DNA from: Acidobacteriaceae bacterium
GTDB lineage: Bacteria; Acidobacteriota; Terriglobia; Bryobacterales; Bryobacteraceae
Length of the DNA: 64,000 bases
Direction of reading: 5' to 3'
Assembly: GCA_019240405.1 (NCBI GenBank)
Contig: JAFAYL010000026.1
Location: 1-64,000 of the forward strand
A program made the translations under genes and the position numbers. Below the pieces are notes generated by a model. The model searched no databases. It saw only the letters and a list, made by a program, of their open reading frames with translations, and was not told where the DNA came from. Of this stretch, positions 1 through 64,000 are shown piece by piece. Position 1 is the first letter of the stretch, and each line of letters opens with the position of its first letter.

Positions 1-108
1 GGAACGGATTCGAAGGCGGGCGGTCCGGATTACCTGCTTCAGTTTGTGCAGGGCAAATCCATCGCGGAGAAGGTGAGCGATTCCGCGGACAGGCGCACGG
101 GCATTTAG
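1..108 (+). CDS. pruA: C-terminal fragment of delta-1-pyrroline-5-carboxylate dehydrogenase (start lies outside the window)
   Basis: Frame 1 is open from the window edge to a TAG at 106-108. The last residues include GTDSKAGGPDYLLQF, the conserved C-terminal signature of PruA/RocA-type L-glutamate gamma-semialdehyde dehydrogenases, which convert pyrroline-5-carboxylate (as its semialdehyde) to glutamate with NAD+ in proline catabolism. Only 35 residues are visible, so it cannot be seen whether a proline dehydrogenase domain is fused upstream. A strong hairpin-plus-T-tract terminator follows at 209-233. Confidence 0.75.
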   Translation, partial: GTDSKAGGPDYLLQFVQGKSIAEKVSDSADRRTGI

Positions 109-208
109 AAGATTTGTGCGCGCTTGCCCAAAAGCTATACTCAATACCGCCCCGGTTCGAAGGGGACTATTTGGTCACAACTCTAGGGTCGAACACGATC
201 GACGCGAC

Positions 209-233
209 AAAAGGGGACTTTAGGTCCCCTTTT
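209..233 (+). terminator. Rho-independent terminator
   Basis: A perfect 10-bp inverted repeat (AAAAGGGGAC / GTCCCCTTTT) with a 5-nt loop ends in a T-rich tract. It lies 100 bp after the dehydrogenase stop and 27 bp before the next start, so it separates the two transcription units. The A/T arms make it potentially bidirectional. Confidence 0.8.
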
Positions 234-259
234 CTTTTCCACTCCGCGACAATTCATCT

Positions 260-1048
260 GTGGATACAGGTTTAGCGAATCGAGTCGCCATCGTTGCTGG
301 GTCAAGCCAAGGGTTGGGGCGCGCAGCAGCTTTTGCGCTTGCCGCCGAAGGAGCTTACCTCGCACTCTGTGCCCGAGGGCGCGCTGCTCTTGAACGCACC
401 GCGCACGAGATCCGGGAACGGTTCCGGGTTCGCGTCTATACCGAGACCGTTGACGTTCGCGACAGCGCCGCCATCGAGCAGTTCGCGAAGAATGTTAATA
501 AAGAGTTCGGCCGTATTGATATCTGCGTCACGAATGCGGGAGGTCCGCCTGCCAAATGGTTTTTGGAAGCAACCGACGCTGATTGGAATGAAGCATTCTC
601 TCTGAATCTCTTGAGTGCCGCCGTATTCGCGCGGGCTGTAATCCCGTACATGCAGCAGCGCCAGTGGGGACGAATTATCACGATCAGTTCTATAACGGTC
701 CGCCAGCCGCAGCCCCAGCTCGTTCTTTCAAACGCGATTCGCGCGGGCGTCATGGGATTGGTTCGAAGCCTCGCGAACGAGTTCGGCAAAGACGGAATTC
801 TGGTCAATAATGTCGCGCCGGGCTACACCGCGACCGAGCGCCTGAAGGAATTATCCGCCAGCCGGGCTGCCGCGCTTGGTCAGAGCGAAGAGATGGTCGA
901 GCAAGTCTGGACTGAACAGATTCCACTCGGACGTTTGGGCCGTCCCGAGGAACTGGCCGATGCTGTGGTTTGGCTTGCCTCCGAACGGGCTTCATTTATC
1001 ACAGGCCAAACGCTCCTTGTCGATGGCGGCATGTATAAAGGGCTCTAA
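260..1048 (+). CDS. SDR-family oxidoreductase with atypical active site
   Basis: 262 aa, GTG start. The N-terminal Rossmann nucleotide-binding motif GSSQGLGRA and the NAG motif (VTNAGGPP) are those of classical short-chain dehydrogenases, and the C-terminus ends in the usual FITGQTLLVDGGM. The catalytic Ser is present (TISSI), but the expected YxxxK is replaced by SNAIR, so both the Tyr and Lys are substituted. A FabG-like subgroup shares this change, so the protein may use a different chemistry or have lost reductase activity. It lies just after a terminator and 59 bp before a cupin gene, with which it may be co-transcribed. The substrate is unknown. Confidence 0.85.
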   Translation: MDTGLANRVAIVAGSSQGLGRAAAFALAAEGAYLALCARGRAALERTAHEIRERFRVRVYTETVDVRDSAAIEQFAKNVNKEFGRIDICVTNAGGPPAKWFLEATDADWNEAFSLNLLSAAVFARAVIPYMQQRQWGRIITISSITVRQPQPQLVLSNAIRAGVMGLVRSLANEFGKDGILVNNVAPGYTATERLKELSASRAAALGQSEEMVEQVWTEQIPLGRLGRPEELADAVVWLASERASFITGQTLLVDGGMYKGL

Positions 1049-1107
1049 ACCGACGGATCGTTATTGAAGGGACCTGATAATCTCAACCTGATAGGAGCAT
1101 CACCCCA

Positions 1108-1497
1108 ATGAGCGATACAGGACGGGCGGAAAAGCCGACGCCAACCGGCGTTAAACACGTTAGTTGGTCGGATGTTCCGATCGAATCGTTGAATCCGTTG
1201 CTAGACCGTCAACTCATAGTCGGTGATCAGATCATGGTCGCTCGCGTTCTGCTCAAAAAGGGTTGTGTGGTACCGATGCACAGTCACGTCAATGAGCAGA
1301 TCGCGTACATGCAGGAAGGCGCGCTCCAGTTCACGGTCGATGGGAGAGAAATCATTGTGAGCGCGGGCGAATTCCTCTGCATACCGCCAAACGTTCCGCA
1401 TCAGGCTGTGGCCCTCGAAGACACCGTCGACATCGATATCTTCACGCCTCCCCGAGCTGACTGGCTTAACAAGACCGACCAATATCTCAGAGGTTGA
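1108..1497 (+). CDS. Small cupin-domain protein
   Basis: 129 aa; ATG preceded by a purine-rich GATAGGAGCATC. A single cupin barrel is visible. Motif 1 is MHSHVNEQIAYMQEGALQF (two His and a Glu as metal ligands), and motif 2 is GEFLCIPPNVPHQA with the third His. The ligand set is complete, so metal binding is expected, but the substrate is not evident. It probably forms a unit with the upstream SDR gene; the pair could act in one small catabolic step, which is an inference. Confidence 0.8.
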   Translation: MSDTGRAEKPTPTGVKHVSWSDVPIESLNPLLDRQLIVGDQIMVARVLLKKGCVVPMHSHVNEQIAYMQEGALQFTVDGREIIVSAGEFLCIPPNVPHQAVALEDTVDIDIFTPPRADWLNKTDQYLRG

Positions 1498-1514
1498 CTC
1501 TGGCCCGAGCGCAT

Positions 1515-1532
1515 AGTACTAGATCTAGTACT
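1515..1532. promoter_or_regulatory. 18-bp perfect palindrome upstream of the glycosidase-like gene
   Basis: AGTACTAGATCTAGTACT is self-complementary over 18 bp. A further AGTACT lies at 1550-1555. Part of the sequence (AGATCTAGTAC) recurs at 3606-3616 upstream of the paralogous gene, and TTTAGTAACAT follows it in both places (1580-1590 and 3683-3693). This looks like a duplicated control region with an operator-type site; no regulator is identified. Confidence 0.45.
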
Positions 1533-1697
1533 GTGAGGTATGAAGCATTAGTACTCATTGACGCAAACTTTCGCGAAACTTTAGTAACATACCTTGTGCC
1601 TCGGACTCTGACTTGCAACCGCAGGCTATGAGCCCATAAAGGGCGATAATCCCTTGATGGAACGTGTCTCCGGGCTGATGATGGCGGAAGGTCACTT

Positions 1698-3548
1698 ATG
1701 ATTGCACGGATGTCAATAGCCTGTCATAGTCTGATGATCGCCGCGTTAGGCTTACAAGCCCAGACAGCCAGTCCCTATCGGACGGTGATGGACACTGAGT
1801 TAGGCACCTACTTCACTCCTCCAAATAATTTTCCGTGGACTGACTACGGAGCTTATATGGGGGCTGGTCCTTACACAACCGTTCTCGCGCCGGATGCGTT
1901 GAAGGGCCACTACGGCCATTTCAATCATTTCTCACCTTGGGATGAATCGTTAGGATTCCCGTATCTAGCGCTAAGGCAGTATGAAGCGCAGGAGGTAGCG
2001 GCTGGAAGACCGCCTATCTTTGTAACTGCGACTTACAAGGGGAAAAAACGCCCTGTACTCTTCTCGATCTATCTAAATTTACTAAAAAATCGGCCAAGAA
2101 CCGCGCCTGCTATCTGGACATATGCAGTAAATGTCGCGGACGACCGCTTTATCAAGTTTTGGATTAATCGATATGTTCGACCTAACGTTCTAGCTCCAAT
2201 GCAGAAGCTGAAGAACGTTTGGGTTTATCTGGATGGCTGCCAGTTTTCCTACGGAAGTTATGGCGTTTTGGACGATAACGGTGAATTTGTGGGCGGAATC
2301 CCCTGGGATCCGCCGTTCCCTCAAAACGCGACCGACTATTTGAACTCTATCGCCCAGTTCTTCAAAAGGGTGAGCGAGCTCGCGCCCGACATCAAAATCA
2401 ATACAGACGTGGGCCAGATGTCGGACCCCACTCAGTTTCCAAACGTTTACGCTAACGTGGCGGGCGCTCTGCTCGAAGACGCAATCGCGTGGCAAAAGAA
2501 CCCATCCCAAAGTAACTTCAACAGCTTTTACAAACAGGTCTTTCCTTGGTTCTCATGGCTAGGCGCGACAGGCCGGGTTGGAATTCTCGGAGCAAATCTA
2601 CCTGCCAACTGGCAAACATCTCAGCTGCTTTCGGCATTTGTGATTTACGAACTTGTTAAGGGGCCGAACTTTTTCTTCGGTCCTCGCTATCTTCCGGCCG
2701 GCCCGCCGCAGAGTATCGCGATTCCGCCCAGCGATTGGGAGGGTTGGAACGCTGCTCTAGGTTTACCTGTTTCGGCCATGCAACAAGGCCCGCAGCAGCC
2801 TGGCGGTTTGATCACGAGCCGCCTGTTCTGGCGACAGTTTACAAATGGGTATGTATACCTCAACTGGACGAGCGCGACACAAAGCGTTAAGCTTCCTTCC
2901 GGTAAATGGGTAGATGCTGAAAATAACCCGCTGACGACGCTTCAGATTCCGCCTTCCACGGGAATGTTAGTGCGCGTGGCGGGACATGCAAATGTAGCCC
3001 AAGCGCCCAGCATTTCGCCCCGTTCAGCCTATACCATGTCTGGCCCTGTGACCGTAACAATTGCGAACAATACGCCGAATGCCACAGTCCGCTACACGAC
3101 CGACGGGAGCGCTCCAAATTTCAAATCGCCGATTTACACTGGCCCGTTTCAACTCACTAGCAGTGCAGTCGTCGAGGCGCGAGCGTTCCTGTACGGGGAT
3201 GATCCGAGCGGTGCGTCCATTGCGCCTTTCAATATCGTGAAAGCGACCCCAACGGTGCAGTTCACCACGTCCTCTGATCAGGGCGCTGCAGGCGGTCCAG
3301 CGAGCGTAACCTCCTATTTTCCTGTACTGGTGCTCTCTGCCGTGCCGAATGAAACCGTCACAGTGACGTATATGGTTGTCGATCCAGCAGGGGGAACTAC
3401 GGCCGCTTCGAAAACCTTTCTTCCCGGCGAAATTTACACCCAATTTCCGGTTAGTGTCTCCGGTGCAGGAACGTGGCAAATCTCAATTATTGCTGTTACG
3501 GGTGCAACTGTAGGAGATACAACCGTTCTTCAGTATTCAAGAAGTTAA
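1698..3548 (+). CDS. Exported glycosidase-like protein with chitobiase-type C-terminal domain (paralog 1)
   Basis: 616 aa; ATG with GGAAGG 6 bp upstream. Residues 1-25 look like a signal peptide ending near AQTAS. Residues about 28-420 form one large domain with conserved Trp/Asp/Glu-rich segments (VWVYLDGCQFSYGSYG, INTDVGQMSDP, FPWFSWLG), suggesting a TIM-barrel hydrolase-like fold. Residues about 440-500 (TVRYTTDGSAPNFKSPIYTG) match the chitobiase/beta-hexosaminidase C-terminal (FN3-associated) repeat. A last beta-rich domain of about 100 residues follows. It is homologous over its full length to the next gene. A role on an extracellular polysaccharide is inferred, and the family name is not certain. 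Confidence 0.6.
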   Translation: MIARMSIACHSLMIAALGLQAQTASPYRTVMDTELGTYFTPPNNFPWTDYGAYMGAGPYTTVLAPDALKGHYGHFNHFSPWDESLGFPYLALRQYEAQEVAAGRPPIFVTATYKGKKRPVLFSIYLNLLKNRPRTAPAIWTYAVNVADDRFIKFWINRYVRPNVLAPMQKLKNVWVYLDGCQFSYGSYGVLDDNGEFVGGIPWDPPFPQNATDYLNSIAQFFKRVSELAPDIKINTDVGQMSDPTQFPNVYANVAGALLEDAIAWQKNPSQSNFNSFYKQVFPWFSWLGATGRVGILGANLPANWQTSQLLSAFVIYELVKGPNFFFGPRYLPAGPPQSIAIPPSDWEGWNAALGLPVSAMQQGPQQPGGLITSRLFWRQFTNGYVYLNWTSATQSVKLPSGKWVDAENNPLTTLQIPPSTGMLVRVAGHANVAQAPSISPRSAYTMSGPVTVTIANNTPNATVRYTTDGSAPNFKSPIYTGPFQLTSSAVVEARAFLYGDDPSGASIAPFNIVKATPTVQFTTSSDQGAAGGPASVTSYFPVLVLSAVPNETVTVTYMVVDPAGGTTAASKTFLPGEIYTQFPVSVSGAGTWQISIIAVTGATVGDTTVLQYSRS

Positions 3549-3924
3549 GTCATGGATCAAAATGCGAATACCTAAGTCGCAACTTCATTGAAACTTCGTC
3601 GTGTGAGATCTAGTACCTTGAAAGGGCTGGATAACTAGAAATGATTAGTTGGACGTTGATTCTATTATTGCGTCCGCCGTGATTTAGTAACATTGCAGAG
3701 TTCCGGCGGCAATGTTTGGATCGCCTTATCTAACTCCAAACTAAGCTCAAGACTCTCGCGATAGCGAAAAACAATCTGTGAAGGGTGTCGCGCTCTGAAC
3801 CCAGCGAAGGTTCGGCACCGAGTGACTCCTGAACAGCAAAGTTTAAGGGGCCGTGAGTGCGAGCGCCATCGAAGCGTCACGAGTGCCCCAGTTTAGGACA
3901 GAAGCAAAGAAGGGAAGGAATATT
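3549..3924. other. 376-bp intergenic region between the paralogs
   Basis: No convincing coding frame is seen. It carries AGATCTAGTAC (3606-3616) and TTTAGTAACAT (3683-3693), both shared in the same order with the region upstream of the first paralog. The spacing differs (77 bp start to start here, 59 bp there). The rest shows no recognisable element. Confidence 0.5.
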
Positions 3925-5745
3925 ATGAGGGCAATCCTTACATCAACTGCGTTACTATTCTCGTCGATCCTGCTAACAGGAGCGTCGACAAACTCGAACC
4001 GAACCGTAATGGACACGGAGCTCGGGTCCATTTTCCAACCCGCTCAAGGCTTCCCCAATAGTGACTTCGGAGCATACATGGGCGCTGGCAGCCGAAGTAC
4101 CATGTTTGCGCCGGAAACGATCAAGGGGCACTACATGCATTTCAATCATTTCGGAATTGTCGATAATGGATTTGGGTTCCCGTACTCGACGTTACGCGAT
4201 TACGAAGCGCAGGAAGTCGCCGCCGGGCGCGCTCCCATTTTCGTTACTGCGACTTACCAAGGCAAAAAACGACCGGTAATGTTCAAGGGCTATCTCGAGC
4301 TTGACGCGAATAACAAACCAACGGCTCCGCAGAGCAATTGGGTGTATGCAGTGAACGTGGCAGATGACCGGTTTATCAAGTTTTGGATAAATCATTACGC
4401 GCGGCCGGTTGTACTTCAGTCCATGAACACTCTGGGGAATGTGTGGGCGTACATGGACGGTTGCGCGTTTTATTACGCCGCCTATGGGGTGTTGGATGAC
4501 AGTGGCACGTTCGTTGGGGGAGTGCCATGGGATGCGCCGTTTCAGCAGAATGCGAATGAATACCTGAAATCGATCGCCGACTTCTTTAATCGCTTAAAGC
4601 AGCTCGCGCCCGATATCAATGTAATAACGGACGTGGGTTCGATGACTGATCCCAGCCAGTTCCAGAACATCTATGCGAATGTTGGGGGCGCGCTGGCAGA
4701 GGATGTATTAGCCTGGTATAGCAATCCAACGCAAACCGAGCTGACCGGGTTTTATAACATGATATTCCCGTGGTTTAGCTGGTTGGGCTCGACGGGGCGT
4801 GTGGGAATCTTAGGGGCGCTGCTATCGCCCAACTGGAAGGAAGCGGATCTGCTGACAGGATTTGTGGTTTATGAGCTGCTAAAAGGTCCGAATTTCTTTT
4901 TTGCTACGCGGGGCGCCCATGTACCTCCCGGCGATTGGGAGCGCTGGAACGCAGCTCTCGGCACCCCGGTTGCTGCATATCAGGAGGGGCCGGCGAATGG
5001 CCAACCCGCCAACCGGCTGTATTGGCGCCAGTACGAGGACGGCTACGTGTATTTGAATTGGACTGGATCAACGCAAGCAGTTACGCTGCCGACCGGCAAG
5101 TGGGTGGATCCGTATAACCATGCGGTAACGGAAATCACAATCCCTAACTTGACAGCAACTTTCGTCACCTGGGCTCACAAGCAAGCGGTGACGGCCCAGG
5201 CTCCGAGCATCGAGCCACGCTGTCCGGAGAAGATAACTGGCCCGCTGACGGTTACGATCAGTACGCAAACACCCGGCGGCACGATCTACTACACGCTGGA
5301 TGGCAGTAACCCGAGTTTTTCTTCCGCTGTGTACTCCGGGCCGTTTCAGCTCAACAGCAGCGCGGTGGTAAAGGCGCGGGCCGTTGCTTCGGGATACAAC
5401 ACAAGCCTTACCTCGACGAATTCCTACACCATATCGACCGGTGCTCCGACAATGGAGTTTTCGATCAGCTCGGATAAGCTGCCGGCGAGCGGAGCGGCAG
5501 CGGTAACGACGTATTATCCGGTGCTGGCGCTCTCAGCCATGCCAAATGAGCCCGTGACCGCTAACTACACCGTGCTCAGCCCGAGCGGTAAAACCTCCAC
5601 GGGTTCTGTGAAGTTCGTGGCTAGAGAAGTGTACCAGCAATTCCCAATCAGCATCTCGGGATCCGGAACTTGGAAGATCACTCTTACAGGCGCAAGCGGA
5701 GCCGTTTTAGGCTCACGGGTGACGTTCGAGTTTTCAGCAGACTAA
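3925..5745 (+). CDS. Exported glycosidase-like protein with chitobiase-type C-terminal domain (paralog 2)
   Basis: 606 aa from ATG 3925, chosen because AAGGAA lies 5 bp upstream and the protein then begins with a clean signal peptide (MRAILTSTALLFSSILLTG). An open frame extends 24 codons further upstream but has no signal-like character. Architecture is the same as paralog 1: large hydrolase-like domain with VWAYMDGCAFYYAAYG and VITDVGSMTDP, a chitobiase-type repeat (TIYYTLDGSNPSFSS), and a terminal beta domain. The two form a tandem duplication. The gene ends at a palindrome bordering a decayed insertion element. Function beyond extracellular carbohydrate-related is not known. Confidence 0.6.
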   Translation: MRAILTSTALLFSSILLTGASTNSNRTVMDTELGSIFQPAQGFPNSDFGAYMGAGSRSTMFAPETIKGHYMHFNHFGIVDNGFGFPYSTLRDYEAQEVAAGRAPIFVTATYQGKKRPVMFKGYLELDANNKPTAPQSNWVYAVNVADDRFIKFWINHYARPVVLQSMNTLGNVWAYMDGCAFYYAAYGVLDDSGTFVGGVPWDAPFQQNANEYLKSIADFFNRLKQLAPDINVITDVGSMTDPSQFQNIYANVGGALAEDVLAWYSNPTQTELTGFYNMIFPWFSWLGSTGRVGILGALLSPNWKEADLLTGFVVYELLKGPNFFFATRGAHVPPGDWERWNAALGTPVAAYQEGPANGQPANRLYWRQYEDGYVYLNWTGSTQAVTLPTGKWVDPYNHAVTEITIPNLTATFVTWAHKQAVTAQAPSIEPRCPEKITGPLTVTISTQTPGGTIYYTLDGSNPSFSSAVYSGPFQLNSSAVVKARAVASGYNTSLTSTNSYTISTGAPTMEFSISSDKLPASGAAAVTTYYPVLALSAMPNEPVTANYTVLSPSGKTSTGSVKFVAREVYQQFPISISGSGTWKITLTGASGAVLGSRVTFEFSAD

Positions 5746-5747
5746 CA

Positions 5748-5775
5748 CCCCTTCGAAGGGGAGCGCGTTGCTCCC
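5748..5775 (+). terminator. Possible terminator or element-junction palindromes
   Basis: CCCCTTCGAAGGGG (5748-5761) is a perfect 14-bp palindrome starting 2 bp after the stop codon. It overlaps a second hairpin, GGGAGC (5759-5764) with GCTCCC (5770-5775). No T tract follows, so termination is plausible but unproven. The same spot is the left limit of the IS481-like remnant. Confidence 0.4.
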
Positions 5776-6082
5776 GCTGAAGAAAGAAGCGACACGCTCA
5801 GGCTGGCGCGGAACATCCTGCAGCAGCAGGCCAAGTTCGATGCCTTCTTGGAAGAACTTAACCAAGAACGGCCACATGAAGCGCTGGAGATGAAGTGCCC
5901 GGCTGAAGTCTATACGGCTTCTACCAAGCCGTACCGGCGTAACGCTGAACCGCAGTATCCGTTTCGGACAAAACGGTGGTGGTCACGAACTGCGGCCGCC
6001 TCGGCCTATATCGCAAGAAGATCAATTTAAGCACCTGCCTCGCATAGGAACGAAGTGTTACCTATGTGTCCGGAATAGACAC
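5776..6082 (+). mobile_element. Decayed IS481-family transposase remnant with one end
   Basis: The last part of an IS481-type integrase-fold transposase is readable across three frames: LKKEATR (from 5777, frame 2), then ILQQQAKFDAFLEELNQERP and HEALEMKCPAEVYTAS (frame 1), then VTNCGRLGLYRKKINL (frame 3). At least two frameshifts are therefore present, and the N-terminal two thirds are missing. Downstream, GTTACCTATGTGTCCGGAATAG (about 6057-6078) resembles the terminal repeat type of this family. The element stops about 10 bp from the 3' end of a tRNA-Gly gene. It is inactive. Confidence 0.75.
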
Positions 6083-6090
6083 TGCCCGGC

Positions 6091-6166
<76 letters not shown>

Positions 6167-6531
6167 GTCGATGGCTCTTCGACATTCTCTGACGAGTTTG
6201 TTACAAAGTCAATTCATCTGATTGCAACATCGAATGTTATTAAGTAATTGTTCGGGTTGGAGGACCCGATTTTCGTTTTCTCGCCAGTTCGGCCCTGCTG
6301 TTAACAGCAACATTCTGAAGCGTTTACACGAAGCCGAGATTTCTTCTTGAAAATCTGTCGCCTGTGTTAGACTGATGTTTCCGTAGGAACGGAACGGTTT
6401 CCCCCAAAAGCCCGTGAACGCGTCGCTGTTGCTCGCCGCGACTTACCTCACAGCGTAGTGCTTGTAGTGTTTTCCACAAAAGTGGAAAACCTGTGGGAAA
6501 TTTATGTCCGTTTCGCGCCAAGGAGTGCTGC
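6167..6531. other. dnaA upstream region, candidate origin segment
   Basis: 365 bp without a gene. The left part (6180-6250) is AT-rich for this genome. Close to dnaA, GTTTTCCAC (6469-6477) and GTGGAAAAC (6482-6490) form a perfect 9-bp inverted repeat with a 4-nt loop. TTTTCCACA at 6470-6478 is one mismatch from the TTATCCACA DnaA box, and TGTGGGAAA at 6492-6500 is another box-like sequence on the opposite strand. This suggests dnaA autoregulation and possibly part of oriC. Confidence 0.55.
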
Positions 6532-7878
6532 GTGACCGACGTTTGGGGAGAGATCCAAAAGAAGCTAGCTGCCAAAATCAGCACCGGGGCGTACGAGAAC
6601 TGGATTTCTCGCACGGCTCAAACCTCTTTTCAGGACGGACGGCTGACGATCCGCGTGCCGGACCAGGCCACGAAGGAATGGATACGGCAGGAGTATGCAC
6701 ATCACGTTCAGTCAGCCATTGACGAACTTAGCCTTCCGGTTCGTCAGGTGCACTACACAAGCGAGCCCGTCTTCGCATTCGCAGCGGCTGCCTCCACCTC
6801 GCCTCAAAGAACGGCTTCGAACGGGCACGCGCAATCTCCGGAACCTGTTTTTGAGAAATCTTCGTCGTGGCTGAATCCGCGCCTCACCTTTGAGACCTAC
6901 GTAGTCGGCTCATCGAATCAACTCGCTCACGCAGCCGCGCAAGCCGTCGCCAAAATGCCATCGCGCAGCTACAATCCGCTGTTCATTTATGGCGGGGTTG
7001 GAATCGGCAAGACGCATTTGATGCATGCGATCGGACGGAGCCTTCTTGATAATTACCCGGGTCTCAACATCGTGTACACGTCCAGTGAGCGATTCATGAA
7101 CGAGATGATTGCTTCCATCAAGCTGGACCGCATCTCGCTGTTCCATCGCCACTATCGTTCCGCCGACGTACTGCTGATCGACGACATTCACGTCATTGCC
7201 GGCAAGGAGCGCACCCAAGAAGAGTTCTTTCACACCTTCAACGAGCTCTACGATCATCAGAAGCAAATCGTGATCTCGAGCGATTCTGCGCCGAACCAGC
7301 TTCCCGGTCTAGTGGAAAGGCTCCGCTCGCGATTCGAATGGGGGCTCATGGTCGACGTCCAAGCGCCGGATCTCGAAACCAAAATGGCAATTTTGGACAA
7401 GAAAGCGGAATCTGAGGGCGTTGCGCTTCCGCAGGACGTTCGAATTTTTATTGCGACAAAAACCAAGTCGAACGTGCGCGAGCTCGAAGGCGCGCTGACA
7501 CGGCTGATCGCAGTCTCGTCGTTAACAGCCCAGCCGATCAACCTCACGATGGCGCATCAAACGCTCAAGTATCTGAACACCGGGAGCGAAAAGAAAATCT
7601 CGATGGAATCGATCATCCGGGCCGTTGCGGAACGCTTCTCTATGCAACCCGGACAGCTCAAGCTAAAGAGCAACACCCACCAGATCGCTTATCCGCGCCA
7701 AGTGGCGATGTATCTCGTAAAGGAGCTCACACATGCCTCGCTCCCGGAAATTGGGCGCTACTTCGGCGGTAAGCATCACACGACGGTTTTGCACTCCATC
7801 CAGAAAATTGAGGAATTGCGCCAGCGTGATGAGGATTTGAACAATTTGATCCACTCCGCAATGGACTCACTTCAATAG
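6532..7878 (+). CDS. dnaA: Chromosomal replication initiator DnaA
   Basis: 448 aa from GTG 6532, selected because AAGGAG lies 6 bp upstream; an in-frame GTG at 6493 lacks this. Domain I is residues 1-75 and a short variable linker runs to about 110. The AAA+ domain has Walker A GGVGIGKTH (154-162) and Walker B LLIDDIH. The C-terminal DNA-binding domain carries the DnaA signature GGKHHTTVLHSI. It binds ATP and DnaA boxes to open the origin and load the helicase. It heads the dnaA-dnaN-gyrB cluster, and box-like sequences lie on both sides of the gene. Confidence 0.98.
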   Translation: MTDVWGEIQKKLAAKISTGAYENWISRTAQTSFQDGRLTIRVPDQATKEWIRQEYAHHVQSAIDELSLPVRQVHYTSEPVFAFAAAASTSPQRTASNGHAQSPEPVFEKSSSWLNPRLTFETYVVGSSNQLAHAAAQAVAKMPSRSYNPLFIYGGVGIGKTHLMHAIGRSLLDNYPGLNIVYTSSERFMNEMIASIKLDRISLFHRHYRSADVLLIDDIHVIAGKERTQEEFFHTFNELYDHQKQIVISSDSAPNQLPGLVERLRSRFEWGLMVDVQAPDLETKMAILDKKAESEGVALPQDVRIFIATKTKSNVRELEGALTRLIAVSSLTAQPINLTMAHQTLKYLNTGSEKKISMESIIRAVAERFSMQPGQLKLKSNTHQIAYPRQVAMYLVKELTHASLPEIGRYFGGKHHTTVLHSIQKIEELRQRDEDLNNLIHSAMDSLQ

Positions 7879-8121
7879 AGTTATGCGACCTTTCCACAGA
7901 GGCTTCAAGATCCGCCCGTTGCATCAATGCGCTCACCTTCATACCGGTCGAGATTTCGAATGCGGGCAACTACTTTTTCACACCTTGAAACTGAAAGAAG
8001 CAGTAGTTTTTGCTATAATTTAGAAGGATTTCAACATTTCCACAACCCCTACTAATACGGTTCTTCTTTTGTTCTACATACAGGCAGAAAGGACAGGGGT
8101 AAGGAGCTCTCCAAAATCGTC
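7879..8121. promoter_or_regulatory. dnaA-dnaN intergenic region with DnaA-box-like sites and a promoter
   Basis: CTTTCCACA (7890-7898) and ATTTCCACA (8036-8044) are two mismatches from the DnaA box. The segment 7965-8050 is AT-rich. A promoter candidate has CTGAAA (7991-7996), a 17-bp spacer and an extended TGC-TATAAT at 8011-8019, correctly oriented for dnaN. The region could be part of oriC, dnaN control, or both. Confidence 0.5.
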
Positions 8122-9234
8122 ATGGAATTCTCGGTAAGCAAGGCCGATCTGGTACGGGAGCTAGGGCTCACACAGGGCGTAGTTGAGAAGAAAACCACCA
8201 TCCCAATTCTTTCGAACATTCTGGTTGAAACAGATGACGAGCAGGTTTGGTTGACAGCTACAGATCTTGAACTTGGAATTCGCTGCGCATGTCCGGCACG
8301 TATCAAGAAAGAAGGCGCTGGTACAATTCCAGCTCGCCGCTTGCTCGATTATGTGCGGCTTCTGCCGGATGCAGACCTCCAGGTAAAGCTCGGCGATAAT
8401 CAGTGGGCCAGTTTCGTTTGTGGACGCTCGCGAACCCGTATTGCCGGCATGTCCCGGGAGAGTTTTCCGGAGTTGCCTCAAATGCCGGAACCGCTGGCCG
8501 GCATTCCTTTGTCCGTCTTGTCGGAGATGATTTCGCGTACCATTTTCGCCATCTCTGCCGAAGAATCGCGATTCACGTTGAATGGCGCATTGCTGATCTT
8601 AAAAGAAAGCGGCCTCGTGATGGTCGCGACCGACGGTCACCGCTTAGCAATTGTCGAAAAAAATCTCTCCCTGCCAGGTCTCAGCGGGTCATACCGGGCG
8701 CTGCTCCCCAAGAAAGCAATGTCTGAGATACAGAAGCTCGCAAGCGACGATTCAAGCAAACAGATCGAATTCTCCGGAAACGAAAATCACCTTTTCTTCC
8801 GAATCGACAAGCGCCTTCTGCTCAGCCGTAAATTGACAGGCAATTTTCCCGATTACGAGCGAGTCTTGCCCAAGGATCATCCGCACAAGCTCACTATTCA
8901 GCGTGATGAGCTGAAGTCGGCGATTGAGCGCGTCGCCCAGTTTGCTGACGAGCGTTCGCGCGCAATCCGGTTGCAGATTCTGAAAGAAGAGCTGAAGGTC
9001 CACTCCTCGATTTCAGAAACCGGCGAGAGCGAGGAAACGATTCCAGTTGAGTTTAGCGGACCTGATGTGGAGATCGGCTTCAATGCGCAATATCTGCTAG
9101 ATTTCTTGCGCTCCGTCGATCAGAGCGAAGTGGAATTCCACTTTAAAGATGCGAATAGCGCTGGTGAGCTCCGGCCGCACGCTGGTGCTGCAGATACCTC
9201 CTATCGCTATGTCGTGATGCCCATGCGCATTTGA
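8122..9234 (+). CDS. dnaN: DNA polymerase III subunit beta (sliding clamp)
   Basis: 370 aa, the usual length for the family. It has the three-domain clamp layout: N-terminal VRELGLTQGVVEKKTTIPIL, the central VATDGHRLA motif, and a C-terminus ending YRYVVMPMRI, the hydrophobic-pocket tail typical of DnaN. It forms the ring that tethers the replicative polymerase. AAGGAG lies about 17 bp upstream of the ATG. It sits between dnaA and gyrB as in many bacterial origin regions. Confidence 0.98.
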   Translation: MEFSVSKADLVRELGLTQGVVEKKTTIPILSNILVETDDEQVWLTATDLELGIRCACPARIKKEGAGTIPARRLLDYVRLLPDADLQVKLGDNQWASFVCGRSRTRIAGMSRESFPELPQMPEPLAGIPLSVLSEMISRTIFAISAEESRFTLNGALLILKESGLVMVATDGHRLAIVEKNLSLPGLSGSYRALLPKKAMSEIQKLASDDSSKQIEFSGNENHLFFRIDKRLLLSRKLTGNFPDYERVLPKDHPHKLTIQRDELKSAIERVAQFADERSRAIRLQILKEELKVHSSISETGESEETIPVEFSGPDVEIGFNAQYLLDFLRSVDQSEVEFHFKDANSAGELRPHAGAADTSYRYVVMPMRI

Positions 9235-9254
9235 CATGCAGTCGGGATATGTAA

Positions 9255-9274
9255 GGGCCGGGCACGCCCGGCCC
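9255..9274 (+). other. GC-rich hairpin between dnaN and gyrB
   Basis: GGGCCGGG (9255-9262), loop CACG, CCCGGCCC (9267-9274): a perfect 8-bp stem, extendable by the C-G pair that closes the loop. It lies 20 bp after the dnaN stop. No T tract follows, so it is more likely an mRNA-stability or attenuation hairpin than a classical terminator. Confidence 0.5.
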
Positions 9275-9295
9275 GCATGGGCATGGCCGCCCTAA

Positions 9296-11746
<2,451 letters not shown>

Positions 11747-11767
11747 GAACGCCTGCCCAGAGTCCGC

Positions 11768-14179
11768 CTATTGATGCCGCAGCGCTTGCGAGGGATCAAG
11801 CGAGGCTGCGCGCCGGGCGGGCACGTACGCCGCGGCAATCGAAACAGCAAGTAAAAGGCCTATAACGAGCAGATACGTTGTCGGATCCATCGGCTGCACT
11901 CCATAGAGCAGGCCCGAAAGCAGACGTGAGACGCCGAATGAACAGATTACCCCGGCAATCGTTCCGAGCAGCGCCGGCACAACTCCCTCGCGGACAATCA
12001 TGCGCATAATGTCTGCGGTTGACGCCCCGACAGCCATTCGCACCGCGATTTCGCTGATTCTCTGTGTCACCGAATACGCAATAACGGCATAGATTCCGAT
12101 GCAGGCCAAAAAAATCGCGAAACTGGCGAACGCGCTGAGCAGCCATCCCTGAAAAGCTCGACCGCCTAGCTCGCGATTGATCATCTGGTCCATTGTTCGG
12201 GGCAGGAAGACGGCTAAATCCGGATCCACCTGATGCACTTTCTTCTGAATCGCGGGTACAAAGCGAAGCGGATCGCCGGTGACTCGCGCCACAATGGCGA
12301 GCCATAAGAATTCATCCTGCGCAAGCGGCGTGAAGATCTCTGGAATCGGGCTGTTTTCAACCCCGTGCTGCCTGATGTCCGCCACCACACCGACGATCTC
12401 CTTCCACTGCGGGTGATCCGAAAAATAGGCAATCCGGCGCCCGATAGGATTCTCGCGCCCGAAGAAGCGACGAGCTAGCGTCTGGTTAACGATCGCAACG
12501 GGCTGAGAATCAAACGTGTCCGTGTAGGTGAAATTCCGGCCGCGCAAGACAGGAATCTCCAGCGTTTGGAAATAATCCGGCGAAATGCCGTTAAACTGAA
12601 CGGACGCTTTGTCCTGCTTCTCGTATGAAGACCTGCTGTCTGTCAGAATCGAGCACATGCCGCTGCCCACGAGAGGGAGGTTCAGTGCCACAGCGCTGGA
12701 TTCAACGCCCGGAATCGATTCAATGCCTTGAACGGTGTTGCTAATAAACGGGCCTACACGGCCGGGAAGTCCGTATCGCGATTTCGGGAGAGAGATCTGC
12801 GCCGTCAGCAGATGGTCGGTCGAGAAGCCCGGCTGCGTCGTGGAAGCCTTCACGAAGCTCTTTATCAACAGCCCCGATTCAATCAACAATAGCGCCGCGA
12901 GCCCGGTTTCAAAAGCCACAAACAATTGCCGAAGCCGCTCTTGAACCCGCGAATCTGTAACTCTTCCCGCCGATTGTTTCAAACTGTCGCTGATGCGAGT
13001 GGTCGATACCGAAACCGCCGGCGCAAGTCCGAAGAAAATGCCGGTCAGCAAGCCGGTCGCGAGCGCGAAAAGCAACACATGCCAGTCCAGCGCGATGCGT
13101 TCCGGATTAGGAATCCCAGTATTCTTCGCGGCCGCAACGATGCGCGCTCCTAGATAGGCGAAGCCTAAGCCCGTGAGAGCGGCGGAAAGAGAAACGAAAA
13201 TGCTTTCGGTTAATAATTGGCGGATGAGTCTTCCGCGGCTCGCCCCAATCGCGACGCGCACAGACATTTCATGTTTGCGCGACGATGCCCTGACGAGCAG
13301 CAGATTCGCCACATTCCCGCACGCGATCAAGAGCACCGAGCTAACCGCACCGAACAGCATGACCAGCACCGGCCGAATATCGCCCGTCAGAGACTCTCGT
13401 AAATTGAGCGCGAGCGCTCCGATGCCTCTGTTTTCCCGCGGGTATTCAGCCGCGAGCGACGCCGCGATTGTCGCCAATTCCGTATCGGCTTGATCGACGG
13501 AAACCCCTGGCCGGAGTCGCCCGAGTACGGAGTATTCGTGATAACCGCGCCGGTTCTCCAACTGTTTCGGATCGAAAGCAACCGGAATCAAGGTTTCATG
13601 CCCGCCCAGCACAGGCGAGATTCTTGGCAGGATTCCGATGATCGTATGTGGCTTGTCATCCAAAACGATCTTTCGTCCGAGCACATCGCCGCCGCCGAAT
13701 TCACTCTGCCAAAATGACCAGCTCAGCATCGCAACATCGTTCCGGCCAGGCAGATTCTCCTGTTCAGCGAAGCTTCTTCCGCGAACGGGCCTGATCCCAA
13801 GAAGCGGCAGCATCGTGGATTCGCACAAAAGAACGCGAACCCGCTGGGGCGTGCCTTGCCCCGTTAGATTCGCTTGAGTCTCCCGGTAAATCGCCAGAGA
13901 TTCCATCGAGCCCACTTGCGTTTTCCAATCGAGATAATCGGCCATGCTCACGTCTGCCCTCATGTCGCCGCCCTTTGTCTCAAAAACGCGAACAACCTTA
14001 TCTGGATCCTTGAATGGAAGGGATTGCAACAGAACGCTGTAAACCACACTGAAAATTGTGGTTGTTGCGCCGATCCCGACCGTTAGCGCCAAAAACGCGG
14101 CCAGCGTTGATCCTGGGTAACGGCGCGCCATTCGCCACGCGCTGCCTGCGTCGTTCAAAAAGCCTTCTCGAAACAACAC
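11768..14179 (-). CDS. MacB/FtsX-family ABC permease, acidobacterial orphan-permease type
   Basis: 803 aa. The N-terminal helix (LAAFLALTVGIGATTTIFSV) is followed by a MacB-type periplasmic domain. FtsX-like helices lie around residues 270-380, then a second periplasmic domain, and a second FtsX block near the C-terminus (YSVTQRISEIAVRMAVGAS). This duplicated permease without its own ATPase gene is the acidobacterial duplicated orphan permease layout, known in many copies in Acidobacteriota. No ATP-binding or membrane-fusion partner is adjacent. The substrate is unknown; export or efflux is the general expectation. Confidence 0.85.
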   Translation of the reverse strand: MLFREGFLNDAGSAWRMARRYPGSTLAAFLALTVGIGATTTIFSVVYSVLLQSLPFKDPDKVVRVFETKGGDMRADVSMADYLDWKTQVGSMESLAIYRETQANLTGQGTPQRVRVLLCESTMLPLLGIRPVRGRSFAEQENLPGRNDVAMLSWSFWQSEFGGGDVLGRKIVLDDKPHTIIGILPRISPVLGGHETLIPVAFDPKQLENRRGYHEYSVLGRLRPGVSVDQADTELATIAASLAAEYPRENRGIGALALNLRESLTGDIRPVLVMLFGAVSSVLLIACGNVANLLLVRASSRKHEMSVRVAIGASRGRLIRQLLTESIFVSLSAALTGLGFAYLGARIVAAAKNTGIPNPERIALDWHVLLFALATGLLTGIFFGLAPAVSVSTTRISDSLKQSAGRVTDSRVQERLRQLFVAFETGLAALLLIESGLLIKSFVKASTTQPGFSTDHLLTAQISLPKSRYGLPGRVGPFISNTVQGIESIPGVESSAVALNLPLVGSGMCSILTDSRSSYEKQDKASVQFNGISPDYFQTLEIPVLRGRNFTYTDTFDSQPVAIVNQTLARRFFGRENPIGRRIAYFSDHPQWKEIVGVVADIRQHGVENSPIPEIFTPLAQDEFLWLAIVARVTGDPLRFVPAIQKKVHQVDPDLAVFLPRTMDQMINRELGGRAFQGWLLSAFASFAIFLACIGIYAVIAYSVTQRISEIAVRMAVGASTADIMRMIVREGVVPALLGTIAGVICSFGVSRLLSGLLYGVQPMDPTTYLLVIGLLLAVSIAAAYVPARRAASLDPSQALRHQ

Positions 14180-14226
14180 GATCCCTATCTATCGTCTCAA
14201 CCGCCGGTTTTCAAGACTCTGATTAA

Positions 14227-15405
14227 ATGAGGGCCATGCCTACGCTACCTGCTGTCCGCGTAAACCGAAACGCGGCTGACCGGATAGCAAGCGGCCATCC
14301 GTGGATTTTTTCAAGTGATGTTTTGGACCGTGGCGCGTCGCAGCCAGGTGACGCCGTGCGAGTGCTCGACGGCAATGGTAGGGTGCTTGGCACTGCGCAC
14401 TATAGCTCCACCTCGCAGATATCTCTGCGCATGCTCAGCAATCACCTCGAAGATATCGATGAGAACTTTCTCAGGCGCCGTATCGAAGCTGCTTACCTCT
14501 TTCGCCGGCGAGTCGTTTCTGGCTCAGATGCTTATCGTTTGGTGCACGCCGAAGGCGATCTTTTGCCTGCATTGATCATCGATCGTTATGCGGACTGGTT
14601 CGTCGTGCAATTGCTCGATCAGGGAATGGACCGGCTCGCGCCTGAATTGGTTAGAGTTCTAATTTCGCTGTTCGTGCCGAAGGGAATTATCGCGCGCAAT
14701 GACGTCGCAACCAGAGCCAAAGAAAACCTGGCCCGGGAAATTCGCGTGCTAGCAGGCGACGCGCCGGAGCGAATAGAAATCAATATGAACGATCTCACTT
14801 GGCAGGCCGATCTCCTCTCCGGCCAGAAGACCGGCGTTTTTCTGGATCAGCGTGAAAATTACATCGCCGCGCGCCGTTACGCGCGAGGGCGAGCACTCGA
14901 CTGCTTTACGGGAACCGGCGGTTTTGCTCTTCATCTCGCCTCAGTGTGCGAAGCGGTCGACGGAATTGACAGCTCTGCGCGGGCACTCGCGATCGCAACG
15001 TCTAATGCCGCTGCGAATCGGATTACCAATGTCAATTTTCGTGAAGTCAACGTAATGGACTATTTGCCCAGCCTGGTCGCAGCGAAACGCCAGCTCGATA
15101 TCGTTGTTGTCGACCCGCCTGCTTTCAGCAAATCGAGATCTGTTCTCGAAAGCGCCGTCCGAGGTTATAAAGAAATCAATTTGCGCGCGCTCCGCCTATT
15201 AAAGCAAGGTGGAATTCTCGTCACATGCTCCTGTTCGCACCACATGAGCGAAGCGCGATTTCTGGAAGTAGTTGCGCAGGCGGCGCTCGATTCGAAAAAG
15301 CAGCTCCGAGTTCTCGAGCGGCGCACGCAGCCGCAGGATCATCCGATTCTGCTGACTGTTCCCGAAACGCATTATCTGAAGTGTCTGATCTTAGAAGTAA
15401 TTTGA
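14227..15405 (+). CDS. Class I SAM-dependent rRNA methyltransferase, RlmI-like
   Basis: 392 aa; an alternative ATG at 14236 is equally possible. An N-terminal PUA-like domain (HPWIFSSDV, residues 20-85) is followed by a linker domain. The Rossmann methyltransferase has the SAM motif DCFTGTGGFALHLA, then VVVDPPAFSKS and the catalytic-loop Cys pair in TCSCSHHMS. This matches RlmI, which forms 5-methylcytosine at 23S rRNA position 1962 in E. coli. It is divergent from the permease gene (47 bp) and convergent with selB (8 bp). Confidence 0.88.
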   Translation: MRAMPTLPAVRVNRNAADRIASGHPWIFSSDVLDRGASQPGDAVRVLDGNGRVLGTAHYSSTSQISLRMLSNHLEDIDENFLRRRIEAAYLFRRRVVSGSDAYRLVHAEGDLLPALIIDRYADWFVVQLLDQGMDRLAPELVRVLISLFVPKGIIARNDVATRAKENLAREIRVLAGDAPERIEINMNDLTWQADLLSGQKTGVFLDQRENYIAARRYARGRALDCFTGTGGFALHLASVCEAVDGIDSSARALAIATSNAAANRITNVNFREVNVMDYLPSLVAAKRQLDIVVVDPPAFSKSRSVLESAVRGYKEINLRALRLLKQGGILVTCSCSHHMSEARFLEVVAQAALDSKKQLRVLERRTQPQDHPILLTVPETHYLKCLILEVI

Positions 15406-15413
15406 ACTGTGCG

Positions 15414-17255
15414 TCAGAGCACGACGCGCATGTCACCTTCACGCCGGGTTACGTTAACGCGATCGAGATACTCGAGCAGCGGAATAGCGTATTTTCGCGA
15501 GATCTGGGTCGATTCTTTGAAGTCCGGGACGGAAAATCTGCGGCCCTTATGAGCCGCGAGAGAGTTCCGAATTTGCGCAATTGTGTCAGTGTGAAATATC
15601 AAATCTGATGAAATACGAACCAGCGTCTTGCTTTTGATCAAACCTTCCAACTGCGCTCTTGCTTCTTTGGGATCCGCGGCTGCAGAGCTCAAGGCTTCGC
15701 TCAATGATGGCGGCTGAAATCCCGCTTTGCGGAACAGATCTTCTAATTTTGCCCGAAGCTCGAGCTCCCGGTTGCCGAGGCGTGGTTTGTGGGTTGTAAG
15801 AGCCACAACATCCCCCTCCTGGCGTATTGACGGAAAGTCTTGAAAGACGCGAGTAGCGAGATGTGGGTCAAGGCCAAGCCGCGCGTGCGCTACGGGGGCG
15901 CCCAGGGCAGCGGGATTCTGCGAATGAAAGCGCGTCAAATACTGGACAAGTTCTTCGCGTTTACCAGCGAGCCACGCCCCACTTACAACGCATTGTGCCG
16001 CCTCGATCATCAGCAATGCGGGGTTGCGCGTCACAATCGAGCGAAGATCCGGTTCACCGAGACCAGTCGATCGAACCAGATCGGAAAGCCTGATCCCGTT
16101 TTCGCGTTCTTCGACGAGAATCTGCACGCGCTTGTCAGGAGTGGCGTTCATCAGCTCGTGCAAGCGAAGCAACTGTTTCGCGCGATTGACACGCCGGGGA
16201 GGGAAGGCGTCGATAACTGTCCCGCCGGCAACCGTATGCGCCGGCGACGGCCGCCGCAGAACGAACCGATCTCCGGGAATGGCGAGCAGGGGCTCAGCCA
16301 GCCATAACCTGGCCAAAGCTTCACAACCTTCCGCGCCGCGCCGCAGAACCTTCAACGTCGCAAAAACCTCCGCAGTCCCAATGTGGAGAAGCACCTGCTG
16401 CCGGTTTTGAGGAACTGCAAAACCCTTGAGCCATTCCAAGGAGACGTCCATCAACTGCGTCGTCTCGAGTCCGCCCGAATGCGTCAACACGTGCCCGCGC
16501 CGGATCTCCGAACTTTCAATTCCGGATAGATTGACCGCCGTGCGCTGCCCCGCCAAAGCGATCTCCACGGGTTTGCCGTGGACTTGCAACCCTCGAATCC
16601 GGATCTCCCGGCGCGACGGATGCAGTTGCGCCATCTCGCCGGCTGAAAGCCGCCCGCTCCATAAAGTTCCCGTCACAACCGTACCGAATCCGCGCAGTGT
16701 GAAGCTGCGATCAACCGGCAAGCGCGCGAATCCCTTGTCGCTTCTGGGCTGAGCGCGAGCAGCCAATCTTGACAGCTCCGATCGAAGGTCATCGAGCCCC
16801 TCTCCGGTTCTCGCGCTCACAGGCACCATCGCCGCCCCTTCGAGAAACGAGCCCGCGCACAACGCTCGCGCCTCTTCACCAGCAATTTGAATCTGCTCGG
16901 AACTGGCAATATCGATCTTTGTCAGCACGATCATGCCGTCGCGAATACCGAGAAGGCGGCAAATCTCGAAGTGCTCCCGCGTTTGCGGTTTTACGCTCTC
17001 ATCGGCGGCAATGATCAAGAGAACAGCCTGGATTCCGACCGCGCCCGCAAGCATGTTCCTGATGAACCGCTCGTGGCCAGGAACGTCAATAAAGCTTATC
17101 GTTTGCCCATCGGGCAGAGTAACGTGAGCGAATCCCAGATCAATCGAAATACCGCGCCGCTTTTCCTCGGCCAGACGGTCCGTATCCATCCCGGTTAGTG
17201 CGCCGACAAGCGCTGTCTTCCCGTGATCGATATGGCCCGCGGTTCCTATGATCAT
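15414..17255 (-). CDS. selB: Selenocysteine-specific translation elongation factor SelB
   Basis: 613 aa, normal SelB length. G1 is [13 protein letters not shown] (4-16). The switch region [20 protein letters not shown] and the DVPGHE and LTKID motifs are intact. Two beta-barrel domains follow, then a C-terminal half made of winged-helix repeats that recognise the SECIS hairpin. It delivers Sec-tRNA to in-frame UGA codons. Its presence implies selA, selD, selC and at least one selenoprotein elsewhere in the genome; none was recognised in this window. It diverges from the carboxylase gene with about 100 bp between. Confidence 0.95.
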
Positions 17256-17357
17256 CGAGGACTGATTTTATCGTCGCATTCAGTCCCGGAATACACTCGA
17301 AACTGAGCCCGTAGCGGTCGTGGGGATCCCCCGGCCCGCAGTGCTGGATCCATCATC

Positions 17358-18905
17358 ATGAACACAAACCGTCTCGACGAAGTCCGTCGCCGTCATGCGC
17401 GCGCCGAAGAAGGCGGAGGAACCGAACGGCAAACCCGCCAACACGCTGAAGGAAAGCTGTCGGCGCGAGAACGAATCGCGCTGCTTCTCGACGAAGGCAC
17501 CTTCGAAGAGCTGGACAAGCTGGTGCGCCATCGCTGCTACAACTTCGGCATGGAAGAGAACGTCGTCGATGGCGACGGTTTCGTCACAGGGCACGGCCTC
17601 ATTCATGGGCGTCAAGTCTTTGTCTTCGCTCAAGACTTCACCGTTTTCGGCGGGTCGCTTTCGGAAGCCAATGCGCAGAAGATCGTCAAAATTATGGATC
17701 TGGCTCTGAAAACAGGCGCTCCCATCATCGGCTTGAACGATTCGGGCGGGGCGCGCATTCAAGAGGGCGTCGTCTCGCTTGCCGGTTACGCAGATATCTT
17801 CTTGCGCAACACCCTCGCAAGCGGCGTCATCCCGCAAATATCGGCCATCATGGGCCCGTGCGCGGGCGGTGCGGTCTATTCACCGGCGCTTACGGATTTT
17901 GTCTTCATGGTGAACGGTACGAGTCACATGTTTGTCACCGGACCCGACGTGATAAAAACCGTCACGCACGAAGACGTGACGAAAGAAAATCTGGGCGGCG
18001 CAGTTACGCATAATTCGACGAGCGGCGTTGCGCAATTCTTGGCCGCGGACGACGAGGATTGCCTTCGCAGTATTCGCGAGCTGATGCGTTTTCTGCCGCA
18101 GAACAATCTGGATGGTGTCCCTCGCATGCCGGCCAAGGATCCGGAGGGCCGGGCCGATCCCGAGCTCGATAGTTTAATTCCTCTCGAATCAAACAAGCCG
18201 TATGACATGAAGGATGTAATTACCCGTGTGGTGGACGACGGCTATTTCTTCGAAGTGGCCGAGCATTTCGCGCGCAACATTGTCGTCGGCTTCGCGCGGA
18301 TGGCCGGAGAAGCAATCGGAATCGTTGCGAATCAACCGACACACCTCGCCGGATGCCTCGATATCAATTCATCGACAAAGGGCGCGCGCTTCGTCCGCTT
18401 CTGCGATGCGTTCCAAATCCCCATCCTGACTTTCGAAGACGTGCCGGGATTCCTGCCAGGCACCGCCCAGGAGTTCGGCGGCATCATTCGCCATGGCGCG
18501 AAGCTGCTCTACGCCTTTGCGGAAGCAACCGTGCCGAAGATCACGGTGATTACACGCAAGGCGTACGGCGGCGCCTACTGCGTTATGGGTTCAAAACACC
18601 TTCGTACAGACGTGAATTTCGCCTACCCAACGGCTGAAATCGCGGTCATGGGGCCTGAAGGCGCCGTGAACATTCTCTATCGCCGTGAGCTCCAGGGTAC
18701 AAGCGATTCCGATGCGCTACGCGAAGCTAAGGTAAGCGAATACCGGGAGCATTTCGCAAATCCATTTGTCGCAGCAGAACGCGGCTATATTGATGACGTG
18801 ATCGAGCCTCACGAAACGCGCGCCAAGGTCATTCGGGCGTTGCGCATCCTCGCGAACAAGACCGATACCATGCCGCGCAAAAAGCACGGCAACATTCCGC
18901 TATGA
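17358..18905 (+). CDS. Acyl-CoA (propionyl-CoA) carboxylase beta subunit
   Basis: 515 aa, the typical length. The crotonase-fold carboxyltransferase halves are both present: the N-terminal half has [25 protein letters not shown] and [13 protein letters not shown], and the C-terminal half has [23 protein letters not shown] and [11 protein letters not shown]. The protein transfers the carboxyl group from carboxybiotin to an acyl-CoA, most often propionyl-CoA. No biotin carboxylase/carrier subunit lies next to it. The TGA stop overlaps the stop of the convergent SnoaL-like gene by 6 bp. Confidence 0.93.
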
Positions 18906-19343
18906 TGCTCCGCCTGCGGCCGCGTTAGCTGGAGCCGCGCCGAGTTGCTCCAGCAGTGCGAGCCGGTCGAAATATACGTGCTCGCTTACCACTTTGCCGT
19001 CCCTGAGCCGGTCCAGGCTCATTCCGCTGAATTCAATATGCCTGCCGCTGGCAGGTATGCCCTGAAACTCACCTTTTTGCGTTCCCGTGACCGTCCAATG
19101 GAAAGCGACATGATCACCTTCGGCGACACTTTCCTTCAGGTGGAGTTTGAAATCGGGAAACGCCGTGCGCACCTCAGCGACGAAGCTTGCGATCTGATGC
19201 ACACCACGATGTCGAATCGGCTCCCTTCCGTTGGGGTCGCTTCGCTCGGCGTGCTCGCTATAGAGTTGCTTAGCGATCTCAGAGTTACCGGTGTTCCAAA
19301 GCTCGAGTTGCAGGTCAGTTATTCCTTGTGTGTTTGCCGCCAT
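18900..19343 (-). CDS. SnoaL-like/ester cyclase-type NTF2-fold protein
   Basis: 147 aa from ATG 19343, chosen for AAGGAG 5 bp upstream; the long frame extending further to 19847 has no matching start signal and is not part of the protein. The sequence has the SnoaL-type pattern ([58 protein letters not shown]) of one-domain alpha+beta barrels. Members are polyketide cyclases or uncharacterised small-molecule enzymes, and the substrate here is unknown. It overlaps the carboxylase stop tail to tail. Confidence 0.82.
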
Positions 19344-19390
19344 AAAATCTCCTTCGTGCATTCTATGCGATTTTGCAAGAGTAAGGAGAA

Positions 19391-20386
19391 ATGACATTGT
19401 CACGTGCGTTCCTGTCTGCGGCACTGCTGCTGGCCGCCATAACACTTCCGGAACACAAAGCCACTGGGCAGATCTACAAAATTGCGGCGATGAATACGCG
19501 ACAAATCCAGGCTCTCGATCTGCAAAGAACGGTTGTCGTGATTCCGGGCGGAATTCTAGAGGAACACGGGCCCTATCTTCCCTCCTATACTGACGGCTAC
19601 GCGATTGAGCGTTACACACAAGAATTGGCAAACGCAATTGCCGCGCGACCAGGTTGGGTCGTGCTTCTGTTCCCCCAAATCCCATTAGGCAATGACCCGG
19701 CAAACACAATTGGAGCCAAGCGAGTCTTTCCTGGAAGCTATCCCGTGCGCATGGCGACCGTGCGTGCAATTTACATGGATGTAGCGAATGAGCTTGGCGA
19801 CCAAGGTTTTCGCTGGATTTTTCTGGTGCATAATCACGGCGCACCAAACAACCAGAAGGCGCTCAACCAGGCATCGGACTATTTTCATGATGTCTATGGC
19901 GGAGCCATGGTGAACTTGTTCGGGCTGAGACCGGTATTCGAATGCTGCGGCACAAAGAACAAATTTCTTTCGCCCGAAGCGCGCGCCGAGGAGGGCTTCA
20001 CTGTGCATGCCGGGGCAGATGAGCACAGTCAGCTTTTGCTTCTGCGTCCTGAGCTGGTCGCCCCTGACTACCGCCAGGCCGAATCGCTGACGGCGCACAA
20101 CTTCGCGGACCACGTGCGCATCGCGAAAGCCGGCGGATGGCAGGGCTACTTTGGCGCTCCGCGTTTCGCGAGCGCCGCCATGGGAGCGCAAGAATTCCTG
20201 AGCTCCTCGCATAAGCTGAACGAAGTCGCTCTACAGATTCTGGACGGCCTCGATTGTAAGAAGATTCCTCGATATGCCGACGAAATGGATCCCCTGAATG
20301 TTGCCGGCGAACAAGCCGAACTGGACCATGAGCGAGTGATCGAAAAGCGCGAATTGGATTGGCTCAAGTCGCACAATCTTCAATAA
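19391..20386 (+). CDS. Exported creatininase-family amidohydrolase
   Basis: 331 aa. Residues 1-27 look like a signal peptide (FLSAALLLAAITL, cleavage near ATGQ). The creatininase fold is recognisable from IPGGILEEHGPYLPSYTDGY (metal-binding Glu, His, Asp), the NHGAPN variant of the usual NGHGGN loop, and HAGADEHSQLLLLRPELV. Family members are metal-dependent amidases acting on cyclic or formamide substrates; an exported version is less usual. It diverges from the SnoaL-like gene with 47 bp between and precedes the acetyltransferase gene on the same strand. Confidence 0.82.
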   Translation: MTLSRAFLSAALLLAAITLPEHKATGQIYKIAAMNTRQIQALDLQRTVVVIPGGILEEHGPYLPSYTDGYAIERYTQELANAIAARPGWVVLLFPQIPLGNDPANTIGAKRVFPGSYPVRMATVRAIYMDVANELGDQGFRWIFLVHNHGAPNNQKALNQASDYFHDVYGGAMVNLFGLRPVFECCGTKNKFLSPEARAEEGFTVHAGADEHSQLLLLRPELVAPDYRQAESLTAHNFADHVRIAKAGGWQGYFGAPRFASAAMGAQEFLSSSHKLNEVALQILDGLDCKKIPRYADEMDPLNVAGEQAELDHERVIEKRELDWLKSHNLQ

Positions 20387-20457
20387 TCGAAGCGCGGTGT
20401 CTGGGCCCTCCGCCCCGCTGCCGTCCCCGCGCACTGCCGGTTCCATGACCAAGCACC

Positions 20458-21342
20458 ATGCCGTCAGCGACAGTTCAAATCGCGAGTACGCTGGAAGGCA
20501 TGTATTCGAGGGATGAACTCGCTAACGGATTTCGGCAATTAGGCGTCTCGCCCGGAGACACCATAATGCTGCACGCGTCCGTGCGTGCAGTCGGCGTCAT
20601 CGCCGGCGGCCCAGATCAAATTCATTTGGCTCTGAAGCAGGTGTTGACTGAAGAGGGCACTCTGATGATGTACGCGAGTTGCCCTGAGTTTTGCGACGAA
20701 GTCGGGCGTGGGCGTCTCACAATCGAGCAGGAGCGCGAGATTCTGGAGAAGCTGCCGCCGTTTGATCCGCTTACCGCGAGATCGCAGCGCGAGAACGGCA
20801 CACTGGTTGAATTTTTCCGCACATACCCGGATTCTCGTGTAAATCAGCATGTCGCGCGCTTCGTAGTCTGGGGAAAGCAAGCCCCATACCTGCTCTCCAA
20901 GCAGCCCTGGAATTATGCCTTCGGTGTCGGCTCTCTGCTTGACCGCTTTCTTGAGCTCAATGGAAAAATTCTGCTGCTCGGATGCGATCACGACACCGTG
21001 ACGTTTCTCCATTACGCTGAGCACGTCGCCGATATTCCCGGTAAGCGTGTTGCGCGATTCCGAGTGCCTGTGGAAGAAGGCGGCATGCGTGTATGGCGTG
21101 ACATGGAAGAATTCGATACCTCCGACCGCGGTGCGCATCCGAACTGGCCGGATCGATTCTTTTCGTATCTCGTGGATGGTTATCTCGCCGCATGCAACAA
21201 TCGCGGCGCCCGGGTAGGAAACGCGGAAACTCACCTGTTCTTCGCCTCGGGATTGCTGGATTACGCTCTGCCGTGTATGAGAGCCGTTGCTGCAGATGCC
21301 CGCGCAGCGACCCAACTCGATCTCAGCAGTGGCAAAACCTGA
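20458..21342 (+). CDS. AAC(3)-family N-acetyltransferase
   Basis: 294 aa. Pattern of the aminoglycoside 3-N-acetyltransferase family: MLHASVRAVGVIAGGPDQI near the N-terminus, GTLVEFFRTYPDSRVNQHVA in the middle, LLLGCDHDTVTFLHYAEHVA with the catalytic-region His, and an HLFFASGLLDYAL tail. The family uses acetyl-CoA to modify the 3-amino group of deoxystreptamine, but many chromosomal environmental members have other or unknown substrates. The usual SxHP near the active site reads NQHV here. Resistance function should not be assumed. Confidence 0.85.
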   Translation: MPSATVQIASTLEGMYSRDELANGFRQLGVSPGDTIMLHASVRAVGVIAGGPDQIHLALKQVLTEEGTLMMYASCPEFCDEVGRGRLTIEQEREILEKLPPFDPLTARSQRENGTLVEFFRTYPDSRVNQHVARFVVWGKQAPYLLSKQPWNYAFGVGSLLDRFLELNGKILLLGCDHDTVTFLHYAEHVADIPGKRVARFRVPVEEGGMRVWRDMEEFDTSDRGAHPNWPDRFFSYLVDGYLAACNNRGARVGNAETHLFFASGLLDYALPCMRAVAADARAATQLDLSSGKT

Positions 21343-21467
21343 TAGCATAATTGGTCACAAGCCGGCAGTAAACCGGGCGCGCGAGCCGCTCCGGCTGAAC
21401 ATTGTGTTACACTTCTTCAACCCGCGGCGCCAACGAAGCGCCGGTTATCGGCTGAGTCGCAACGAAA

Positions 21468-22022
21468 ATGCCACAGATACTTATCGTCACCGGCGACGGC
21501 GGCGAATCATATGAGGCTCTCTATGCCGTCCATCGATTTCGCGAGGCAGGCTGGGACGCCGTAGTTGCTGCGCCTTCAGCGCGGCGACTTCACCTCGTTA
21601 TGCACGACTTTGAACCCGGATGGGACACGTATGTTGAACGTCCGGGATATAGCCTGCATGCAGATGTCGCTTTTGATCAGGTAGACGTCGGCCCGTTCGA
21701 GGCTCTGCTTATTCTGGGCGGCCGCGCCCCTGAGTATCTCCGGAATGACCCGCGTTTGCTCGAGCTGGTCCGCAAGTTCGATGCCCAGGAGAAGTGGATA
21801 TTCGCTATCTGCCATGGGATCCAAGTGCTCGTTGCAGCCGGACTCGCGGCTGGTAAATGCGTCACCTGCTATGAACATGTTCGATTCGAAGTCGAGCAGG
21901 CGGGCGGAACGTTCGACTGCCGGCAGGTCGCGCGAGACGGCCGCATTGTCACGGCGCAAACCTGGCAATCGCACCCTGAGTTCTACCGCGAGATTTTTAG
22001 CGTTCTCGCGCCAGCGCTCTAG
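21468..22022 (+). CDS. DJ-1/PfpI-family protein
   Basis: 184 aa. Class I glutamine amidotransferase-like fold with the nucleophile elbow FAICHGIQVL (Cys followed by His-Gly) and the preceding GGRAPEYLR loop holding the partner Glu/Arg region. Family members include glyoxalases, deglycase-like proteins and stress proteases; the exact activity cannot be told from sequence. It is followed after 82 bp by a MarR-type regulator on the same strand. Confidence 0.88.
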   Translation: MPQILIVTGDGGESYEALYAVHRFREAGWDAVVAAPSARRLHLVMHDFEPGWDTYVERPGYSLHADVAFDQVDVGPFEALLILGGRAPEYLRNDPRLLELVRKFDAQEKWIFAICHGIQVLVAAGLAAGKCVTCYEHVRFEVEQAGGTFDCRQVARDGRIVTAQTWQSHPEFYREIFSVLAPAL

Positions 22023-22052
22023 TAAACCCCTAGCGCACATCTCCAAAAACAA

Positions 22053-22071
22053 TAGTTGACATCGTCAACTA
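22053..22071. promoter_or_regulatory. Candidate MarR operator
   Basis: TAGTTGAC-ATC-GTCAACTA is a perfect 8-bp inverted repeat with a 3-bp centre, 33 bp upstream of the MarR-GNAT start. It contains TTGACA (22056-22061), usable as a -35 box. The size and position fit an autoregulatory MarR site. Confidence 0.55.
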
Positions 22072-22103
22072 ATCCGGGCATCCTGCTTTTATGTCGACAG
22101 CAG

Positions 22104-22868
22104 ATGTCTCTCGCGGACCTCATCCCCGCATTCCGCCGATTCAACCGCGCCTACACTCGGCTCCTCGAAACCCTCAATGAGCGCTATCTGCGCACCGAAT
22201 ACAGTCTCGCCGAAGGCCGGGTGCTGTACGAATTAGCGACGCGCTCGAAGCCGCAGGCAAAAGAAGTCGCGGAGGCGCTCGGGCTCGATGCCGGATACCT
22301 CAGCCGCATTCTCACCAAATTCGAAATGTCCGGTCTCGTCGTGCGCGCCGCTGCAAGGCAGGACAAACGCGCCGCCCATCTTTTGCTCACTGCCCGCGGC
22401 CGCGCGGCTATTCGCGCGCTGAATGTACGCGCCGACAAACAGGCGCGCGCGATTCTTGGCGGAATATCTCCCGGCCAGCGCGTTAAATTTGCCGGTGCTC
22501 TGCGGGCCATCGAGGAAACGATACTTGGCAGCCAGCCTGAGCCGCCCACCATTATCCTGCGCCCACATCGTCCCGGCGACATGGGCATTGTGGTGCGGCA
22601 TCGCGAACAACCGCAAACGGCGAAGCTCAGGCTCCTCTATGTGGATCCCGCTGCGCGAGGCCGTCGGTTGGGTCAGACGCTCGTAGCCGAGTGCGTGGGT
22701 TTCGCCCGAACCGCCGGGTACAGCAAGATCACGCTCTGGACGCAGAGCATCTTAACCGCCGCGCACCACATCTATCAAACAGCCGGCTTTCAACTCGTGA
22801 GTGAGCAGCTGCATCACAGCTTCGGTAAAGATCTGATCGGACAGACGTGGGAAATGAATCTACTCTAG
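22104..22868 (+). CDS. MarR-type regulator fused to a shortened GNAT acetyltransferase domain
   Basis: 254 aa from ATG 22104. Residues 1-145 are a MarR winged helix (SLAEGRVLYELATR, AEALGLDAGYLSRILTKFE, LTARGRAAIRAL). The rest is a GNAT domain of the usual MarR-GNAT fusion type: HRPGDMGIVVRH, then the acetyl-CoA loop RLLYVDPAARGRRLGQTLV and the C-terminal YQTAGFQLVSEQLHHSFGKD. In relatives roughly 50 residues separate HRPGDMG from AKLRLLYV; here they are missing in frame. The beta-strands N-terminal to the CoA loop are therefore absent and acetyltransferase activity is doubtful. An 8-bp palindrome upstream suggests autoregulation. Confidence 0.85.
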   Translation: MSLADLIPAFRRFNRAYTRLLETLNERYLRTEYSLAEGRVLYELATRSKPQAKEVAEALGLDAGYLSRILTKFEMSGLVVRAAARQDKRAAHLLLTARGRAAIRALNVRADKQARAILGGISPGQRVKFAGALRAIEETILGSQPEPPTIILRPHRPGDMGIVVRHREQPQTAKLRLLYVDPAARGRRLGQTLVAECVGFARTAGYSKITLWTQSILTAAHHIYQTAGFQLVSEQLHHSFGKDLIGQTWEMNLL

Positions 22869-22909
22869 TCGCTACCCGGTTCAAAGTCAAGCGAGTAAAC
22901 CCGCGCACT

Positions 22910-23410
22910 CTATTCACTGCCTGGCGCCCGCGAAAAGATTTCGACAAACCCCCACAGTGTTAACACGAACGTCAGCACATGAAGGGCATCGTTGACGGCA
23001 GACCAGCGCGTAACGGTAAGGAATGCCTGCTTCAGTTCTGTGGGATTGTTTATCGCTGCGTTCACATGAGACATCGCCGGGACAAGAACAAACCTGGTTA
23101 TGCCCGCCCACAGAATCGCTACCACGGCAGCTGAGTATATCGGGAAACGGCGTGCCTCGTGGACCGCCCGGTCGAAGCGGGACGCGATCGCTGCGGCAAC
23201 CGTAAAAAGCAGCGCGGCCAAGCCGACGCTGGAATAGAAGAGCGGGCCCAGCCCGAGATTCTCTTGATTTGCGAAACGCGCCCAGTCCGTCAAGCCCGTT
23301 CGGCCCCACGCCGGCAACTGAACGAGCGCTCTGTTTGCGGTCACGCCTGCGAGGAGTCCCCCGAAGAAGGTCGCGCCAACCACAAGGCGTTTTGTAATCA
23401 AGAACGGCAT
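22910..23410 (-). CDS. DUF1772-type four-helix membrane protein
   Basis: 166 aa from ATG 23410, preferred because GGGAG lies 8 bp upstream; a TTG at 23425 is less likely. Four hydrophobic helices are visible (residues about 5-25, 55-75, 88-108, 130-155) with the FAxxEN-like segment WARFANQENLGLGP near the first loop, as in DUF1772 proteins. Function is unknown for the family. Two GTGAG-CTCAC operators and a TATAAT lie just upstream, and a TetR gene is divergently oriented, so repression by that TetR is likely. Confidence 0.75.
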   Translation of the reverse strand: MPFLITKRLVVGATFFGGLLAGVTANRALVQLPAWGRTGLTDWARFANQENLGLGPLFYSSVGLAALLFTVAAAIASRFDRAVHEARRFPIYSAAVVAILWAGITRFVLVPAMSHVNAAINNPTELKQAFLTVTRWSAVNDALHVLTFVLTLWGFVEIFSRAPGSE

Positions 23411-23430
23411 AAAACCATCTCCCAACTGAG

Positions 23431-23466
23431 GTGAGCACTCACGTTATTATAGCAGTGAGTACTCAC
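23431..23466 (-). promoter_or_regulatory. Twin TetR-type operators around a -10 box
   Basis: GTGAGCACTCAC (23431-23442) and GTGAGTACTCAC (23455-23466, a perfect 12-bp palindrome) are centred 24 bp apart. Between them, on the minus strand, is TATAAT (23446-23451), the probable -10 of the DUF1772 gene. Binding at either site would block the promoter. Confidence 0.7.
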
Positions 23467-23632
23467 CATTGCCGCGAACGGCGAATCGGGCCGTCAATGA
23501 CATTCCCGCGTCCGGCGACCGTCTGGGATCCTCTTACACCTCTCGCTTGCAGCTATCCTGACGGTTTGGGCGCTGCGTAACAGTGCGAGTAGACGCTAAC
23601 CGGGTGAGCACGCTACTTACTGAAGTTGAAGT

Positions 23633-24232
23633 ATGCCAAGAAACGGCCGGAATACACGTCAGCAAATTCTCAATGCCGCTCAGCGGGTAATTAGCGAAGG
23701 GGGATTCACGCGCCTAACCACCAGCGAGGTGGCCCGCGAAGCCGGGTGTGCCGAGGGCACCATCTTTAGATATTTCAAGCGCAAGGAAGATTTGTGTCTC
23801 GCAGTCGTGTTGGAGAATGCGCCGAAATTTAAAGACACCATCGCTCGCAAACGCGCTGGCATCGGGTCGGTGAAGAAGAATCTCGAAGAGATTGTGCTCG
23901 CCGCGATCCGCTTTTCCGACGACCTGATCCCCCTAGGAGTATCGTTGTTTGCGGATGCCAACTTATTGGCTCGTTATCGTCAGGCGTGGAACAAGAGTGA
24001 AGGCGGGCCGAAGGAAGCTTTTGATTTGATTGCGACGTATATTTCAGAAGAGCAGCAGCTCGGCCGTATCAAACGTAAAGCGGCGCCGCTACTCGTGAGC
24101 GCTCTGTTGTTGGGACCATGTTTTCACTGGACCTTCCTGCGGCAGGGTATGGGCAAGAACGTGCTGCCAATGTCTGACCGGGAGTTCGCGAGGGGCATGG
24201 TCTCCATACTTCTACTCGGCTTGGAAGATTGA
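23633..24232 (+). CDS. TetR/AcrR-family transcriptional regulator
   Basis: 199 aa; ATG start. The N-terminal TetR HTH is clear: RQQILNAAQRVISEGGF, TSEVAREAGCAEGTIFRYF and KRKEDL (residues 8-57). The C-terminal ligand-binding region is helical and includes a WTFLRQG segment. It is divergent from the DUF1772 membrane protein gene, whose promoter carries two identical-type palindromes; these are the likely target sites. A gap of about 220 bp separates the two starts. Confidence 0.92.
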   Translation: MPRNGRNTRQQILNAAQRVISEGGFTRLTTSEVAREAGCAEGTIFRYFKRKEDLCLAVVLENAPKFKDTIARKRAGIGSVKKNLEEIVLAAIRFSDDLIPLGVSLFADANLLARYRQAWNKSEGGPKEAFDLIATYISEEQQLGRIKRKAAPLLVSALLLGPCFHWTFLRQGMGKNVLPMSDREFARGMVSILLLGLED

Positions 24233-24284
24233 AAGCGCGGAGAATGATCTCACGCCGCTCGTCTGATCAATCACCACTTTGCTT

Positions 24285-24713
24285 ATGACCACGAGCGATC
24301 TCCATGATTTCCTGGCAAGTTGCAAACTCGGCGTTCTGGGCACAATTGGCCCAGACAATCGTCCACAATCTTCGTTGGTCGGCATAGCCACTAGCGGCAG
24401 GTTAGAGATCATTTTCGATACTTTAGACACCACGCGGAAATACCGCAACCTCATCGCGCGGCCGGCGTGTTGTTTCGCGGTCGGATGGGCCGGGGAGCAG
24501 ACCGTGCAGTATGAGGGCGAGGCAACCGAACTTACGGGGGGCGAACTGGGGCACTATCAAGGAATATATTTTGAAGCGTGGCCCGAGTGTCGCTCCCACC
24601 TGAGTTGGACCGGCATAACGTATTTCGTTGTCCGGCCGCGATGGATTCGTTTTAGCGACTTCGATCAACGTCCGCCATTCATACGAGAGTTCTTAGAAAA
24701 GGATATAGAGTGA
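24285..24713 (+). CDS. Pyridoxamine 5'-phosphate oxidase-like flavin/cofactor-binding protein
   Basis: 142 aa from ATG 24285; a TTG two codons earlier is less likely. Split-barrel pattern: LGVLGTIGPDNRPQSSLVGI, then FDTLDTTRKYRNLIARPACC and VQYEGEATEL, as in PPOX-family proteins that bind FMN or F420. Substrate unknown. The last four bases of its frame overlap the GTG start of the next gene (GTGA), indicating translational coupling. Confidence 0.8.
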   Translation: MTTSDLHDFLASCKLGVLGTIGPDNRPQSSLVGIATSGRLEIIFDTLDTTRKYRNLIARPACCFAVGWAGEQTVQYEGEATELTGGELGHYQGIYFEAWPECRSHLSWTGITYFVVRPRWIRFSDFDQRPPFIREFLEKDIE

Positions 24714-25294
24714 ACGAAACACTGCGGGAAGAGCTGACAGCCATGGCCGCCGAGGATCGTCGCGTGCGCCAGGAGTTGCTGCAAGCTGGAAAACTCGGAG
24801 ACGGATATGCGCCACAAATGGAAGAGGTCCATCGCAAGAACGCATCGCGCCTGAAACAAATTATTCTCGAGCACGGCTGGCCTGATCGCGATTTGGTCGG
24901 TGAGGAGGGCACATTAGCTGCTTGGCTCATTGCACAACACGCAATTGGCGATCCCGAATTCCAAAAAAGCGCCCTCACGTTAATTCAACAAAAGGTCGAA
25001 CACAGAAGAGTGCCAGCTGCTCAGGAGGCATACTTGTCCGATCGCATTGCCATGTACGAGGGGCGGCCGCAGAAATACGGCACTCAATCTGTGCTGTGCC
25101 CTGATGGCCAATACAAGCGATGGAACACTGAGGATCCTGAGCACCTGAATGAGCGGCGAGTCTCAATGGGAATGCCTCCCGTTGAGGACGACCCTCCCGA
25201 GATGCAACCTACATCTCAATCGCTAGTGGAGTATCAACACTGGCTCGTCGGGTACGAAGATTGGCTGCGTAGAACTGGTTGGCGGCGGACCTGA
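24710..25294 (+). CDS. DUF6624-like protein
   Basis: 194 aa, GTG start inside the preceding stop (4-bp overlap). It resembles the DUF6624 group: a helical N-terminus (LREELTAMAAEDRRVRQELL) followed by HGWPDRDLVGEEGTLAAWLI, AQHAIGDPEFQKSAL and YLSDRIAMYEGRPQKYGTQ. No catalytic motif is known for the family. The second half, rich in Pro and Trp, may fold around a small ligand. Its overlap with the PPOX-like gene implies linked expression. Confidence 0.6.
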   Translation: MNETLREELTAMAAEDRRVRQELLQAGKLGDGYAPQMEEVHRKNASRLKQIILEHGWPDRDLVGEEGTLAAWLIAQHAIGDPEFQKSALTLIQQKVEHRRVPAAQEAYLSDRIAMYEGRPQKYGTQSVLCPDGQYKRWNTEDPEHLNERRVSMGMPPVEDDPPEMQPTSQSLVEYQHWLVGYEDWLRRTGWRRT

Positions 25295-25322
25295 AAGGCC
25301 GGTTTCCAGGCAGTTCTGTGAC

Positions 25323-26183
25323 TCACTTTTCGTGCCGCACTCGAAAATGTGCAGGAATGGTGAAAACGTCAGCACCTGCCGGTTCAGATTTGAAGCGGGA
25401 GAGCCTGGAAACGCTTCTGAATATGCGCGTACCCGGTTCGTACTCTCCTCCTACGGGTACCGCAACCGTCCATTCAACAATCCGCTGCACCGCGTAACCG
25501 CCGAGCTTTCTGGCTTCACCATCCACAAGGCCGAATCCCTCCCGGATTCCAAGCGAGCAAACTCCGCTATCATCTGGCCCCAGCTTACTTAGACAGTCCT
25601 CCAAAAAGTCGGTCACCTCGCGAAACGGGATTTGCGGAACCATCACGTACTCCGCCCTCAACACAATGTGACCTTTGTTTGCGCCAGAAACCGCGATTCC
25701 TGTCGCATCATAGGATACGGGATGGTTGCCGGAATCGTCGAGTGCCTGGTCTTCGCGCTCGAATCGAATTGCCAGCCTAGTTCCGCCCGCTACACTCCTC
25801 GCCAGCCGTCGTTTGAAACCTTCAATAGGCCACACCATTGCCGTTCGCTTTGTCCGGTCAATTGTCGTCACTGTTCCGGCATCGATGTCCAGAATCTCAG
25901 TCGCGAGTGATTGTACGCGAGCTATACGGTGACCTTGCACGTAAACAGTCGAGTCCTGACATTCGTTGGCTTCAAAAGGAGCAACTCTGTAATCGCTCGC
26001 TTCAAACCGCGACGGCAACATGCCTCCGTTCAAGGCAGGAAGCACATCGTACATTCCATACCGTGATCCGGCACAATCGTCGAACTGCACATCGCTCCTC
26101 GCGTGCCCAGCAGAAATGCAGATAACCGCGGCTAGCTTTATAACCAACGAGCCGAGAGAGAGCACTTTCCCGAAGCTGGCCAT
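25323..26183 (-). CDS. Exported protein of unknown function
   Basis: 286 aa. Residues 1-30 form a signal peptide (SLVIKLAAVICISAGHARS). The mature part is predicted beta-rich and holds several Cys (DDCAGSRYGMYDV, NECQDSTVYVQG, EDCLSKLGPDDSGVC) suitable for disulfides in the periplasm. The last 100 residues contain repeated VPVGGEYEPG/RFKSEPAGADVF stretches. Not recognised. It faces the DUF6624 gene convergently with 28 bp between. Confidence 0.55.
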   Translation of the reverse strand: MASFGKVLSLGSLVIKLAAVICISAGHARSDVQFDDCAGSRYGMYDVLPALNGGMLPSRFEASDYRVAPFEANECQDSTVYVQGHRIARVQSLATEILDIDAGTVTTIDRTKRTAMVWPIEGFKRRLARSVAGGTRLAIRFEREDQALDDSGNHPVSYDATGIAVSGANKGHIVLRAEYVMVPQIPFREVTDFLEDCLSKLGPDDSGVCSLGIREGFGLVDGEARKLGGYAVQRIVEWTVAVPVGGEYEPGTRIFRSVSRLSRFKSEPAGADVFTIPAHFRVRHEK

Positions 26184-26233
26184 CTTGCTATTGCATCAGA
26201 ACTAAAGCTCAATCCCTGCTCGAGCTACGAACG

Positions 26234-26485
26234 TTGAACGCGCAGGACGTGCAAACCCATCTCTCAGAGCTCCTCAAGCGCCACAAAGGCTTCGCTCTGG
26301 TGGCCGTGAAGAGCGATTTCGGCGCCTTCCTGTAATGGAAGCAGACCATCCTTATCCAGTGTGCCGGTAGCGATCCGCTTTGGCGAAAGCTGACGGAGAG
26401 TGATAAACGCGACCTTCTGAACAAGGCCGCATCCCAGATCGAAGAATATTACAGCCGGATCGAAGCCAAACACGCTCGTCCATAA
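26234..26485 (+). pseudogene. Small frame interrupted by one in-frame stop
   Basis: From TTG 26234 the frame reads LNAQDVQTHLSELLKRHKGF then ALVAVKSDFGAFL, a TAA at 26333-26335, and continues in the same frame for 49 codons (TILIQCAGSDPLWRKL, DLLNKAASQIEEYYSRIEAK) to TAA 26483-26485. Both halves look like a helical protein, so this may be a gene killed by one substitution, or two small frames. The sequence is not recognised, and the surrounding 26184-26532 holds nothing else evident. Confidence 0.3.
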
Positions 26486-26532
26486 CTCCATGGACGCCTA
26501 AGCAGGTTGCGCTCTCTCGCTCGTGTCCCTCC

Positions 26533-26991
26533 TCAGCACCCCTTCCTTTCTCCTGAATGGTATTGCTCGTCACTGACATGTTCCATCCACTCAGTAACCT
26601 TTCCGTTGAGCTTTTCTTGGATAGCAATGTGCGTCATGCTTGTCGTCGGCGTGGCTCCGTGCCAATGCTTCTCACCTGGCGAAAACCACACCACATCACC
26701 GGGGCGAATCTCCTCGACCGCGCCACCTTCGCGCTGTGCCCAGCCACACCCAGCCGTGATGATGAGGGTCTGTCCCAGTGGATGAGTATGCCAGGCCGTG
26801 CGCGCGCCGGGTTCAAAGGTCACGCTCGCGCTCTGAACAAGCGCGGGATCAGGCGCCTGGAAGAGCGGATCAATTCTTACGTCCCCGGTGAACCACTCGG
26901 AAGGTCCGTTTGCGGAGGGTTGCGAGCCGGCTCGTTTGATTTCCATGCTTGGCTTATGGAAATCGGCGTCCGCCTGAAAGTGAAGCTTCAA
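26533..26991 (-). CDS. Cupin-domain protein of the mandelonitrile-lyase/quercetinase-like type
   Basis: 152 aa. One cupin barrel: motif 1 is [19 protein letters not shown] (two His), with [20 protein letters not shown] as motif 2 (Glu/His ligands). The N-terminal [14 protein letters not shown] and the C-terminal [21 protein letters not shown] are typical of the small cupins often found beside carboxymuconolactone decarboxylase-like proteins. The ATG overlaps the TGA of the DUF433 gene upstream (ATGA), so the two are translationally coupled. Confidence 0.85.
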
Positions 26992-27311
26992 TGCCGTCTA
27001 AACGAAAGCTCATGTCGCGCGCGTTCAAAGTGTTCGGCTAGTTCCGGTGGAAGCGCGTTGCTCGTCTTGAACTCTTCCCACCTTTCGTCTTGTGCGTTCA
27101 GATATGCATCAATCTCTTTCGGATGCTCAAGGATGAACGTAATAGCTCCGTAAAGCTTCGCGAGAGATCCGATCGAAGGATAGGCTTCAAAGATCTCTTC
27201 CGGCGAGCGTCCGTCATGAAATTCGTAGGCCACGATGTCAAGGCCAATGCGTGTCCCGCCCACGTGATAGCAGCCGTTTCGGATTTCCACGTACTGGTTA
27301 GCAGGCATCAT
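26988..27311 (-). CDS. DUF433 protein (antitoxin-like)
   Basis: 107 aa from ATG 27311; the next codon is also ATG, and a TTG at 27350 is possible. DUF433 signature: [20 protein letters not shown] followed by [20 protein letters not shown]. These proteins have a small winged-helix-like fold and are usually encoded next to a PIN-like (DUF5615) toxin. No such toxin is present: the coupled downstream gene is a cupin. A regulator or orphan antitoxin role is possible. Confidence 0.75.
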
Positions 27312-27441
27312 GGCCGTACACTCATTCTTAGTCGATTTTACTTCAGCCAATCGGTATCAGCCCACCAGCGAAGGTTCGCCGCCGGGCAGGATCATTGAGG
27401 CATTTCCCTTCGAGACGTGCGTGATCTCCCAGCGCCTCTCT

Positions 27442-27469
27442 GGCAGACGACACAAGGCGATCGTCTGCC
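27442..27469. repeat. REP-like palindromic element, copy 1
   Basis: GGCAGACGA (27442-27450), 10-nt loop, TCGTCTGCC (27461-27469), followed by CCCAC. A closely similar copy lies at 59841-59869. Both are intergenic. Here it sits 29 bp before the glycogen synthase start. Confidence 0.5.
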
Positions 27470-27497
27470 CCACCGGAACACTCAGTACAATCGGCGC

Positions 27498-28907
27498 ATG
27501 GCGAAAATTCTGATGGTTTCCTCCGAAGCCGCGCCGTTTGCGAAAACGGGTGGTCTCGCCGACGTCTTAGGAGCGCTCCCTAAAGCGCTGGTCGAAGCAG
27601 GCGAAGAAGCCGCCGTCGTACTGCCGCTCTATCGCCATGCCGCAGTTCTGAATCCTCGCCCCGTATACGACCGCTTGCAATTTGCCGTTGGGAGCCGCGG
27701 CTTTTCTGCCAACATCCTCGAGCAGGTGCAGGGCGGAGTTCGCTATTTCTTCGTCCGCATACCAGAGCTGTACGACCGCGATGCCTTTTACGACGAAGGC
27801 GGCCGCGAGTATCCCGATAATCACCTCCGTTTCGCTGCGCTGTGTCATGCGGCGCTCGGAGTAGCGCGCTATCTGTTCAACCCCGATATCATCCATGGCC
27901 ACGATTGGCAGGCTGGTTTGCTGCCCGTCCTCTTGCGCGATACATTCCGTTACCACCCCGCTTACCTGGGAATGAAAACCGTTTTCACGATTCACAACCT
28001 GGGCTATCAGGGATTATTCACGGCAAGAGCGCTGGCGGATTTAGGCCTTCCCGCGCGGCTCTTCAGGCCGGACCTGCTCGAATTCTACGGACAAATCAGC
28101 CTCTTGAAAGGCGGCCTGGTTTATAGCGATATGCTTACGACCGTCAGCCCGCGCTACGCGCAAGAAATTCAAACTCCCGCTTTTGGATTTGGCATGGATG
28201 GGCTGCTCCGCGCGCGCAGCAGTTCTCTTGTCGGCATCCTGAATGGCGCCGATTACGGCGCCTGGGATCCAGCCACAGATCGCAACATCCCGAAGAATTA
28301 TGACAGAACCCACCTGGACGGCAAACGGGAATGTAAGCGAGCTCTGCTGGCCGAGGCTGGTCTCCCGAGCGATCGGCTAGAGCGGCCATTGATGGGAATG
28401 GTCTCCCGCTTTGCCGAGCAGAAGGGATTCGATCTGCTGATGCATATCCCGCACGAATTAGCAGCCGAAGACCTGTCGCTCGTTGTGTTGGGCTCGGGCG
28501 ACCGTCGGCTCGAAGATTTCTTCCGGCGATTTGCTTCTGCCTACCCCGATCGCGTGGCTGCAAAAATAGGTTACGACGAAGGCTTGGCGCACCGCATCGA
28601 AGCTGGTTCCGACATGTTTCTGATGCCGAGCCGCTACGAGCCCTGCGGACTGAACCAGATGTACAGCATGCGATACGGAACGCTGCCGGTCGTGCACGCA
28701 ACCGGCGGTTTAGACGATACCGTGGACGCCGATACCGGTTTCAAATTTAGGGCAGACGATTCTCACGACCTACTTGCGTGTGTACGCGACGCGCTTCAGG
28801 TATATGGCACTCCGCGTTGGACTGAAATGATGAATGCCGCTATGCAGCGCGATTTTTCATGGCCTGTCTCGGCGGCCGAATACATCCGTCTGTACCGGCG
28901 GCTGTAA
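27498..28907 (+). CDS. glgA: Glycogen synthase (ADP-glucose type)
   Basis: 469 aa from ATG 27498, giving the standard start MAKILMVSSEAAPFAKTGGL with the KTGGL substrate motif; the open frame upstream is not part of the protein. GT-B fold, GT5 family: N-terminal domain with HGHDWQAGLLPVLL, C-terminal domain with LERPLMGMVSRFAEQKGFDL and the nucleotide-binding SRYEPCGLNQMYSMRYGTLP. It transfers glucose from ADP-glucose to the growing alpha-1,4-glucan. No branching enzyme or ADP-glucose pyrophosphorylase is adjacent. No good Shine-Dalgarno is seen. Confidence 0.95.
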   Translation: MAKILMVSSEAAPFAKTGGLADVLGALPKALVEAGEEAAVVLPLYRHAAVLNPRPVYDRLQFAVGSRGFSANILEQVQGGVRYFFVRIPELYDRDAFYDEGGREYPDNHLRFAALCHAALGVARYLFNPDIIHGHDWQAGLLPVLLRDTFRYHPAYLGMKTVFTIHNLGYQGLFTARALADLGLPARLFRPDLLEFYGQISLLKGGLVYSDMLTTVSPRYAQEIQTPAFGFGMDGLLRARSSSLVGILNGADYGAWDPATDRNIPKNYDRTHLDGKRECKRALLAEAGLPSDRLERPLMGMVSRFAEQKGFDLLMHIPHELAAEDLSLVVLGSGDRRLEDFFRRFASAYPDRVAAKIGYDEGLAHRIEAGSDMFLMPSRYEPCGLNQMYSMRYGTLPVVHATGGLDDTVDADTGFKFRADDSHDLLACVRDALQVYGTPRWTEMMNAAMQRDFSWPVSAAEYIRLYRRL

Positions 28908-29013
28908 CTTAAGTACTAGCAGGCGCAAGATTTACGATTCTGCCGCGCGAAAAACTAACCAAGTAATGATGAATCAAATTCGGAGAGATTGTCATCCATC
29001 TTAAAGAGGGGAT

Positions 29014-29367
29014 ATGGCAGGTAACAACACACAAACTTTTACAGACACTAGCTTTGACAAAGAAGTCCTGAATGCAGACGTGCCCGTTCTGGTGGATTTT
29101 TGGGCCGAATGGTGCGGTCCCTGCCGTATGATGGGCCCCACCGTGGACCAGGTGGCAACCGATTACGCCGGCAGAGTGAAGGTTGGTAAACTCGACGTCG
29201 ATTCGAACCCGCAGACCGCAGCCCGCTACGGCATCCGCGGCATACCGACCCTGCTGCTCTTTAAGAACGGGAAAGTAGTCGATCAGAAGGTCGGCGCAAT
29301 CGGCAAACCGGAATTCCAAAAAATGCTGGACGCCCATGTCCAGATTCCGGCCGCGAAGGCCAGCTAA
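29014..29367 (+). CDS. trxA: Thioredoxin
   Basis: 117 aa; ATG with GAGGGG upstream. Classic thioredoxin: VLVDFWAEWCGPC with the redox Cys pair at residues 34 and 37, the cis-Pro loop RGIPTLLLFKNG, and the KLDVDSNPQTAARYGI segment. It acts as a cytoplasmic disulfide reductase coupled to thioredoxin reductase. It stands alone between glgA and an ankyrin-repeat gene. Confidence 0.96.
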   Translation: MAGNNTQTFTDTSFDKEVLNADVPVLVDFWAEWCGPCRMMGPTVDQVATDYAGRVKVGKLDVDSNPQTAARYGIRGIPTLLLFKNGKVVDQKVGAIGKPEFQKMLDAHVQIPAAKAS

Positions 29368-29425
29368 AGCTCACTCCCTCCCTGCCGCCCTGAGTCGCAG
29401 AATCAGAGCATAACGGTGCTACGCT

Positions 29426-30748
29426 GTGGACGTGTTCCCGGCTGCCCTACTCGCAGCTTCTCTGTTCTTGGCGGCGAACAATGATCAACGCCTAGAGACA
29501 TCCGGGACTGTCGAGCCTGCGATCGAGGAGTCATCTGCTACTGCCGATGCGCTGACCGCCGCAGTTCGAGCAGGGCGGCTGGACAAAATCGAACAGCTTA
29601 TCCGATCCGGTGCGGATCTGAATGCCCGTGATCGAGTCGGCAGCACGGCGCTTCACGCAGTTGCAATATCCGGAGATGCGGAAATAGCGCATTTCCTCCT
29701 GGCGCACGGGGCAAAAATCGACGCCCTGCAAGGCGTAACGGGTGCGACGCCGCTCGAATGCGCCGCGCTGAGCGGCAAAACGCAAGTCACGAAACTGCTG
29801 CTGGAAGCGGGTGCTCGCGTCGACTTGCGCGACAAGGCGGGCGAGACGGTGCTTCATCTGGCGGCAGCTCGCGGAAACGCCGAACTTCTCGACTTGCTGA
29901 TCGGCCATTGTCGCGACGTCGACATGCCCGATGCAAGCGGGGAATCCGCGCTGGACGAAGCGGTATCCGAGCGGCAGCCCGGTATTGTGTCCATTCTGAT
30001 CGCACACCGCGCCAACCCCAACCGCGTGCATCAGCCCGGCGGAAGGACTGTACTCGATGAAGCCTGCATAAAAGGATTCGCCGAACTAATTGAGCCGTTA
30101 ATCGCGGGCGGCGCGGACCCGAACTGGCGCGATCAATCGGGCCAATCACCGCTCGATCTCGCGTTGGCGTACAAAAATGCGAACGCGGTCGTGATCCTGT
30201 TGCAACTCGCGAAGAGGAACAGCGAATTGCAGCGGGCGGCCGAAAACGCAATGGAAAGCGCCACGCTGCGCGGCCAAACTGAAACTGCGAGTCTTCTGAT
30301 TCAGAGCGGTTTCGATATCGATAAACCCACCCCGTCCGGCTCCACTTACCTGCACGATGCATCTCTCAACGGCCGCGAAAAGATGGTTCGGCTGCTGTTG
30401 GAACGAGGCGCGCGGCTGGATGCGCGAGACCGAAACGGCGCAACGCCTCTTCACGAAGCGGCGCTCGCCGGCAGCGTGGGGGTGATTCGCGTATTGCTCG
30501 ATCGCGGAGCGTACGTGGACGCGCTCGAAAACGATTCGGGCGCGACGCCTTTAATGTTGGCTGCATCGCTGGGCAGGACGGACGCCGTTGCGGTCCTGCT
30601 GAGCCGGGGCGCTAACAGCGAGCTCAGAGATCGCGCGGGCCGCAGCGCCTTAGATCGAGCAAAAGAAAACGATGATGCGCGGACCCTCAAACTCCTCGAA
30701 ACTTCCGCCCGTTCCAAGATTGCGCATTCGGCGAAAGCCGCGAGCTAG
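29426..30748 (+). CDS. Exported ankyrin-repeat protein
   Basis: 440 aa, GTG start. The N-terminus (FPAALLAASLFLAA) looks like a signal peptide. From about residue 38 to the end there are around eleven ankyrin repeats of about 33 residues, for example VGSTALHAVAISGDAEIAHF, AGETVLHLAAARGNAELLDL and NGATPLHEAALAGSVGVIRV. Ankyrin stacks are protein-binding scaffolds; a periplasmic or surface interaction role is inferred. The partner is not known, and the neighbours give no clue. Confidence 0.88.
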   Translation: MDVFPAALLAASLFLAANNDQRLETSGTVEPAIEESSATADALTAAVRAGRLDKIEQLIRSGADLNARDRVGSTALHAVAISGDAEIAHFLLAHGAKIDALQGVTGATPLECAALSGKTQVTKLLLEAGARVDLRDKAGETVLHLAAARGNAELLDLLIGHCRDVDMPDASGESALDEAVSERQPGIVSILIAHRANPNRVHQPGGRTVLDEACIKGFAELIEPLIAGGADPNWRDQSGQSPLDLALAYKNANAVVILLQLAKRNSELQRAAENAMESATLRGQTETASLLIQSGFDIDKPTPSGSTYLHDASLNGREKMVRLLLERGARLDARDRNGATPLHEAALAGSVGVIRVLLDRGAYVDALENDSGATPLMLAASLGRTDAVAVLLSRGANSELRDRAGRSALDRAKENDDARTLKLLETSARSKIAHSAKAAS

Positions 30749-30839
30749 AGCTTTTCGCAACCGAGCCTCCTTTTCATCCCCTGAACTCTAAGGTCCGTCA
30801 CTGTTTCCGCCGATAAGGCTAAGGGATAGGAACAGGGAC

Positions 30840-31520
30840 GTGGGACAAGGTAAACGAATCATTCCGATATTCTTAGCGGACGGGAACGCGCTCTTTCGAA
30901 GCGGGTTGCGCGCCGTATTTTCCGCCGAGAACGGCTTTCAAATACTAGGCGAGGCATGTAGCGCAGCCGAAACACTCGCCAGGCTCACCGGGGCGTCCAA
31001 CACAATGATTCCCCAGGTGGTGATTATGGATCTCGCCTTGTTAGAGGCGGAGGGGCAGCAACTTGCGTTCGCCTTGCGACAAGCCCATCCCTCCCTTGCC
31101 CTTTTATTTTTGACACGGGAGGACTCGCCGGAACATTTGCAGCTCGCAATAGCGGCGGGAGCGCGCGGTTATATGTTGAAGGACAGTAAACCAGCTCAGT
31201 TGATTGCAGCAGTAAGGGAAGCGGCAAACGGTTTAGACGATCGCAACCCCAGCGGTTTGTCTCAAATCGTGCCGGATCTGCAAGCTTTAGCGAAAACGAA
31301 TGAAGGGTATGCACGGGCGGTCCTCACCAACCGCGAGCAGGAAGTAATGAAGCTGCTCGCCGAAGGCAGAACGGTCCGCGAAGTCGCCTCAGAGTTATCC
31401 CTGAGTATCAAAACCATAGAGGCGCACAAATTGAATTTGATGCGCAAGCTCGATATCCATAACCGGGCCACCCTCGTCGAGTATGCAATCCAACGCGGCT
31501 TAGTTCCGGCGCAGGTCTGA
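30840..31520 (+). CDS. NarL/FixJ-type response regulator, no adjacent kinase
   Basis: 226 aa, GTG start. Receiver domain residues 7-130 with phospho-acceptor D64 (VVIMDLAL), switch Thr in LFLTRED and Lys in YMLKDSK. The acidic pair of the phosphorylation pocket is reduced to a single Asp (FLADGNALFR, Asp-Gly where Asp-Asp/Glu is usual), so metal binding may be altered. The C-terminal LuxR HTH (TNREQEVMKLLAEGRTVREV, LSLSIKTIEAHKLNLMRKL) is intact. No histidine kinase is encoded nearby. It is 50 bp upstream of sppA. Confidence 0.88.
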   Translation: MGQGKRIIPIFLADGNALFRSGLRAVFSAENGFQILGEACSAAETLARLTGASNTMIPQVVIMDLALLEAEGQQLAFALRQAHPSLALLFLTREDSPEHLQLAIAAGARGYMLKDSKPAQLIAAVREAANGLDDRNPSGLSQIVPDLQALAKTNEGYARAVLTNREQEVMKLLAEGRTVREVASELSLSIKTIEAHKLNLMRKLDIHNRATLVEYAIQRGLVPAQV

Positions 31521-31570
31521 AAGATTATCCGCCGACTTGCTACTCTTCCAGTGGGAGAGTTGTCGACGAG

Positions 31571-33292
31571 ATGCGGAAATTCTTTTTGGGTGTGCTGGTT
31601 GGCGGCGTCGTTGCCGTGTTCGGGATCTTTATTATTGTCCTCGTGATCGGTCGACTTGCCGCCAGTCGACAGCCCACAATAGCCCCGAATTCCGCGCTCG
31701 TGCTCACTTTGCAAGGTGGTATTCCAGAGGTCCCGCCGGTCGATATTCCTCTTCCCTTTGCACAAGCTCAGAGTGAGCCTACGGTGCGCGACTTATGGGC
31801 ATCGCTGCATGCCGCTGCCACAGATAACCGCATCAAAGCTGTGATTCTACAGCCGCGCGATCTTTCCGCGGGATGGGGCAAGCTCCAGGAAATACGTGAA
31901 GAGCTGGTAAATTTCAAAACCTCGGGCAAACCGGTCTACGCAATGCTGGCCGGGGGCGGCTCCCGGGAGTACTATCTCGCCTCGGTCGCTGACAGAATCT
32001 TTCTGCAGCCGGACGACACGCTCGACGTAAAAGGTTTTCTGCTTGAGGCCATGTACCTCAAGAACGCGCTCGACAAGCTCGGAATCGATATCCAAGTCGA
32101 TCACATCGGCAGATATAAAGATGCGGGCGACATCTTCACAAAAGCCAATATGTCTCCGGAGACGCGGGAGGTATTAGGCCAGGTATTGGATCAACTCTAC
32201 GCAGATTTCTGCTCGACGGTCGGGCAGGGCAGGCATAAAACCGCTGACGAAATTCGAGCCCTCGTAGATCAAGGCCCGTTCATTGCCGCCCAAGCCAAAT
32301 CAAGCGGCCTCGTGGATGAGCTTGGATACGAGGACCAGGTATACGGCGAGCTTAAAAAGAAAGTAGGCGGCGAGCTGAACCGGACCAGCATCAAAACTTA
32401 CTTTCGCGCGGTTCCTGGCCGCGGCGATCACATTGCCATGCTGGTAGGAGCGGGCGAGATCCAGCGAGGCGAACCCGACGGCTCGCTTAATCAGAACGAT
32501 GTAATTGCGTCGGCCGCCTTCGTCAGAACAATTCGGCAGGTGAGGAATGACTCGAGCATCAAAGGCGTCATTTTGCGGATCGACTCACCGGGCGGCGATG
32601 CCGGCGCTTCGGACGAGATCCTGCATCAACTAAAGCTCCTTAGCCGCGTAAAGCCGGTTGTCGTGTCCATGTCCGATTACGCAGCTTCCGGCGGCTATTT
32701 CATTTCCGTCACCGGAGATCCGATTGTCGCCTATCCCGACACGGTCACCGGCTCCATCGGCGTTCTCTACATCCGGCCGAATGTGCGCAATCTGTACAAC
32801 AAACTGGGGATTCAGGAAGAGCTCCTGATGCGGGGTAAACTCGCCGACCTTGACTCCGAATCGGAGCCTCTATCCGATGCGGGGCGGCAGAAGCTGCACG
32901 AATCAATCCAAGCGACGTACACTTCTTTCGTCAGCAAAGTCGCCGCAGCGCGAAAGAAAAGCTACGACCAGATCGATCCTCTCGCCCAAGGCCGGGTTTG
33001 GATGGGCGCTCAGGCTCGCCAGAACGGGCTCATCGATGAGCTTGGCGGATTAAATCGCGCGATCGCGTTGGTACGCCGGCGCGCGCATCTCTCGCCTACT
33101 GGCGATACGAATCTGATTACTTATCCGCCGCGCCGGACGCTGCTCGACATCCTGACGAGCTCACCAGCCGATGTATTCGCAGACGCGATTGCAGAGCGAA
33201 AGCTTCGCCAGGCTCTCCCGGCTCTGCCGAGCCGGTTGTTGCTCAAAGGCGGAGTGTTGCGCATTCTTCCGTATCGGCTCGAGATTCGATAA
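31571..33292 (+). CDS. sppA: Signal peptide peptidase SppA, 67-kDa type
   Basis: 573 aa. One N-terminal transmembrane helix (residues 5-29), then two tandem crotonase-like protease halves. The catalytic dyad is K183 in the N-terminal half (GRYKDAGDIF) and S373 in the C-terminal half (DYAASGGYFIS), the arrangement of E. coli SppA. It degrades released signal peptides in the membrane. Its final codons (LPYRLEIR) and the following 60 bp have a weathered echo at 38640-38700. Confidence 0.93.
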   Translation: MRKFFLGVLVGGVVAVFGIFIIVLVIGRLAASRQPTIAPNSALVLTLQGGIPEVPPVDIPLPFAQAQSEPTVRDLWASLHAAATDNRIKAVILQPRDLSAGWGKLQEIREELVNFKTSGKPVYAMLAGGGSREYYLASVADRIFLQPDDTLDVKGFLLEAMYLKNALDKLGIDIQVDHIGRYKDAGDIFTKANMSPETREVLGQVLDQLYADFCSTVGQGRHKTADEIRALVDQGPFIAAQAKSSGLVDELGYEDQVYGELKKKVGGELNRTSIKTYFRAVPGRGDHIAMLVGAGEIQRGEPDGSLNQNDVIASAAFVRTIRQVRNDSSIKGVILRIDSPGGDAGASDEILHQLKLLSRVKPVVVSMSDYAASGGYFISVTGDPIVAYPDTVTGSIGVLYIRPNVRNLYNKLGIQEELLMRGKLADLDSESEPLSDAGRQKLHESIQATYTSFVSKVAAARKKSYDQIDPLAQGRVWMGAQARQNGLIDELGGLNRAIALVRRRAHLSPTGDTNLITYPPRRTLLDILTSSPADVFADAIAERKLRQALPALPSRLLLKGGVLRILPYRLEIR

Positions 33293-33409
33293 ACAGCCGT
33301 ACGAAACTACAGCCAAGGCCCTCTGCGCCGGGCCTAGCTGGCATTCTGCGCTAGATAACCCTTCCGGATTCATAGATCACGCAAAACGAGCAAGGATGAT
33401 CTTCAGTTG

Positions 33410-33492
33410 GCGACCACACGCGATCTGCGCGCAAAAACCATTTCGCCGACGCCGACTAACCGTCCAGGTGCACGAGATGCCACATGACACCT
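33410..33492. repeat. Diverged intergenic repeat, copy A
   Basis: GCGACCACAC (33410-33419), GCCGACTAACCGTCCAGGT (33451-33469) and CACCT (33488-33492) match, in order and nearly the same spacing, the copy at 35013-35100. No open frame covers both copies. It lies in the 228-bp gap downstream of sppA, in which no gene is recognised. Confidence 0.5.
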
Positions 33493-33520
33493 GATAGAGA
33501 TCACGGGCAGCCCTGGAAAG

Positions 33521-33916
33521 TCACTTCCATTCCCACACCTTGCCTACCGTGTTGTCGTTAGCATCAGTGCTGTATTCGAAAGCTCCTACTGTGCCGGCGA
33601 GCTTCGCAAGGCTTCCAGTTGCGGACACATAGTGAATCGTTCCGCGGTAGCTAGTTCCTCCACCCGGATTGAACTTTCCTGTCCCTTGACCCTTCCACAC
33701 CGCCATGCCATCCGCAGTCAGATAGACGCCCTGACCTTCTCCGAAGATGTGACCGCCCGGCTGAACTTCGGACGTGTACGTAGTGCGGCCTTGGTAGTCA
33801 ATCCCCAAAGCCTTTCCTTGTGTGCGGACAGAAACCTCGACTTTGGGTCCCTTTGCATCCAACACTCTCATGACAGCAATTTTGCCCGTCTCTTCCGCAA
33901 TTTGATCGCCCAACAT
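33521..33916 (-). CDS. Small conserved-looking protein of unknown function
   Basis: 131 aa from ATG 33916, preceded by AAAGGAGG with ideal spacing; the frame further upstream is discarded. Gly-rich beta pattern (TTYTSEVQPGGHIFGEGQGV, GGGTSYRGTIHYVSATGSL, LAGTVGAFEYSTDANDNTVG) suggests a small beta-barrel resembling lipocalin or allene-oxide-cyclase-type folds. No signal peptide, no catalytic motif. It is the only minus-strand gene in the 31-44 kb stretch supported by a strong ribosome-binding site. Confidence 0.6.
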   Translation of the reverse strand: MLGDQIAEETGKIAVMRVLDAKGPKVEVSVRTQGKALGIDYQGRTTYTSEVQPGGHIFGEGQGVYLTADGMAVWKGQGTGKFNPGGGTSYRGTIHYVSATGSLAKLAGTVGAFEYSTDANDNTVGKVWEWK

Positions 33917-34154
33917 GTTGAGGGCCTCCTTTGGCTCGAGACAGTATATACCAACACGCCCACCGGGACGCCTTACGCTGTAACCTTTAAACGTCAGCAA
34001 CGCCGATCACTGGAAATATGGATTGAGCTTGCCAGCGGCGTCTTTCGCGACGACGCGGTAGAAGAAACGTTCCCTGCCGAGGCGTCCGGCCGTGGGTATA
34101 ATCTAATGACTTCCCCAGTGTCGTGAAATCGAAATCTTGCTAAGGAGAATGCAA

Positions 34155-34958
34155 ATGAACAAAATTGGGCGATTTGCCGCCTATGCGCTGTTTCTCATGC
34201 CCGTGTTATGGTCTCCTGCATCATCGCTCGCGCAAAGCCCGTTCGACGGCACATGGCGCACAGACATGGACCAATACAAGCCACCTGCGAAGCCTTCTGT
34301 TTTTTCGTTGAACAACGGCATGTATAGCTGTTCCAGTTGCAGCCCGAAGATTGAAGTGAAGGCTGATGGACAGGATCAGCCCGTTACCGGCCAATCCTAT
34401 GACACAATCAGTGTACGTGAAGTTGATCCCAAGTCGATTGCACTGACGACAAAAAAGGGCGGCAAGACGATCTCGGATCAAACTCGAACCGTGTCAGATG
34501 ACGGAAACACTCTGACGTTGAAGAACACCCTCCACCCGGAGAACAGCGACCAAGAGGTGACCGTTGAAGTTACATACACGCGGGTCGGAGGTAAACCGGC
34601 TAGGGGGGCGAATGGAATTTCTGGCTCTTGGCGAGTCAACAAGGTTAAAGAAAGTGAAAATGGGCGTACGACCACTTACACAAGTAATGGCGACGAGCTC
34701 AGTATGTCCACAGCCACCGGCGAGAGCTACACGGCGAAGCTGGATGGCAATGACTACCCGGTCAAGGGTAATTACAGCTTTAACTCTGTCTCTTTGAAGC
34801 GTATTAATGAGTGCACGATAGAGGAGACAGACAAGCGTGATGGCAAGGTAATCGGAGTAGCGAAAATGATCGTCGCGCCAGATGGAAAGAAAATGACGAC
34901 GATCTACACGAATAAGCTGACCGGCACAACATCAACCTACGTCGCCGAAAAGCAATAG
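34155..34958 (+). CDS. Exported beta-rich protein with two lipocalin-like halves
   Basis: 267 aa from ATG 34155 (AAGGAG 7 bp upstream). Signal peptide residues 1-26 (YALFLMPVLWSPASSLAQ). The mature part has two similar halves, each beginning with a Trp motif (PFDGTWRTDMDQYKPP and ISGSWRVNKVKESENG) and continuing in short beta strands. A Cys pair (MYSCSSCSPK) may form a disulfide or bind a metal. Homologs of this type are common exported hypotheticals in Acidobacteriota. Ligand unknown. Confidence 0.6.
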   Translation: MNKIGRFAAYALFLMPVLWSPASSLAQSPFDGTWRTDMDQYKPPAKPSVFSLNNGMYSCSSCSPKIEVKADGQDQPVTGQSYDTISVREVDPKSIALTTKKGGKTISDQTRTVSDDGNTLTLKNTLHPENSDQEVTVEVTYTRVGGKPARGANGISGSWRVNKVKESENGRTTTYTSNGDELSMSTATGESYTAKLDGNDYPVKGNYSFNSVSLKRINECTIEETDKRDGKVIGVAKMIVAPDGKKMTTIYTNKLTGTTSTYVAEKQ

Positions 34959-35307
34959 GCGTTCCGCCTTTTGATTCTAATTTCCGTATTTGCTCTCTAC
35001 GCTGTCCCGATTGCGACCACACACGAGTAATCGCCACGGCCACTTCTCCGATATGCCGACTTAACGGCCAGGTTGAATCGCAAGACATTTCACGTCACCT
35101 ATCCAGCACAAGCCGTATAGCTGGCTGCAGTACGATCATGGCGTAAGCGCACGTTCCCGACCCGGCGCCAAACGGAGAGGGCTAAGGAAATGAACTATTT
35201 TGTCCAAAGTAACCAGCACTGAGCGCTGCCCCAAACACGCTCTTGCATTATCCGTGTACTTAGTACACAATAGGTGTTGACGCTGATCACAGTTTGGATT
35301 TGAGACT
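34959..35307. other. 349-bp intergenic region with repeat copy B
   Basis: No gene is supported. It contains the second copy of the diverged repeat: GCGACCACAC (35013-35022), GCCGACTTAACGGCCAGGT (35055-35073) and CACCT (35096-35100). The right part (35200-35290) has TTAGTACACAATAGGTGTTGAC before the HTH-ParA gene, possible promoter material, but no boxes are clear. Confidence 0.45.
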
Positions 35308-36354
35308 TTGCCGGCCGCAGAAGACGATTTCCTCGGCATTAACGAGATTGCGGAACTCGCCGGGGTGTCGCGCCAAGCAGTAGCAAATTGGCGCGCTCGC
35401 TTCTCCGATTTCCCGCGACCTGCGGCGAAATTGAAGGCGGGCCCAATCTTTCGCGCGCGGCAAATCCAAGCGTGGCTTAGAAGGAGAAAAGTTCCCATGG
35501 CTCGTGTTGTTTCTCTAATCAATCTCAAAGGTGGTGTCGCAAAAACAACGACCACCGTAGCTCTCGCGGAAACGCTGGCTTCGCAGTTTGGCAAACGTGT
35601 GCTGGTTATCGATCTGGATCCTCAGACGAACGCAACGGTAATGCTCATTGGGGAAGCCCGCTGGAAGCAACTCAATGAAAAAGGCTGGACCCTCGCCACG
35701 CTTTTTCAGGACGCGCTAGAACCACAAGACAAGGAGTTTAATCTCGAAAAGACACTTCAGCGAAAAGTATCAGATGTACAGGGTGCGGAAAAGGTCGATC
35801 TTCTCCCATCCAGTCTTGATCTCATCGATGTTCAGGACAAACTCGCGAGCGCCCCGACCGGCCAGTTTTATTCAATGACCCCGATCGACATCCTGCGGCT
35901 CGCGGTAAAAACGAAAGTCTCTGATTACGATTTCGTGCTCGTGGATTGCCCCCCCAACCTCGGGATAATCACATTGAACGGTCTGCGGATTTCAGAGGGC
36001 TATGTCATCCCAACCGTGCCCGATATCCTGTCAACATACGGCATCCCGCAGATTGTAAAGCGTGTAGGCAATTTCTCGAAGGAAGTCGCAGAGGACATCA
36101 AGCCAATCGGCATCGTAATCACTAAGTTCCAAGCGAACTCGACTACTCACGTAAATGTTTCGCGTAATCTCCGGAAGGAGAACGAGCCACCTGTCTTCGA
36201 TGCCGTAATCCGCCAAGCGAACCAGCTCGCCGCCGCCGCAGAGTTCCAGCAAAGCGGCCGCCGAACGCTAAAGCAGAAATACGGATATCAGGACGACTTA
36301 GCAGACCGTTTTGTCGAACTGACGAGAGAGTTTCTGAAAAGGATGGATGAATGA
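35308..36354 (+). CDS. ParA/Soj-type ATPase with N-terminal helix-turn-helix
   Basis: 348 aa if started at TTG 35308. Residues 10-60 form a MerR/excisionase-like HTH (INEIAELAGVSRQAVANWRA then FRARQIQAWLRRR). From residue 63, a deviant Walker A (INLKGGVAKTTTTVALAE), switch I VIDLDPQTNAT and switch II VDCPPNLGIITLNG define a ParA/MinD-family ATPase. An internal ATG at 35497 with AAGGAG upstream could make a second product lacking the HTH. ParA proteins pattern DNA or protein cargo by ATP-dependent binding to the nucleoid. The stop overlaps the next start (ATGA). Confidence 0.85.
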   Translation: MPAAEDDFLGINEIAELAGVSRQAVANWRARFSDFPRPAAKLKAGPIFRARQIQAWLRRRKVPMARVVSLINLKGGVAKTTTTVALAETLASQFGKRVLVIDLDPQTNATVMLIGEARWKQLNEKGWTLATLFQDALEPQDKEFNLEKTLQRKVSDVQGAEKVDLLPSSLDLIDVQDKLASAPTGQFYSMTPIDILRLAVKTKVSDYDFVLVDCPPNLGIITLNGLRISEGYVIPTVPDILSTYGIPQIVKRVGNFSKEVAEDIKPIGIVITKFQANSTTHVNVSRNLRKENEPPVFDAVIRQANQLAAAAEFQQSGRRTLKQKYGYQDDLADRFVELTREFLKRMDE

Positions 36355-36734
36355 CTGTGAAGAAGGCCTTATCAGGGCTGGTTGCGGCCATCGTGGAGGA
36401 AGCAGATCGAAATGAGCCATTTCGCACCAGCATAGAGCGAGCTTTGAGCATTGCTGCCGTCTCTGTTCCCGCTACGCCCCCGCCTCGCAAGAAAAGCGGG
36501 CGGCGCGCCCCTGCGGTACTTGACCCTATTGAGCTGGCCCGACAAAGTGAAGACGTTCTAAGAAAACAACTCCGCCCGCTTACTCTCGATCAGTTACGCG
36601 ATATTGTCGCGGAGCATGGAATGGATGCGGGCAAACTCGTCATGAAGTGGAAAGACGCTGGACGCGTCATTGAACGTATCGTCGAACTATCTCTTGCCCG
36701 CGCCACGAAAGGGGACGCGTTTCGCAACGATTAG
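36351..36734 (+). CDS. Small helical partner protein coupled to the HTH-ParA ATPase
   Basis: 127 aa, overlapping the ATPase stop by 4 bp. It has an acidic/helical N-terminus (VKKALSGLVAAIVEEADRNE), a basic Pro/Lys linker (ATPPPRKKSGRRAPAV), and a helical C-terminal domain (LDQLRDIVAEHGMDAGKLVM then KGDAFRND). No ParB motif is visible. From memory, pairs of this kind (HTH-ParA plus a short protein ending in GDAFR) occur in other bacterial accessory regions. It is the obvious candidate partner or cargo adaptor. Function unknown. Confidence 0.65.
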   Translation: MTVKKALSGLVAAIVEEADRNEPFRTSIERALSIAAVSVPATPPPRKKSGRRAPAVLDPIELARQSEDVLRKQLRPLTLDQLRDIVAEHGMDAGKLVMKWKDAGRVIERIVELSLARATKGDAFRND

Positions 36735-36848
36735 ACATGGTTCCTCGGCCTTGTCTTTCGATACCTCTTTGGTTGCTGCTACCTTGACGCTTTTTTTAAC
36801 AGCCGTTTGTCCGGCTCGTTCGTTACGCATTTCCCACCGACGTGCCAT
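36687..36848 (-). CDS. Possible very small lysine-rich protein, antisense to the previous gene's end
   Basis: A 53-codon frame runs from ATG 36848 to TAG 36687-36689: MARRWEMRNERAGQTAVKKS then VKVAATKEVSKDKAEEP. The Lys/Glu-rich composition resembles a real small basic protein, but it overlaps the sense gene by 48 bp and has only a weak G-rich stretch upstream. Unproven. Confidence 0.25.
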   Translation of the reverse strand: MARRWEMRNERAGQTAVKKSVKVAATKEVSKDKAEEPCLIVAKRVPFRGAGKR

Positions 36849-37256
36849 CTAGGAATGCCCCCGCGAGTGCGGGCACTTGAAGGTGCGGTCGTGCCGCCAC
36901 ATGGCACGTCGCTCGGAGCGGCGTCGTGAGGCACGGGCGACTTCTGTTGACAACGCCCCCGGCATTAGCTTTTGCTTGATGATCCTGAGACACGGGCTTC
37001 AAGGAAGTTGCTCTCGCGTCACTTGCGGTATAACGCGCATTCCAGTTCGATGCTTGCAGGTTAGTCCGGAGTCCACAAGAACGACATGCCGACTTTACAG
37101 CCAAGCGGTTAAGCACGCAGCGGCGTGTTCCGCCACTCATCCCCTTTGGTCACGCGTTCTTCTGCGATTAGGCGCCGATTTAGCAGAAAAAGGCGGAAGT
37201 CGAGGGCGCCAGTCTGTGGCGATATGATCTAATGTTCTGCCTGAGGAGAAATCTTT
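36735..37256. other. 522-bp intergenic region downstream of the ParA pair
   Basis: Apart from the small minus-strand frame above, no gene is supported. A CCCGC-GAGT-GCGGG hairpin lies near 36860, and ATGCCGACTTTACAGCCAAG near 37086 faintly echoes the ATGCCGACTTAACGGCCAGG of repeat copy B. GAGGAG precedes the next start. Confidence 0.4.
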
Positions 37257-38135
37257 GTGGCGGGAATAGAGCTTACGCCAAAGCAGTTGGCAAAAGCGGT
37301 TGCGGGGAGACCGTACTCACAGCAGCTAAACGTTGTGGGGGGGACCGCCCCTTACTCCTGGTCCTTGACGGGACACCCTTCGTGGTTGTCAATCGACAGT
37401 AATGGCATTCTCTCCGGCACGCCTACGCAGGCGCGAACGACCTCATTCACGGTAGATGTCAGGGATAGCCAATCATCTGTCAGTCAGAAATACGATTTGG
37501 TAGTTGAAGGGGCCACTAGCGCTTATTGGAATCTCACCGAAGCCGACGCCCGAATCGTGGCTTCGGCGATGGCCGTTGCTCTCGTTTTAGGTTGCATTGT
37601 TGCTGCGATCGGGGCTTGGTACTACTGGCTTGAGGCACTCATGTGGGCGGGTGCATGCAGTGCTGTGGGATGGATAGGCGGATTTCTCTTCGGAATTCCC
37701 AGGTCGCTTGCATCCGATGATCAACCTGTACCGATGGCGCAGGCTGTGGCGGCAGCTGCTCCGGGCGGAGAACAACAAAATCAGGCAGCACCTGTGGTAG
37801 CGGGAGTACAACAAGGTGGTGTGCAAGCTCAGCAAGGCGGGCAGAACGTTTCCGTTCGAACACAATCGTCCGTCCGCGTAAATACAAATCTGGAGCAGAT
37901 TTCGGATTGGTTGACAAAGATCATAGTGGGCGTCACCCTCGTTCAACTAAGAGCCGTACTGACGAAATTAAATGATGCCGCGACCACTATCGCGGCCTCT
38001 TTGGGAAGCAATGCCAATCGAATATCCTTTGCATATGCCCTTATGTTGTATTTCTCTATGACCGGATTCCTGGGTAGCTACTTGTTGACTCGTCTGTTCT
38101 TACAAAGAGCTTTCAGAAACGTCGACACCGGATGA
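37257..38135 (+). CDS. Membrane protein with N-terminal putative-Ig (He_PIG) domain and a three-helix module
   Basis: 292 aa, GTG start with GAGGAG 8 bp upstream. Residues 10-84 match the He_PIG putative Ig repeat (GGTAPYSWSLTGHPSWLSID then GILSGTPTQ). Helices are at about 100-120 and 126-146, ending FLFGIPR, then a Gln/Ala/Gly-rich linker (155-200). The segment NTNLEQISDWLTKIIVGVTL (209-228) and a last helix (257-283) complete it. The FLFGIPR and LEQISDWLTKI signature is one I associate with three-TM modules of predicted conflict/signalling membrane proteins (YEATS-associated type); this link is from memory and unverified. Confidence 0.6.
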   Translation: MAGIELTPKQLAKAVAGRPYSQQLNVVGGTAPYSWSLTGHPSWLSIDSNGILSGTPTQARTTSFTVDVRDSQSSVSQKYDLVVEGATSAYWNLTEADARIVASAMAVALVLGCIVAAIGAWYYWLEALMWAGACSAVGWIGGFLFGIPRSLASDDQPVPMAQAVAAAAPGGEQQNQAAPVVAGVQQGGVQAQQGGQNVSVRTQSSVRVNTNLEQISDWLTKIIVGVTLVQLRAVLTKLNDAATTIAASLGSNANRISFAYALMLYFSMTGFLGSYLLTRLFLQRAFRNVDTG

Positions 38136-38218
38136 ATGATTATCGGCAACCCGCCACCCGCATGGGCGTAACATATCGAATGACCTCTCGCCTTGGTCGG
38201 TAAGATACAGTCTTAATG

Positions 38219-38506
38219 TCAGATTCGATTCACGAGATCCAGAAGACGCACGGCCCTCTTCGTAAAGAACAAGAACGCGAAGGCGATAGAACTTCTCAAA
38301 AAGATTGCCGCCTGAAGCAAGCCGGAAAACGAGCAACAGGGCATAGCTAAGTGATTAGCTTGGCTCCCTTTCAGACGCACCTCGAACGTAACACGCACGC
38401 TGTCGGGCGAATAAGAAGCGGCCAATACTTGTGCATCGACCGAAACATCGCATTCTTTGGTCTTCACCGTCGAGATGCTCTTGTCAAGCCTTGCAGTGGC
38501 ACTCAT
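38219..38506 (-). CDS. Possible small unrecognised protein
   Basis: 95 codons. The first half (TVKTKECDVSVDAQVLAASY then SPDSVRVTFEVRLKGSQ) reads like a beta-rich protein; the second half is less protein-like. Only a weak ribosome-binding site (GGGCCGG) precedes the ATG, and a strong hairpin lies immediately upstream. It may be a remnant. Confidence 0.3.
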   Translation of the reverse strand: MSATARLDKSISTVKTKECDVSVDAQVLAASYSPDSVRVTFEVRLKGSQANHLAMPCCSFSGLLQAAIFLRSSIAFAFLFFTKRAVRLLDLVNRI

Positions 38507-38512
38507 CCGGCC

Positions 38513-38545
38513 CTAGCGCGTTCACTTTGCAGAAAAACGCGCTAG
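38513..38545. repeat. Perfect 10-bp inverted repeat
   Basis: CTAGCGCGTT (38513-38522) and AACGCGCTAG (38536-38545) with a 13-nt loop. No T tract follows on either side, so a terminator is unlikely; an operator, recombination site or structured RNA is possible. Confidence 0.5.
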
Positions 38546-38954
38546 TCGGAGATGTGGAGAGTCGATGCAGATCATGTGTGACGGCATAGCGTACGGTCCT
38601 CCCTTGCTCGCGCAGGCGGCATGTGAGACATTTGAACCGCCGTATCGGCTCGATAATCGATAATCATTCGAACAGAACTGCAGCCCCTTTGTGCCAGGGT
38701 CGGCCCGTGTGGAGAGCTTTATCGCAACCCGGCACCGATGAGAGAGCTCGGCCCCGATTGGCCGATTTGGCCTCAATCGCCGGCTATGCTGATCAGCTCA
38801 ACGGCCAGGTACGAGTCAACCGGCTTCCAGGGGACGAGGATCACCATAGGGCAAGCTTAGGGTAAGAGCGGCAACTGCGCCTCACTATTCCACTTGAATA
38901 ACGTTGAGAGATTCCTTGCGGGTTTGTTGACACGTCGAAGGTCCGGGATTGATC

Positions 38955-40076
38955 ATGACTTGTATGCTGCCGCTTATTGCTCAGCTCGTTGCCTTTCTCG
39001 TGGCACTGATCGGCACATTCTTCAAGTGTGTAAAGGAGGATGCCCACGAAAAGCCGCTCCGATCATCGTGGGGCCTGCCTGTCCTCACCAAACCTGGTGT
39101 CTGCATCCTGACTTTGCTGATTGCATCGTTCGTGTCGTCGCTTTGGCTCACCCACGCCTCTTCGAAGGAGATGAGTGATCTAAGAACGAACTTAGCCGCA
39201 GCCAGAGGGGATTTGACCGCGTCTCTGATAGCCGAAAAGGCCTTGAGCCTGCAACTGAAGGGTGCCAACGATGAGATCCAGGCACGTCAATCCGCCGCCC
39301 AGATCGACAACGTAAGTAGATTGAACGAGGTTACGCAGAAACTCGAAAACAGCAGCGATCTCCTTTCAGGACGTATACGCAAACTCTCGCCAGTCCAGTC
39401 ATTCCGCCTGATTCTGTTCTTCGACGGTATGAAGCGGCCTACCCCGTGGTCGGGCGCTACTGACTCTCGGCCATCAGGCGTGCCTTTGCAACCCGGGGAC
39501 TCACCTGGCCTGTATTACGGCATGCTTTGTGGTTCTGGTTCCAGTATCCATTTCAATATGCAGATCTCGTCCCACCCGGATTTGGTTTTTCACTCCATGT
39601 GCGGCCTTACCGAACTGACTGGCGGGGCATGGGGTCTGTCCGTCTACATGAAGCCCGTTTACGAGCAGTGGGTACAAGACAGGCAGGGAATGTTCGCAGA
39701 GTTCGTTGAATCCTCTGAATACAACGCGAACTCGAAAATTGAAGGCCTCACGTTGAATTCCTTTTCGATGACCGGAAAAGGATTTGCCAGCATGGGTATT
39801 GATGAGGCCGGTCCCGTAAGCGCTTTGGCGAGATTCGAGCAAATTCTCCCAAAGTATGTGGGGTTCGGCGTCTCTCCAAATGGTGAACGGCTCGATCCCC
39901 AGCTGATCACGATGTATGGTACACGTGAGCCCGCAGAGGTCGGGGCTATGCGCGCGTTCGCTTTTATTAGGAGCAGTCAATGTCGACTGCGCCCGGAGTG
40001 GCGTGGAATCTCGCGCTACACAGGACAGACAGTGGATGGCCCCGTGATTTTGTCTATATCCCCGTCGCAAAGGTGA
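38955..40076 (+). CDS. Membrane-anchored coiled-coil protein with a large C-terminal domain, unknown function
   Basis: 373 aa from ATG 38955; a TTG two codons earlier is possible. Two transmembrane helices (residues about 4-22 and 46-66) are followed by a coiled coil (70-140; LRTNLAAARGDLTASLIAEK). A C-terminal domain of about 220 residues has FRLILFFDGMKRPTPWSGAT and LITMYGTREPAEVGAMRAFA. The topology resembles a membrane sensor or effector with a soluble head. It is on the same strand as the HTH-ParA pair and the He_PIG membrane protein, but separated by about 800 bp. Not recognised. Confidence 0.55.
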   Translation: MTCMLPLIAQLVAFLVALIGTFFKCVKEDAHEKPLRSSWGLPVLTKPGVCILTLLIASFVSSLWLTHASSKEMSDLRTNLAAARGDLTASLIAEKALSLQLKGANDEIQARQSAAQIDNVSRLNEVTQKLENSSDLLSGRIRKLSPVQSFRLILFFDGMKRPTPWSGATDSRPSGVPLQPGDSPGLYYGMLCGSGSSIHFNMQISSHPDLVFHSMCGLTELTGGAWGLSVYMKPVYEQWVQDRQGMFAEFVESSEYNANSKIEGLTLNSFSMTGKGFASMGIDEAGPVSALARFEQILPKYVGFGVSPNGERLDPQLITMYGTREPAEVGAMRAFAFIRSSQCRLRPEWRGISRYTGQTVDGPVILSISPSQR

Positions 40077-40152
40077 GCCGCCAGGAGCTATGAAGGCGTC
40101 ATCATCCGGGGACACACCGGACGCCGTCGCCACACCCCATCACACCTTTCTT

Positions 40153-40166
40153 ACGAACGTGTTACG
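40153..40166. promoter_or_regulatory. Candidate NikR half-site upstream of nikR
   Basis: GTGTTAC (40159-40165) within CGTGTTACG lies 20 bp before the nikR start. Its reverse complement CGTAACACG is found just upstream of the receptor gene. GTGTTAC/GTAACAC is the half-site type described for Geobacter NikR; no correctly spaced second half is seen here. Confidence 0.35.
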
Positions 40167-40185
40167 CTAATGAAACTATCACGCC

Positions 40186-40614
40186 ATGGGACAGCTAACG
40201 CGTACCGGCATTGCCATCGATGCCGATCTTCTCGACCGCTTTGACCGCTTCATCGCAAAGCAGGGTTACCCGAACAGATCTGAAGCCTTTCGCGACCTCA
40301 TCCGTGACCGTCTCGTGGGCGCTGTAATCGGTTTGCCTGAGGCCCATGTCGTTGGCACGATAACCCTCATTTACGATCATCACTCCCGCCTCCTGCCCGA
40401 CAAGCTGATGGACCTTCAACATAATCATCACGGAGTAATCATCGCTACCACGCACGTGCATCTCGACCACGACACATGCTTGGAAGTGATCGTAGTCAAA
40501 GGCCAAGCCAAACAAGTTCAAAAATTAGCCGACGTGCTCATTGGGACGAAAGGTGTTCGACATGGCCGGCTGGTCATGAGTTCACCCGCCGCCGTTCTCC
40601 CAAAGACGGCATAA
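40186..40614 (+). CDS. nikR: Nickel-responsive transcriptional regulator NikR
   Basis: 142 aa, usual length. N-terminal ribbon-helix-helix (LTRTGIAIDADLLDRFDRF, NRSEAFRDLIRDRL), C-terminal ACT-like nickel domain. The high-affinity Ni ligands are conserved: H90, H92 and C98 in THVHLDHDTCLEV, with H79 in LQHNHHG as the cross-dimer ligand. It represses or activates nickel genes on Ni binding. The receptor gene starts 51 bp downstream, so it is a plausible target. Confidence 0.95.
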   Translation: MGQLTRTGIAIDADLLDRFDRFIAKQGYPNRSEAFRDLIRDRLVGAVIGLPEAHVVGTITLIYDHHSRLLPDKLMDLQHNHHGVIIATTHVHLDHDTCLEVIVVKGQAKQVQKLADVLIGTKGVRHGRLVMSSPAAVLPKTA

Positions 40615-40652
40615 AACATGCCGGGAAGCAATCCATTTACGTGTCCGCCTGC

Positions 40653-40679
40653 GTAACACGTTTACATGGTTCGTAATAC
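40653..40679. promoter_or_regulatory. Candidate NikR site before the TonB-dependent receptor
   Basis: GTAACAC (40653-40659) and GTAATAC (40673-40679) form a direct repeat with a 13-bp gap that spans the receptor's start codon; TTTAC lies upstream. The first element is the exact reverse complement of the site before nikR. Confidence 0.35.
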
Positions 40680-43600
40680 GATTGCGCTCCTTCTCGTCTT
40701 GGCTGCGGCCGCATGTATTTGGGCCTTGGCCGCGGGCAATCTCTCCGGCACCATAAAAGATCTAACCGGCGCTTCTGTCCCCAACGCGCAGATTGCACTA
40801 ACCAATGTCGATCAAAGCACCGAGTTCAAATCTACGTCCGATAACAAGGGCTTCTACTCATTTCCAGCCGTGCCAGTCGGACACTACGATCTGCGGATCG
40901 AATCGCCAGGTTTCGCAACTCAGGAAAAGAAGAACTTGACCGTCGACACTGACGCCGCCCTGCGGGTCGACATCGTGCTTAATGTCGGACAAAGACAGGA
41001 AGTGGTCACCGTCAGCGCTGCTGAAGAAGGACTCGAAACACAGCCCGAGACGGTCGCCACACATCTCGGCGACGTCGTCGGAAGCGCCCAGATTGAAGCC
41101 GTTCCGTTGAACGGCCGCAGTTACACGGATCTTCTCGCGATCCAGCCAGGCGTCAGCCCAGTCACCACCTTAACCCCAACTTCCGTCATTATGGCCGGTG
41201 TCACCGGAACCATCAATCCCTCCGGAGATCTGAACCCGGGCGACGTCTCCATTGATGGCCAGCGCGAGTCCGCCAACGGGTTCATGGTCGACGCGGTTGA
41301 TGTGCAGGAGCATATGAACGGTGGAACCTCCGTAATTCCCAATCTCGATTCCATCCAGGAATTTCGGGTGCTCACCAACAACTTCGATCCCGAGTACGGT
41401 AACTACAACGGCGGCCTGGTCAACGTCATCACGAAATCAGGCACTAATTCGTTTCATGGGGATGCCTTTGAATTCCTGCGCAACACAGATCTCGACGCCA
41501 GAAATTTTTTCGACAGCACGCGGGGCGCATTTCAGCAAAACCAGTTCGGCGGCACCCTCGGCGGCCCTCTCAAGCACGACAAGATCTTCTTTTTCGCCGA
41601 TTACCAAGGAACGCGCACTGTCGAAGGAATCAACTCCGCTGAAACGCAAGTGCCCTCCGTGCAGGATCGCTTGGGAAATCTCAGCGATTTGGCAAGTACA
41701 CTGGCCGGGACCGTCAGTGGTCCCTACACCGCCAGTCTGCTCACCCAAAAGCTAGGCTATCCGGTCTCGGAAGGCGAGCCATACTACACGCCTGGATGTA
41801 CAACCTCGACGACCTGCGTTCTTCCCAATGCGCTCATTCCGATAAGCGCCTGGTCGGCTCCCGCGGTGAATTTACTGAAATATATTCCCGCGCCGAGTAT
41901 CGGAACGAACTTATTCGCCACATCCGCTTATCCCGAAACGGTCCGCGATGACAAAGCCTCGGCCCGCATCGACGCAAACACTCGAATCGGTCAGATCTCC
42001 GCCTACTATTTCATCGACAACTATCGTCTGGACAACCCTTATCCGGGCGCTCAAGGCGGCGCGAGCATCCCAGGTTTTGATGCCCTCACCATCGGTCAAG
42101 CTCAAATGTTCACGATCGCCGGCACCAAGACGCTCAGCGCCACTACGGTCGACGAATTCCACATCGGTTTTATTCGTAACGCAAACGACATCGGTCAGCC
42201 GCATGGCGGTCTGGGAGTTTCGCTCGCGTCGCAAGGCTTCGTAACAGGTGCCGGCACGTCCGGTATTGTCGTCCAGGCGCCTCAATTCGAAGGCGTGGAA
42301 AACATCGTTTTTCCGTCGTTCGTCATGGGTGTTCCCATCACGAACGTGGACCAATGGAATAACACCTTATACATCAGCAACACTGTCTCAAAAGTAATCG
42401 GTGGGCACACCCTCAAATTCGGCGGTCAACTTCACGCCGATCAAGTCAATGAGTATCCCAATGCGACATTTAACGGCACCTTCAATATCGACGGTACCGA
42501 GACCGGGTCCCCGTTCGCCGACTTCCTCCTCGGTTTCCCGAGCAACTTTACGCAGACCTCCGGTCAGAGCTTCTATCTCCGCAACCGCTTTGGCGGAGCT
42601 TTTATACAAGACAGTTGGCGCGTTCGACGCAATCTCACGCTGAATTTGGGGCTCCGCTGGGATCTCATCATGCCTTGGTGGGAGAAATACAACCAGATCC
42701 AAACTGTTGTTCCCGGAGAGCAATCCGTCCTTTATCCGAATGCTATGAACGGCCTCGTTGTTCCCGGCGACCCAGGAATCCCGCCGACTTTATCACCATC
42801 GAAATATCGCAACTTCGCCCCGCGAATGGGTATCGCCTATGCGCCTGATTTTCAGAACCGTTTTCTGAAAGCACTCTTCGGCGATGCGGGAAAAAGCAGT
42901 ATTCGGGCCAGCTACGGACTCTTCTATACCGCATTCCCTGGTCTGACCGCCGGGATTATGTATGGCGTTCCTCCCTATGGCTACAACTACCTGAGCCCCG
43001 AGCCGCCGCTCTTTTCGACGCCCTTCGTCAACTCCGCGAACGGCATCCGAAACGCAGATCCCTTTCCGCTCAACTTTCCGCCGCACGACGTCTCCGCGAG
43101 TACTCCATTCACGGGCTTCGATTTCCCAGCCGTGACGCCCATCAGCGCCGATCCTTATTTCTATTACCGCAACGCTGTTCCTTACACCGAAAACTACATG
43201 TTCTCTATCCAACGGCAAATCTCGAATGCGGCGCTCATCACCGTCAGCTATGTAGGAAATCAAGGCCATCATCTGCTCGTCCTTGTCCCGGAGAATCTGG
43301 GCAACGCTGCCGTGTGCCTAAGTCTCAGCCAGCCAGGTCAAGTCGCGCCTGGAAGCTCAACCTGCGGGCCATTCGGAGAGGACGCTTTGTATACGTCGGC
43401 TTCGGGTCAGGTCCATCATGGCACCCGAGTCGGACTAGGCTCTAACTTCGGATCCATGACTGCCCAAAAAACAGTGGGCAATTCGAATTACAGTGCGCTC
43501 GAAGCAAATCTTCGCCTGGTCACAGGCGCTAGTGGAACGCTGCTCGTTGGTTACACCTTTTCGAAATCGATTGACGATGCTTCCAACCTCGGAGAACAAA

Positions 43601-44199
43601 CGAATCCGCTCAATATGCGTCTGACGCGCGCGCTTTCCTCTTGGGACATGACGCACAATTTCGTAGCGACCTACACCTATGCGTTGCCCTTTGACCGCGT
43701 GTTTCGAAGAAATCGGCTCACCGAAGGCTGGAGCTTGTCCGGCACTACCCGATTCAGCACCGGCTTTCCTGTTACTCTCTTCGATGATTCAGACCGCTCG
43801 CTCCTTGGCACCCTGGGAAACGGCGTAAACAACGAGTTGCTCGATACGCCCGAATACGTCGGCGGGCCGCTCGATACCAATACCAATCCGCGCAACGGAA
43901 AACCCGAATTCAGTCCTGCCGCATTTGCTCCTGAAGCGCTTGGCCAGCTTGGCGACTCCGGCCGCCGCTTCTTTCACGGCCCTGGCATTGAGAACTTCGA
44001 CATCCAACTCTGCAAAACGATCGGCGTGACCGAATCCAAATCGTTCGACATTCGAGTGGAAGCTTTCAACGTTCTCAACCACGCCCAGTTTTATGGCCCG
44101 TCCTCCGTTGACGGCGAAGTAAACGATTCAACCTTCGCAAGGGTTGTTAGCGCAGCAGCGCCGAGATTGCTGCAAGTCGCAGTGAAATTTCATTTCTGA
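40666..44199 (+). CDS. Oar-like TonB-dependent outer-membrane receptor with carboxypeptidase-regulatory domain
   Basis: 1177 aa. Signal peptide (TIALLLVLAAAACIWALAAG); residues 25-110 are a carboxypeptidase-regulatory-like beta-sandwich (GTIKDLTGASVPNAQIALTN). The plug carries VPLNGRSYTDLLAIQPGV and GGLVNVITKSGTNSFHGDAF. The rest is a long beta-barrel ending in a terminal Phe (VAVKFHF), as outer-membrane proteins do. This large Oar/TBDT type is abundant in Acidobacteriota and is often linked to glycans or peptides. Adjacent nikR suggests a nickel-related substrate, which is inference. No Shine-Dalgarno is evident at the ATG. Confidence 0.9.
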   Translation: MVRNTIALLLVLAAAACIWALAAGNLSGTIKDLTGASVPNAQIALTNVDQSTEFKSTSDNKGFYSFPAVPVGHYDLRIESPGFATQEKKNLTVDTDAALRVDIVLNVGQRQEVVTVSAAEEGLETQPETVATHLGDVVGSAQIEAVPLNGRSYTDLLAIQPGVSPVTTLTPTSVIMAGVTGTINPSGDLNPGDVSIDGQRESANGFMVDAVDVQEHMNGGTSVIPNLDSIQEFRVLTNNFDPEYGNYNGGLVNVITKSGTNSFHGDAFEFLRNTDLDARNFFDSTRGAFQQNQFGGTLGGPLKHDKIFFFADYQGTRTVEGINSAETQVPSVQDRLGNLSDLASTLAGTVSGPYTASLLTQKLGYPVSEGEPYYTPGCTTSTTCVLPNALIPISAWSAPAVNLLKYIPAPSIGTNLFATSAYPETVRDDKASARIDANTRIGQISAYYFIDNYRLDNPYPGAQGGASIPGFDALTIGQAQMFTIAGTKTLSATTVDEFHIGFIRNANDIGQPHGGLGVSLASQGFVTGAGTSGIVVQAPQFEGVENIVFPSFVMGVPITNVDQWNNTLYISNTVSKVIGGHTLKFGGQLHADQVNEYPNATFNGTFNIDGTETGSPFADFLLGFPSNFTQTSGQSFYLRNRFGGAFIQDSWRVRRNLTLNLGLRWDLIMPWWEKYNQIQTVVPGEQSVLYPNAMNGLVVPGDPGIPPTLSPSKYRNFAPRMGIAYAPDFQNRFLKALFGDAGKSSIRASYGLFYTAFPGLTAGIMYGVPPYGYNYLSPEPPLFSTPFVNSANGIRNADPFPLNFPPHDVSASTPFTGFDFPAVTPISADPYFYYRNAVPYTENYMFSIQRQISNAALITVSYVGNQGHHLLVLVPENLGNAAVCLSLSQPGQVAPGSSTCGPFGEDALYTSASGQVHHGTRVGLGSNFGSMTAQKTVGNSNYSALEANLRLVTGASGTLLVGYTFSKSIDDASNLGEQTNPLNMRLTRALSSWDMTHNFVATYTYALPFDRVFRRNRLTEGWSLSGTTRFSTGFPVTLFDDSDRSLLGTLGNGVNNELLDTPEYVGGPLDTNTNPRNGKPEFSPAAFAPEALGQLGDSGRRFFHGPGIENFDIQLCKTIGVTESKSFDIRVEAFNVLNHAQFYGPSSVDGEVNDSTFARVVSAAAPRLLQVAVKFHF

Positions 44200-44240
44200 G
44201 CCGCTATGAATCCCGCGTAAGCCTCCCCAGGTCCCGCCGC

Positions 44241-45005
44241 TTAAAACGCCGCTGCCGATTGAATGCCGCTGGCTCCAAGGGCGCATTGCATCCGTTGCAG
44301 TGCGGACTTGTGAATTTGAGAGACACGGCTTTCATTCACCCCGAGAATCTCGCCGATTTCTTTCATGCTTCGATCTTGCTCGTAATAGAGTTGAACGACC
44401 TGCTGATACCGTTCCGGGAGGGTTTTCATCGCCTCGCCAAGCTTTCCCCGCAGCTCCGAGCGCGCGAAAACCTGATCGGGCGCTTGCGCCGACGGACATG
44501 GCGTTTCATTAACCGGCTGGTCTTCTCTATCCGTGCTCCGTAGTTGTAAAGCCGCCAGACCCAAGTTGCGGAAGTCCACCATCAGGCTTTGCCAACGCCG
44601 CGAGCTAAGCCCCATCGCGCTTGCGAGTTCGCTTTGCGTTGGCGTCCGCTGAAGTTTTGCCGTCAAATCTCGCGTCACAGTTTCCAATTGCTTGTGCCGC
44701 TTTCTCAAATCCCGAGAGGCCCAATCGAGCTGCCTCAGGCTGTCGAGAATGGCTCCCCGAATGCGATGTTTCGCGTACGTCGGGAACGGCACAGCCTTAT
44801 CGTCCTGGTATTTCGTTGCCGCATCAAACAAGCCCATCACTCCGGCGTGTACGAGATCGTCCAGCTCTGTGTGAACGGGAAGCGATCTCTGAACGTGAGC
44901 TGCAATCGCCGTTACGAGCGGAAGATGTTCTAAGATCAACTCGTCCCGGCGCGCGTTCTCGTTCTTCGTCTTTTTCGTCGGTGCTGGTTTTGTGGCAGCG
45001 TTCAT
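44241..45005 (-). CDS. FliA/WhiG-type sigma-70 family factor
   Basis: 254 aa from ATG 45005 with AGGAG 7 bp upstream; the frame beyond is excluded. Region 2 is LVTAIAAHVQRSLPVHTELD plus AGVMGLFDAATKYQ, region 3 is RTPTQSELASAMGLSSRRWQ, and region 4 is LPERYQQVVQLYYEQDRSMK with EIGEILGVNESRVSQIHKSA. This layout is that of alternative sigma factors for flagellar or stress regulons. No flagellar or anti-sigma gene lies nearby. It is convergent with the giant receptor gene. Confidence 0.9.
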   Translation of the reverse strand: MNAATKPAPTKKTKNENARRDELILEHLPLVTAIAAHVQRSLPVHTELDDLVHAGVMGLFDAATKYQDDKAVPFPTYAKHRIRGAILDSLRQLDWASRDLRKRHKQLETVTRDLTAKLQRTPTQSELASAMGLSSRRWQSLMVDFRNLGLAALQLRSTDREDQPVNETPCPSAQAPDQVFARSELRGKLGEAMKTLPERYQQVVQLYYEQDRSMKEIGEILGVNESRVSQIHKSALQRMQCALGASGIQSAAAF

Positions 45006-45329
45006 TCGATTTCTCCTGGTGGGGTTTTCTTTGCCCCGTTTGGCTTTCGCCACTTGAAAAAGCACCGGGAACGCCAAGTGCCGGAGCAGGAAAAAATCAG
45101 GAAAAATCGAAAGAAATCGGCGCAGTTAACCGATGTGATTTGAAGAGCTTAAAAGCATCGAGACGCAATGCGTCCCGTTGCAATTAGCCCCGCTTGGGCC
45201 TTTCGGTTTAGGGTGAATTAAGCGGTTTTGTTTCCGAGCGGGTCCCGAAGGGAAACGGGCGCTCCAGTTTGAACCACTACGCGGCGAGACTCGAATTTCG
45301 GCGCGCTTCGTTCGTCGATAAGATTTGCC

Positions 45330-45716
45330 TTAAGTCGCCGCTTCGCGCTCTTTCGGTTCTTTGAAAAGCGTTCGGGCCGTGGCGCCCCCGCCGATCCCGA
45401 GCCCGTACGAGGCAGGGATCGCGCCGCGTCTTCTGAGCTGTTCCACAATTTCCTCGGTTCCGATCAGATCCAGTGCGCTCATATCGAACTGGGACAAGAT
45501 ATGATCTGCAAGCGGCGCCGGCATCTTGCGCGCCCCTTTCAGAACGTTGTGAATTTGAGATTGCGAAACCCCCAACAGCCTGGCGAGCCCCCTTTCCGTA
45601 AATTCGCCGTTTTGGACCCGCCTATTTAAAAACGCAACGACGAGTTTCTTAAGATCCGTGATCGATGTGTGATGCATTCGCGAGCTTGATTCCAATTTGA
45701 AATAGGCTCCCCTCAT
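45330..45716 (-). CDS. XRE-family helix-turn-helix regulator
   Basis: 128 aa; ATG 45716 or, alternatively, ATG 45677 (starting MHHTSITDLKK); neither has a strong Shine-Dalgarno. Residues about 38-75 are a Cro/CI-type HTH (TERGLARLLGVSQSQIHNVL, KGARKMPAPLADHILSQFD). The C-terminal tail ends in a Gly-rich GLGIGGGATARTLF followed by a charged end. Function unknown; it may control the AT-rich gap upstream and the divergent Cys-motif gene. Confidence 0.75.
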   Translation of the reverse strand: MRGAYFKLESSSRMHHTSITDLKKLVVAFLNRRVQNGEFTERGLARLLGVSQSQIHNVLKGARKMPAPLADHILSQFDMSALDLIGTEEIVEQLRRRGAIPASYGLGIGGGATARTLFKEPKEREAAT

Positions 45717-45939
45717 TTCTCGAAGGCCGACTGTATTCCTGAAAACTCTCCCTCATAGTCAAAACCTGATCAAATATATGAGCCCAGGTAATTTGTGGAT
45801 TAAACTGGGGAAAACCCTCGGAAATATTTTAAGAGAATTTCAAAATTATTTCTTGACTATTTTTAAATCGATTATCTTAAAGATCACTGGAGTTTAAAAT
45901 AACGCACCCCAAAAGCTCCAGGCTGGAGAATCACGAAGA
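45717..45939. promoter_or_regulatory. AT-rich divergent intergenic region
   Basis: Markedly AT-rich compared with the surroundings, especially 45760-45900. It contains TTGACT near 45853 followed by TATCTT, and runs of A/T that could be curved DNA. It separates the XRE gene from the Cys-motif gene, so it likely carries both promoters. Confidence 0.45.
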
Positions 45940-46524
45940 ATGGAATGGAGTCGTTCGGAAACACTAGCTTTGGCCCAGCAGTCATGCACGTTTTGTCACG
46001 GCCTCGGATTGAGGTCGGGAAGATCGGGAGAGTCAACCCCTTGCAATTGCGTGTTCCGCGCAATTTTTCGCGCTTGCTATGCGCGTTTCCGCCAGTGCGC
46101 GTCGAAGGAAAAGTACATCAGCCGTGTCTCGCTCGAGGCGAACCCCGGCCGGCAGCGTAAGGCCGTCTGGGGCTTAAAAAATGAGGAATATATGGCTGAT
46201 TTTGTCTTGGTTAGCCGGCGTATTTTGGATGAATATCAATATAAATTATTCAGGTATCATTTTTTATTAGGCGCTGATTGGATTTTATGTTGCCGCAAAC
46301 TGCAAATCGATCGCGGAACTTTCTTTCACGAAGTATACCGCATTCAGCAGAAACTCGGCCGCGCGTTTCGAGAACTGGAGCCCCATGGCCTGTTCCCGGT
46401 CGACGAATATTTCGGCGGCGGGGCTAAAGAGCGGGCGCCGGTTTTGACGCCGTTCAAAGTGACGACTGAGAAGCCGGCCCAGGCTAAGCAGGTACTTCGC
46501 TTCCCAGTGAAACGGGCTGCTTAG
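45940..46524 (+). CDS. Cys-motif protein with helical C-terminal domain, possibly phage-type regulator
   Basis: 194 aa. The N-terminus has CTFCHGLGLR and CNC, a CxxC plus CxC set like a compact zinc site of the DnaJ type, followed by basic helices. Residues 95-165 (SRRILDEYQYKLFRYHFLLG then ADWILCCRKLQIDRGTFFHE) resemble a sigma region-4 or HTH-like domain. Codon use is more AT-rich in the middle than in its neighbours. Together with the sigma factor and XRE gene it may be a small transferred regulatory cluster. Not recognised as a named family. Confidence 0.55.
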   Translation: MEWSRSETLALAQQSCTFCHGLGLRSGRSGESTPCNCVFRAIFRACYARFRQCASKEKYISRVSLEANPGRQRKAVWGLKNEEYMADFVLVSRRILDEYQYKLFRYHFLLGADWILCCRKLQIDRGTFFHEVYRIQQKLGRAFRELEPHGLFPVDEYFGGGAKERAPVLTPFKVTTEKPAQAKQVLRFPVKRAA

Positions 46525-46544
46525 AATCCTCATGTGCCACACCG

Positions 46545-47129
46545 TTACGGGCTGGGGCGATTGCCCCGGCCCGGCGAGTCAAGACCCTCGTCGTGGTGCC
46601 CCTCACCTTTCGTATGCGGCGGCTTGACGAACACATGGTAGGTGACTCCGTCCCACGCATTGTGAATACCTGTGAAGAGCAACACGAGCGATGCAGCCCC
46701 AACTCCAAAGAGCGCCTCGCGCGTGAAAGAGAGCGCCGCGAAAGCCGACAGCGCAAGGATCAGGTACGCCGCCAGCGGGAGCACAGCATAAAACAACCAG
46801 TCCTCGAACTCTGGCTGATATGCCGTTTGTTTTCGCATGCGCCGGATCACGATCACCGTGTAAACTACTCCGCTGACCCCCATGAGACCCCAGAGCGCTG
46901 CCGCGATCACAATCGTTTCCCAAGGCGCGTGCAAAAGCATCGACAACAGCAAAACCGAGCCGAAGTGAACGATCGTCGGCGTCGCAAACGCAGCGCCCGC
47001 GTCAGGGGCTGCGCGTAGACGTGGCCTATCGGCAACCAGCGTCATGACAACAAACTGCAATCCAATCAGCGCGCCCGCAGCCGATCCGGCAATTTCGTAG
47101 AAGCTGTCCCATTTGGCGAGCTCTGCCAT
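46545..47129 (-). CDS. Polytopic membrane protein of unknown function
   Basis: 194 aa. Helices at about residues 10-30, 48-68, 72-95, 112-132 and 138-160. The N-terminus reads FYEIAGSAAGALIGLQFVVM, a pattern common to small uncharacterised inner-membrane proteins. The C-terminal tail is hydrophilic and His/Gly-rich (KGEGHHDEGL). No transport or catalytic motif seen. It is divergent from the ferritin-like gene with about 60 bp between. Confidence 0.65.
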   Translation of the reverse strand: MAELAKWDSFYEIAGSAAGALIGLQFVVMTLVADRPRLRAAPDAGAAFATPTIVHFGSVLLLSMLLHAPWETIVIAAALWGLMGVSGVVYTVIVIRRMRKQTAYQPEFEDWLFYAVLPLAAYLILALSAFAALSFTREALFGVGAASLVLLFTGIHNAWDGVTYHVFVKPPHTKGEGHHDEGLDSPGRGNRPSP

Positions 47130-47191
47130 GTAAGCCCTCCCAGCATTCTATTGGTTTAGCGCTGTGCGAAAAGTACTTTACAATAGAAAGG

Positions 47192-47968
47192 ATGCCCGGC
47201 CATGCTTTCCTCATTCCCTCAGCGCCTCCCCGAAACTCTTGCGCTACTTCCTACGATTGGGTGGAATACTTCTATCAAAACGCGCGCGAACCGGTACTTC
47301 CCTGGACCGATGGCGTCCGCTTATCCGGGGCCGAACGGCTAACCGTGATTCCCTCCATCCAGCAGTTTCAACTTGGAGAAGGCGCAAGTGGTGCGCGCCT
47401 GCTGGAACGCGCACACCGCTTCTCCAGAGCCACCGGCGATCTCGGCCTAATCGCCGCCTTGAAACTCTTCTTACGGGAAGAGCAGCGTCATAGCAAGATC
47501 CTCGCCCGGTTCCTCCAAATCGAAAATACGGCCTGCCTCCGGAAGCACTGGGTGCACACCGCGTTTCGATGTATTCGCGGATTGGCAGGTCTCGAACTCT
47601 GTCTCAAGGTTCTAGTCACGGCGGAGCTGCTCGCCCGGCCGTATTATGCCGCTCTGCGCGATGCCACAGGTTCACCCTTGCTCAGAAGCCTCTCGCAGCG
47701 CATTCTGGAGGAGGAAGGCGCGCACCTGCGCTTCCAAGCCTTCGCGCTTAGCCGTTTTCAGAGCCGCCATTCTCGACTCGCGCGAGATCTCACCAAGGGA
47801 TCTCACATCGTGCTGTTAGCCGCAACAGCAGTGCTCGTCTGGCTACAACATAAGCCCGTCTTCAGAGCCGCCGGACGAACATTCCGGGAATTCTGGAAAG
47901 AGACATGGCTCGAGTTTGATCTGCTCTACCGCGAGTCGCCACGTTCGCCCAGCCCAGAAACAAAGTAA
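47192..47968 (+). CDS. Ferritin-like di-iron domain protein
   Basis: 258 aa. Two helix motifs spaced as in ferritin-like di-iron proteins: LFLREEQRHSKILARFL (ExxH) and RILEEEGAHLRFQAFAL (EExxxH). A C-terminal hydrophobic helix (IVLLAATAVLVWLQ) may anchor it to the membrane. This combination suggests an oxidase or hydroxylase-type enzyme rather than iron storage, but the substrate is unknown. It ends about 36 bp before the YefM/YoeB pair and does not overlap it. Confidence 0.65.
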   Translation: MPGHAFLIPSAPPRNSCATSYDWVEYFYQNAREPVLPWTDGVRLSGAERLTVIPSIQQFQLGEGASGARLLERAHRFSRATGDLGLIAALKLFLREEQRHSKILARFLQIENTACLRKHWVHTAFRCIRGLAGLELCLKVLVTAELLARPYYAALRDATGSPLLRSLSQRILEEEGAHLRFQAFALSRFQSRHSRLARDLTKGSHIVLLAATAVLVWLQHKPVFRAAGRTFREFWKETWLEFDLLYRESPRSPSPETK

Positions 47969-47969
47969 C

Positions 47970-47986
47970 GTACAGGAACTCTGTAC
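47970..47986. promoter_or_regulatory. Candidate YefM operator
   Basis: GTACAG-GAACT-CTGTAC is a perfect 6-bp inverted repeat just before the antitoxin gene, overlapping TACAAT (47984-47989), a possible -10. The right arm contains TGTACA, the hexamer recognised by characterised YefM antitoxins. Confidence 0.6.
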
Positions 47987-48004
47987 AATATAAAACGGTG
48001 CTGG

Positions 48005-48292
48005 ATGTCAACCGAAACCACCTACACAAGTCTTCGCCAAAATCTGGCCAGCGTTCTCGATCAGGTTGTCGATCAACACGAAACCGTGATCGTTCGGCGC
48101 AAGGGAGCCCGCGATGTCGCCCTTATTCCGGCTAGCGAACTCGCCGGGCTAATGGAAACCGCCCACCTGCTCCGTTCCCCACGTAATACGCGGCGCTTGC
48201 TCGGGGCGTTACAACGCGCAAAGCATGGGAAGCAGAAACCAGGAACGGTAGCCGGCCTCAGGCGAGAGATGCTCGGTGCCAGGGGAAGCTAG
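48005..48292 (+). CDS. yefM: Phd/YefM-family antitoxin
   Basis: 95 aa. N-terminal Phd/YefM DNA-binding domain (TETTYTSLRQNLASVLDQVV, HETVIVRRKGARDVALIPAS) and a charged C-terminal arm for toxin binding (LRSPRNTRRLLGALQRAK). It neutralises YoeB and represses the operon. It overlaps the toxin start by 17 bp and has a GTACAG/CTGTAC operator upstream. Confidence 0.92.
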   Translation: MSTETTYTSLRQNLASVLDQVVDQHETVIVRRKGARDVALIPASELAGLMETAHLLRSPRNTRRLLGALQRAKHGKQKPGTVAGLRREMLGARGS

Positions 48293-48548
48293 ACGAGTCG
48301 CCATCTTCCAACCCGAATTTCGAGAGGATCTGCGATTTTGGGTGAACTCCGACCGAACCACGGCGCTGAGAGTGTTGGATCTGGTCGAGGCTGTGATGCG
48401 CGATCCGTTCAAAGGCCTAGGTAAGCCGGAGCCATTGAGATATCTTCTTTCGGGTTGTTGGTCGCGTCGGATCACCCAGGAACACCGCCTCGTGTACCGC
48501 GTCACGCACGAAACCATCGATTTTCTTCAGGCCCGCTATCATTATTAG
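48276..48548 (+). CDS. yoeB: Txe/YoeB-family mRNA-interferase toxin
   Basis: 90 aa, GTG start within the antitoxin gene. YoeB/RelE fold: FQPEFREDLRFWVNSDRTTA, VEAVMRDPFKGLGKPEPLRY, SGCWSRRITQEHRLVYRV and the C-terminal ARYHY, with the catalytic Glu, Arg, His and Tyr of YoeB in place. It cleaves mRNA in the ribosomal A site when freed from YefM. Confidence 0.92.
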   Translation: MPGEARRVAIFQPEFREDLRFWVNSDRTTALRVLDLVEAVMRDPFKGLGKPEPLRYLLSGCWSRRITQEHRLVYRVTHETIDFLQARYHY

Positions 48549-48817
48549 TCCTGAACCTCTCAATCCAGGAGTACCAATGAAACTCAATCTTCCGAACCTT
48601 GGAGCAAGAGCGAGACATTCTTTATAACAACGCAGCGCGGTTTCTGAGGCTGAACACGATATCGTATTAACGTATTCAGGTGACCCCGGCAGTCTGGCTG
48701 TTTACAGATGGAATTCAAGATTCCGGAATCGGTTACTCCGCTCAGTTTCCATTGCTGCACTCCGCGGCAAAGACAACCAGCTCGGCCAATTCCTGCACTG
48801 TCGCATCGCCTGGACTC

Positions 48818-49744
48818 ATGATCGGCAAGCCAGTCTGCTTCCTGGTTCTGACTGGCTGTACTGTCGCCCTCGCACAGACGAAAGCCGTGTTTATTAAGGA
48901 CGGACAGATATATAAAGCCGAGTATCCAGAGTATGACTCGACACGGCTCACAAATGATGCCGTTGCCAAGCGAGGCCCCCGATGGTCCCCGGACGGGAAT
49001 AAGATCGTTTTCCTAGATGATGAATGGACAAAAACTTCGATTGGAACTCTCGTCGTTATCACGAGCGGGGGCTCCGTGGTGGGCCGCTATCCTGTCGCGA
49101 CTGTTCAGCCTGACCGGACACCAATCTCAGGCATGCGCGCCGTGGATAACATCGGGTGGTTAGATCAGATGCACATCTACGCTGTCGGAAGCGTCAACCC
49201 TTACATCGTTGAATTCAGAGCCATCGATATAAATACTCGAAAGCTAACGGGCTTCGGCGGCAGCGGCTTTTCAACATGCACCACGGGAGGCACGGGGGGA
49301 GGCACAGTTGCGTTTTGGAGCGCTGTTTTTCCACCGGAAAAAGTTATGACGTTGCGCATGTCATCCGCCACAACGGACCTGTTTGAATTCCCTGATACTG
49401 ACAAGCTCCCGACGCTAAATATCCCGCTTGCTTGGGACGGCGATTGCGGCGCGATTGCTTTCGTAGATCCTAGACCACCGCTGCACCTTGTTGTTATTGG
49501 AATACACCATAGACGCGCGGTTGTGCTACTGCCCGAAAACATGAAAGAGACTCCCGCGGTTTTTGGAACCAAGAATGGCTTCATTATCGGAATCAATGGG
49601 CGGTTGCTATTCAATCGAATCACTGGCACGCTTGGGAGTACTCCCGATTCCGTGCTACAGGAGATCGTCAGGAACCGCGCGCTGCGTGAGGAAACCGAAA
49701 CAAAGCTGGGGGGAGCTGAATGGGATTGGTGGACTGCTTACTGA
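48818..49744 (+). CDS. Probable lipoprotein with TolB-like beta-propeller segment
   Basis: 308 aa from ATG 48818, chosen because the protein then begins MIGKPVCFLVLTGC, a short signal with a lipobox (LTGC); the open frame upstream is not signal-like. Residues 45-70 contain a PD40/TolB blade (RGPRWSPDGNKIVFLDDE). Later segments show further beta blades and a Gly-rich loop (TCTTGGTGGGTVAFWS). Surface or periplasmic binding protein, partner unknown. It lies between the two toxin-antitoxin modules; the 269 bp upstream hold nothing clear. Confidence 0.6.
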   Translation: MIGKPVCFLVLTGCTVALAQTKAVFIKDGQIYKAEYPEYDSTRLTNDAVAKRGPRWSPDGNKIVFLDDEWTKTSIGTLVVITSGGSVVGRYPVATVQPDRTPISGMRAVDNIGWLDQMHIYAVGSVNPYIVEFRAIDINTRKLTGFGGSGFSTCTTGGTGGGTVAFWSAVFPPEKVMTLRMSSATTDLFEFPDTDKLPTLNIPLAWDGDCGAIAFVDPRPPLHLVVIGIHHRRAVVLLPENMKETPAVFGTKNGFIIGINGRLLFNRITGTLGSTPDSVLQEIVRNRALREETETKLGGAEWDWWTAY

Positions 49745-49941
49745 ATCGGGCCTCAGAAGCCGAATCGCTTAGCATCCCCTGAAAAGTGAACCGAATCTAC
49801 TGCCTGGAGCGGAAAATCGGCGCTAAGGTGTTGCCAAGCATATAACAGCTTACGTAGGCGCCTGGCGCGCCTGACAATGGGTTTTTTGAAGGAATCCTTA
49901 CCGCTAACGAAAAGTCATCTGTACGAATTAAATCTCTGCTT

Positions 49942-50715
49942 CTACTGAACGCCTGCCCGTCTTACGGCTCGCCGCGGACGGGTAGGACCAAAGCGCACTT
50001 GACGCACCCGGTTATCGTAGCCCGTCTTGTTTGCCGTCAGCGTAATTTCAAGCCGTTCCGATCGATGCGGATTGTAGACAAGCGCAGGTCGAAAACACAC
50101 GAGGCACTCAGAGCCCTCATACCGGACGCTCGGGTAAATGATCCCGTTTGAGCCCTGATCGAGCAAGTGCCGGGCTAGCGCTTGCGACGCCGCGTAACAC
50201 TGCGGTACTGGTTCGGGTTGCAGGAATTTGTGAAAGTCCTCGGGCGGGTCTAGCACGTGAAAGTCGGCTTGGAAATCCGCTAGCCAATCGTCGTACATGG
50301 TCAGATCGCGTTGAGGCCGTTGATCCGGCGCGTCGGGCACGACAATCTCGCCTAGCCGTCGAGCCTTGTGATACACCACTTCGGCAATTGAAGCTTTCTG
50401 ACGGTCCGCGGCATACCAGGCACCCCTGGTGTTGTCGTTGAATCGCGATCCTGATTCGTTTGGGTGTGCATATGCCGCATTCACCACGTGCGCGTTTGGA
50501 ATCGCGTACAGCAGTTCGAATGTGCTAATTCCGATCGATCCTCGTTCTTCGCTCTGAACCCGATCGTTGGTCGCGCCATCCAACAACACCAAATCTTCAA
50601 CCTCTTTGGGGTTCTCGGCAATCGTTGAAAGCACGGTTCCACTTTCGCTATAACGCGAGGGAATTAACCGGTGCGAATCCTGCCAGCGAAACGGGCGAAC
50701 TTCAGGATCTGTCAA
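49942..50715 (-). CDS. RES-domain toxin
   Basis: 257 aa, TTG start overlapping the antitoxin stop (TTGA). RES domain: HRLIPSRYSESGTVLSTIAE, SRFNDNTRGAWYAADRQKAS with IAEVV (the Arg and the following Tyr of the fold), and a NGIIYPSVRYEGSECLVCFR segment with the Ser of the family name. RES toxins are ADP-ribosyltransferase-like enzymes that deplete or modify NAD-linked targets. An N-terminal extension of about 80 residues makes it longer than the minimal toxin. Confidence 0.85.
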   Translation of the reverse strand: MTDPEVRPFRWQDSHRLIPSRYSESGTVLSTIAENPKEVEDLVLLDGATNDRVQSEERGSIGISTFELLYAIPNAHVVNAAYAHPNESGSRFNDNTRGAWYAADRQKASIAEVVYHKARRLGEIVVPDAPDQRPQRDLTMYDDWLADFQADFHVLDPPEDFHKFLQPEPVPQCYAASQALARHLLDQGSNGIIYPSVRYEGSECLVCFRPALVYNPHRSERLEITLTANKTGYDNRVRQVRFGPTRPRRAVRRAGVQ

Positions 50716-51155
50716 CGGCCGCCGCGCCAGGAATCTAGCATCCGGCGCACCTGGAACATTCCCGGTTGCCCCTGGCGAATCATGTACTCAATCGGCGCAT
50801 TCCCGCCAAACATGGCCCCGCGATTCCCAAGCCTCACCCAGCGGTCGGCCCACTCGTCTCCAAAATAGATATGCAGCGCCTTATAAATGCCGATGACCAG
50901 CGAAATTCTGAGCAGCGTGTCCTGCGTCAGCTTCTGCTTCTTCGGTTCGCTTTTCCAACTGTGGAACGTAGATGATGCGATGCCTCCCAGCAACCCGCGC
51001 GCCTGAGACTCCGTCAACTCCCATTTCCCTGCAATCTTCAAAAATGCTTTGATCGCGCTTCCGCTTAATCGCTCGCGAACTTTCGGATCCGTCAAATCGG
51101 GTGAGCGATCAAACGAATATCCCGCGATGATGGGCGGCGCCGCTAATGTCGCCAT
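50712..51155 (-). CDS. Xre/MbcA/ParS-type antitoxin of the RES toxin
   Basis: 147 aa from ATG 51155; the frame extends further upstream but the domain starts here. Xre-like N-terminal region (IKAFLKIAGKWELTESQARG, LLGGIASSTFHSWKSEPKKQ) and the DUF2384 C-terminal part (LVIGIYKALHIYFGDEWADR, GNRGAMFGGNAPIEYM), which blocks the RES active site in characterised pairs. Coupled with the toxin by a 4-bp overlap. Confidence 0.88.
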   Translation of the reverse strand: MATLAAPPIIAGYSFDRSPDLTDPKVRERLSGSAIKAFLKIAGKWELTESQARGLLGGIASSTFHSWKSEPKKQKLTQDTLLRISLVIGIYKALHIYFGDEWADRWVRLGNRGAMFGGNAPIEYMIRQGQPGMFQVRRMLDSWRGGR

Positions 51156-51560
51156 AAGTTCTCGATTCCGTAATCGATTATCCACGAAATCGAGAAGATC
51201 TGCAATGCACTCAACTGCCGGTCTGGTACTCCTCACGATTGAATGAGAGAACAACCCGGCGCCCAAAACTCTGCACCCCTTCAGGAAAATTGTTGATTCG
51301 AAAGAAAAAGGCCTTCCCCGAACTTTGGTGACAGCCGAGTTCTAGGCGCGAAACTAGCCGGCCCGAAAGGCTCGGCTCGCACCTTCAGTTAGCTTAGTCT
51401 GGCGCACGATATGGTCCTGGAGAACCGATTTTGAAAAAAATTGGTTCCACTACAGGGCAACCAGACGGAAGTACCGCCTAAAGCCGTGCTAACCTGCCCG
51501 CCTCTCTTGAGACTGAGAATATTGCCTTGCGACTCGACTTAATCTTTATAGGGCCAACTC
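51156..51560 (+). other. 405-bp leader region with two GAAA-capped hairpins upstream of the Flp pilin gene
   Basis: Hairpin 1: 51356-51375, GCCG/CGGC outer stem, a G-T pair, one C-C mismatch, CC/GG inner stem, GAAA loop. Hairpin 2: 51423-51446, AACCGATTTT with AAAATTGGTT (one G-T pair), GAAA loop. Then ACAGGGCAACC and CCTAAAGCC (51452-51484) faintly recall the c-di-GMP-I (GEMM) riboswitch core, but its second half is not found. Structured 5' leader is likely; identity unsure. Confidence 0.35.
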
Positions 51561-51806
51561 TTGCGATCACGACCCTCTCCGCTGGACAGCCACGTCACGA
51601 CCTCCGGGGGAGATCTGATAAACACGAGACACGCTTCGCTCGCGCGTGACCTCAGCCGTGATGAAACCGGTCAGGATCTCATTGAGTATTCTCTCCTCCT
51701 CGCCTTTATCGCACTTGCGGCAATGGCGCTGCTTTTGAGTGCGGGCGGTGGTATCAAGACCCTCTGGACCCACATCAATAGCAGCCTCACTAGCGCCGCC
51801 TCCTAG
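51561..51806 (+). CDS. Flp/Fap-type pilin
   Basis: About 81 aa if started at TTG 51561; the real start is uncertain because no Shine-Dalgarno is visible. The Flp core is clear: DETGQDLIEYSLLLAFIALA followed by a hydrophobic helix and a short hydrophilic tail (LWTHINSSLTSAAS). The Gly-Gln before DLIEY is the prepilin peptidase site region. Flp pilins form tight-adherence pili; no Tad assembly genes are present here. A structured leader lies upstream. Confidence 0.82.
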   Translation: MRSRPSPLDSHVTTSGGDLINTRHASLARDLSRDETGQDLIEYSLLLAFIALAAMALLLSAGGGIKTLWTHINSSLTSAAS

Positions 51807-51868
51807 CCGGTATCATCCATACGGAGCCGGAGGCGCCTACGCGTTCACCCACGCGCTAACATTCTCCT

Positions 51869-53431
51869 GTGAATGACGGCCATAAGCCTCGTCGAGCGCA
51901 GGCAAAGCTTCTGCTTGTCCTGCTCGCAATTCTCGCCATCAAGACGATTTTCCTGGTCGCCGACTCGCGTCCCGCTTACTTCTTCGGAGATTCGGAGTCT
52001 TACCTAGGAACCGCGACCATTAAATATATTCCTCCCGATCGCAGCTTCCTTTACGGTTTGTTTCTCCGGCGGGTTGCGTTTCACGCTCATTCGCTCCAAG
52101 CAATGGTCGACACTCAAGTACTTCTCTCCGCGTTCGCGGCATGGCTGCTCTCCATTACTCTCGTACGCTTCTTCTCAATACCCCTCGGCATCGCCGCATT
52201 CTTCGGCCTCCTCTGTGCGGTCGAGCCTCTTCAACTCCTCATGGAACGCTACGTCATGACCGAGACCCTCGCCACATTCGCATTCGCAGTCCATTTCGCG
52301 TTCTTACTTGCCTATGTATGCCGCGAGAGTATCTGGACGCTGCTCTCAGCCCAAGCATTCGGTGTTCTGCTCATTACCTTCCGCATAAGCTTCCTTCCTG
52401 AGGTTCTTGTTAACTCGGTATTAGCTCCTCTGTTGACCCAAAACGGAGCCTCCGTATTGCGAGCAGTTGGCGCGAAGCTGAAGAGACGCGCTGTTCCAGT
52501 GCCGCCGCCTCAAATCGGACTGCTCGCCGCACATCTCGCGCTGTCCTTGGTTGTCAGCCAGGGACTGCTTACCGCTTACAAAAACTGGAATGGACGGCTA
52601 TCTCACCGCGAACCGGCTTTGCTCTACTCAAGCGGCGCGTTTCTGCTTTCTGATCTGTCGCCCCTAGTGGAACCTCAGGACTTCCCGGTCCCTGAATACC
52701 GCAAAGCGATCTTCGACAATCTGCATGTCGACACGCACGATTTATTGATGCGTCCGGCTCAGCATTTCATGGTCGGAGGCCTCTGGTTCAACATTCAAAA
52801 AGCATTTCCAAACCCGCGAGAGGCTGACCGCGTCGCTACAGCAACAGCCATGCACGCGCTCTTGAGGCAGCCCGGAGGCGCGATCCGGCTCGCCCTACAG
52901 ACATTCGCGTTGTATTTCCATCCCAGGATGCTGAAACACTGGCTGCTGATCGACGAAGGTTACGGTAACCGCATGAGTCCGAACACGCGCAATTGGCTGC
53001 ACCGGGTATATGGAGTTTCCAATCCGAAAGAATTCGAGCCGTCTGTCTCGAAAGCCTGGCACATGACCGCGTTCCCCTGGTATTGGATGGTGCTATGCAC
53101 GCTCGCTGCGTCGCCGCTGCTGCCGTGTTTCTCGCGCGGACCGCAGAAGCGTTTGACAACCGTTTGTGCCGTAACAGCTCTGCTGTTTCTGGCAGGCGCC
53201 ACTGTTCTCGTTGACCGCCCAACTCCCAGATTTCTGACCACGGATGCTTGGCTCGCGCTTCTGATTCTCGGGATCGGCGCGGGAGCGCTTGCCCATCATT
53301 TCAGGCCCAGCTCCTTCAAAATCTCTTCTCGATTCTCATCTAAACGAGGCGCAAGCCGTTCAATTGCTCCCGGTGTTCGACTGAAACCGACCGGAATGGA
53401 CACCGTCCGGATCTCGCCTTCTGAGGGGTGA
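51869..53431 (+). CDS. Polytopic membrane protein, glycosyltransferase-like
   Basis: 520 aa, GTG start without a clear ribosome-binding site. Around ten helices spread over the length; the first loop has YFFGDSESYLGTATIKYIPP, an Asp-Ser-Glu motif placed like the catalytic acid loop of GT-C glycosyltransferases (GT39/83 type). That assignment is tentative. The last 45 codons (53296-53431) overlap, antisense, the end of the CoA-transferase gene, and read as basic low-complexity residues, so the original stop may have been lost. Confidence 0.6.
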   Translation: MNDGHKPRRAQAKLLLVLLAILAIKTIFLVADSRPAYFFGDSESYLGTATIKYIPPDRSFLYGLFLRRVAFHAHSLQAMVDTQVLLSAFAAWLLSITLVRFFSIPLGIAAFFGLLCAVEPLQLLMERYVMTETLATFAFAVHFAFLLAYVCRESIWTLLSAQAFGVLLITFRISFLPEVLVNSVLAPLLTQNGASVLRAVGAKLKRRAVPVPPPQIGLLAAHLALSLVVSQGLLTAYKNWNGRLSHREPALLYSSGAFLLSDLSPLVEPQDFPVPEYRKAIFDNLHVDTHDLLMRPAQHFMVGGLWFNIQKAFPNPREADRVATATAMHALLRQPGGAIRLALQTFALYFHPRMLKHWLLIDEGYGNRMSPNTRNWLHRVYGVSNPKEFEPSVSKAWHMTAFPWYWMVLCTLAASPLLPCFSRGPQKRLTTVCAVTALLFLAGATVLVDRPTPRFLTTDAWLALLILGIGAGALAHHFRPSSFKISSRFSSKRGASRSIAPGVRLKPTGMDTVRISPSEG

Positions 53432-54444
53432 ACATCGCGATAGAAAAAATCGAGCGCCCGTAAATGCGGATCTTCAAGCAATTCCTCCGGCGCGAGAATC
53501 GGCGACATCGGAATATCGGCCGCCTCAAGCAGCCGCATCCATTCCTCCGTCGTGCGCTCGCGCAAGATCTCCGCGAGAATGCCATAGAGCTGATCTATAT
53601 GTTTGCTCCTCGCCGCATGGTTCGCGAACCGCGCATCGGCAGCATATTCCGGCTTACCGGCGATTTCGAAAAATCGCTTCCAGTGCGCCGTGCTGTAAGG
53701 CATCAGCCCAATGTAGCCATCTTTCGTACGATACGGCCTGCGATGCGGTGACAGGACGCGATCGTAGCCCATACCGCCAAGCGCCGGCACGAAAGTCTCG
53801 CCCGCCAGATGCTCGATCATCATGAAAGAAACCAGGTTTTCGAACATCGGCACTTCAATCGCTTGCCCCACCCCGGACCGCTCGCGCTCATACAGCGCAA
53901 GTCCGATGGCATACGCAGCCGACAGCCCGGCCACTTTATCCGCAACAATCGTGTTTACGAATTTCGGACCGCCCGGATTGTTGCGCCCCTCGAGGGAAGC
54001 CGTCCCGCTCATCGCTTGGATAATGTCGTCATAAGCCGGACGGCCGGCATACGGCCCGCCTTCCGAAAACCCGTACGCTCCGCAATGAATTAAACGCGGA
54101 TTCCGCTCGCGCAAGCTGGCATAGTCGAGCCCGAATCGCGCAAGCGAGCGCGGCCGCAGCGTGTACACGAACACATCCGCGGTAGCCAGCAGCTTCAGCA
54201 TGATCTGCCTGTCTTCTTCGCGTTCCAGATTGAGCGCGATGCTCCGTTTATTGCGGTTCGTATTGAGAAAAGCCGCGCCCATTCCCGCGTGTCGAAACGG
54301 CGCTACGTCGCGAAAGATATCGCCCGATGGCGATTCCACTTTAATCACGTCCGCGCCCATGTCGCCCAGGATCTGGGTCGCGTACGGACCCATCACAATC
54401 GTGGTTAAATCGATGACGCGAATTCCAGCGAGCGGCCCTGCCAT
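53296..54444 (-). CDS. CaiB/BaiF-family CoA transferase (class III)
   Basis: 382 aa. N-terminal GIRVIDLTTIVMGPYATQIL and GADVIKVESPSGDIFRD, the nucleophile Asp in VADKVAGLSAAYAIGLAL, and YERERSGVGQAIEVPMFENL are family hallmarks. It moves CoA between carboxylates; the substrate is not evident. It is divergent from the ATL gene with only 9 bp between the starts. Its 3' end overlaps the membrane protein gene by 136 bp. Confidence 0.92.
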   Translation of the reverse strand: MAGPLAGIRVIDLTTIVMGPYATQILGDMGADVIKVESPSGDIFRDVAPFRHAGMGAAFLNTNRNKRSIALNLEREEDRQIMLKLLATADVFVYTLRPRSLARFGLDYASLRERNPRLIHCGAYGFSEGGPYAGRPAYDDIIQAMSGTASLEGRNNPGGPKFVNTIVADKVAGLSAAYAIGLALYERERSGVGQAIEVPMFENLVSFMMIEHLAGETFVPALGGMGYDRVLSPHRRPYRTKDGYIGLMPYSTAHWKRFFEIAGKPEYAADARFANHAARSKHIDQLYGILAEILRERTTEEWMRLLEAADIPMSPILAPEELLEDPHLRALDFFYRDVHPSEGEIRTVSIPVGFSRTPGAIERLAPRLDENREEILKELGLK

Positions 54445-54453
54445 GATGCTTTT

Positions 54454-54804
54454 ATGAAGATCGCACGCCCGCCGGCGCGGTCAATCGCGTCCGGCAGAAT
54501 GGAAACTGCGATTCGCGCCGCCATTCTTCGCATCCCGCGCGGTAAAGTCGCCACCTACGGGCAAGTGGCCGAAGCGGCCGGATACCCGAGATATCACCGG
54601 CAAGTCGCCCAGGTGCTCCGGAAATCAGGACACGGACTTCCCTGGCACCGCGTCCTCGGCGCAGGCGGTCAAATAAAATGCACACGCGACGGCGGCTTCG
54701 AGCAGCGCATGCGTCTCGAAATGGAAGGCGTTCGCTTCCGCGGTTCCCGTGTCAATCTGACCGAACATCAGTATCTCTTCCGCCGCTTATCGCAGCACTC
54801 GTAG
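54454..54804 (+). CDS. Alkyltransferase-like protein (MGMT family, no acceptor Cys)
   Basis: 116 aa from ATG 54454; ATG 54499 would give a shorter version. MGMT DNA-binding domain: IPRGKVATYGQVAEAAGYPR with the helix-turn-helix Arg region and then LPWHRVLGAGGQIK. The alkyl-acceptor motif PCHRV is PWHRV, the Trp substitution of ATL proteins, which flag O6-alkylguanine for nucleotide excision repair instead of repairing it. It precedes alkB on the same strand. Confidence 0.88.
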   Translation: MKIARPPARSIASGRMETAIRAAILRIPRGKVATYGQVAEAAGYPRYHRQVAQVLRKSGHGLPWHRVLGAGGQIKCTRDGGFEQRMRLEMEGVRFRGSRVNLTEHQYLFRRLSQHS

Positions 54805-54926
54805 GGTGCGGGCATGCCCGTTCGTCTCCAGCCATTCTCTTTGGAGCGCCCAATCAAGATTCCGGCCCGGGTTGTCTGCGAATCGAATCACCTCAGTTCA
54901 TCACACCAGAGCGCATCATAGTAAGG

Positions 54927-55574
54927 ATGAGCCTGTTTGACACGCTTCCAGGCATCGGGCCGTATGAAGAATCGCTCGGCCCGGGCGCAATGGTCCTTCG
55001 TCAATTTGCGCTCGCTACAGAAAGCGCGCTTTTGTCTGCCCTCGATGGCGTGACCGCCGCGGCGCCATTCCGCCACATGGTCACCCCAGGCGGATTTCGC
55101 ATGTCAGTCGCCATGACTAACTGCGGCCCGCTAGGCTGGGTGTCCGACAGAACCGGTTACCGCTATGATCCGTGCGATTCAGCAACTGGCCTGCCTTGGC
55201 CGCCCATGCCCGAGCCTTTTACACGGCTCGCAACAGAAGCCGCGGCCCGCGCCGGATTCCCCGATTACACGCCGGACGCCTGCCTCATCAACTGTTATCA
55301 GCCCGGCGCCAAGCTGGCATTGCATCAAGACAAAGACGAGCAGGATTTCGGCCAGCCGATTGTTTCCGTATCCCTTGGCCTTCCGGCGGTCTTCCTCTTC
55401 GGCGGTCTGAAACGTTCTGATAAAACTGTCCGCGTGCCGTTGACCCATGGCGATATAGTCGTCTGGGGTGGTCCCGCCCGGCTCCGCTATCACGGCGTGC
55501 TCCCGCTCAAAGAAGGTCATCACCCGCTGCTCGGCGAGCGCCGCATCAACTTGACGTTCCGCAAAGCAGGTTGA
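54927..55574 (+). CDS. alkB: Alpha-ketoglutarate-dependent DNA demethylase AlkB
   Basis: 215 aa from ATG 54927 with AAGG two bases before it; the frame extending upstream is not part of it. The Fe(II) ligands are H133 and D135 (ALHQDKDE) and H189 (RLRYHG). The 2-oxoglutarate Arg and substrate Arg lie in RRINLTFR (E. coli R204/R210 equivalents). Length and spacing match E. coli AlkB with a 2-residue offset. It oxidatively removes methyl groups from N1-mA and N3-mC. Likely co-functional with the ATL gene 122 bp upstream. Confidence 0.93.
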   Translation: MSLFDTLPGIGPYEESLGPGAMVLRQFALATESALLSALDGVTAAAPFRHMVTPGGFRMSVAMTNCGPLGWVSDRTGYRYDPCDSATGLPWPPMPEPFTRLATEAAARAGFPDYTPDACLINCYQPGAKLALHQDKDEQDFGQPIVSVSLGLPAVFLFGGLKRSDKTVRVPLTHGDIVVWGGPARLRYHGVLPLKEGHHPLLGERRINLTFRKAG

Positions 55575-55617
55575 TGTTGTCAACTCGGTCCGCTTCTAAT
55601 TGGCTGCGATATGTACT

Positions 55618-55702
55618 TGGTGCGGAGAGGGGGACTTGAACCCCCACGGTGTTACCCGCTAGCACCTCAAGCTAGTGCGTCTGCCAATTCCGCCATCTCC
55701 GC
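55618..55702 (-). tRNA. tRNA-Leu (GAG anticodon)
   Basis: The reverse strand begins GCGGAGATGGCGGAATTGGC. The anticodon arm is CTAGCTTGAGGTGCTAG with anticodon GAG, a long variable arm follows (class II), and the T-arm is GGGGGTTCAAGTCCCC. The acceptor stem GCGGAGA/TCTCCGC is followed by A and an encoded CCA. 85 nt in all. Confidence 0.94.
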
Positions 55703-55716
55703 AGTTGTGTAAATGC

Positions 55717-56076
55717 CTACTTCTTCTGCCGGCTTGGGGCCGGCGCGCTCTTCGGCTGCGCGCTCTTGCTCGGTGTCGTGCTCTTCTGCGCGACAGCCGG
55801 AGCCGCCCTTCGCGCCTTTTCAAGAACGCTGCCTGTGCTTGGCGCGCGATTGTTCTCTAAAATCACCAGCGTCAGCGCCGTGAGCATGAAGAGCGAAGCA
55901 GCAATCGTAGTTGCCTTCGACAAAACCGTTGCCGTGCCTCGTGGCCCGAACACCGTCTGCGATCCCATTCCGCCAAACGCTCCGGCCAGATCCGCAGCCT
56001 TGCCGCTCTGCAGCAGGACAACAATGATCAGGAAAAAACAGATGATCACGTGCAGAGCTGTAATTGCATACACCAT
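55717..56076 (-). CDS. secG: Protein translocase subunit SecG
   Basis: 119 aa from ATG 56076, giving the usual N-terminus [20 protein letters not shown]; the frame upstream is excluded. Two transmembrane helices with the SecG signature [20 protein letters not shown] between them, then a Pro/Ala/Lys-rich tail ([15 protein letters not shown]). It assists SecYE in protein export. The tRNA-Leu gene starts 15 bp downstream on the same strand, the common SecG-tRNA-Leu arrangement. Confidence 0.92.
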
Positions 56077-56402
56077 TTCAGACAAAAGTATATCAGCGGC
56101 GGCGCTGACCGAGAGAATTCGACCGTACACGTCATCTGATTCTCGCGGCGTTGTTTACGCTCGTGTGGCACTCTCTGAAGCTCGGCTTGATCTTTTTCGC
56201 GCTGCTTGCCCTGGCGTATTCACATTTTTTATACTTTGATTCTCTTGCATAAGAGCGATTTCTACGATACGGTAGAATTCAAACAGCATCAGCAGGACCT
56301 TACCGGGTGCGGCTGAAGTTCTGTTTTCTTGGTTCGAAATCAAATTCAAGGGCTGCCGGCCGGATACCCAGCCAGGTGGCCCTTTGAGCATCAGGCCACT
56401 CC
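56077..56402. promoter_or_regulatory. secG-ilvB divergent intergenic region
   Basis: 326 bp. TTGCCC near 56207, an 18-bp spacer and TATACT near 56231 form a fair sigma-70-type promoter pointing toward ilvB. No leader peptide rich in Ile/Val/Leu and no T-box were found. The remainder shows nothing recognisable. Confidence 0.4.
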
Positions 56403-58166
56403 ATGACCAGCGCCGGCAGTTCGCAGTTCAACCTAGGTTCCCAGTCGAAACGGCTTCCGGGCGCGAAGATTCTTCTTGAATGCCTCGCGCATGAGGACGT
56501 TGAGTGCGTCTTCGGCTATCCGGGCGGCGCGACGTTGCCGCTGTACGATGCTCTGTACGATCACAGTATCCGGCACATTCTGGTCCGGCACGAACAGAAT
56601 GCGGCCTTTGCTGCTCAAGGATACGCGCGAGCCACAGGCCGAGTGGGAGTGTGTTGTGCCACCTCGGGACCTGGCGCGACGAACCTCGTGACGGGTCTTG
56701 TCGACGCGATGATGGATTCGATTCCGATCGTCGCGGTGACGGGCCAGGTTCCCACGAAATTAATCGGCAGCGATGCGTTTCAGGAAGCGGACACGTTCGG
56801 CATCACGCGCTCGGCGACAAAGCACAATTTCCTGGTCAAGCATGTCAATCAACTGCCGCAGGCGATTCACGAAGCCTTTTACATTGCCGCCTCCGGTCGC
56901 CCGGGACCCGTTCTGGTGGATGTAGCGAAAGACGTGTTCCTCGAAGAAGCGCATTACACGCCGGTAACGGAAATCCATTTGCCCGGATACAAGGTCTTTA
57001 GCAGCGGCCATGCGGGGCAGGTGAAGCGCGCCGCTCAGATGATCTGGGATGCGGAGCGTCCGTTTGTGTATGCCGGCGGCGGGATCATCGCAGCGAACGC
57101 AAGCGAAGAGTTGCGGGCGTTTGTCGAACTGATTGACGCGCCTGCTGTGTGTACGCTCATGGGCCTGGGGGCGCTGCCGGCCGAGCACCCGAACTTCATC
57201 AGTTTGCCGGGAATGCACGGAAGCTACGCCGCAAACATGGGCATGTCGCACACGGATCTGATCATCGCGCTTGGGGTGCGCTTCGATGATCGTGTTACAG
57301 GCCGGCTATCTTCATTCGCGCCGCATGCGAAAGTAATTCATGTCGATATCGATCCGGCCGAAATCGGCAAAAATCGCCGCGCCGATCTTCCGATTGTCGG
57401 CGATGTGAAGCATGTGCTTCCCAAACTGACCGCTGACGTACGTCATCTCGCGCCGGCAATGAAAGCGCACAGGGCGGAAGCGCGGAATGCCTGGTGGAAG
57501 CAGATTCGAGAGTGGAAGCGCGAGCATCCACTCGAGCCGCAAATCTCAGAAACGGAGATAAAACCGCAGCATTTAGTGGCTGAAATCGATCGTCTCTCCC
57601 GCGGGCGCGCGATTGTATCGAGCGATGTCGGGCAGCACCAGATGTGGGCTGCGCAGTTCATCCGGTTTAACGAGCCGCGGCTGTGGATCAATTCCGGCGG
57701 ACTGGGCTCGATGGGATTTGGGCTGCCTGCTGCGATTGGGGCGCAATTCGCGTGCCCCGAAAAACTGGTTTTCGCGCTGGTTGGCGATGGAGGTTTTCAG
57801 ATGTCCATTCCGGAACTGGCAACTATCGCTAATCACGCGCTGCCCATCAAAATCATCGTCATGAACAACGGCTGTTTGGGCATGGTGCGCCAATGGCAGC
57901 AGCTCTTTTATAAGAACCGGTTATGCCAGGTGGAGCTTAATTCGTTTCCGGATGTCGAGAAGCTCGCCGGGGCATACGGGTTCAAAGGCAGAACGGTCGA
58001 AGCGGTTGAGGAGTTGAACAGGGTAATGGAAGAGGCCGTCGCGGAGCCGGGACCGTATCTGCTGAACGTGAAAGTTTCGTGCCACGAGAATGTGTATCCG
58101 ATGGTGCCGGCGGGTGGGGCGATCAACGAGATGGTGCTAGGGCCGCCTCAACCGGTTGAGGCGTGA
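56403..58166 (+). CDS. ilvB: Acetolactate synthase large subunit
   Basis: 587 aa. ThDP enzyme: N-terminal FGYPGGATLPLYDAL and the cofactor-activating Glu in RHEQNAAFAAQGYARATG, a central FAD-binding domain, and the C-terminal ThDP motif GDGGFQMSIPELA to MNNGCLGMVRQW. It condenses two pyruvates to acetolactate, or pyruvate with 2-oxobutyrate, the first step of valine/leucine and isoleucine synthesis. First gene of the ilvBNC operon; ilvN starts 22 bp later. No strong ribosome-binding site is seen. Confidence 0.96.
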   Translation: MTSAGSSQFNLGSQSKRLPGAKILLECLAHEDVECVFGYPGGATLPLYDALYDHSIRHILVRHEQNAAFAAQGYARATGRVGVCCATSGPGATNLVTGLVDAMMDSIPIVAVTGQVPTKLIGSDAFQEADTFGITRSATKHNFLVKHVNQLPQAIHEAFYIAASGRPGPVLVDVAKDVFLEEAHYTPVTEIHLPGYKVFSSGHAGQVKRAAQMIWDAERPFVYAGGGIIAANASEELRAFVELIDAPAVCTLMGLGALPAEHPNFISLPGMHGSYAANMGMSHTDLIIALGVRFDDRVTGRLSSFAPHAKVIHVDIDPAEIGKNRRADLPIVGDVKHVLPKLTADVRHLAPAMKAHRAEARNAWWKQIREWKREHPLEPQISETEIKPQHLVAEIDRLSRGRAIVSSDVGQHQMWAAQFIRFNEPRLWINSGGLGSMGFGLPAAIGAQFACPEKLVFALVGDGGFQMSIPELATIANHALPIKIIVMNNGCLGMVRQWQQLFYKNRLCQVELNSFPDVEKLAGAYGFKGRTVEAVEELNRVMEEAVAEPGPYLLNVKVSCHENVYPMVPAGGAINEMVLGPPQPVEA

Positions 58167-58188
58167 ATGCGCCGGGAACGGATGCGTC

Positions 58189-58767
58189 ATGCAGCAGATC
58201 ATCTCACTATTAATGGAAAACAAGCCGGGTGCGCTGATGCGCGTGACGGGTGTGCTCACGCAGCGGGGTTACAACATTGAAAGCCTGACTGTGGCGCATA
58301 CGGTTGACCCGACGCTTTCGCGGATGACGATCACGGTTGATGTCGATGCTGGAGTGCGAGCCCAAGTCATCAAGCAGATGAACCGGCTGATTAACGTGCT
58401 GCAAGCGACGGATGTGACGGATGGTCCGGCGGCGAACCGCGAACTGGTTCTGCTGCGCGTGCGCTCCGGCGGATTGCATCGGACTGCGATACTCGATCAA
58501 GCGAAGAAATTTCACGCGCGTGTGCTCGATTCGACAAGCGAAGGATTTTTGCTCGAAGCAACGGGCGATCCCAAGCAGCTCGATCAGCTCGTCGCAATCA
58601 TGAGCGATTACGGCCGGGTCGAAGCCACTCGGTCGGGAATTGTTTCTATGTCGCTCGAGAGGAAAAAATTGCGTTTGTCGGCGCCGGTAGCTCGGCGGCC
58701 CGCACAAACCGTGGCACGGCCCGGCGCGGAGATGTCCGCGCCCTACGAGATGCAGGAAACCGAATAG
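58189..58767 (+). CDS. ilvN: Acetolactate synthase small (regulatory) subunit
   Basis: 192 aa from ATG 58189. N-terminal ACT domain ([33 protein letters not shown]) and the C-terminal regulatory part ([40 protein letters not shown]). It binds the large subunit and mediates feedback inhibition by valine in characterised enzymes. The C-terminus carries an extra tail of about 30 residues. It is 22 bp from both neighbours in the operon. Confidence 0.93.
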
Positions 58768-58789
58768 AAGGAACCAGCAAAGGACAGAA

Positions 58790-59827
58790 ATGGCAAATCG
58801 ATTCTATGAAAAGGATGGCAGCCTTATTCCGCTGCGCGGCAAGACGGTCGCAATTATCGGGTACGGAAGTCAGGGGCACGCGCACGCATTGAATCTTCGC
58901 GATTCGGGCGTGAACGTTGTGGTTGGCCTGTACTCGGGAAGCGCGAGCGCTGCGAAGGCGAGGGCGGCGGGGCTAGACGTTCTAAATGTTGCCGATGCGG
59001 TGCGAGCGGCGGACGTGGTGATGATCTTGGTCCCCGATCACGTGCAGGCTGAGATGTACAGAAAAGACATCGCGCCGAACTTATCTCGCGGCAAGACCCT
59101 CATGTTCGCGCACGGCTTCAGTATCCATTTTAAAGAGATCAATGCGCCGGCCGATGTTGACGTTTCGATGATTGCGCCGAAAGCTCCGGGTCATCGCGTT
59201 CGCGAATTGTTTATAGAAGGGATCGGCGTGCCGGCGTTAATTGCGGTTGCTCAAGATGCATCCGGGCGAGCTTTTGAGAATGCCCTTGCGTACGCGCTGG
59301 CGCTCGGTTGCCTCAAGGCGGGAGTGATCGAAACCACGTTCAAAGAAGAGACGGAAAGCGATTTATTCGGCGAACAAGCCGTGTTGTGCGGCGGCGTGAC
59401 CGAGCTGATTCGTGCCGGATTCGAAACGCTCACGGAAGCTGGCTATGCGCCCGAGATTGCGTACTTCGAGTGCCTACATGAGTTAAAGCTGATTGTCGAT
59501 CTGATCTACGAAGGCGGGCTGAGCTATATGCGCTATTCAGTTTCAGATACCGCTGAATACGGGGATTACACGCATGGGCGGCGGATCGTGACGGATGAGA
59601 CTCGGGCGGAGATGCGGCGCATCCTGAGCGAGATTCAATCGGGCGAGTTCGCGAAAATCTGGCTGGATGAGAATCGCAGCGGGCGGAAGCAGTTTTTGGC
59701 GATGCGCGAAGCGGCGAAGAATCAGCCGATCGAAAAGGTTGGCGCGGAGCTGCGCGCGATGATGCCATTCCTGAAAACGAAGAAGAAAGAAGCGGGGGTT
59801 CCGGAAGAAGCGATGGTAGGGGCTTGA
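58790..59827 (+). CDS. ilvC: Ketol-acid reductoisomerase, class I
   Basis: 345 aa; ATG with AAGGACAG upstream. Rossmann motif [20 protein letters not shown]; the cofactor loop reads [13 protein letters not shown]. Knotted C-terminal domain with [11 protein letters not shown] at the end and the metal-binding Asp/Glu of [14 protein letters not shown] and [20 protein letters not shown]. It converts acetolactate to dihydroxy-isovalerate using NAD(P)H and Mg. Last gene of ilvBNC. The palindromic copy 2 element follows. Confidence 0.96.
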
Positions 59828-59840
59828 GATTGGGAGACAT

Positions 59841-59869
59841 GGCCGACGACACAAAAACGATCGTCTGCC
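59841..59869. repeat. REP-like palindromic element, copy 2
   Basis: GGCCGACGA (59841-59849), 11-nt loop, TCGTCTGCC (59861-59869), then CCCACT; one mismatch from a perfect stem. Nearly the same as 27442-27469, including ACACAA in the loop. It lies between the convergent ilvC and response-regulator genes and may also end transcription. Confidence 0.5.
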
Positions 59870-59876
59870 CCACTCT

Positions 59877-60578
59877 TTAGCCGTTTTGGATTGCTGCGGC
59901 TAGATCGGGCGAATGCAAATGAATGATGCCGCGGCGAAGCGCAATCGTGACCGCGTGTGTGCGATCTTTTGCGTCGAGCTTGCTCAGGATACTTTGCACG
60001 TGCGCTTTCACGGTTCCCGAAGCGGTGCCGAGCATGTCGCCGATTTCCTTGTTGCCGAAGCCACGCGCCACTAAGCTGAGGACCTGGGTTTCCCGCGGCG
60101 TCAGCGCGACTTCGGGGAAAAAGCCGTTGAGCTGCTGCGTAACATCGGTCGGGATGAATCGTTTCCCGAAGTGAACGATTCGAATCGCGCGGATCACCTC
60201 CGTGTGAACGACTTCTTTGAGGAGATAACCGCGAATTCCGGCCTCGAGAGCCCGGTAAATATCCTGGTCGCCATCGTACGAGGTTAAAGCGATAATTTTC
60301 GCCTCGGGAAATTCCGCGCGAATTTCCCTAGTAGTTTCGATCCCACTCTTATCGGGAAGACGGAGGTCCATCAGTGTGACGCCGGGCCTGTGCCGGCGAT
60401 AAAGCTGGATGGCTTCTGCCGCTGTGCTTGCCTCCGCCACGAGCCGGAGATCAGGCTCGGTAGATAAGATGGCGGCGAGGCCTTTCCGCACCAGATCGTG
60501 GTCTTCTACTGAAAGGATTGTGATCGGCCGGAGATCCAAACGGTTCACCTTACTTTTGTTGATGCGCGAGAGGACCAT
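59877..60578 (-). CDS. NarL/FixJ-type response regulator
   Basis: 233 aa from ATG 60578; a start further upstream at 60638 would overlap the kinase gene more. Receiver domain with the acidic ED pair (ILSVEDHDLVRKGLAAIL), phospho-Asp in VTLMDLRLPDKSG, Thr in IIALTSYD and Lys in YLLKEV. The LuxR HTH is LTPRETQVLSLVARGFGNKE with IGDMLGTASGTVKAHVQSIL. It is partnered with the sensor kinase just upstream, overlapping its end by 29 bp. Regulon unknown. Confidence 0.93.
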   Translation of the reverse strand: MVLSRINKSKVNRLDLRPITILSVEDHDLVRKGLAAILSTEPDLRLVAEASTAAEAIQLYRRHRPGVTLMDLRLPDKSGIETTREIRAEFPEAKIIALTSYDGDQDIYRALEAGIRGYLLKEVVHTEVIRAIRIVHFGKRFIPTDVTQQLNGFFPEVALTPRETQVLSLVARGFGNKEIGDMLGTASGTVKAHVQSILSKLDAKDRTHAVTIALRRGIIHLHSPDLAAAIQNG

Positions 60579-63348
60579 TGAAGTTACTCTCTGCCGGAAA
60601 TAATGAGAGCGGCAGCCCGATACATACCCTGGTACCATCGCCAGGCGAGCTGGTGAGTGTTAGTTCAGCGCCGATTTCGCGAGCCCTTTCGCGCATGCCT
60701 AGGACTCCGAAACGCTCCGACCCAAGCCGGTTCACGTTAGAGGCGAAACCAATCCCGTCGTCTTCAATGGTCAACTGCAACTGGCCGTTGTCTTCTTGAA
60801 GCCGGATCTCGAGCCGGGTTGCATGAGCGTGCCTCAATGCGTTCGAGATGGCTTCCTGCACAATGCGCAGTACCTCGTATTCAGAGGCGGGCGGCATCTT
60901 GAGCGAAGAATCGTCGAGCTTGAGCGAAAGCGAAATGGGATGGCCGCCAACGGCCCGCTCTGAGAAGTTGCGGAGTTTTTCCGAAAACGTGAGGTTTTCG
61001 GTTTCGATTTCCCGCAGATCCCACAGCGATTGTCTCGCTTCCCGCGAGCAGCGGCCGGCATCTTTGATGATGTCTGCTAACGCGCGCTTCTCGGTAGATG
61101 CGGGGAGTTTAGTCCACAGGGCTTCCATCTGCATGGTAATGCCGGATAGCCCTTGGAGCAACGTGTCGTGCAATTCACGAGCGATTCGCGTGCGCTCGGC
61201 GAGGATCAGATCGAATCGCTTCTTTAACTGCCGGATGCGAACGCGGAAACCAGCGGCGATGGCGGCGAGGATCGCAATCGCGAGAAGCGGAAAAAACCAT
61301 GCGCGTTGGTAAATGCGCGGTTCAATTTCAAAGGCTATGGAGGCGGGTTGGGTGCTCCAAACTCCATCGGCATTTCGAGCCATCACTCTGAAGTGGAATT
61401 TTCCAGGCGGGAGATTCGTGAAAAACGCTTCCCGCCGCGGCCCGGCATCAGTCCATTTCTTGTCGTATCCGTCAAGGATGTAGCGAAACGTGACTTTCTC
61501 CGGCGAAACGAAGCTGAGACCAGCAAAGCGGATCTCGACATTCTTCTCGGAAGGGTTCAGTCGAAGGCTTGGACGGGCCGGAATTCTCAGTCCATTCACG
61601 ATCATCGCCGTAATCTGCGCGGGCGGAGCCACATGGTTTTGCTTCAGCCGGTTCGGATCAACGACCACGAGTCCGTTTGTGGTCGAGAACCAGAGGCGAC
61701 CATCTCGCGTGCGGCAAGCCGCCGGATGGACCCCGGACTGGCACTCGAATCGAAGCTGCCCGGTGCTGAAAGGAATGCTTGAAACCCTTCGAATCTTGCC
61801 ATCGGAGAAGTCTTCTAGCTCTTTCTCGCTGATCCGGAAAATGCCCTTGCTCGATGCCATCCAGAAGTTGAACTGATCGTCTCTCAGGATGCTGTAGATG
61901 CGGTTGTCGTAGAGACCATCCTTGACGCGAACGTGTGTCAACGTCCCGTTCTGGCGGCGCAGAAGACCAGATCCGAGTGTTCCCATCCACTCGCTGTTGC
62001 GGACAGGATCGTTGTAATAACAATCAACAGGGTAGGTGATGCCAGGCAGGTGAGTTTCGGCTGCCGAAGGACTCTTTGCGCGCGGATAGGTTGCAACCAC
62101 GCGATGATCGCTGATACGGTTCAGACCGAGTTTCGTGCCGGCCAAGACGTCGCCATTGTTCGCAGTGTCCAAACTCAGAACCGTGTTGTCCATTAGGCCG
62201 TCTTTAGTGGTGAGCGCATGAAAAGCGTGTCCACCAAACCAGTTCAAGCCGCGATCGAGCGTTCCGATCCAAAGCTGACCGGCGGCGTCCTCAATCACTG
62301 GCCCGATATTGCTGCTCAACATGCCTTCGTTGGTGCTGTACGGGGTGAGTTTGCCGTCTGTGAACTGATCGAGGCCGTCTTTTGTGCCCGCCCAGAGGCT
62401 TCCTTCGCGATCGACGTAGAGCGACAAAACGGAACTGTGAGAGAGGCCGTCGCGCGTTCGATAAACGCTGAACTCGCCATTTCGGTAGCGGCTGATGCCA
62501 TCGTTGGTGCCGACCCAGAGACTGCCGTCGGGGCCTTCTCGAAGCGAGGAGACAGCGTTATCAGGCAAACCGTCATGAAGAGTAAACGTTCGCGAAGATC
62601 CGCCTCGTATTTGCGTGAGACCTGATGTCTTTCCGATCCAGGTGCTGCCGTCCGTTGCGCATTCAAGGGCGGTGACGGTATCGCGCGCCGAGATTTGCGA
62701 ATCCGAGTAAGTCTCAAATCGCGAACCGTTGTAGCGGCTTAATGGAAAATCCAAACCGGCGACCCATCGCGTGCCATCACTTGCCTGGCACGTGGCCCGA
62801 ATTCCATTGGTCGGCAAACCATCTGCGGTCGTGAAGACTCGAATGCGGTCGTGATCGAGCTGGGCTAATCCCTGATTTGTACAGATCCAGATGCGGCCAT
62901 TGGAATCCGAGGCGAGGCAGAACACGCTATCGCTCGGAAGACCTTGGTTTTTTGTATATCGCGTGATGGCGCCCGATGGACTGATTTTCGCGACTCCGCT
63001 GCCGATTGAGCCGACCCAGAGATTGCCCTGCAGGTCTTCTAAGAGGGCGCGGATCAAGCTGTGCTGAAACCCGGCTTTTTCGGCGCGATCGAATTCGCGA
63101 AAGTGCATCCCGTCAAATCGGATGAGACTGTCCTGCGTACCTAGCCATAAGAAGCCGTCGCGTGTTTGGAGGATTGAATAGATTGTGGGTTGAAACAGGC
63201 CTTCTTCTTGACCCCAGATGCGGTGGGCGTATTGCGTCAGCGTCTTGCTGGGATCGAGAGCGGAAGCGGGCAGAACGGAACAGGCCAGGGCTACACCGAG
63301 CACCGCGAATGGCCGTTTCAAGCTTTTGCTCGTTCGATTTACTGGCAC
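60550..63348 (-). CDS. Sensor histidine kinase with beta-propeller and Y_Y_Y domains (HisKA_3 type)
   Basis: 932 aa, GTG start. Signal/anchor at the N-terminus, then about 14 two-component-regulator propeller repeats (FLWLGTQDSLIRFDG, LWVGTNDGISRYRNGEF), a Y_Y_Y domain (FRYILDGYDKKWTDAGPRRE), a transmembrane helix (about 680-700), and the kinase: phospho-His H727 in RIARELHDTLLQGLSG and the ATPase box LTIEDDGIGF. The periplasmic propeller is a ligand sensor often linked to polysaccharide signals. Coupled to the response regulator gene. Confidence 0.93.
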   Translation of the reverse strand: MPVNRTSKSLKRPFAVLGVALACSVLPASALDPSKTLTQYAHRIWGQEEGLFQPTIYSILQTRDGFLWLGTQDSLIRFDGMHFREFDRAEKAGFQHSLIRALLEDLQGNLWVGSIGSGVAKISPSGAITRYTKNQGLPSDSVFCLASDSNGRIWICTNQGLAQLDHDRIRVFTTADGLPTNGIRATCQASDGTRWVAGLDFPLSRYNGSRFETYSDSQISARDTVTALECATDGSTWIGKTSGLTQIRGGSSRTFTLHDGLPDNAVSSLREGPDGSLWVGTNDGISRYRNGEFSVYRTRDGLSHSSVLSLYVDREGSLWAGTKDGLDQFTDGKLTPYSTNEGMLSSNIGPVIEDAAGQLWIGTLDRGLNWFGGHAFHALTTKDGLMDNTVLSLDTANNGDVLAGTKLGLNRISDHRVVATYPRAKSPSAAETHLPGITYPVDCYYNDPVRNSEWMGTLGSGLLRRQNGTLTHVRVKDGLYDNRIYSILRDDQFNFWMASSKGIFRISEKELEDFSDGKIRRVSSIPFSTGQLRFECQSGVHPAACRTRDGRLWFSTTNGLVVVDPNRLKQNHVAPPAQITAMIVNGLRIPARPSLRLNPSEKNVEIRFAGLSFVSPEKVTFRYILDGYDKKWTDAGPRREAFFTNLPPGKFHFRVMARNADGVWSTQPASIAFEIEPRIYQRAWFFPLLAIAILAAIAAGFRVRIRQLKKRFDLILAERTRIARELHDTLLQGLSGITMQMEALWTKLPASTEKRALADIIKDAGRCSREARQSLWDLREIETENLTFSEKLRNFSERAVGGHPISLSLKLDDSSLKMPPASEYEVLRIVQEAISNALRHAHATRLEIRLQEDNGQLQLTIEDDGIGFASNVNRLGSERFGVLGMRERAREIGAELTLTSSPGDGTRVCIGLPLSLFPAESNFNGPLAHQQK

Positions 63349-63355
63349 CTAAGGA

Positions 63356-64000
63356 TTAGCGGAGCGCTCTTCCCTCCCGATGGCCGAAGTGAATCCAATG
63401 CTGCGCCGGATCGACTCCCGCTGCGGCGACATCGGGATTCGCTTTCAGATACGAATCCGGATCGAAGCCGGGAGGCAGTTTGAGTTCATCCTTCGAGTGT
63501 TCTGGAATCGCGTTATGTGGCGAAGTTTTCCGTCCAGCCGGATGCGGCCAGCGCCGCAATTGTTGACCCAAGTCCGCATACGAACGCTGTTCATCCGTTG
63601 GCGGAACCTCTATGCCATTCACCAGGTTCGGAACGCGCTGAGAATTCGAGATATCGCGAATACGTCGGTAGTAAATCGCTCCCGAGAATGGCACGGACAG
63701 GATAGGCGTGTAGTAGCAGCATCCTTCAAAGTAGTAATGCGTCACCTGGCTGTAGCGAGTGCGATTCAGATCCCGCTGCGCGGCGCCCCCGTGCAAGAGA
63801 TTTGCTGCCCAGATCAGCGCCTGTCCTCTCTTGGCATGGAAATACAGCGGCTTCAAATCCAACGCTTCGACAATCGCCTCCCAGGCTTTTTCATACAGAA
63901 GGTAATGCGAGTAGGGGTTGGCGTCGAAATCGGGATTCTCCCCAATATGTTCGTTCGTAAATATAGGAAGTTTGTGCGATCCCGGGTAGTAAATGAGAGG
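63356..64000 (-). CDS. Phytanoyl-CoA dioxygenase-family protein, partial (N-terminus outside the window)
   Basis: The frame is open from the edge at 64000 to TAA at 63356-63358, about 214 codons. It reads PLIYYPGSHKLPIFTNEHIG near the edge and LYFHAKRGQALIWAANLLHG later, the C-terminal half of the PhyH double-stranded beta-helix with its distal His (LLHGG). The end adds FDPDSYLKANPDVAAAGVDP and HWIHFGHREGR, the YLxxNPDV repeat found in secreted or surface proteins. Substrate unknown. It ends 7 bp before the kinase gene starts, on the same strand, so the kinase may lie in its operon. Confidence 0.8.
   Translation of the reverse strand, partial: PLIYYPGSHKLPIFTNEHIGENPDFDANPYSHYLLYEKAWEAIVEALDLKPLYFHAKRGQALIWAANLLHGGAAQRDLNRTRYSQVTHYYFEGCCYYTPILSVPFSGAIYYRRIRDISNSQRVPNLVNGIEVPPTDEQRSYADLGQQLRRWPHPAGRKTSPHNAIPEHSKDELKLPPGFDPDSYLKANPDVAAAGVDPAQHWIHFGHREGRALR

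Follow-up and report, generated by a model that had tools for sequence, protein, structure and literature searches.

A predicted NikR operator shared by nikR and an Oar-like TonB-dependent receptor gene in Acidobacteriota

We report that a nikR gene and the gene of a giant Oar-like TonB-dependent receptor directly downstream each carry a predicted NikR box. Both genes lie in a 64,000-nucleotide stretch of acidobacterial DNA, the window, whose genome is 95.8% complete (features in Table 1). We consider it probable that NikR, once it has bound nickel, represses both its own gene and that of the receptor, and that the receptor imports nickel, probably as a chelate. Taken singly, NikR control of the receptor is well supported by the sequence comparisons below, and nickel is its likely cargo. 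NikR would be a repressor that depends on nickel. In its nickel-bound state it would occupy a pair of outward-facing GTAACAC-type half-sites with 13 bp between them, once before nikR and again over the receptor start codon. With enough nickel, NikR would shut off both genes. Under nickel shortage the receptor would be made, and TonB-powered import would carry the metal, probably chelated, across the outer membrane. Related genomes have this predicted box before genes for the inner-membrane transporters NikM and NicO, and for several other TonB-dependent receptors, as well. Binding of NikR to the boxes, repression by that binding and the nickel cargo are what we infer.

Table 1. Genes and predicted NikR sites in the window (window positions), and loci in related genomes with a second protein family beside nikR
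Feature	Position	Strand	Remarks
nikR, 142 aa	40186-40614	+	ribbon-helix-helix and NikR_C; ATG at 40186
Oar-like TonB-dependent receptor, 1177 aa	40666-44199	+	signal-like N terminus, CarboxypepD_reg, PF25183 outer-membrane barrel
CGTGTTACG half-site; holds right arm of nikR box	40158-40166	+	exact 9-mer; 19 bp before nikR ATG
CGTAACACG half-site; holds left arm of receptor box	40652-40660	-	reverse complement of CGTGTTACG; 5 bp before receptor ATG
Predicted NikR box of nikR, ATCACAC-N13-GTGTTAC	40139-40165	+	outward arms, 12/14 consensus; ends 20 bp before ATG
Predicted NikR box over receptor start codon (-13 to +14), GTAACAC-N13-GTAATAC	40653-40679	+	12/14 consensus
Second-family loci	L116 (G024), L121 (G011), L123 (G008), L126 (G034), L128 (G090)		NikR-like boxes

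The regulator has the domains expected of NikR in Pfam and NCBIfam, RHH_1 (3.4e-8) and NikR_C (1.7e-32). The NikR equivalogs NF003381 and NF002815 score above cut-off, and TIGR02793 falls below its own. It is the sole NikR_C match in its genome. When the protein is aligned without gaps to E. coli NikR (1q5v), H79, H90, H92 and C98 fall on the high-affinity nickel ligands, three histidines and one cysteine. The nearest named relatives of this NikR place the host genome in Acidobacteriota: proteins 85 to 87% identical occur in Acidobacteriaceae MAGs, and one 70% identical in a Bryobacterales MAG. Directly 5′ of nikR is a 375-aa reading frame (window 38949-40076) that matches nothing in Pfam or NCBIfam. 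A ParA-type ATPase (window 35308-36354), encoded a few kilobases upstream of nikR, resembles plasmid partition RepA/SopA, with scores under the curated cut-offs of the RepA and SopA equivalog models. Further upstream, a 440-aa protein (window 29426-30748) is made up of many ankyrin repeats.

The receptor ATG at 40666 follows the nikR stop codon by 51 bp on the same strand. Its product matches PF25183 (OMP_b-brl_4, 6e-169) and CarboxypepD_reg, so that both partners named in the original prediction, NikR and an Oar-like receptor, were confirmed with Pfam and NCBIfam. We took CarboxypepD_reg followed by an outer-membrane beta-barrel as the mark of a TonB-dependent, Oar-like architecture, and this receptor has it. 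Pfam reported no Plug domain (PF07715) for the window receptor, yet reported one for the PF25183 receptor L308. The AlphaFold model is weak, with a mean pLDDT of 56. The 50 matches that Foldseek listed are all outer-membrane receptors or transporters of the TonB-dependent kind, at the low TM-scores of a low-confidence model; these structural matches would fit the receptor class and are supportive of it. By sequence, no solved relative was found at E 0.01. The genome contains about 50 homologous giant CarboxypepD-type receptors, an estimate from 112 match segments. Most such receptors of Acidobacteriota have, to our knowledge, no assigned cargo.

The original prediction had placed CGTGTTACG before nikR and its reverse complement CGTAACACG just before the receptor start, and both 9-mers are indeed there. 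It called them Geobacter-type half-sites and added that neither had a fully matching second half. That remark is literally true, but each half-site has a second arm that matches 5 of 7 bases exactly 13 bp away, facing outward. The half-site sequence had been named correctly and the arrangement had not: the delta-proteobacterial NikR signal given in PMC545781 is the inward GTGTTAC-N13/14-GTAACAC, and the arms here face outward as in the reversed form, GTAACAC-N13-GTGTTAC, that the same text gives for Desulfotalea psychrophila and for nikK of Desulfovibrio vulgaris. Presumably the earlier reader searched the inward Geobacter orientation. The prediction was too cautious about its half-sites, each of which is one arm of a predicted two-arm box. 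An observation discounted for a missing second half can be rescued by trying the other arm orientation.

Arm orientation and spacing were then compared across nikR promoters. We searched for GTRRCAC/GTGYYAC arms at spacings of 8 to 19 in four arrangements, in the regions upstream of 51 nikR genes belonging to the window's own genome and its relatives; two of the 53 nikR loci were dropped (L133, a partial gene, and L153, with less than 60 bp upstream). A perfect outward pair, GTRRCAC-N13-GTGYYAC, stands in 10 of the 51 regions. Spacing 14 occurs once, and spacings of 8 to 12 or 15 to 19 do not occur. One region has a perfect direct repeat, again at spacing 13. We rejected the inward Geobacter-type operator, since none of the 51 regions holds a perfect inward pair at any spacing from 8 to 19. 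The remaining 40 of 51 are without a perfect outward pair, so that in the majority of nikR genes here the site is weaker or missing.

We next consider what the box precedes in relatives. Exact matches to the extended pattern GTARCAC-N12-CGTGYYAC occur in 24 of 100 related genomes, against 3 of 100 for a reversed-pattern control. Boxed genomes have nikR far more often than unboxed ones (22/24 versus 31/76; Fisher p = 1e-5, uncorrected for kinship). The two in which nikR was not found are G032, which is 62% complete, and G033. There are 30 distinct sites. Of these, 17 stand before nikM (CbiM family), nikR or both, and 11 before TonB-dependent receptors, including one at G033:C2 that was recognized after the weight matrix described below had been made. 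One of the other two is inside a reading frame (G020:C18). The last (G033:C431, the same sequence as G033:C233) is near a contig end, at position 1959 of 2014 in L331; the contig part examined has no HMM match to nikM, nikR or TonB receptors.

A tighter pattern, searched across the order, was found in 54 of 257 genomes, against 3 for the control. For replication we used 38 sites from genomes that had no part in defining the pattern, some of which share genera with the first set. Of these sites, 27 precede nikM and/or nikR, 8 precede receptors and 1 precedes a NicO nickel permease gene, so that 36 of 38 stand before genes of these kinds. The receptors were recognized by HMMs built from the first-set receptors, and seven of the eight were confirmed by Pfam matches to Plug, a TonB barrel or PF25183; L322, the eighth, is truncated at the end of its contig and showed only CarboxypepD_reg and related folds. 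The remaining two sites are exact boxes as well, one in front of a gene for the cytochrome c biogenesis protein CcmH (G474, L311:1501-1527) and one in front of a cupin gene (G558, L327:2373-2399); they may be chance matches or unusual NikR targets. Use of the box throughout the phylum was rejected: there was no excess (7 of 297 genomes, 11 in the control), and therefore the box belongs to this branch. Its placement before nikR, nikM, NicO and receptors suggests that the window receptor probably serves nickel uptake.

We scored the window itself with a weight matrix built without its relatives of the same genus. A first matrix had left out 3 of the 30 distinct sites, namely G020:C18 inside the reading frame, G033:C2, which was then unclassified, and G033:C431. 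The held-out matrix additionally left out five sites of the window's own genus and was made from 22 sites of other genera only. Of 63,974 window positions, the receptor box ranks first (16.95 bits) and the nikR box second (11.64 bits); the third position scores 8.7. First-order Markov windows contain on average 0.075 positions at 11.6 bits or more and 0.005 at 16.9 or more, compared with two observed. The exact 9-mer occurs three times in the window against 0.38 expected, a count that 0 of 100 shuffles reached; tolerating one mismatch leaves only a small excess (15 versus 10.6 expected; 10 of 100 shuffles reach 15). We discarded the third exact copy (CGTAACACG, window 38387-38395, about 1.8 kb before nikR) as an operator candidate: it has no partner arm at 13 bp and scores -22.5. 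We also dropped the idea that the box motif alone is enriched in the window's own genome, which at two mismatches has 53 sites against 87 in the control; the matrix scored the 50 sites listed among these 53.

Next, we compared receptor orthologs with other receptors. Boxes stand on all five receptors of at least 69% identity whose 5′ end is present, those of the window, G003, G012, G009 and G097, with scores of 9.5 to 32 bits. The box of the G003 receptor is weaker still than that of the window, at 9.5 bits with three mismatches. A sixth match, 73% identical (G051:C504), is a 301-residue C-terminal fragment ending at a contig edge and stayed outside the test. By comparison, none of 54 other receptors, at most 53% identical, is boxed, and their scores reach at most 0.96 bits. 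Of the 54, 40 come from loci L178-L226 and have 200 bp or more of upstream sequence; the other 14 are further relatives chosen among the matches listed to E 1e-100. We kept a second PF25183 receptor of the window's own genome (G000:C9:212579, L164) apart from the 54, as it was found through its box, a one-mismatch site of 12.6 bits at G000:C9:212461-212487 (L164:1501-1527). It is possibly a second regulon member and only a lead, because about seven scores as good are expected by chance genome-wide, as estimated from the per-position p.

These orthologs bear on the reading that only nikR autoregulation is real, the receptor being co-transcribed or merely adjacent and the site at its start codon a product of chance or of codon usage. 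The gap of just 51 bp between the genes would suit it, as would the right arm of the receptor box, which lies in codons for Arg-Asn common to the window and G003; conservation of this second arm, being in coding sequence, may be codon-driven. Against it, the receptor box is the top-scoring position of the window. In G009 and G012, moreover, nikR and the receptor gene are on separate contigs, nikR over 9 kb away from either end of its contig, and each receptor still has its own box (in G009 two, one of them perfect). We regard autoregulation alone as improbable, and control of the receptor by its own operator as the better account. The short stretch separating nikR from the receptor gene has diverged between the window and G003, but both keep the CGTAACACG arm unchanged ahead of the start codon. 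In G097, which belongs to another family, the receptor (70% identical) is divergent from nikR (49% identical) and two boxes lie between them. The operator covers the window receptor's start codon (-13 to +14), suggesting that its mRNA leader is very short or absent.

We also looked at what adjoins nikR elsewhere. Neighborhood layouts were obtained for 52 of the 53 nikR loci (L133 gave none). The immediate neighbor is a receptor of this broad kind in 9 of the 52 and nikM in 11; in G059, a receptor is one reading frame away from nikR. The receptor-neighbor excess has a p of about 5e-6 to 3e-3, depending on the receptor fraction assumed, or 6e-4 to 0.04 when counted by genus. It could be argued that the shared 9-mers are coincidental and the neighborhood unremarkable. 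With dozens of such receptors in the genome, a receptor neighbor is not rare, one 9-mer copy has no partner, and the genome as a whole shows no excess of the motif at two mismatches. Set against this are the spacing test, the held-out matrix, the ortholog contrast (5/5 versus 0/54), the replication set (36/38) and the neighbor excess itself, which is weaker when counted by genus. We therefore disfavor coincidence and think it very improbable. The core of the original prediction, NikR sites common to nikR and the Oar-type receptor gene and the nickel role that they would imply, is supported by the spacing, matrix, ortholog and replication tests.

In five of the nine loci with a receptor neighbor (G008, G011, G024, G034 and G090), the gene beside nikR belongs to a second family, whose members are 50 to 68% identical to one another and mostly about 750 aa. 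All five have CarboxypepD_reg in Pfam, and the G011 member alone has a TonB barrel, on the basis of which the family is called a receptor. In G008, G011 and G024 the second-family gene comes after nikR, and the best-scoring positions of each locus are found in front of these two genes; scores are weak in G024 (5.7 and 2.6 bits) and reach 5.3 on the nikR side in G011. In G034 and G090 the gene is divergent from nikR, with the boxes between them. The matrix scan found no box at the PF25183 receptors near nikR in G028 and G059.

The form of the box goes with the kind of gene that follows. In the replication set (L293-L330), all 27 sites ending GTGCCAC or GTGTCAC precede nikM/nikR, and the 11 symmetric sites, ending GTGYTAC, precede the 8 receptors and the NicO, CcmH and cupin genes. 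The first set has exceptions: nikR/nikM sites of G003, G006, G012 and G097 end GTGYTAC, and the receptor site of G009 ends GTGCCAC. A broader reading, to which we give an even chance, is that Oar-type receptors include a NikR-controlled nickel-chelate clade, that several receptor families have been recruited in this order, and that the outward operator, which can straddle the receptor start codon, comes in two forms. On this reading, at least two recruited families would adjoin nikR, the window's 1180-aa clade and the unrelated-looking family of about 750 aa; symmetric GTARCAC/GTGYTAC would be found mostly at receptors and asymmetric GTARCAC/GTGYCAC mostly at the nikR-nikM promoter. If true, whether outer- or inner-membrane uptake is switched on first might depend on these two forms.

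What the receptor carries is a separate matter from what controls it. NikR may control the receptor with nickel as signal only, and the cargo may be a cobalt or zinc chelate, a metallophore of neighboring organisms or a secreted protein. The last has a precedent in Oar of Myxococcus xanthus, described in PMC6434023 as a TonB-dependent transporter needed for protein secretion (Oar/PopC). The window's own genome also has no nickel enzyme among those searched: no NiFe hydrogenase was found, no urease scored above cut-off, and a lactate-racemase-like (LarA-like) protein gave a sub-cut-off match only. Its single CbiM/NikM-family match (G000:C24:2409-3005, L282) has no NikR box (best score -3.5), and an Rfam scan of this locus and the receptor locus gave no match at gathering score. 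Nickel demand is therefore unexplained. Nickel specificity has no sequence signature in the receptor; H133 and H807 are conserved in 5/5 boxed receptors and 0/13 others, with H73 present in 1 of the 13, too few sequences to weigh. Against a different cargo, what otherwise follows the box are the dedicated nickel genes nikM, NicO and nikR and receptors that vary in architecture, as is usual for an uptake regulon. We think a cargo other than nickel unlikely, and nickel uptake the better reading. A conserved metalloregulator operator offers a concrete, testable cargo hypothesis for one receptor clade.

How does this system compare with known ones? Our literature search covered openly accessible papers, mostly at less than full text; within it, we found no report linking NikR or nickel to TonB-dependent or Oar receptors in Acidobacteriota, and no printed NikR motif for the order, for which the box described here is usable. 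PMC5343134 mentions neither NikR nor nickel, and the word metal is absent from the main text of PMC6434023. According to PMC6434023, CarboxypepD_reg is among the N-terminal architectures surveyed there, and M. xanthus Oar, a TonB-dependent transporter, is required for secretion of the protease PopC; its likeness to the window receptor is one of described class and architecture. Compared with the delta-proteobacterial NikR box of PMC545781, the half-site sequence and the 13-bp spacing are equal, and the reversed form is likewise outward. In contrast, the perfect pairs found upstream of nikR here are all outward apart from a single direct repeat. GTAGCAC/GTGCYAC variants occur often, and the targets include TonB-dependent receptors. 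As in regulons of the NikMNQO ECF nickel transporter, the box precedes nikM in relatives of the window's genome, whereas the CbiM/NikM gene of that genome stands elsewhere (C24), unboxed. Nickel TonB-dependent receptors are known, among them FrpB4 and FecA3 of Helicobacter pylori and NikH (PMC11247825), and reference titles in that paper describe FrpB4 and FecA3 as NikR-repressed. Here, likewise, a TonB-type outer-membrane receptor would belong to a nickel-uptake regulon, its NikR operator being predicted by sequence only. By description, it differs from FrpB4 and FecA3 in combining CarboxypepD_reg with a PF25183 barrel in about 1180 aa and in coming from Acidobacteriota. NikR-controlled nickel TonB-dependent receptors are thus known already; what would be new is their extension to an Oar-type receptor in Acidobacteriota, which would bring CarboxypepD-type receptors into nickel-regulated TonB-dependent uptake.
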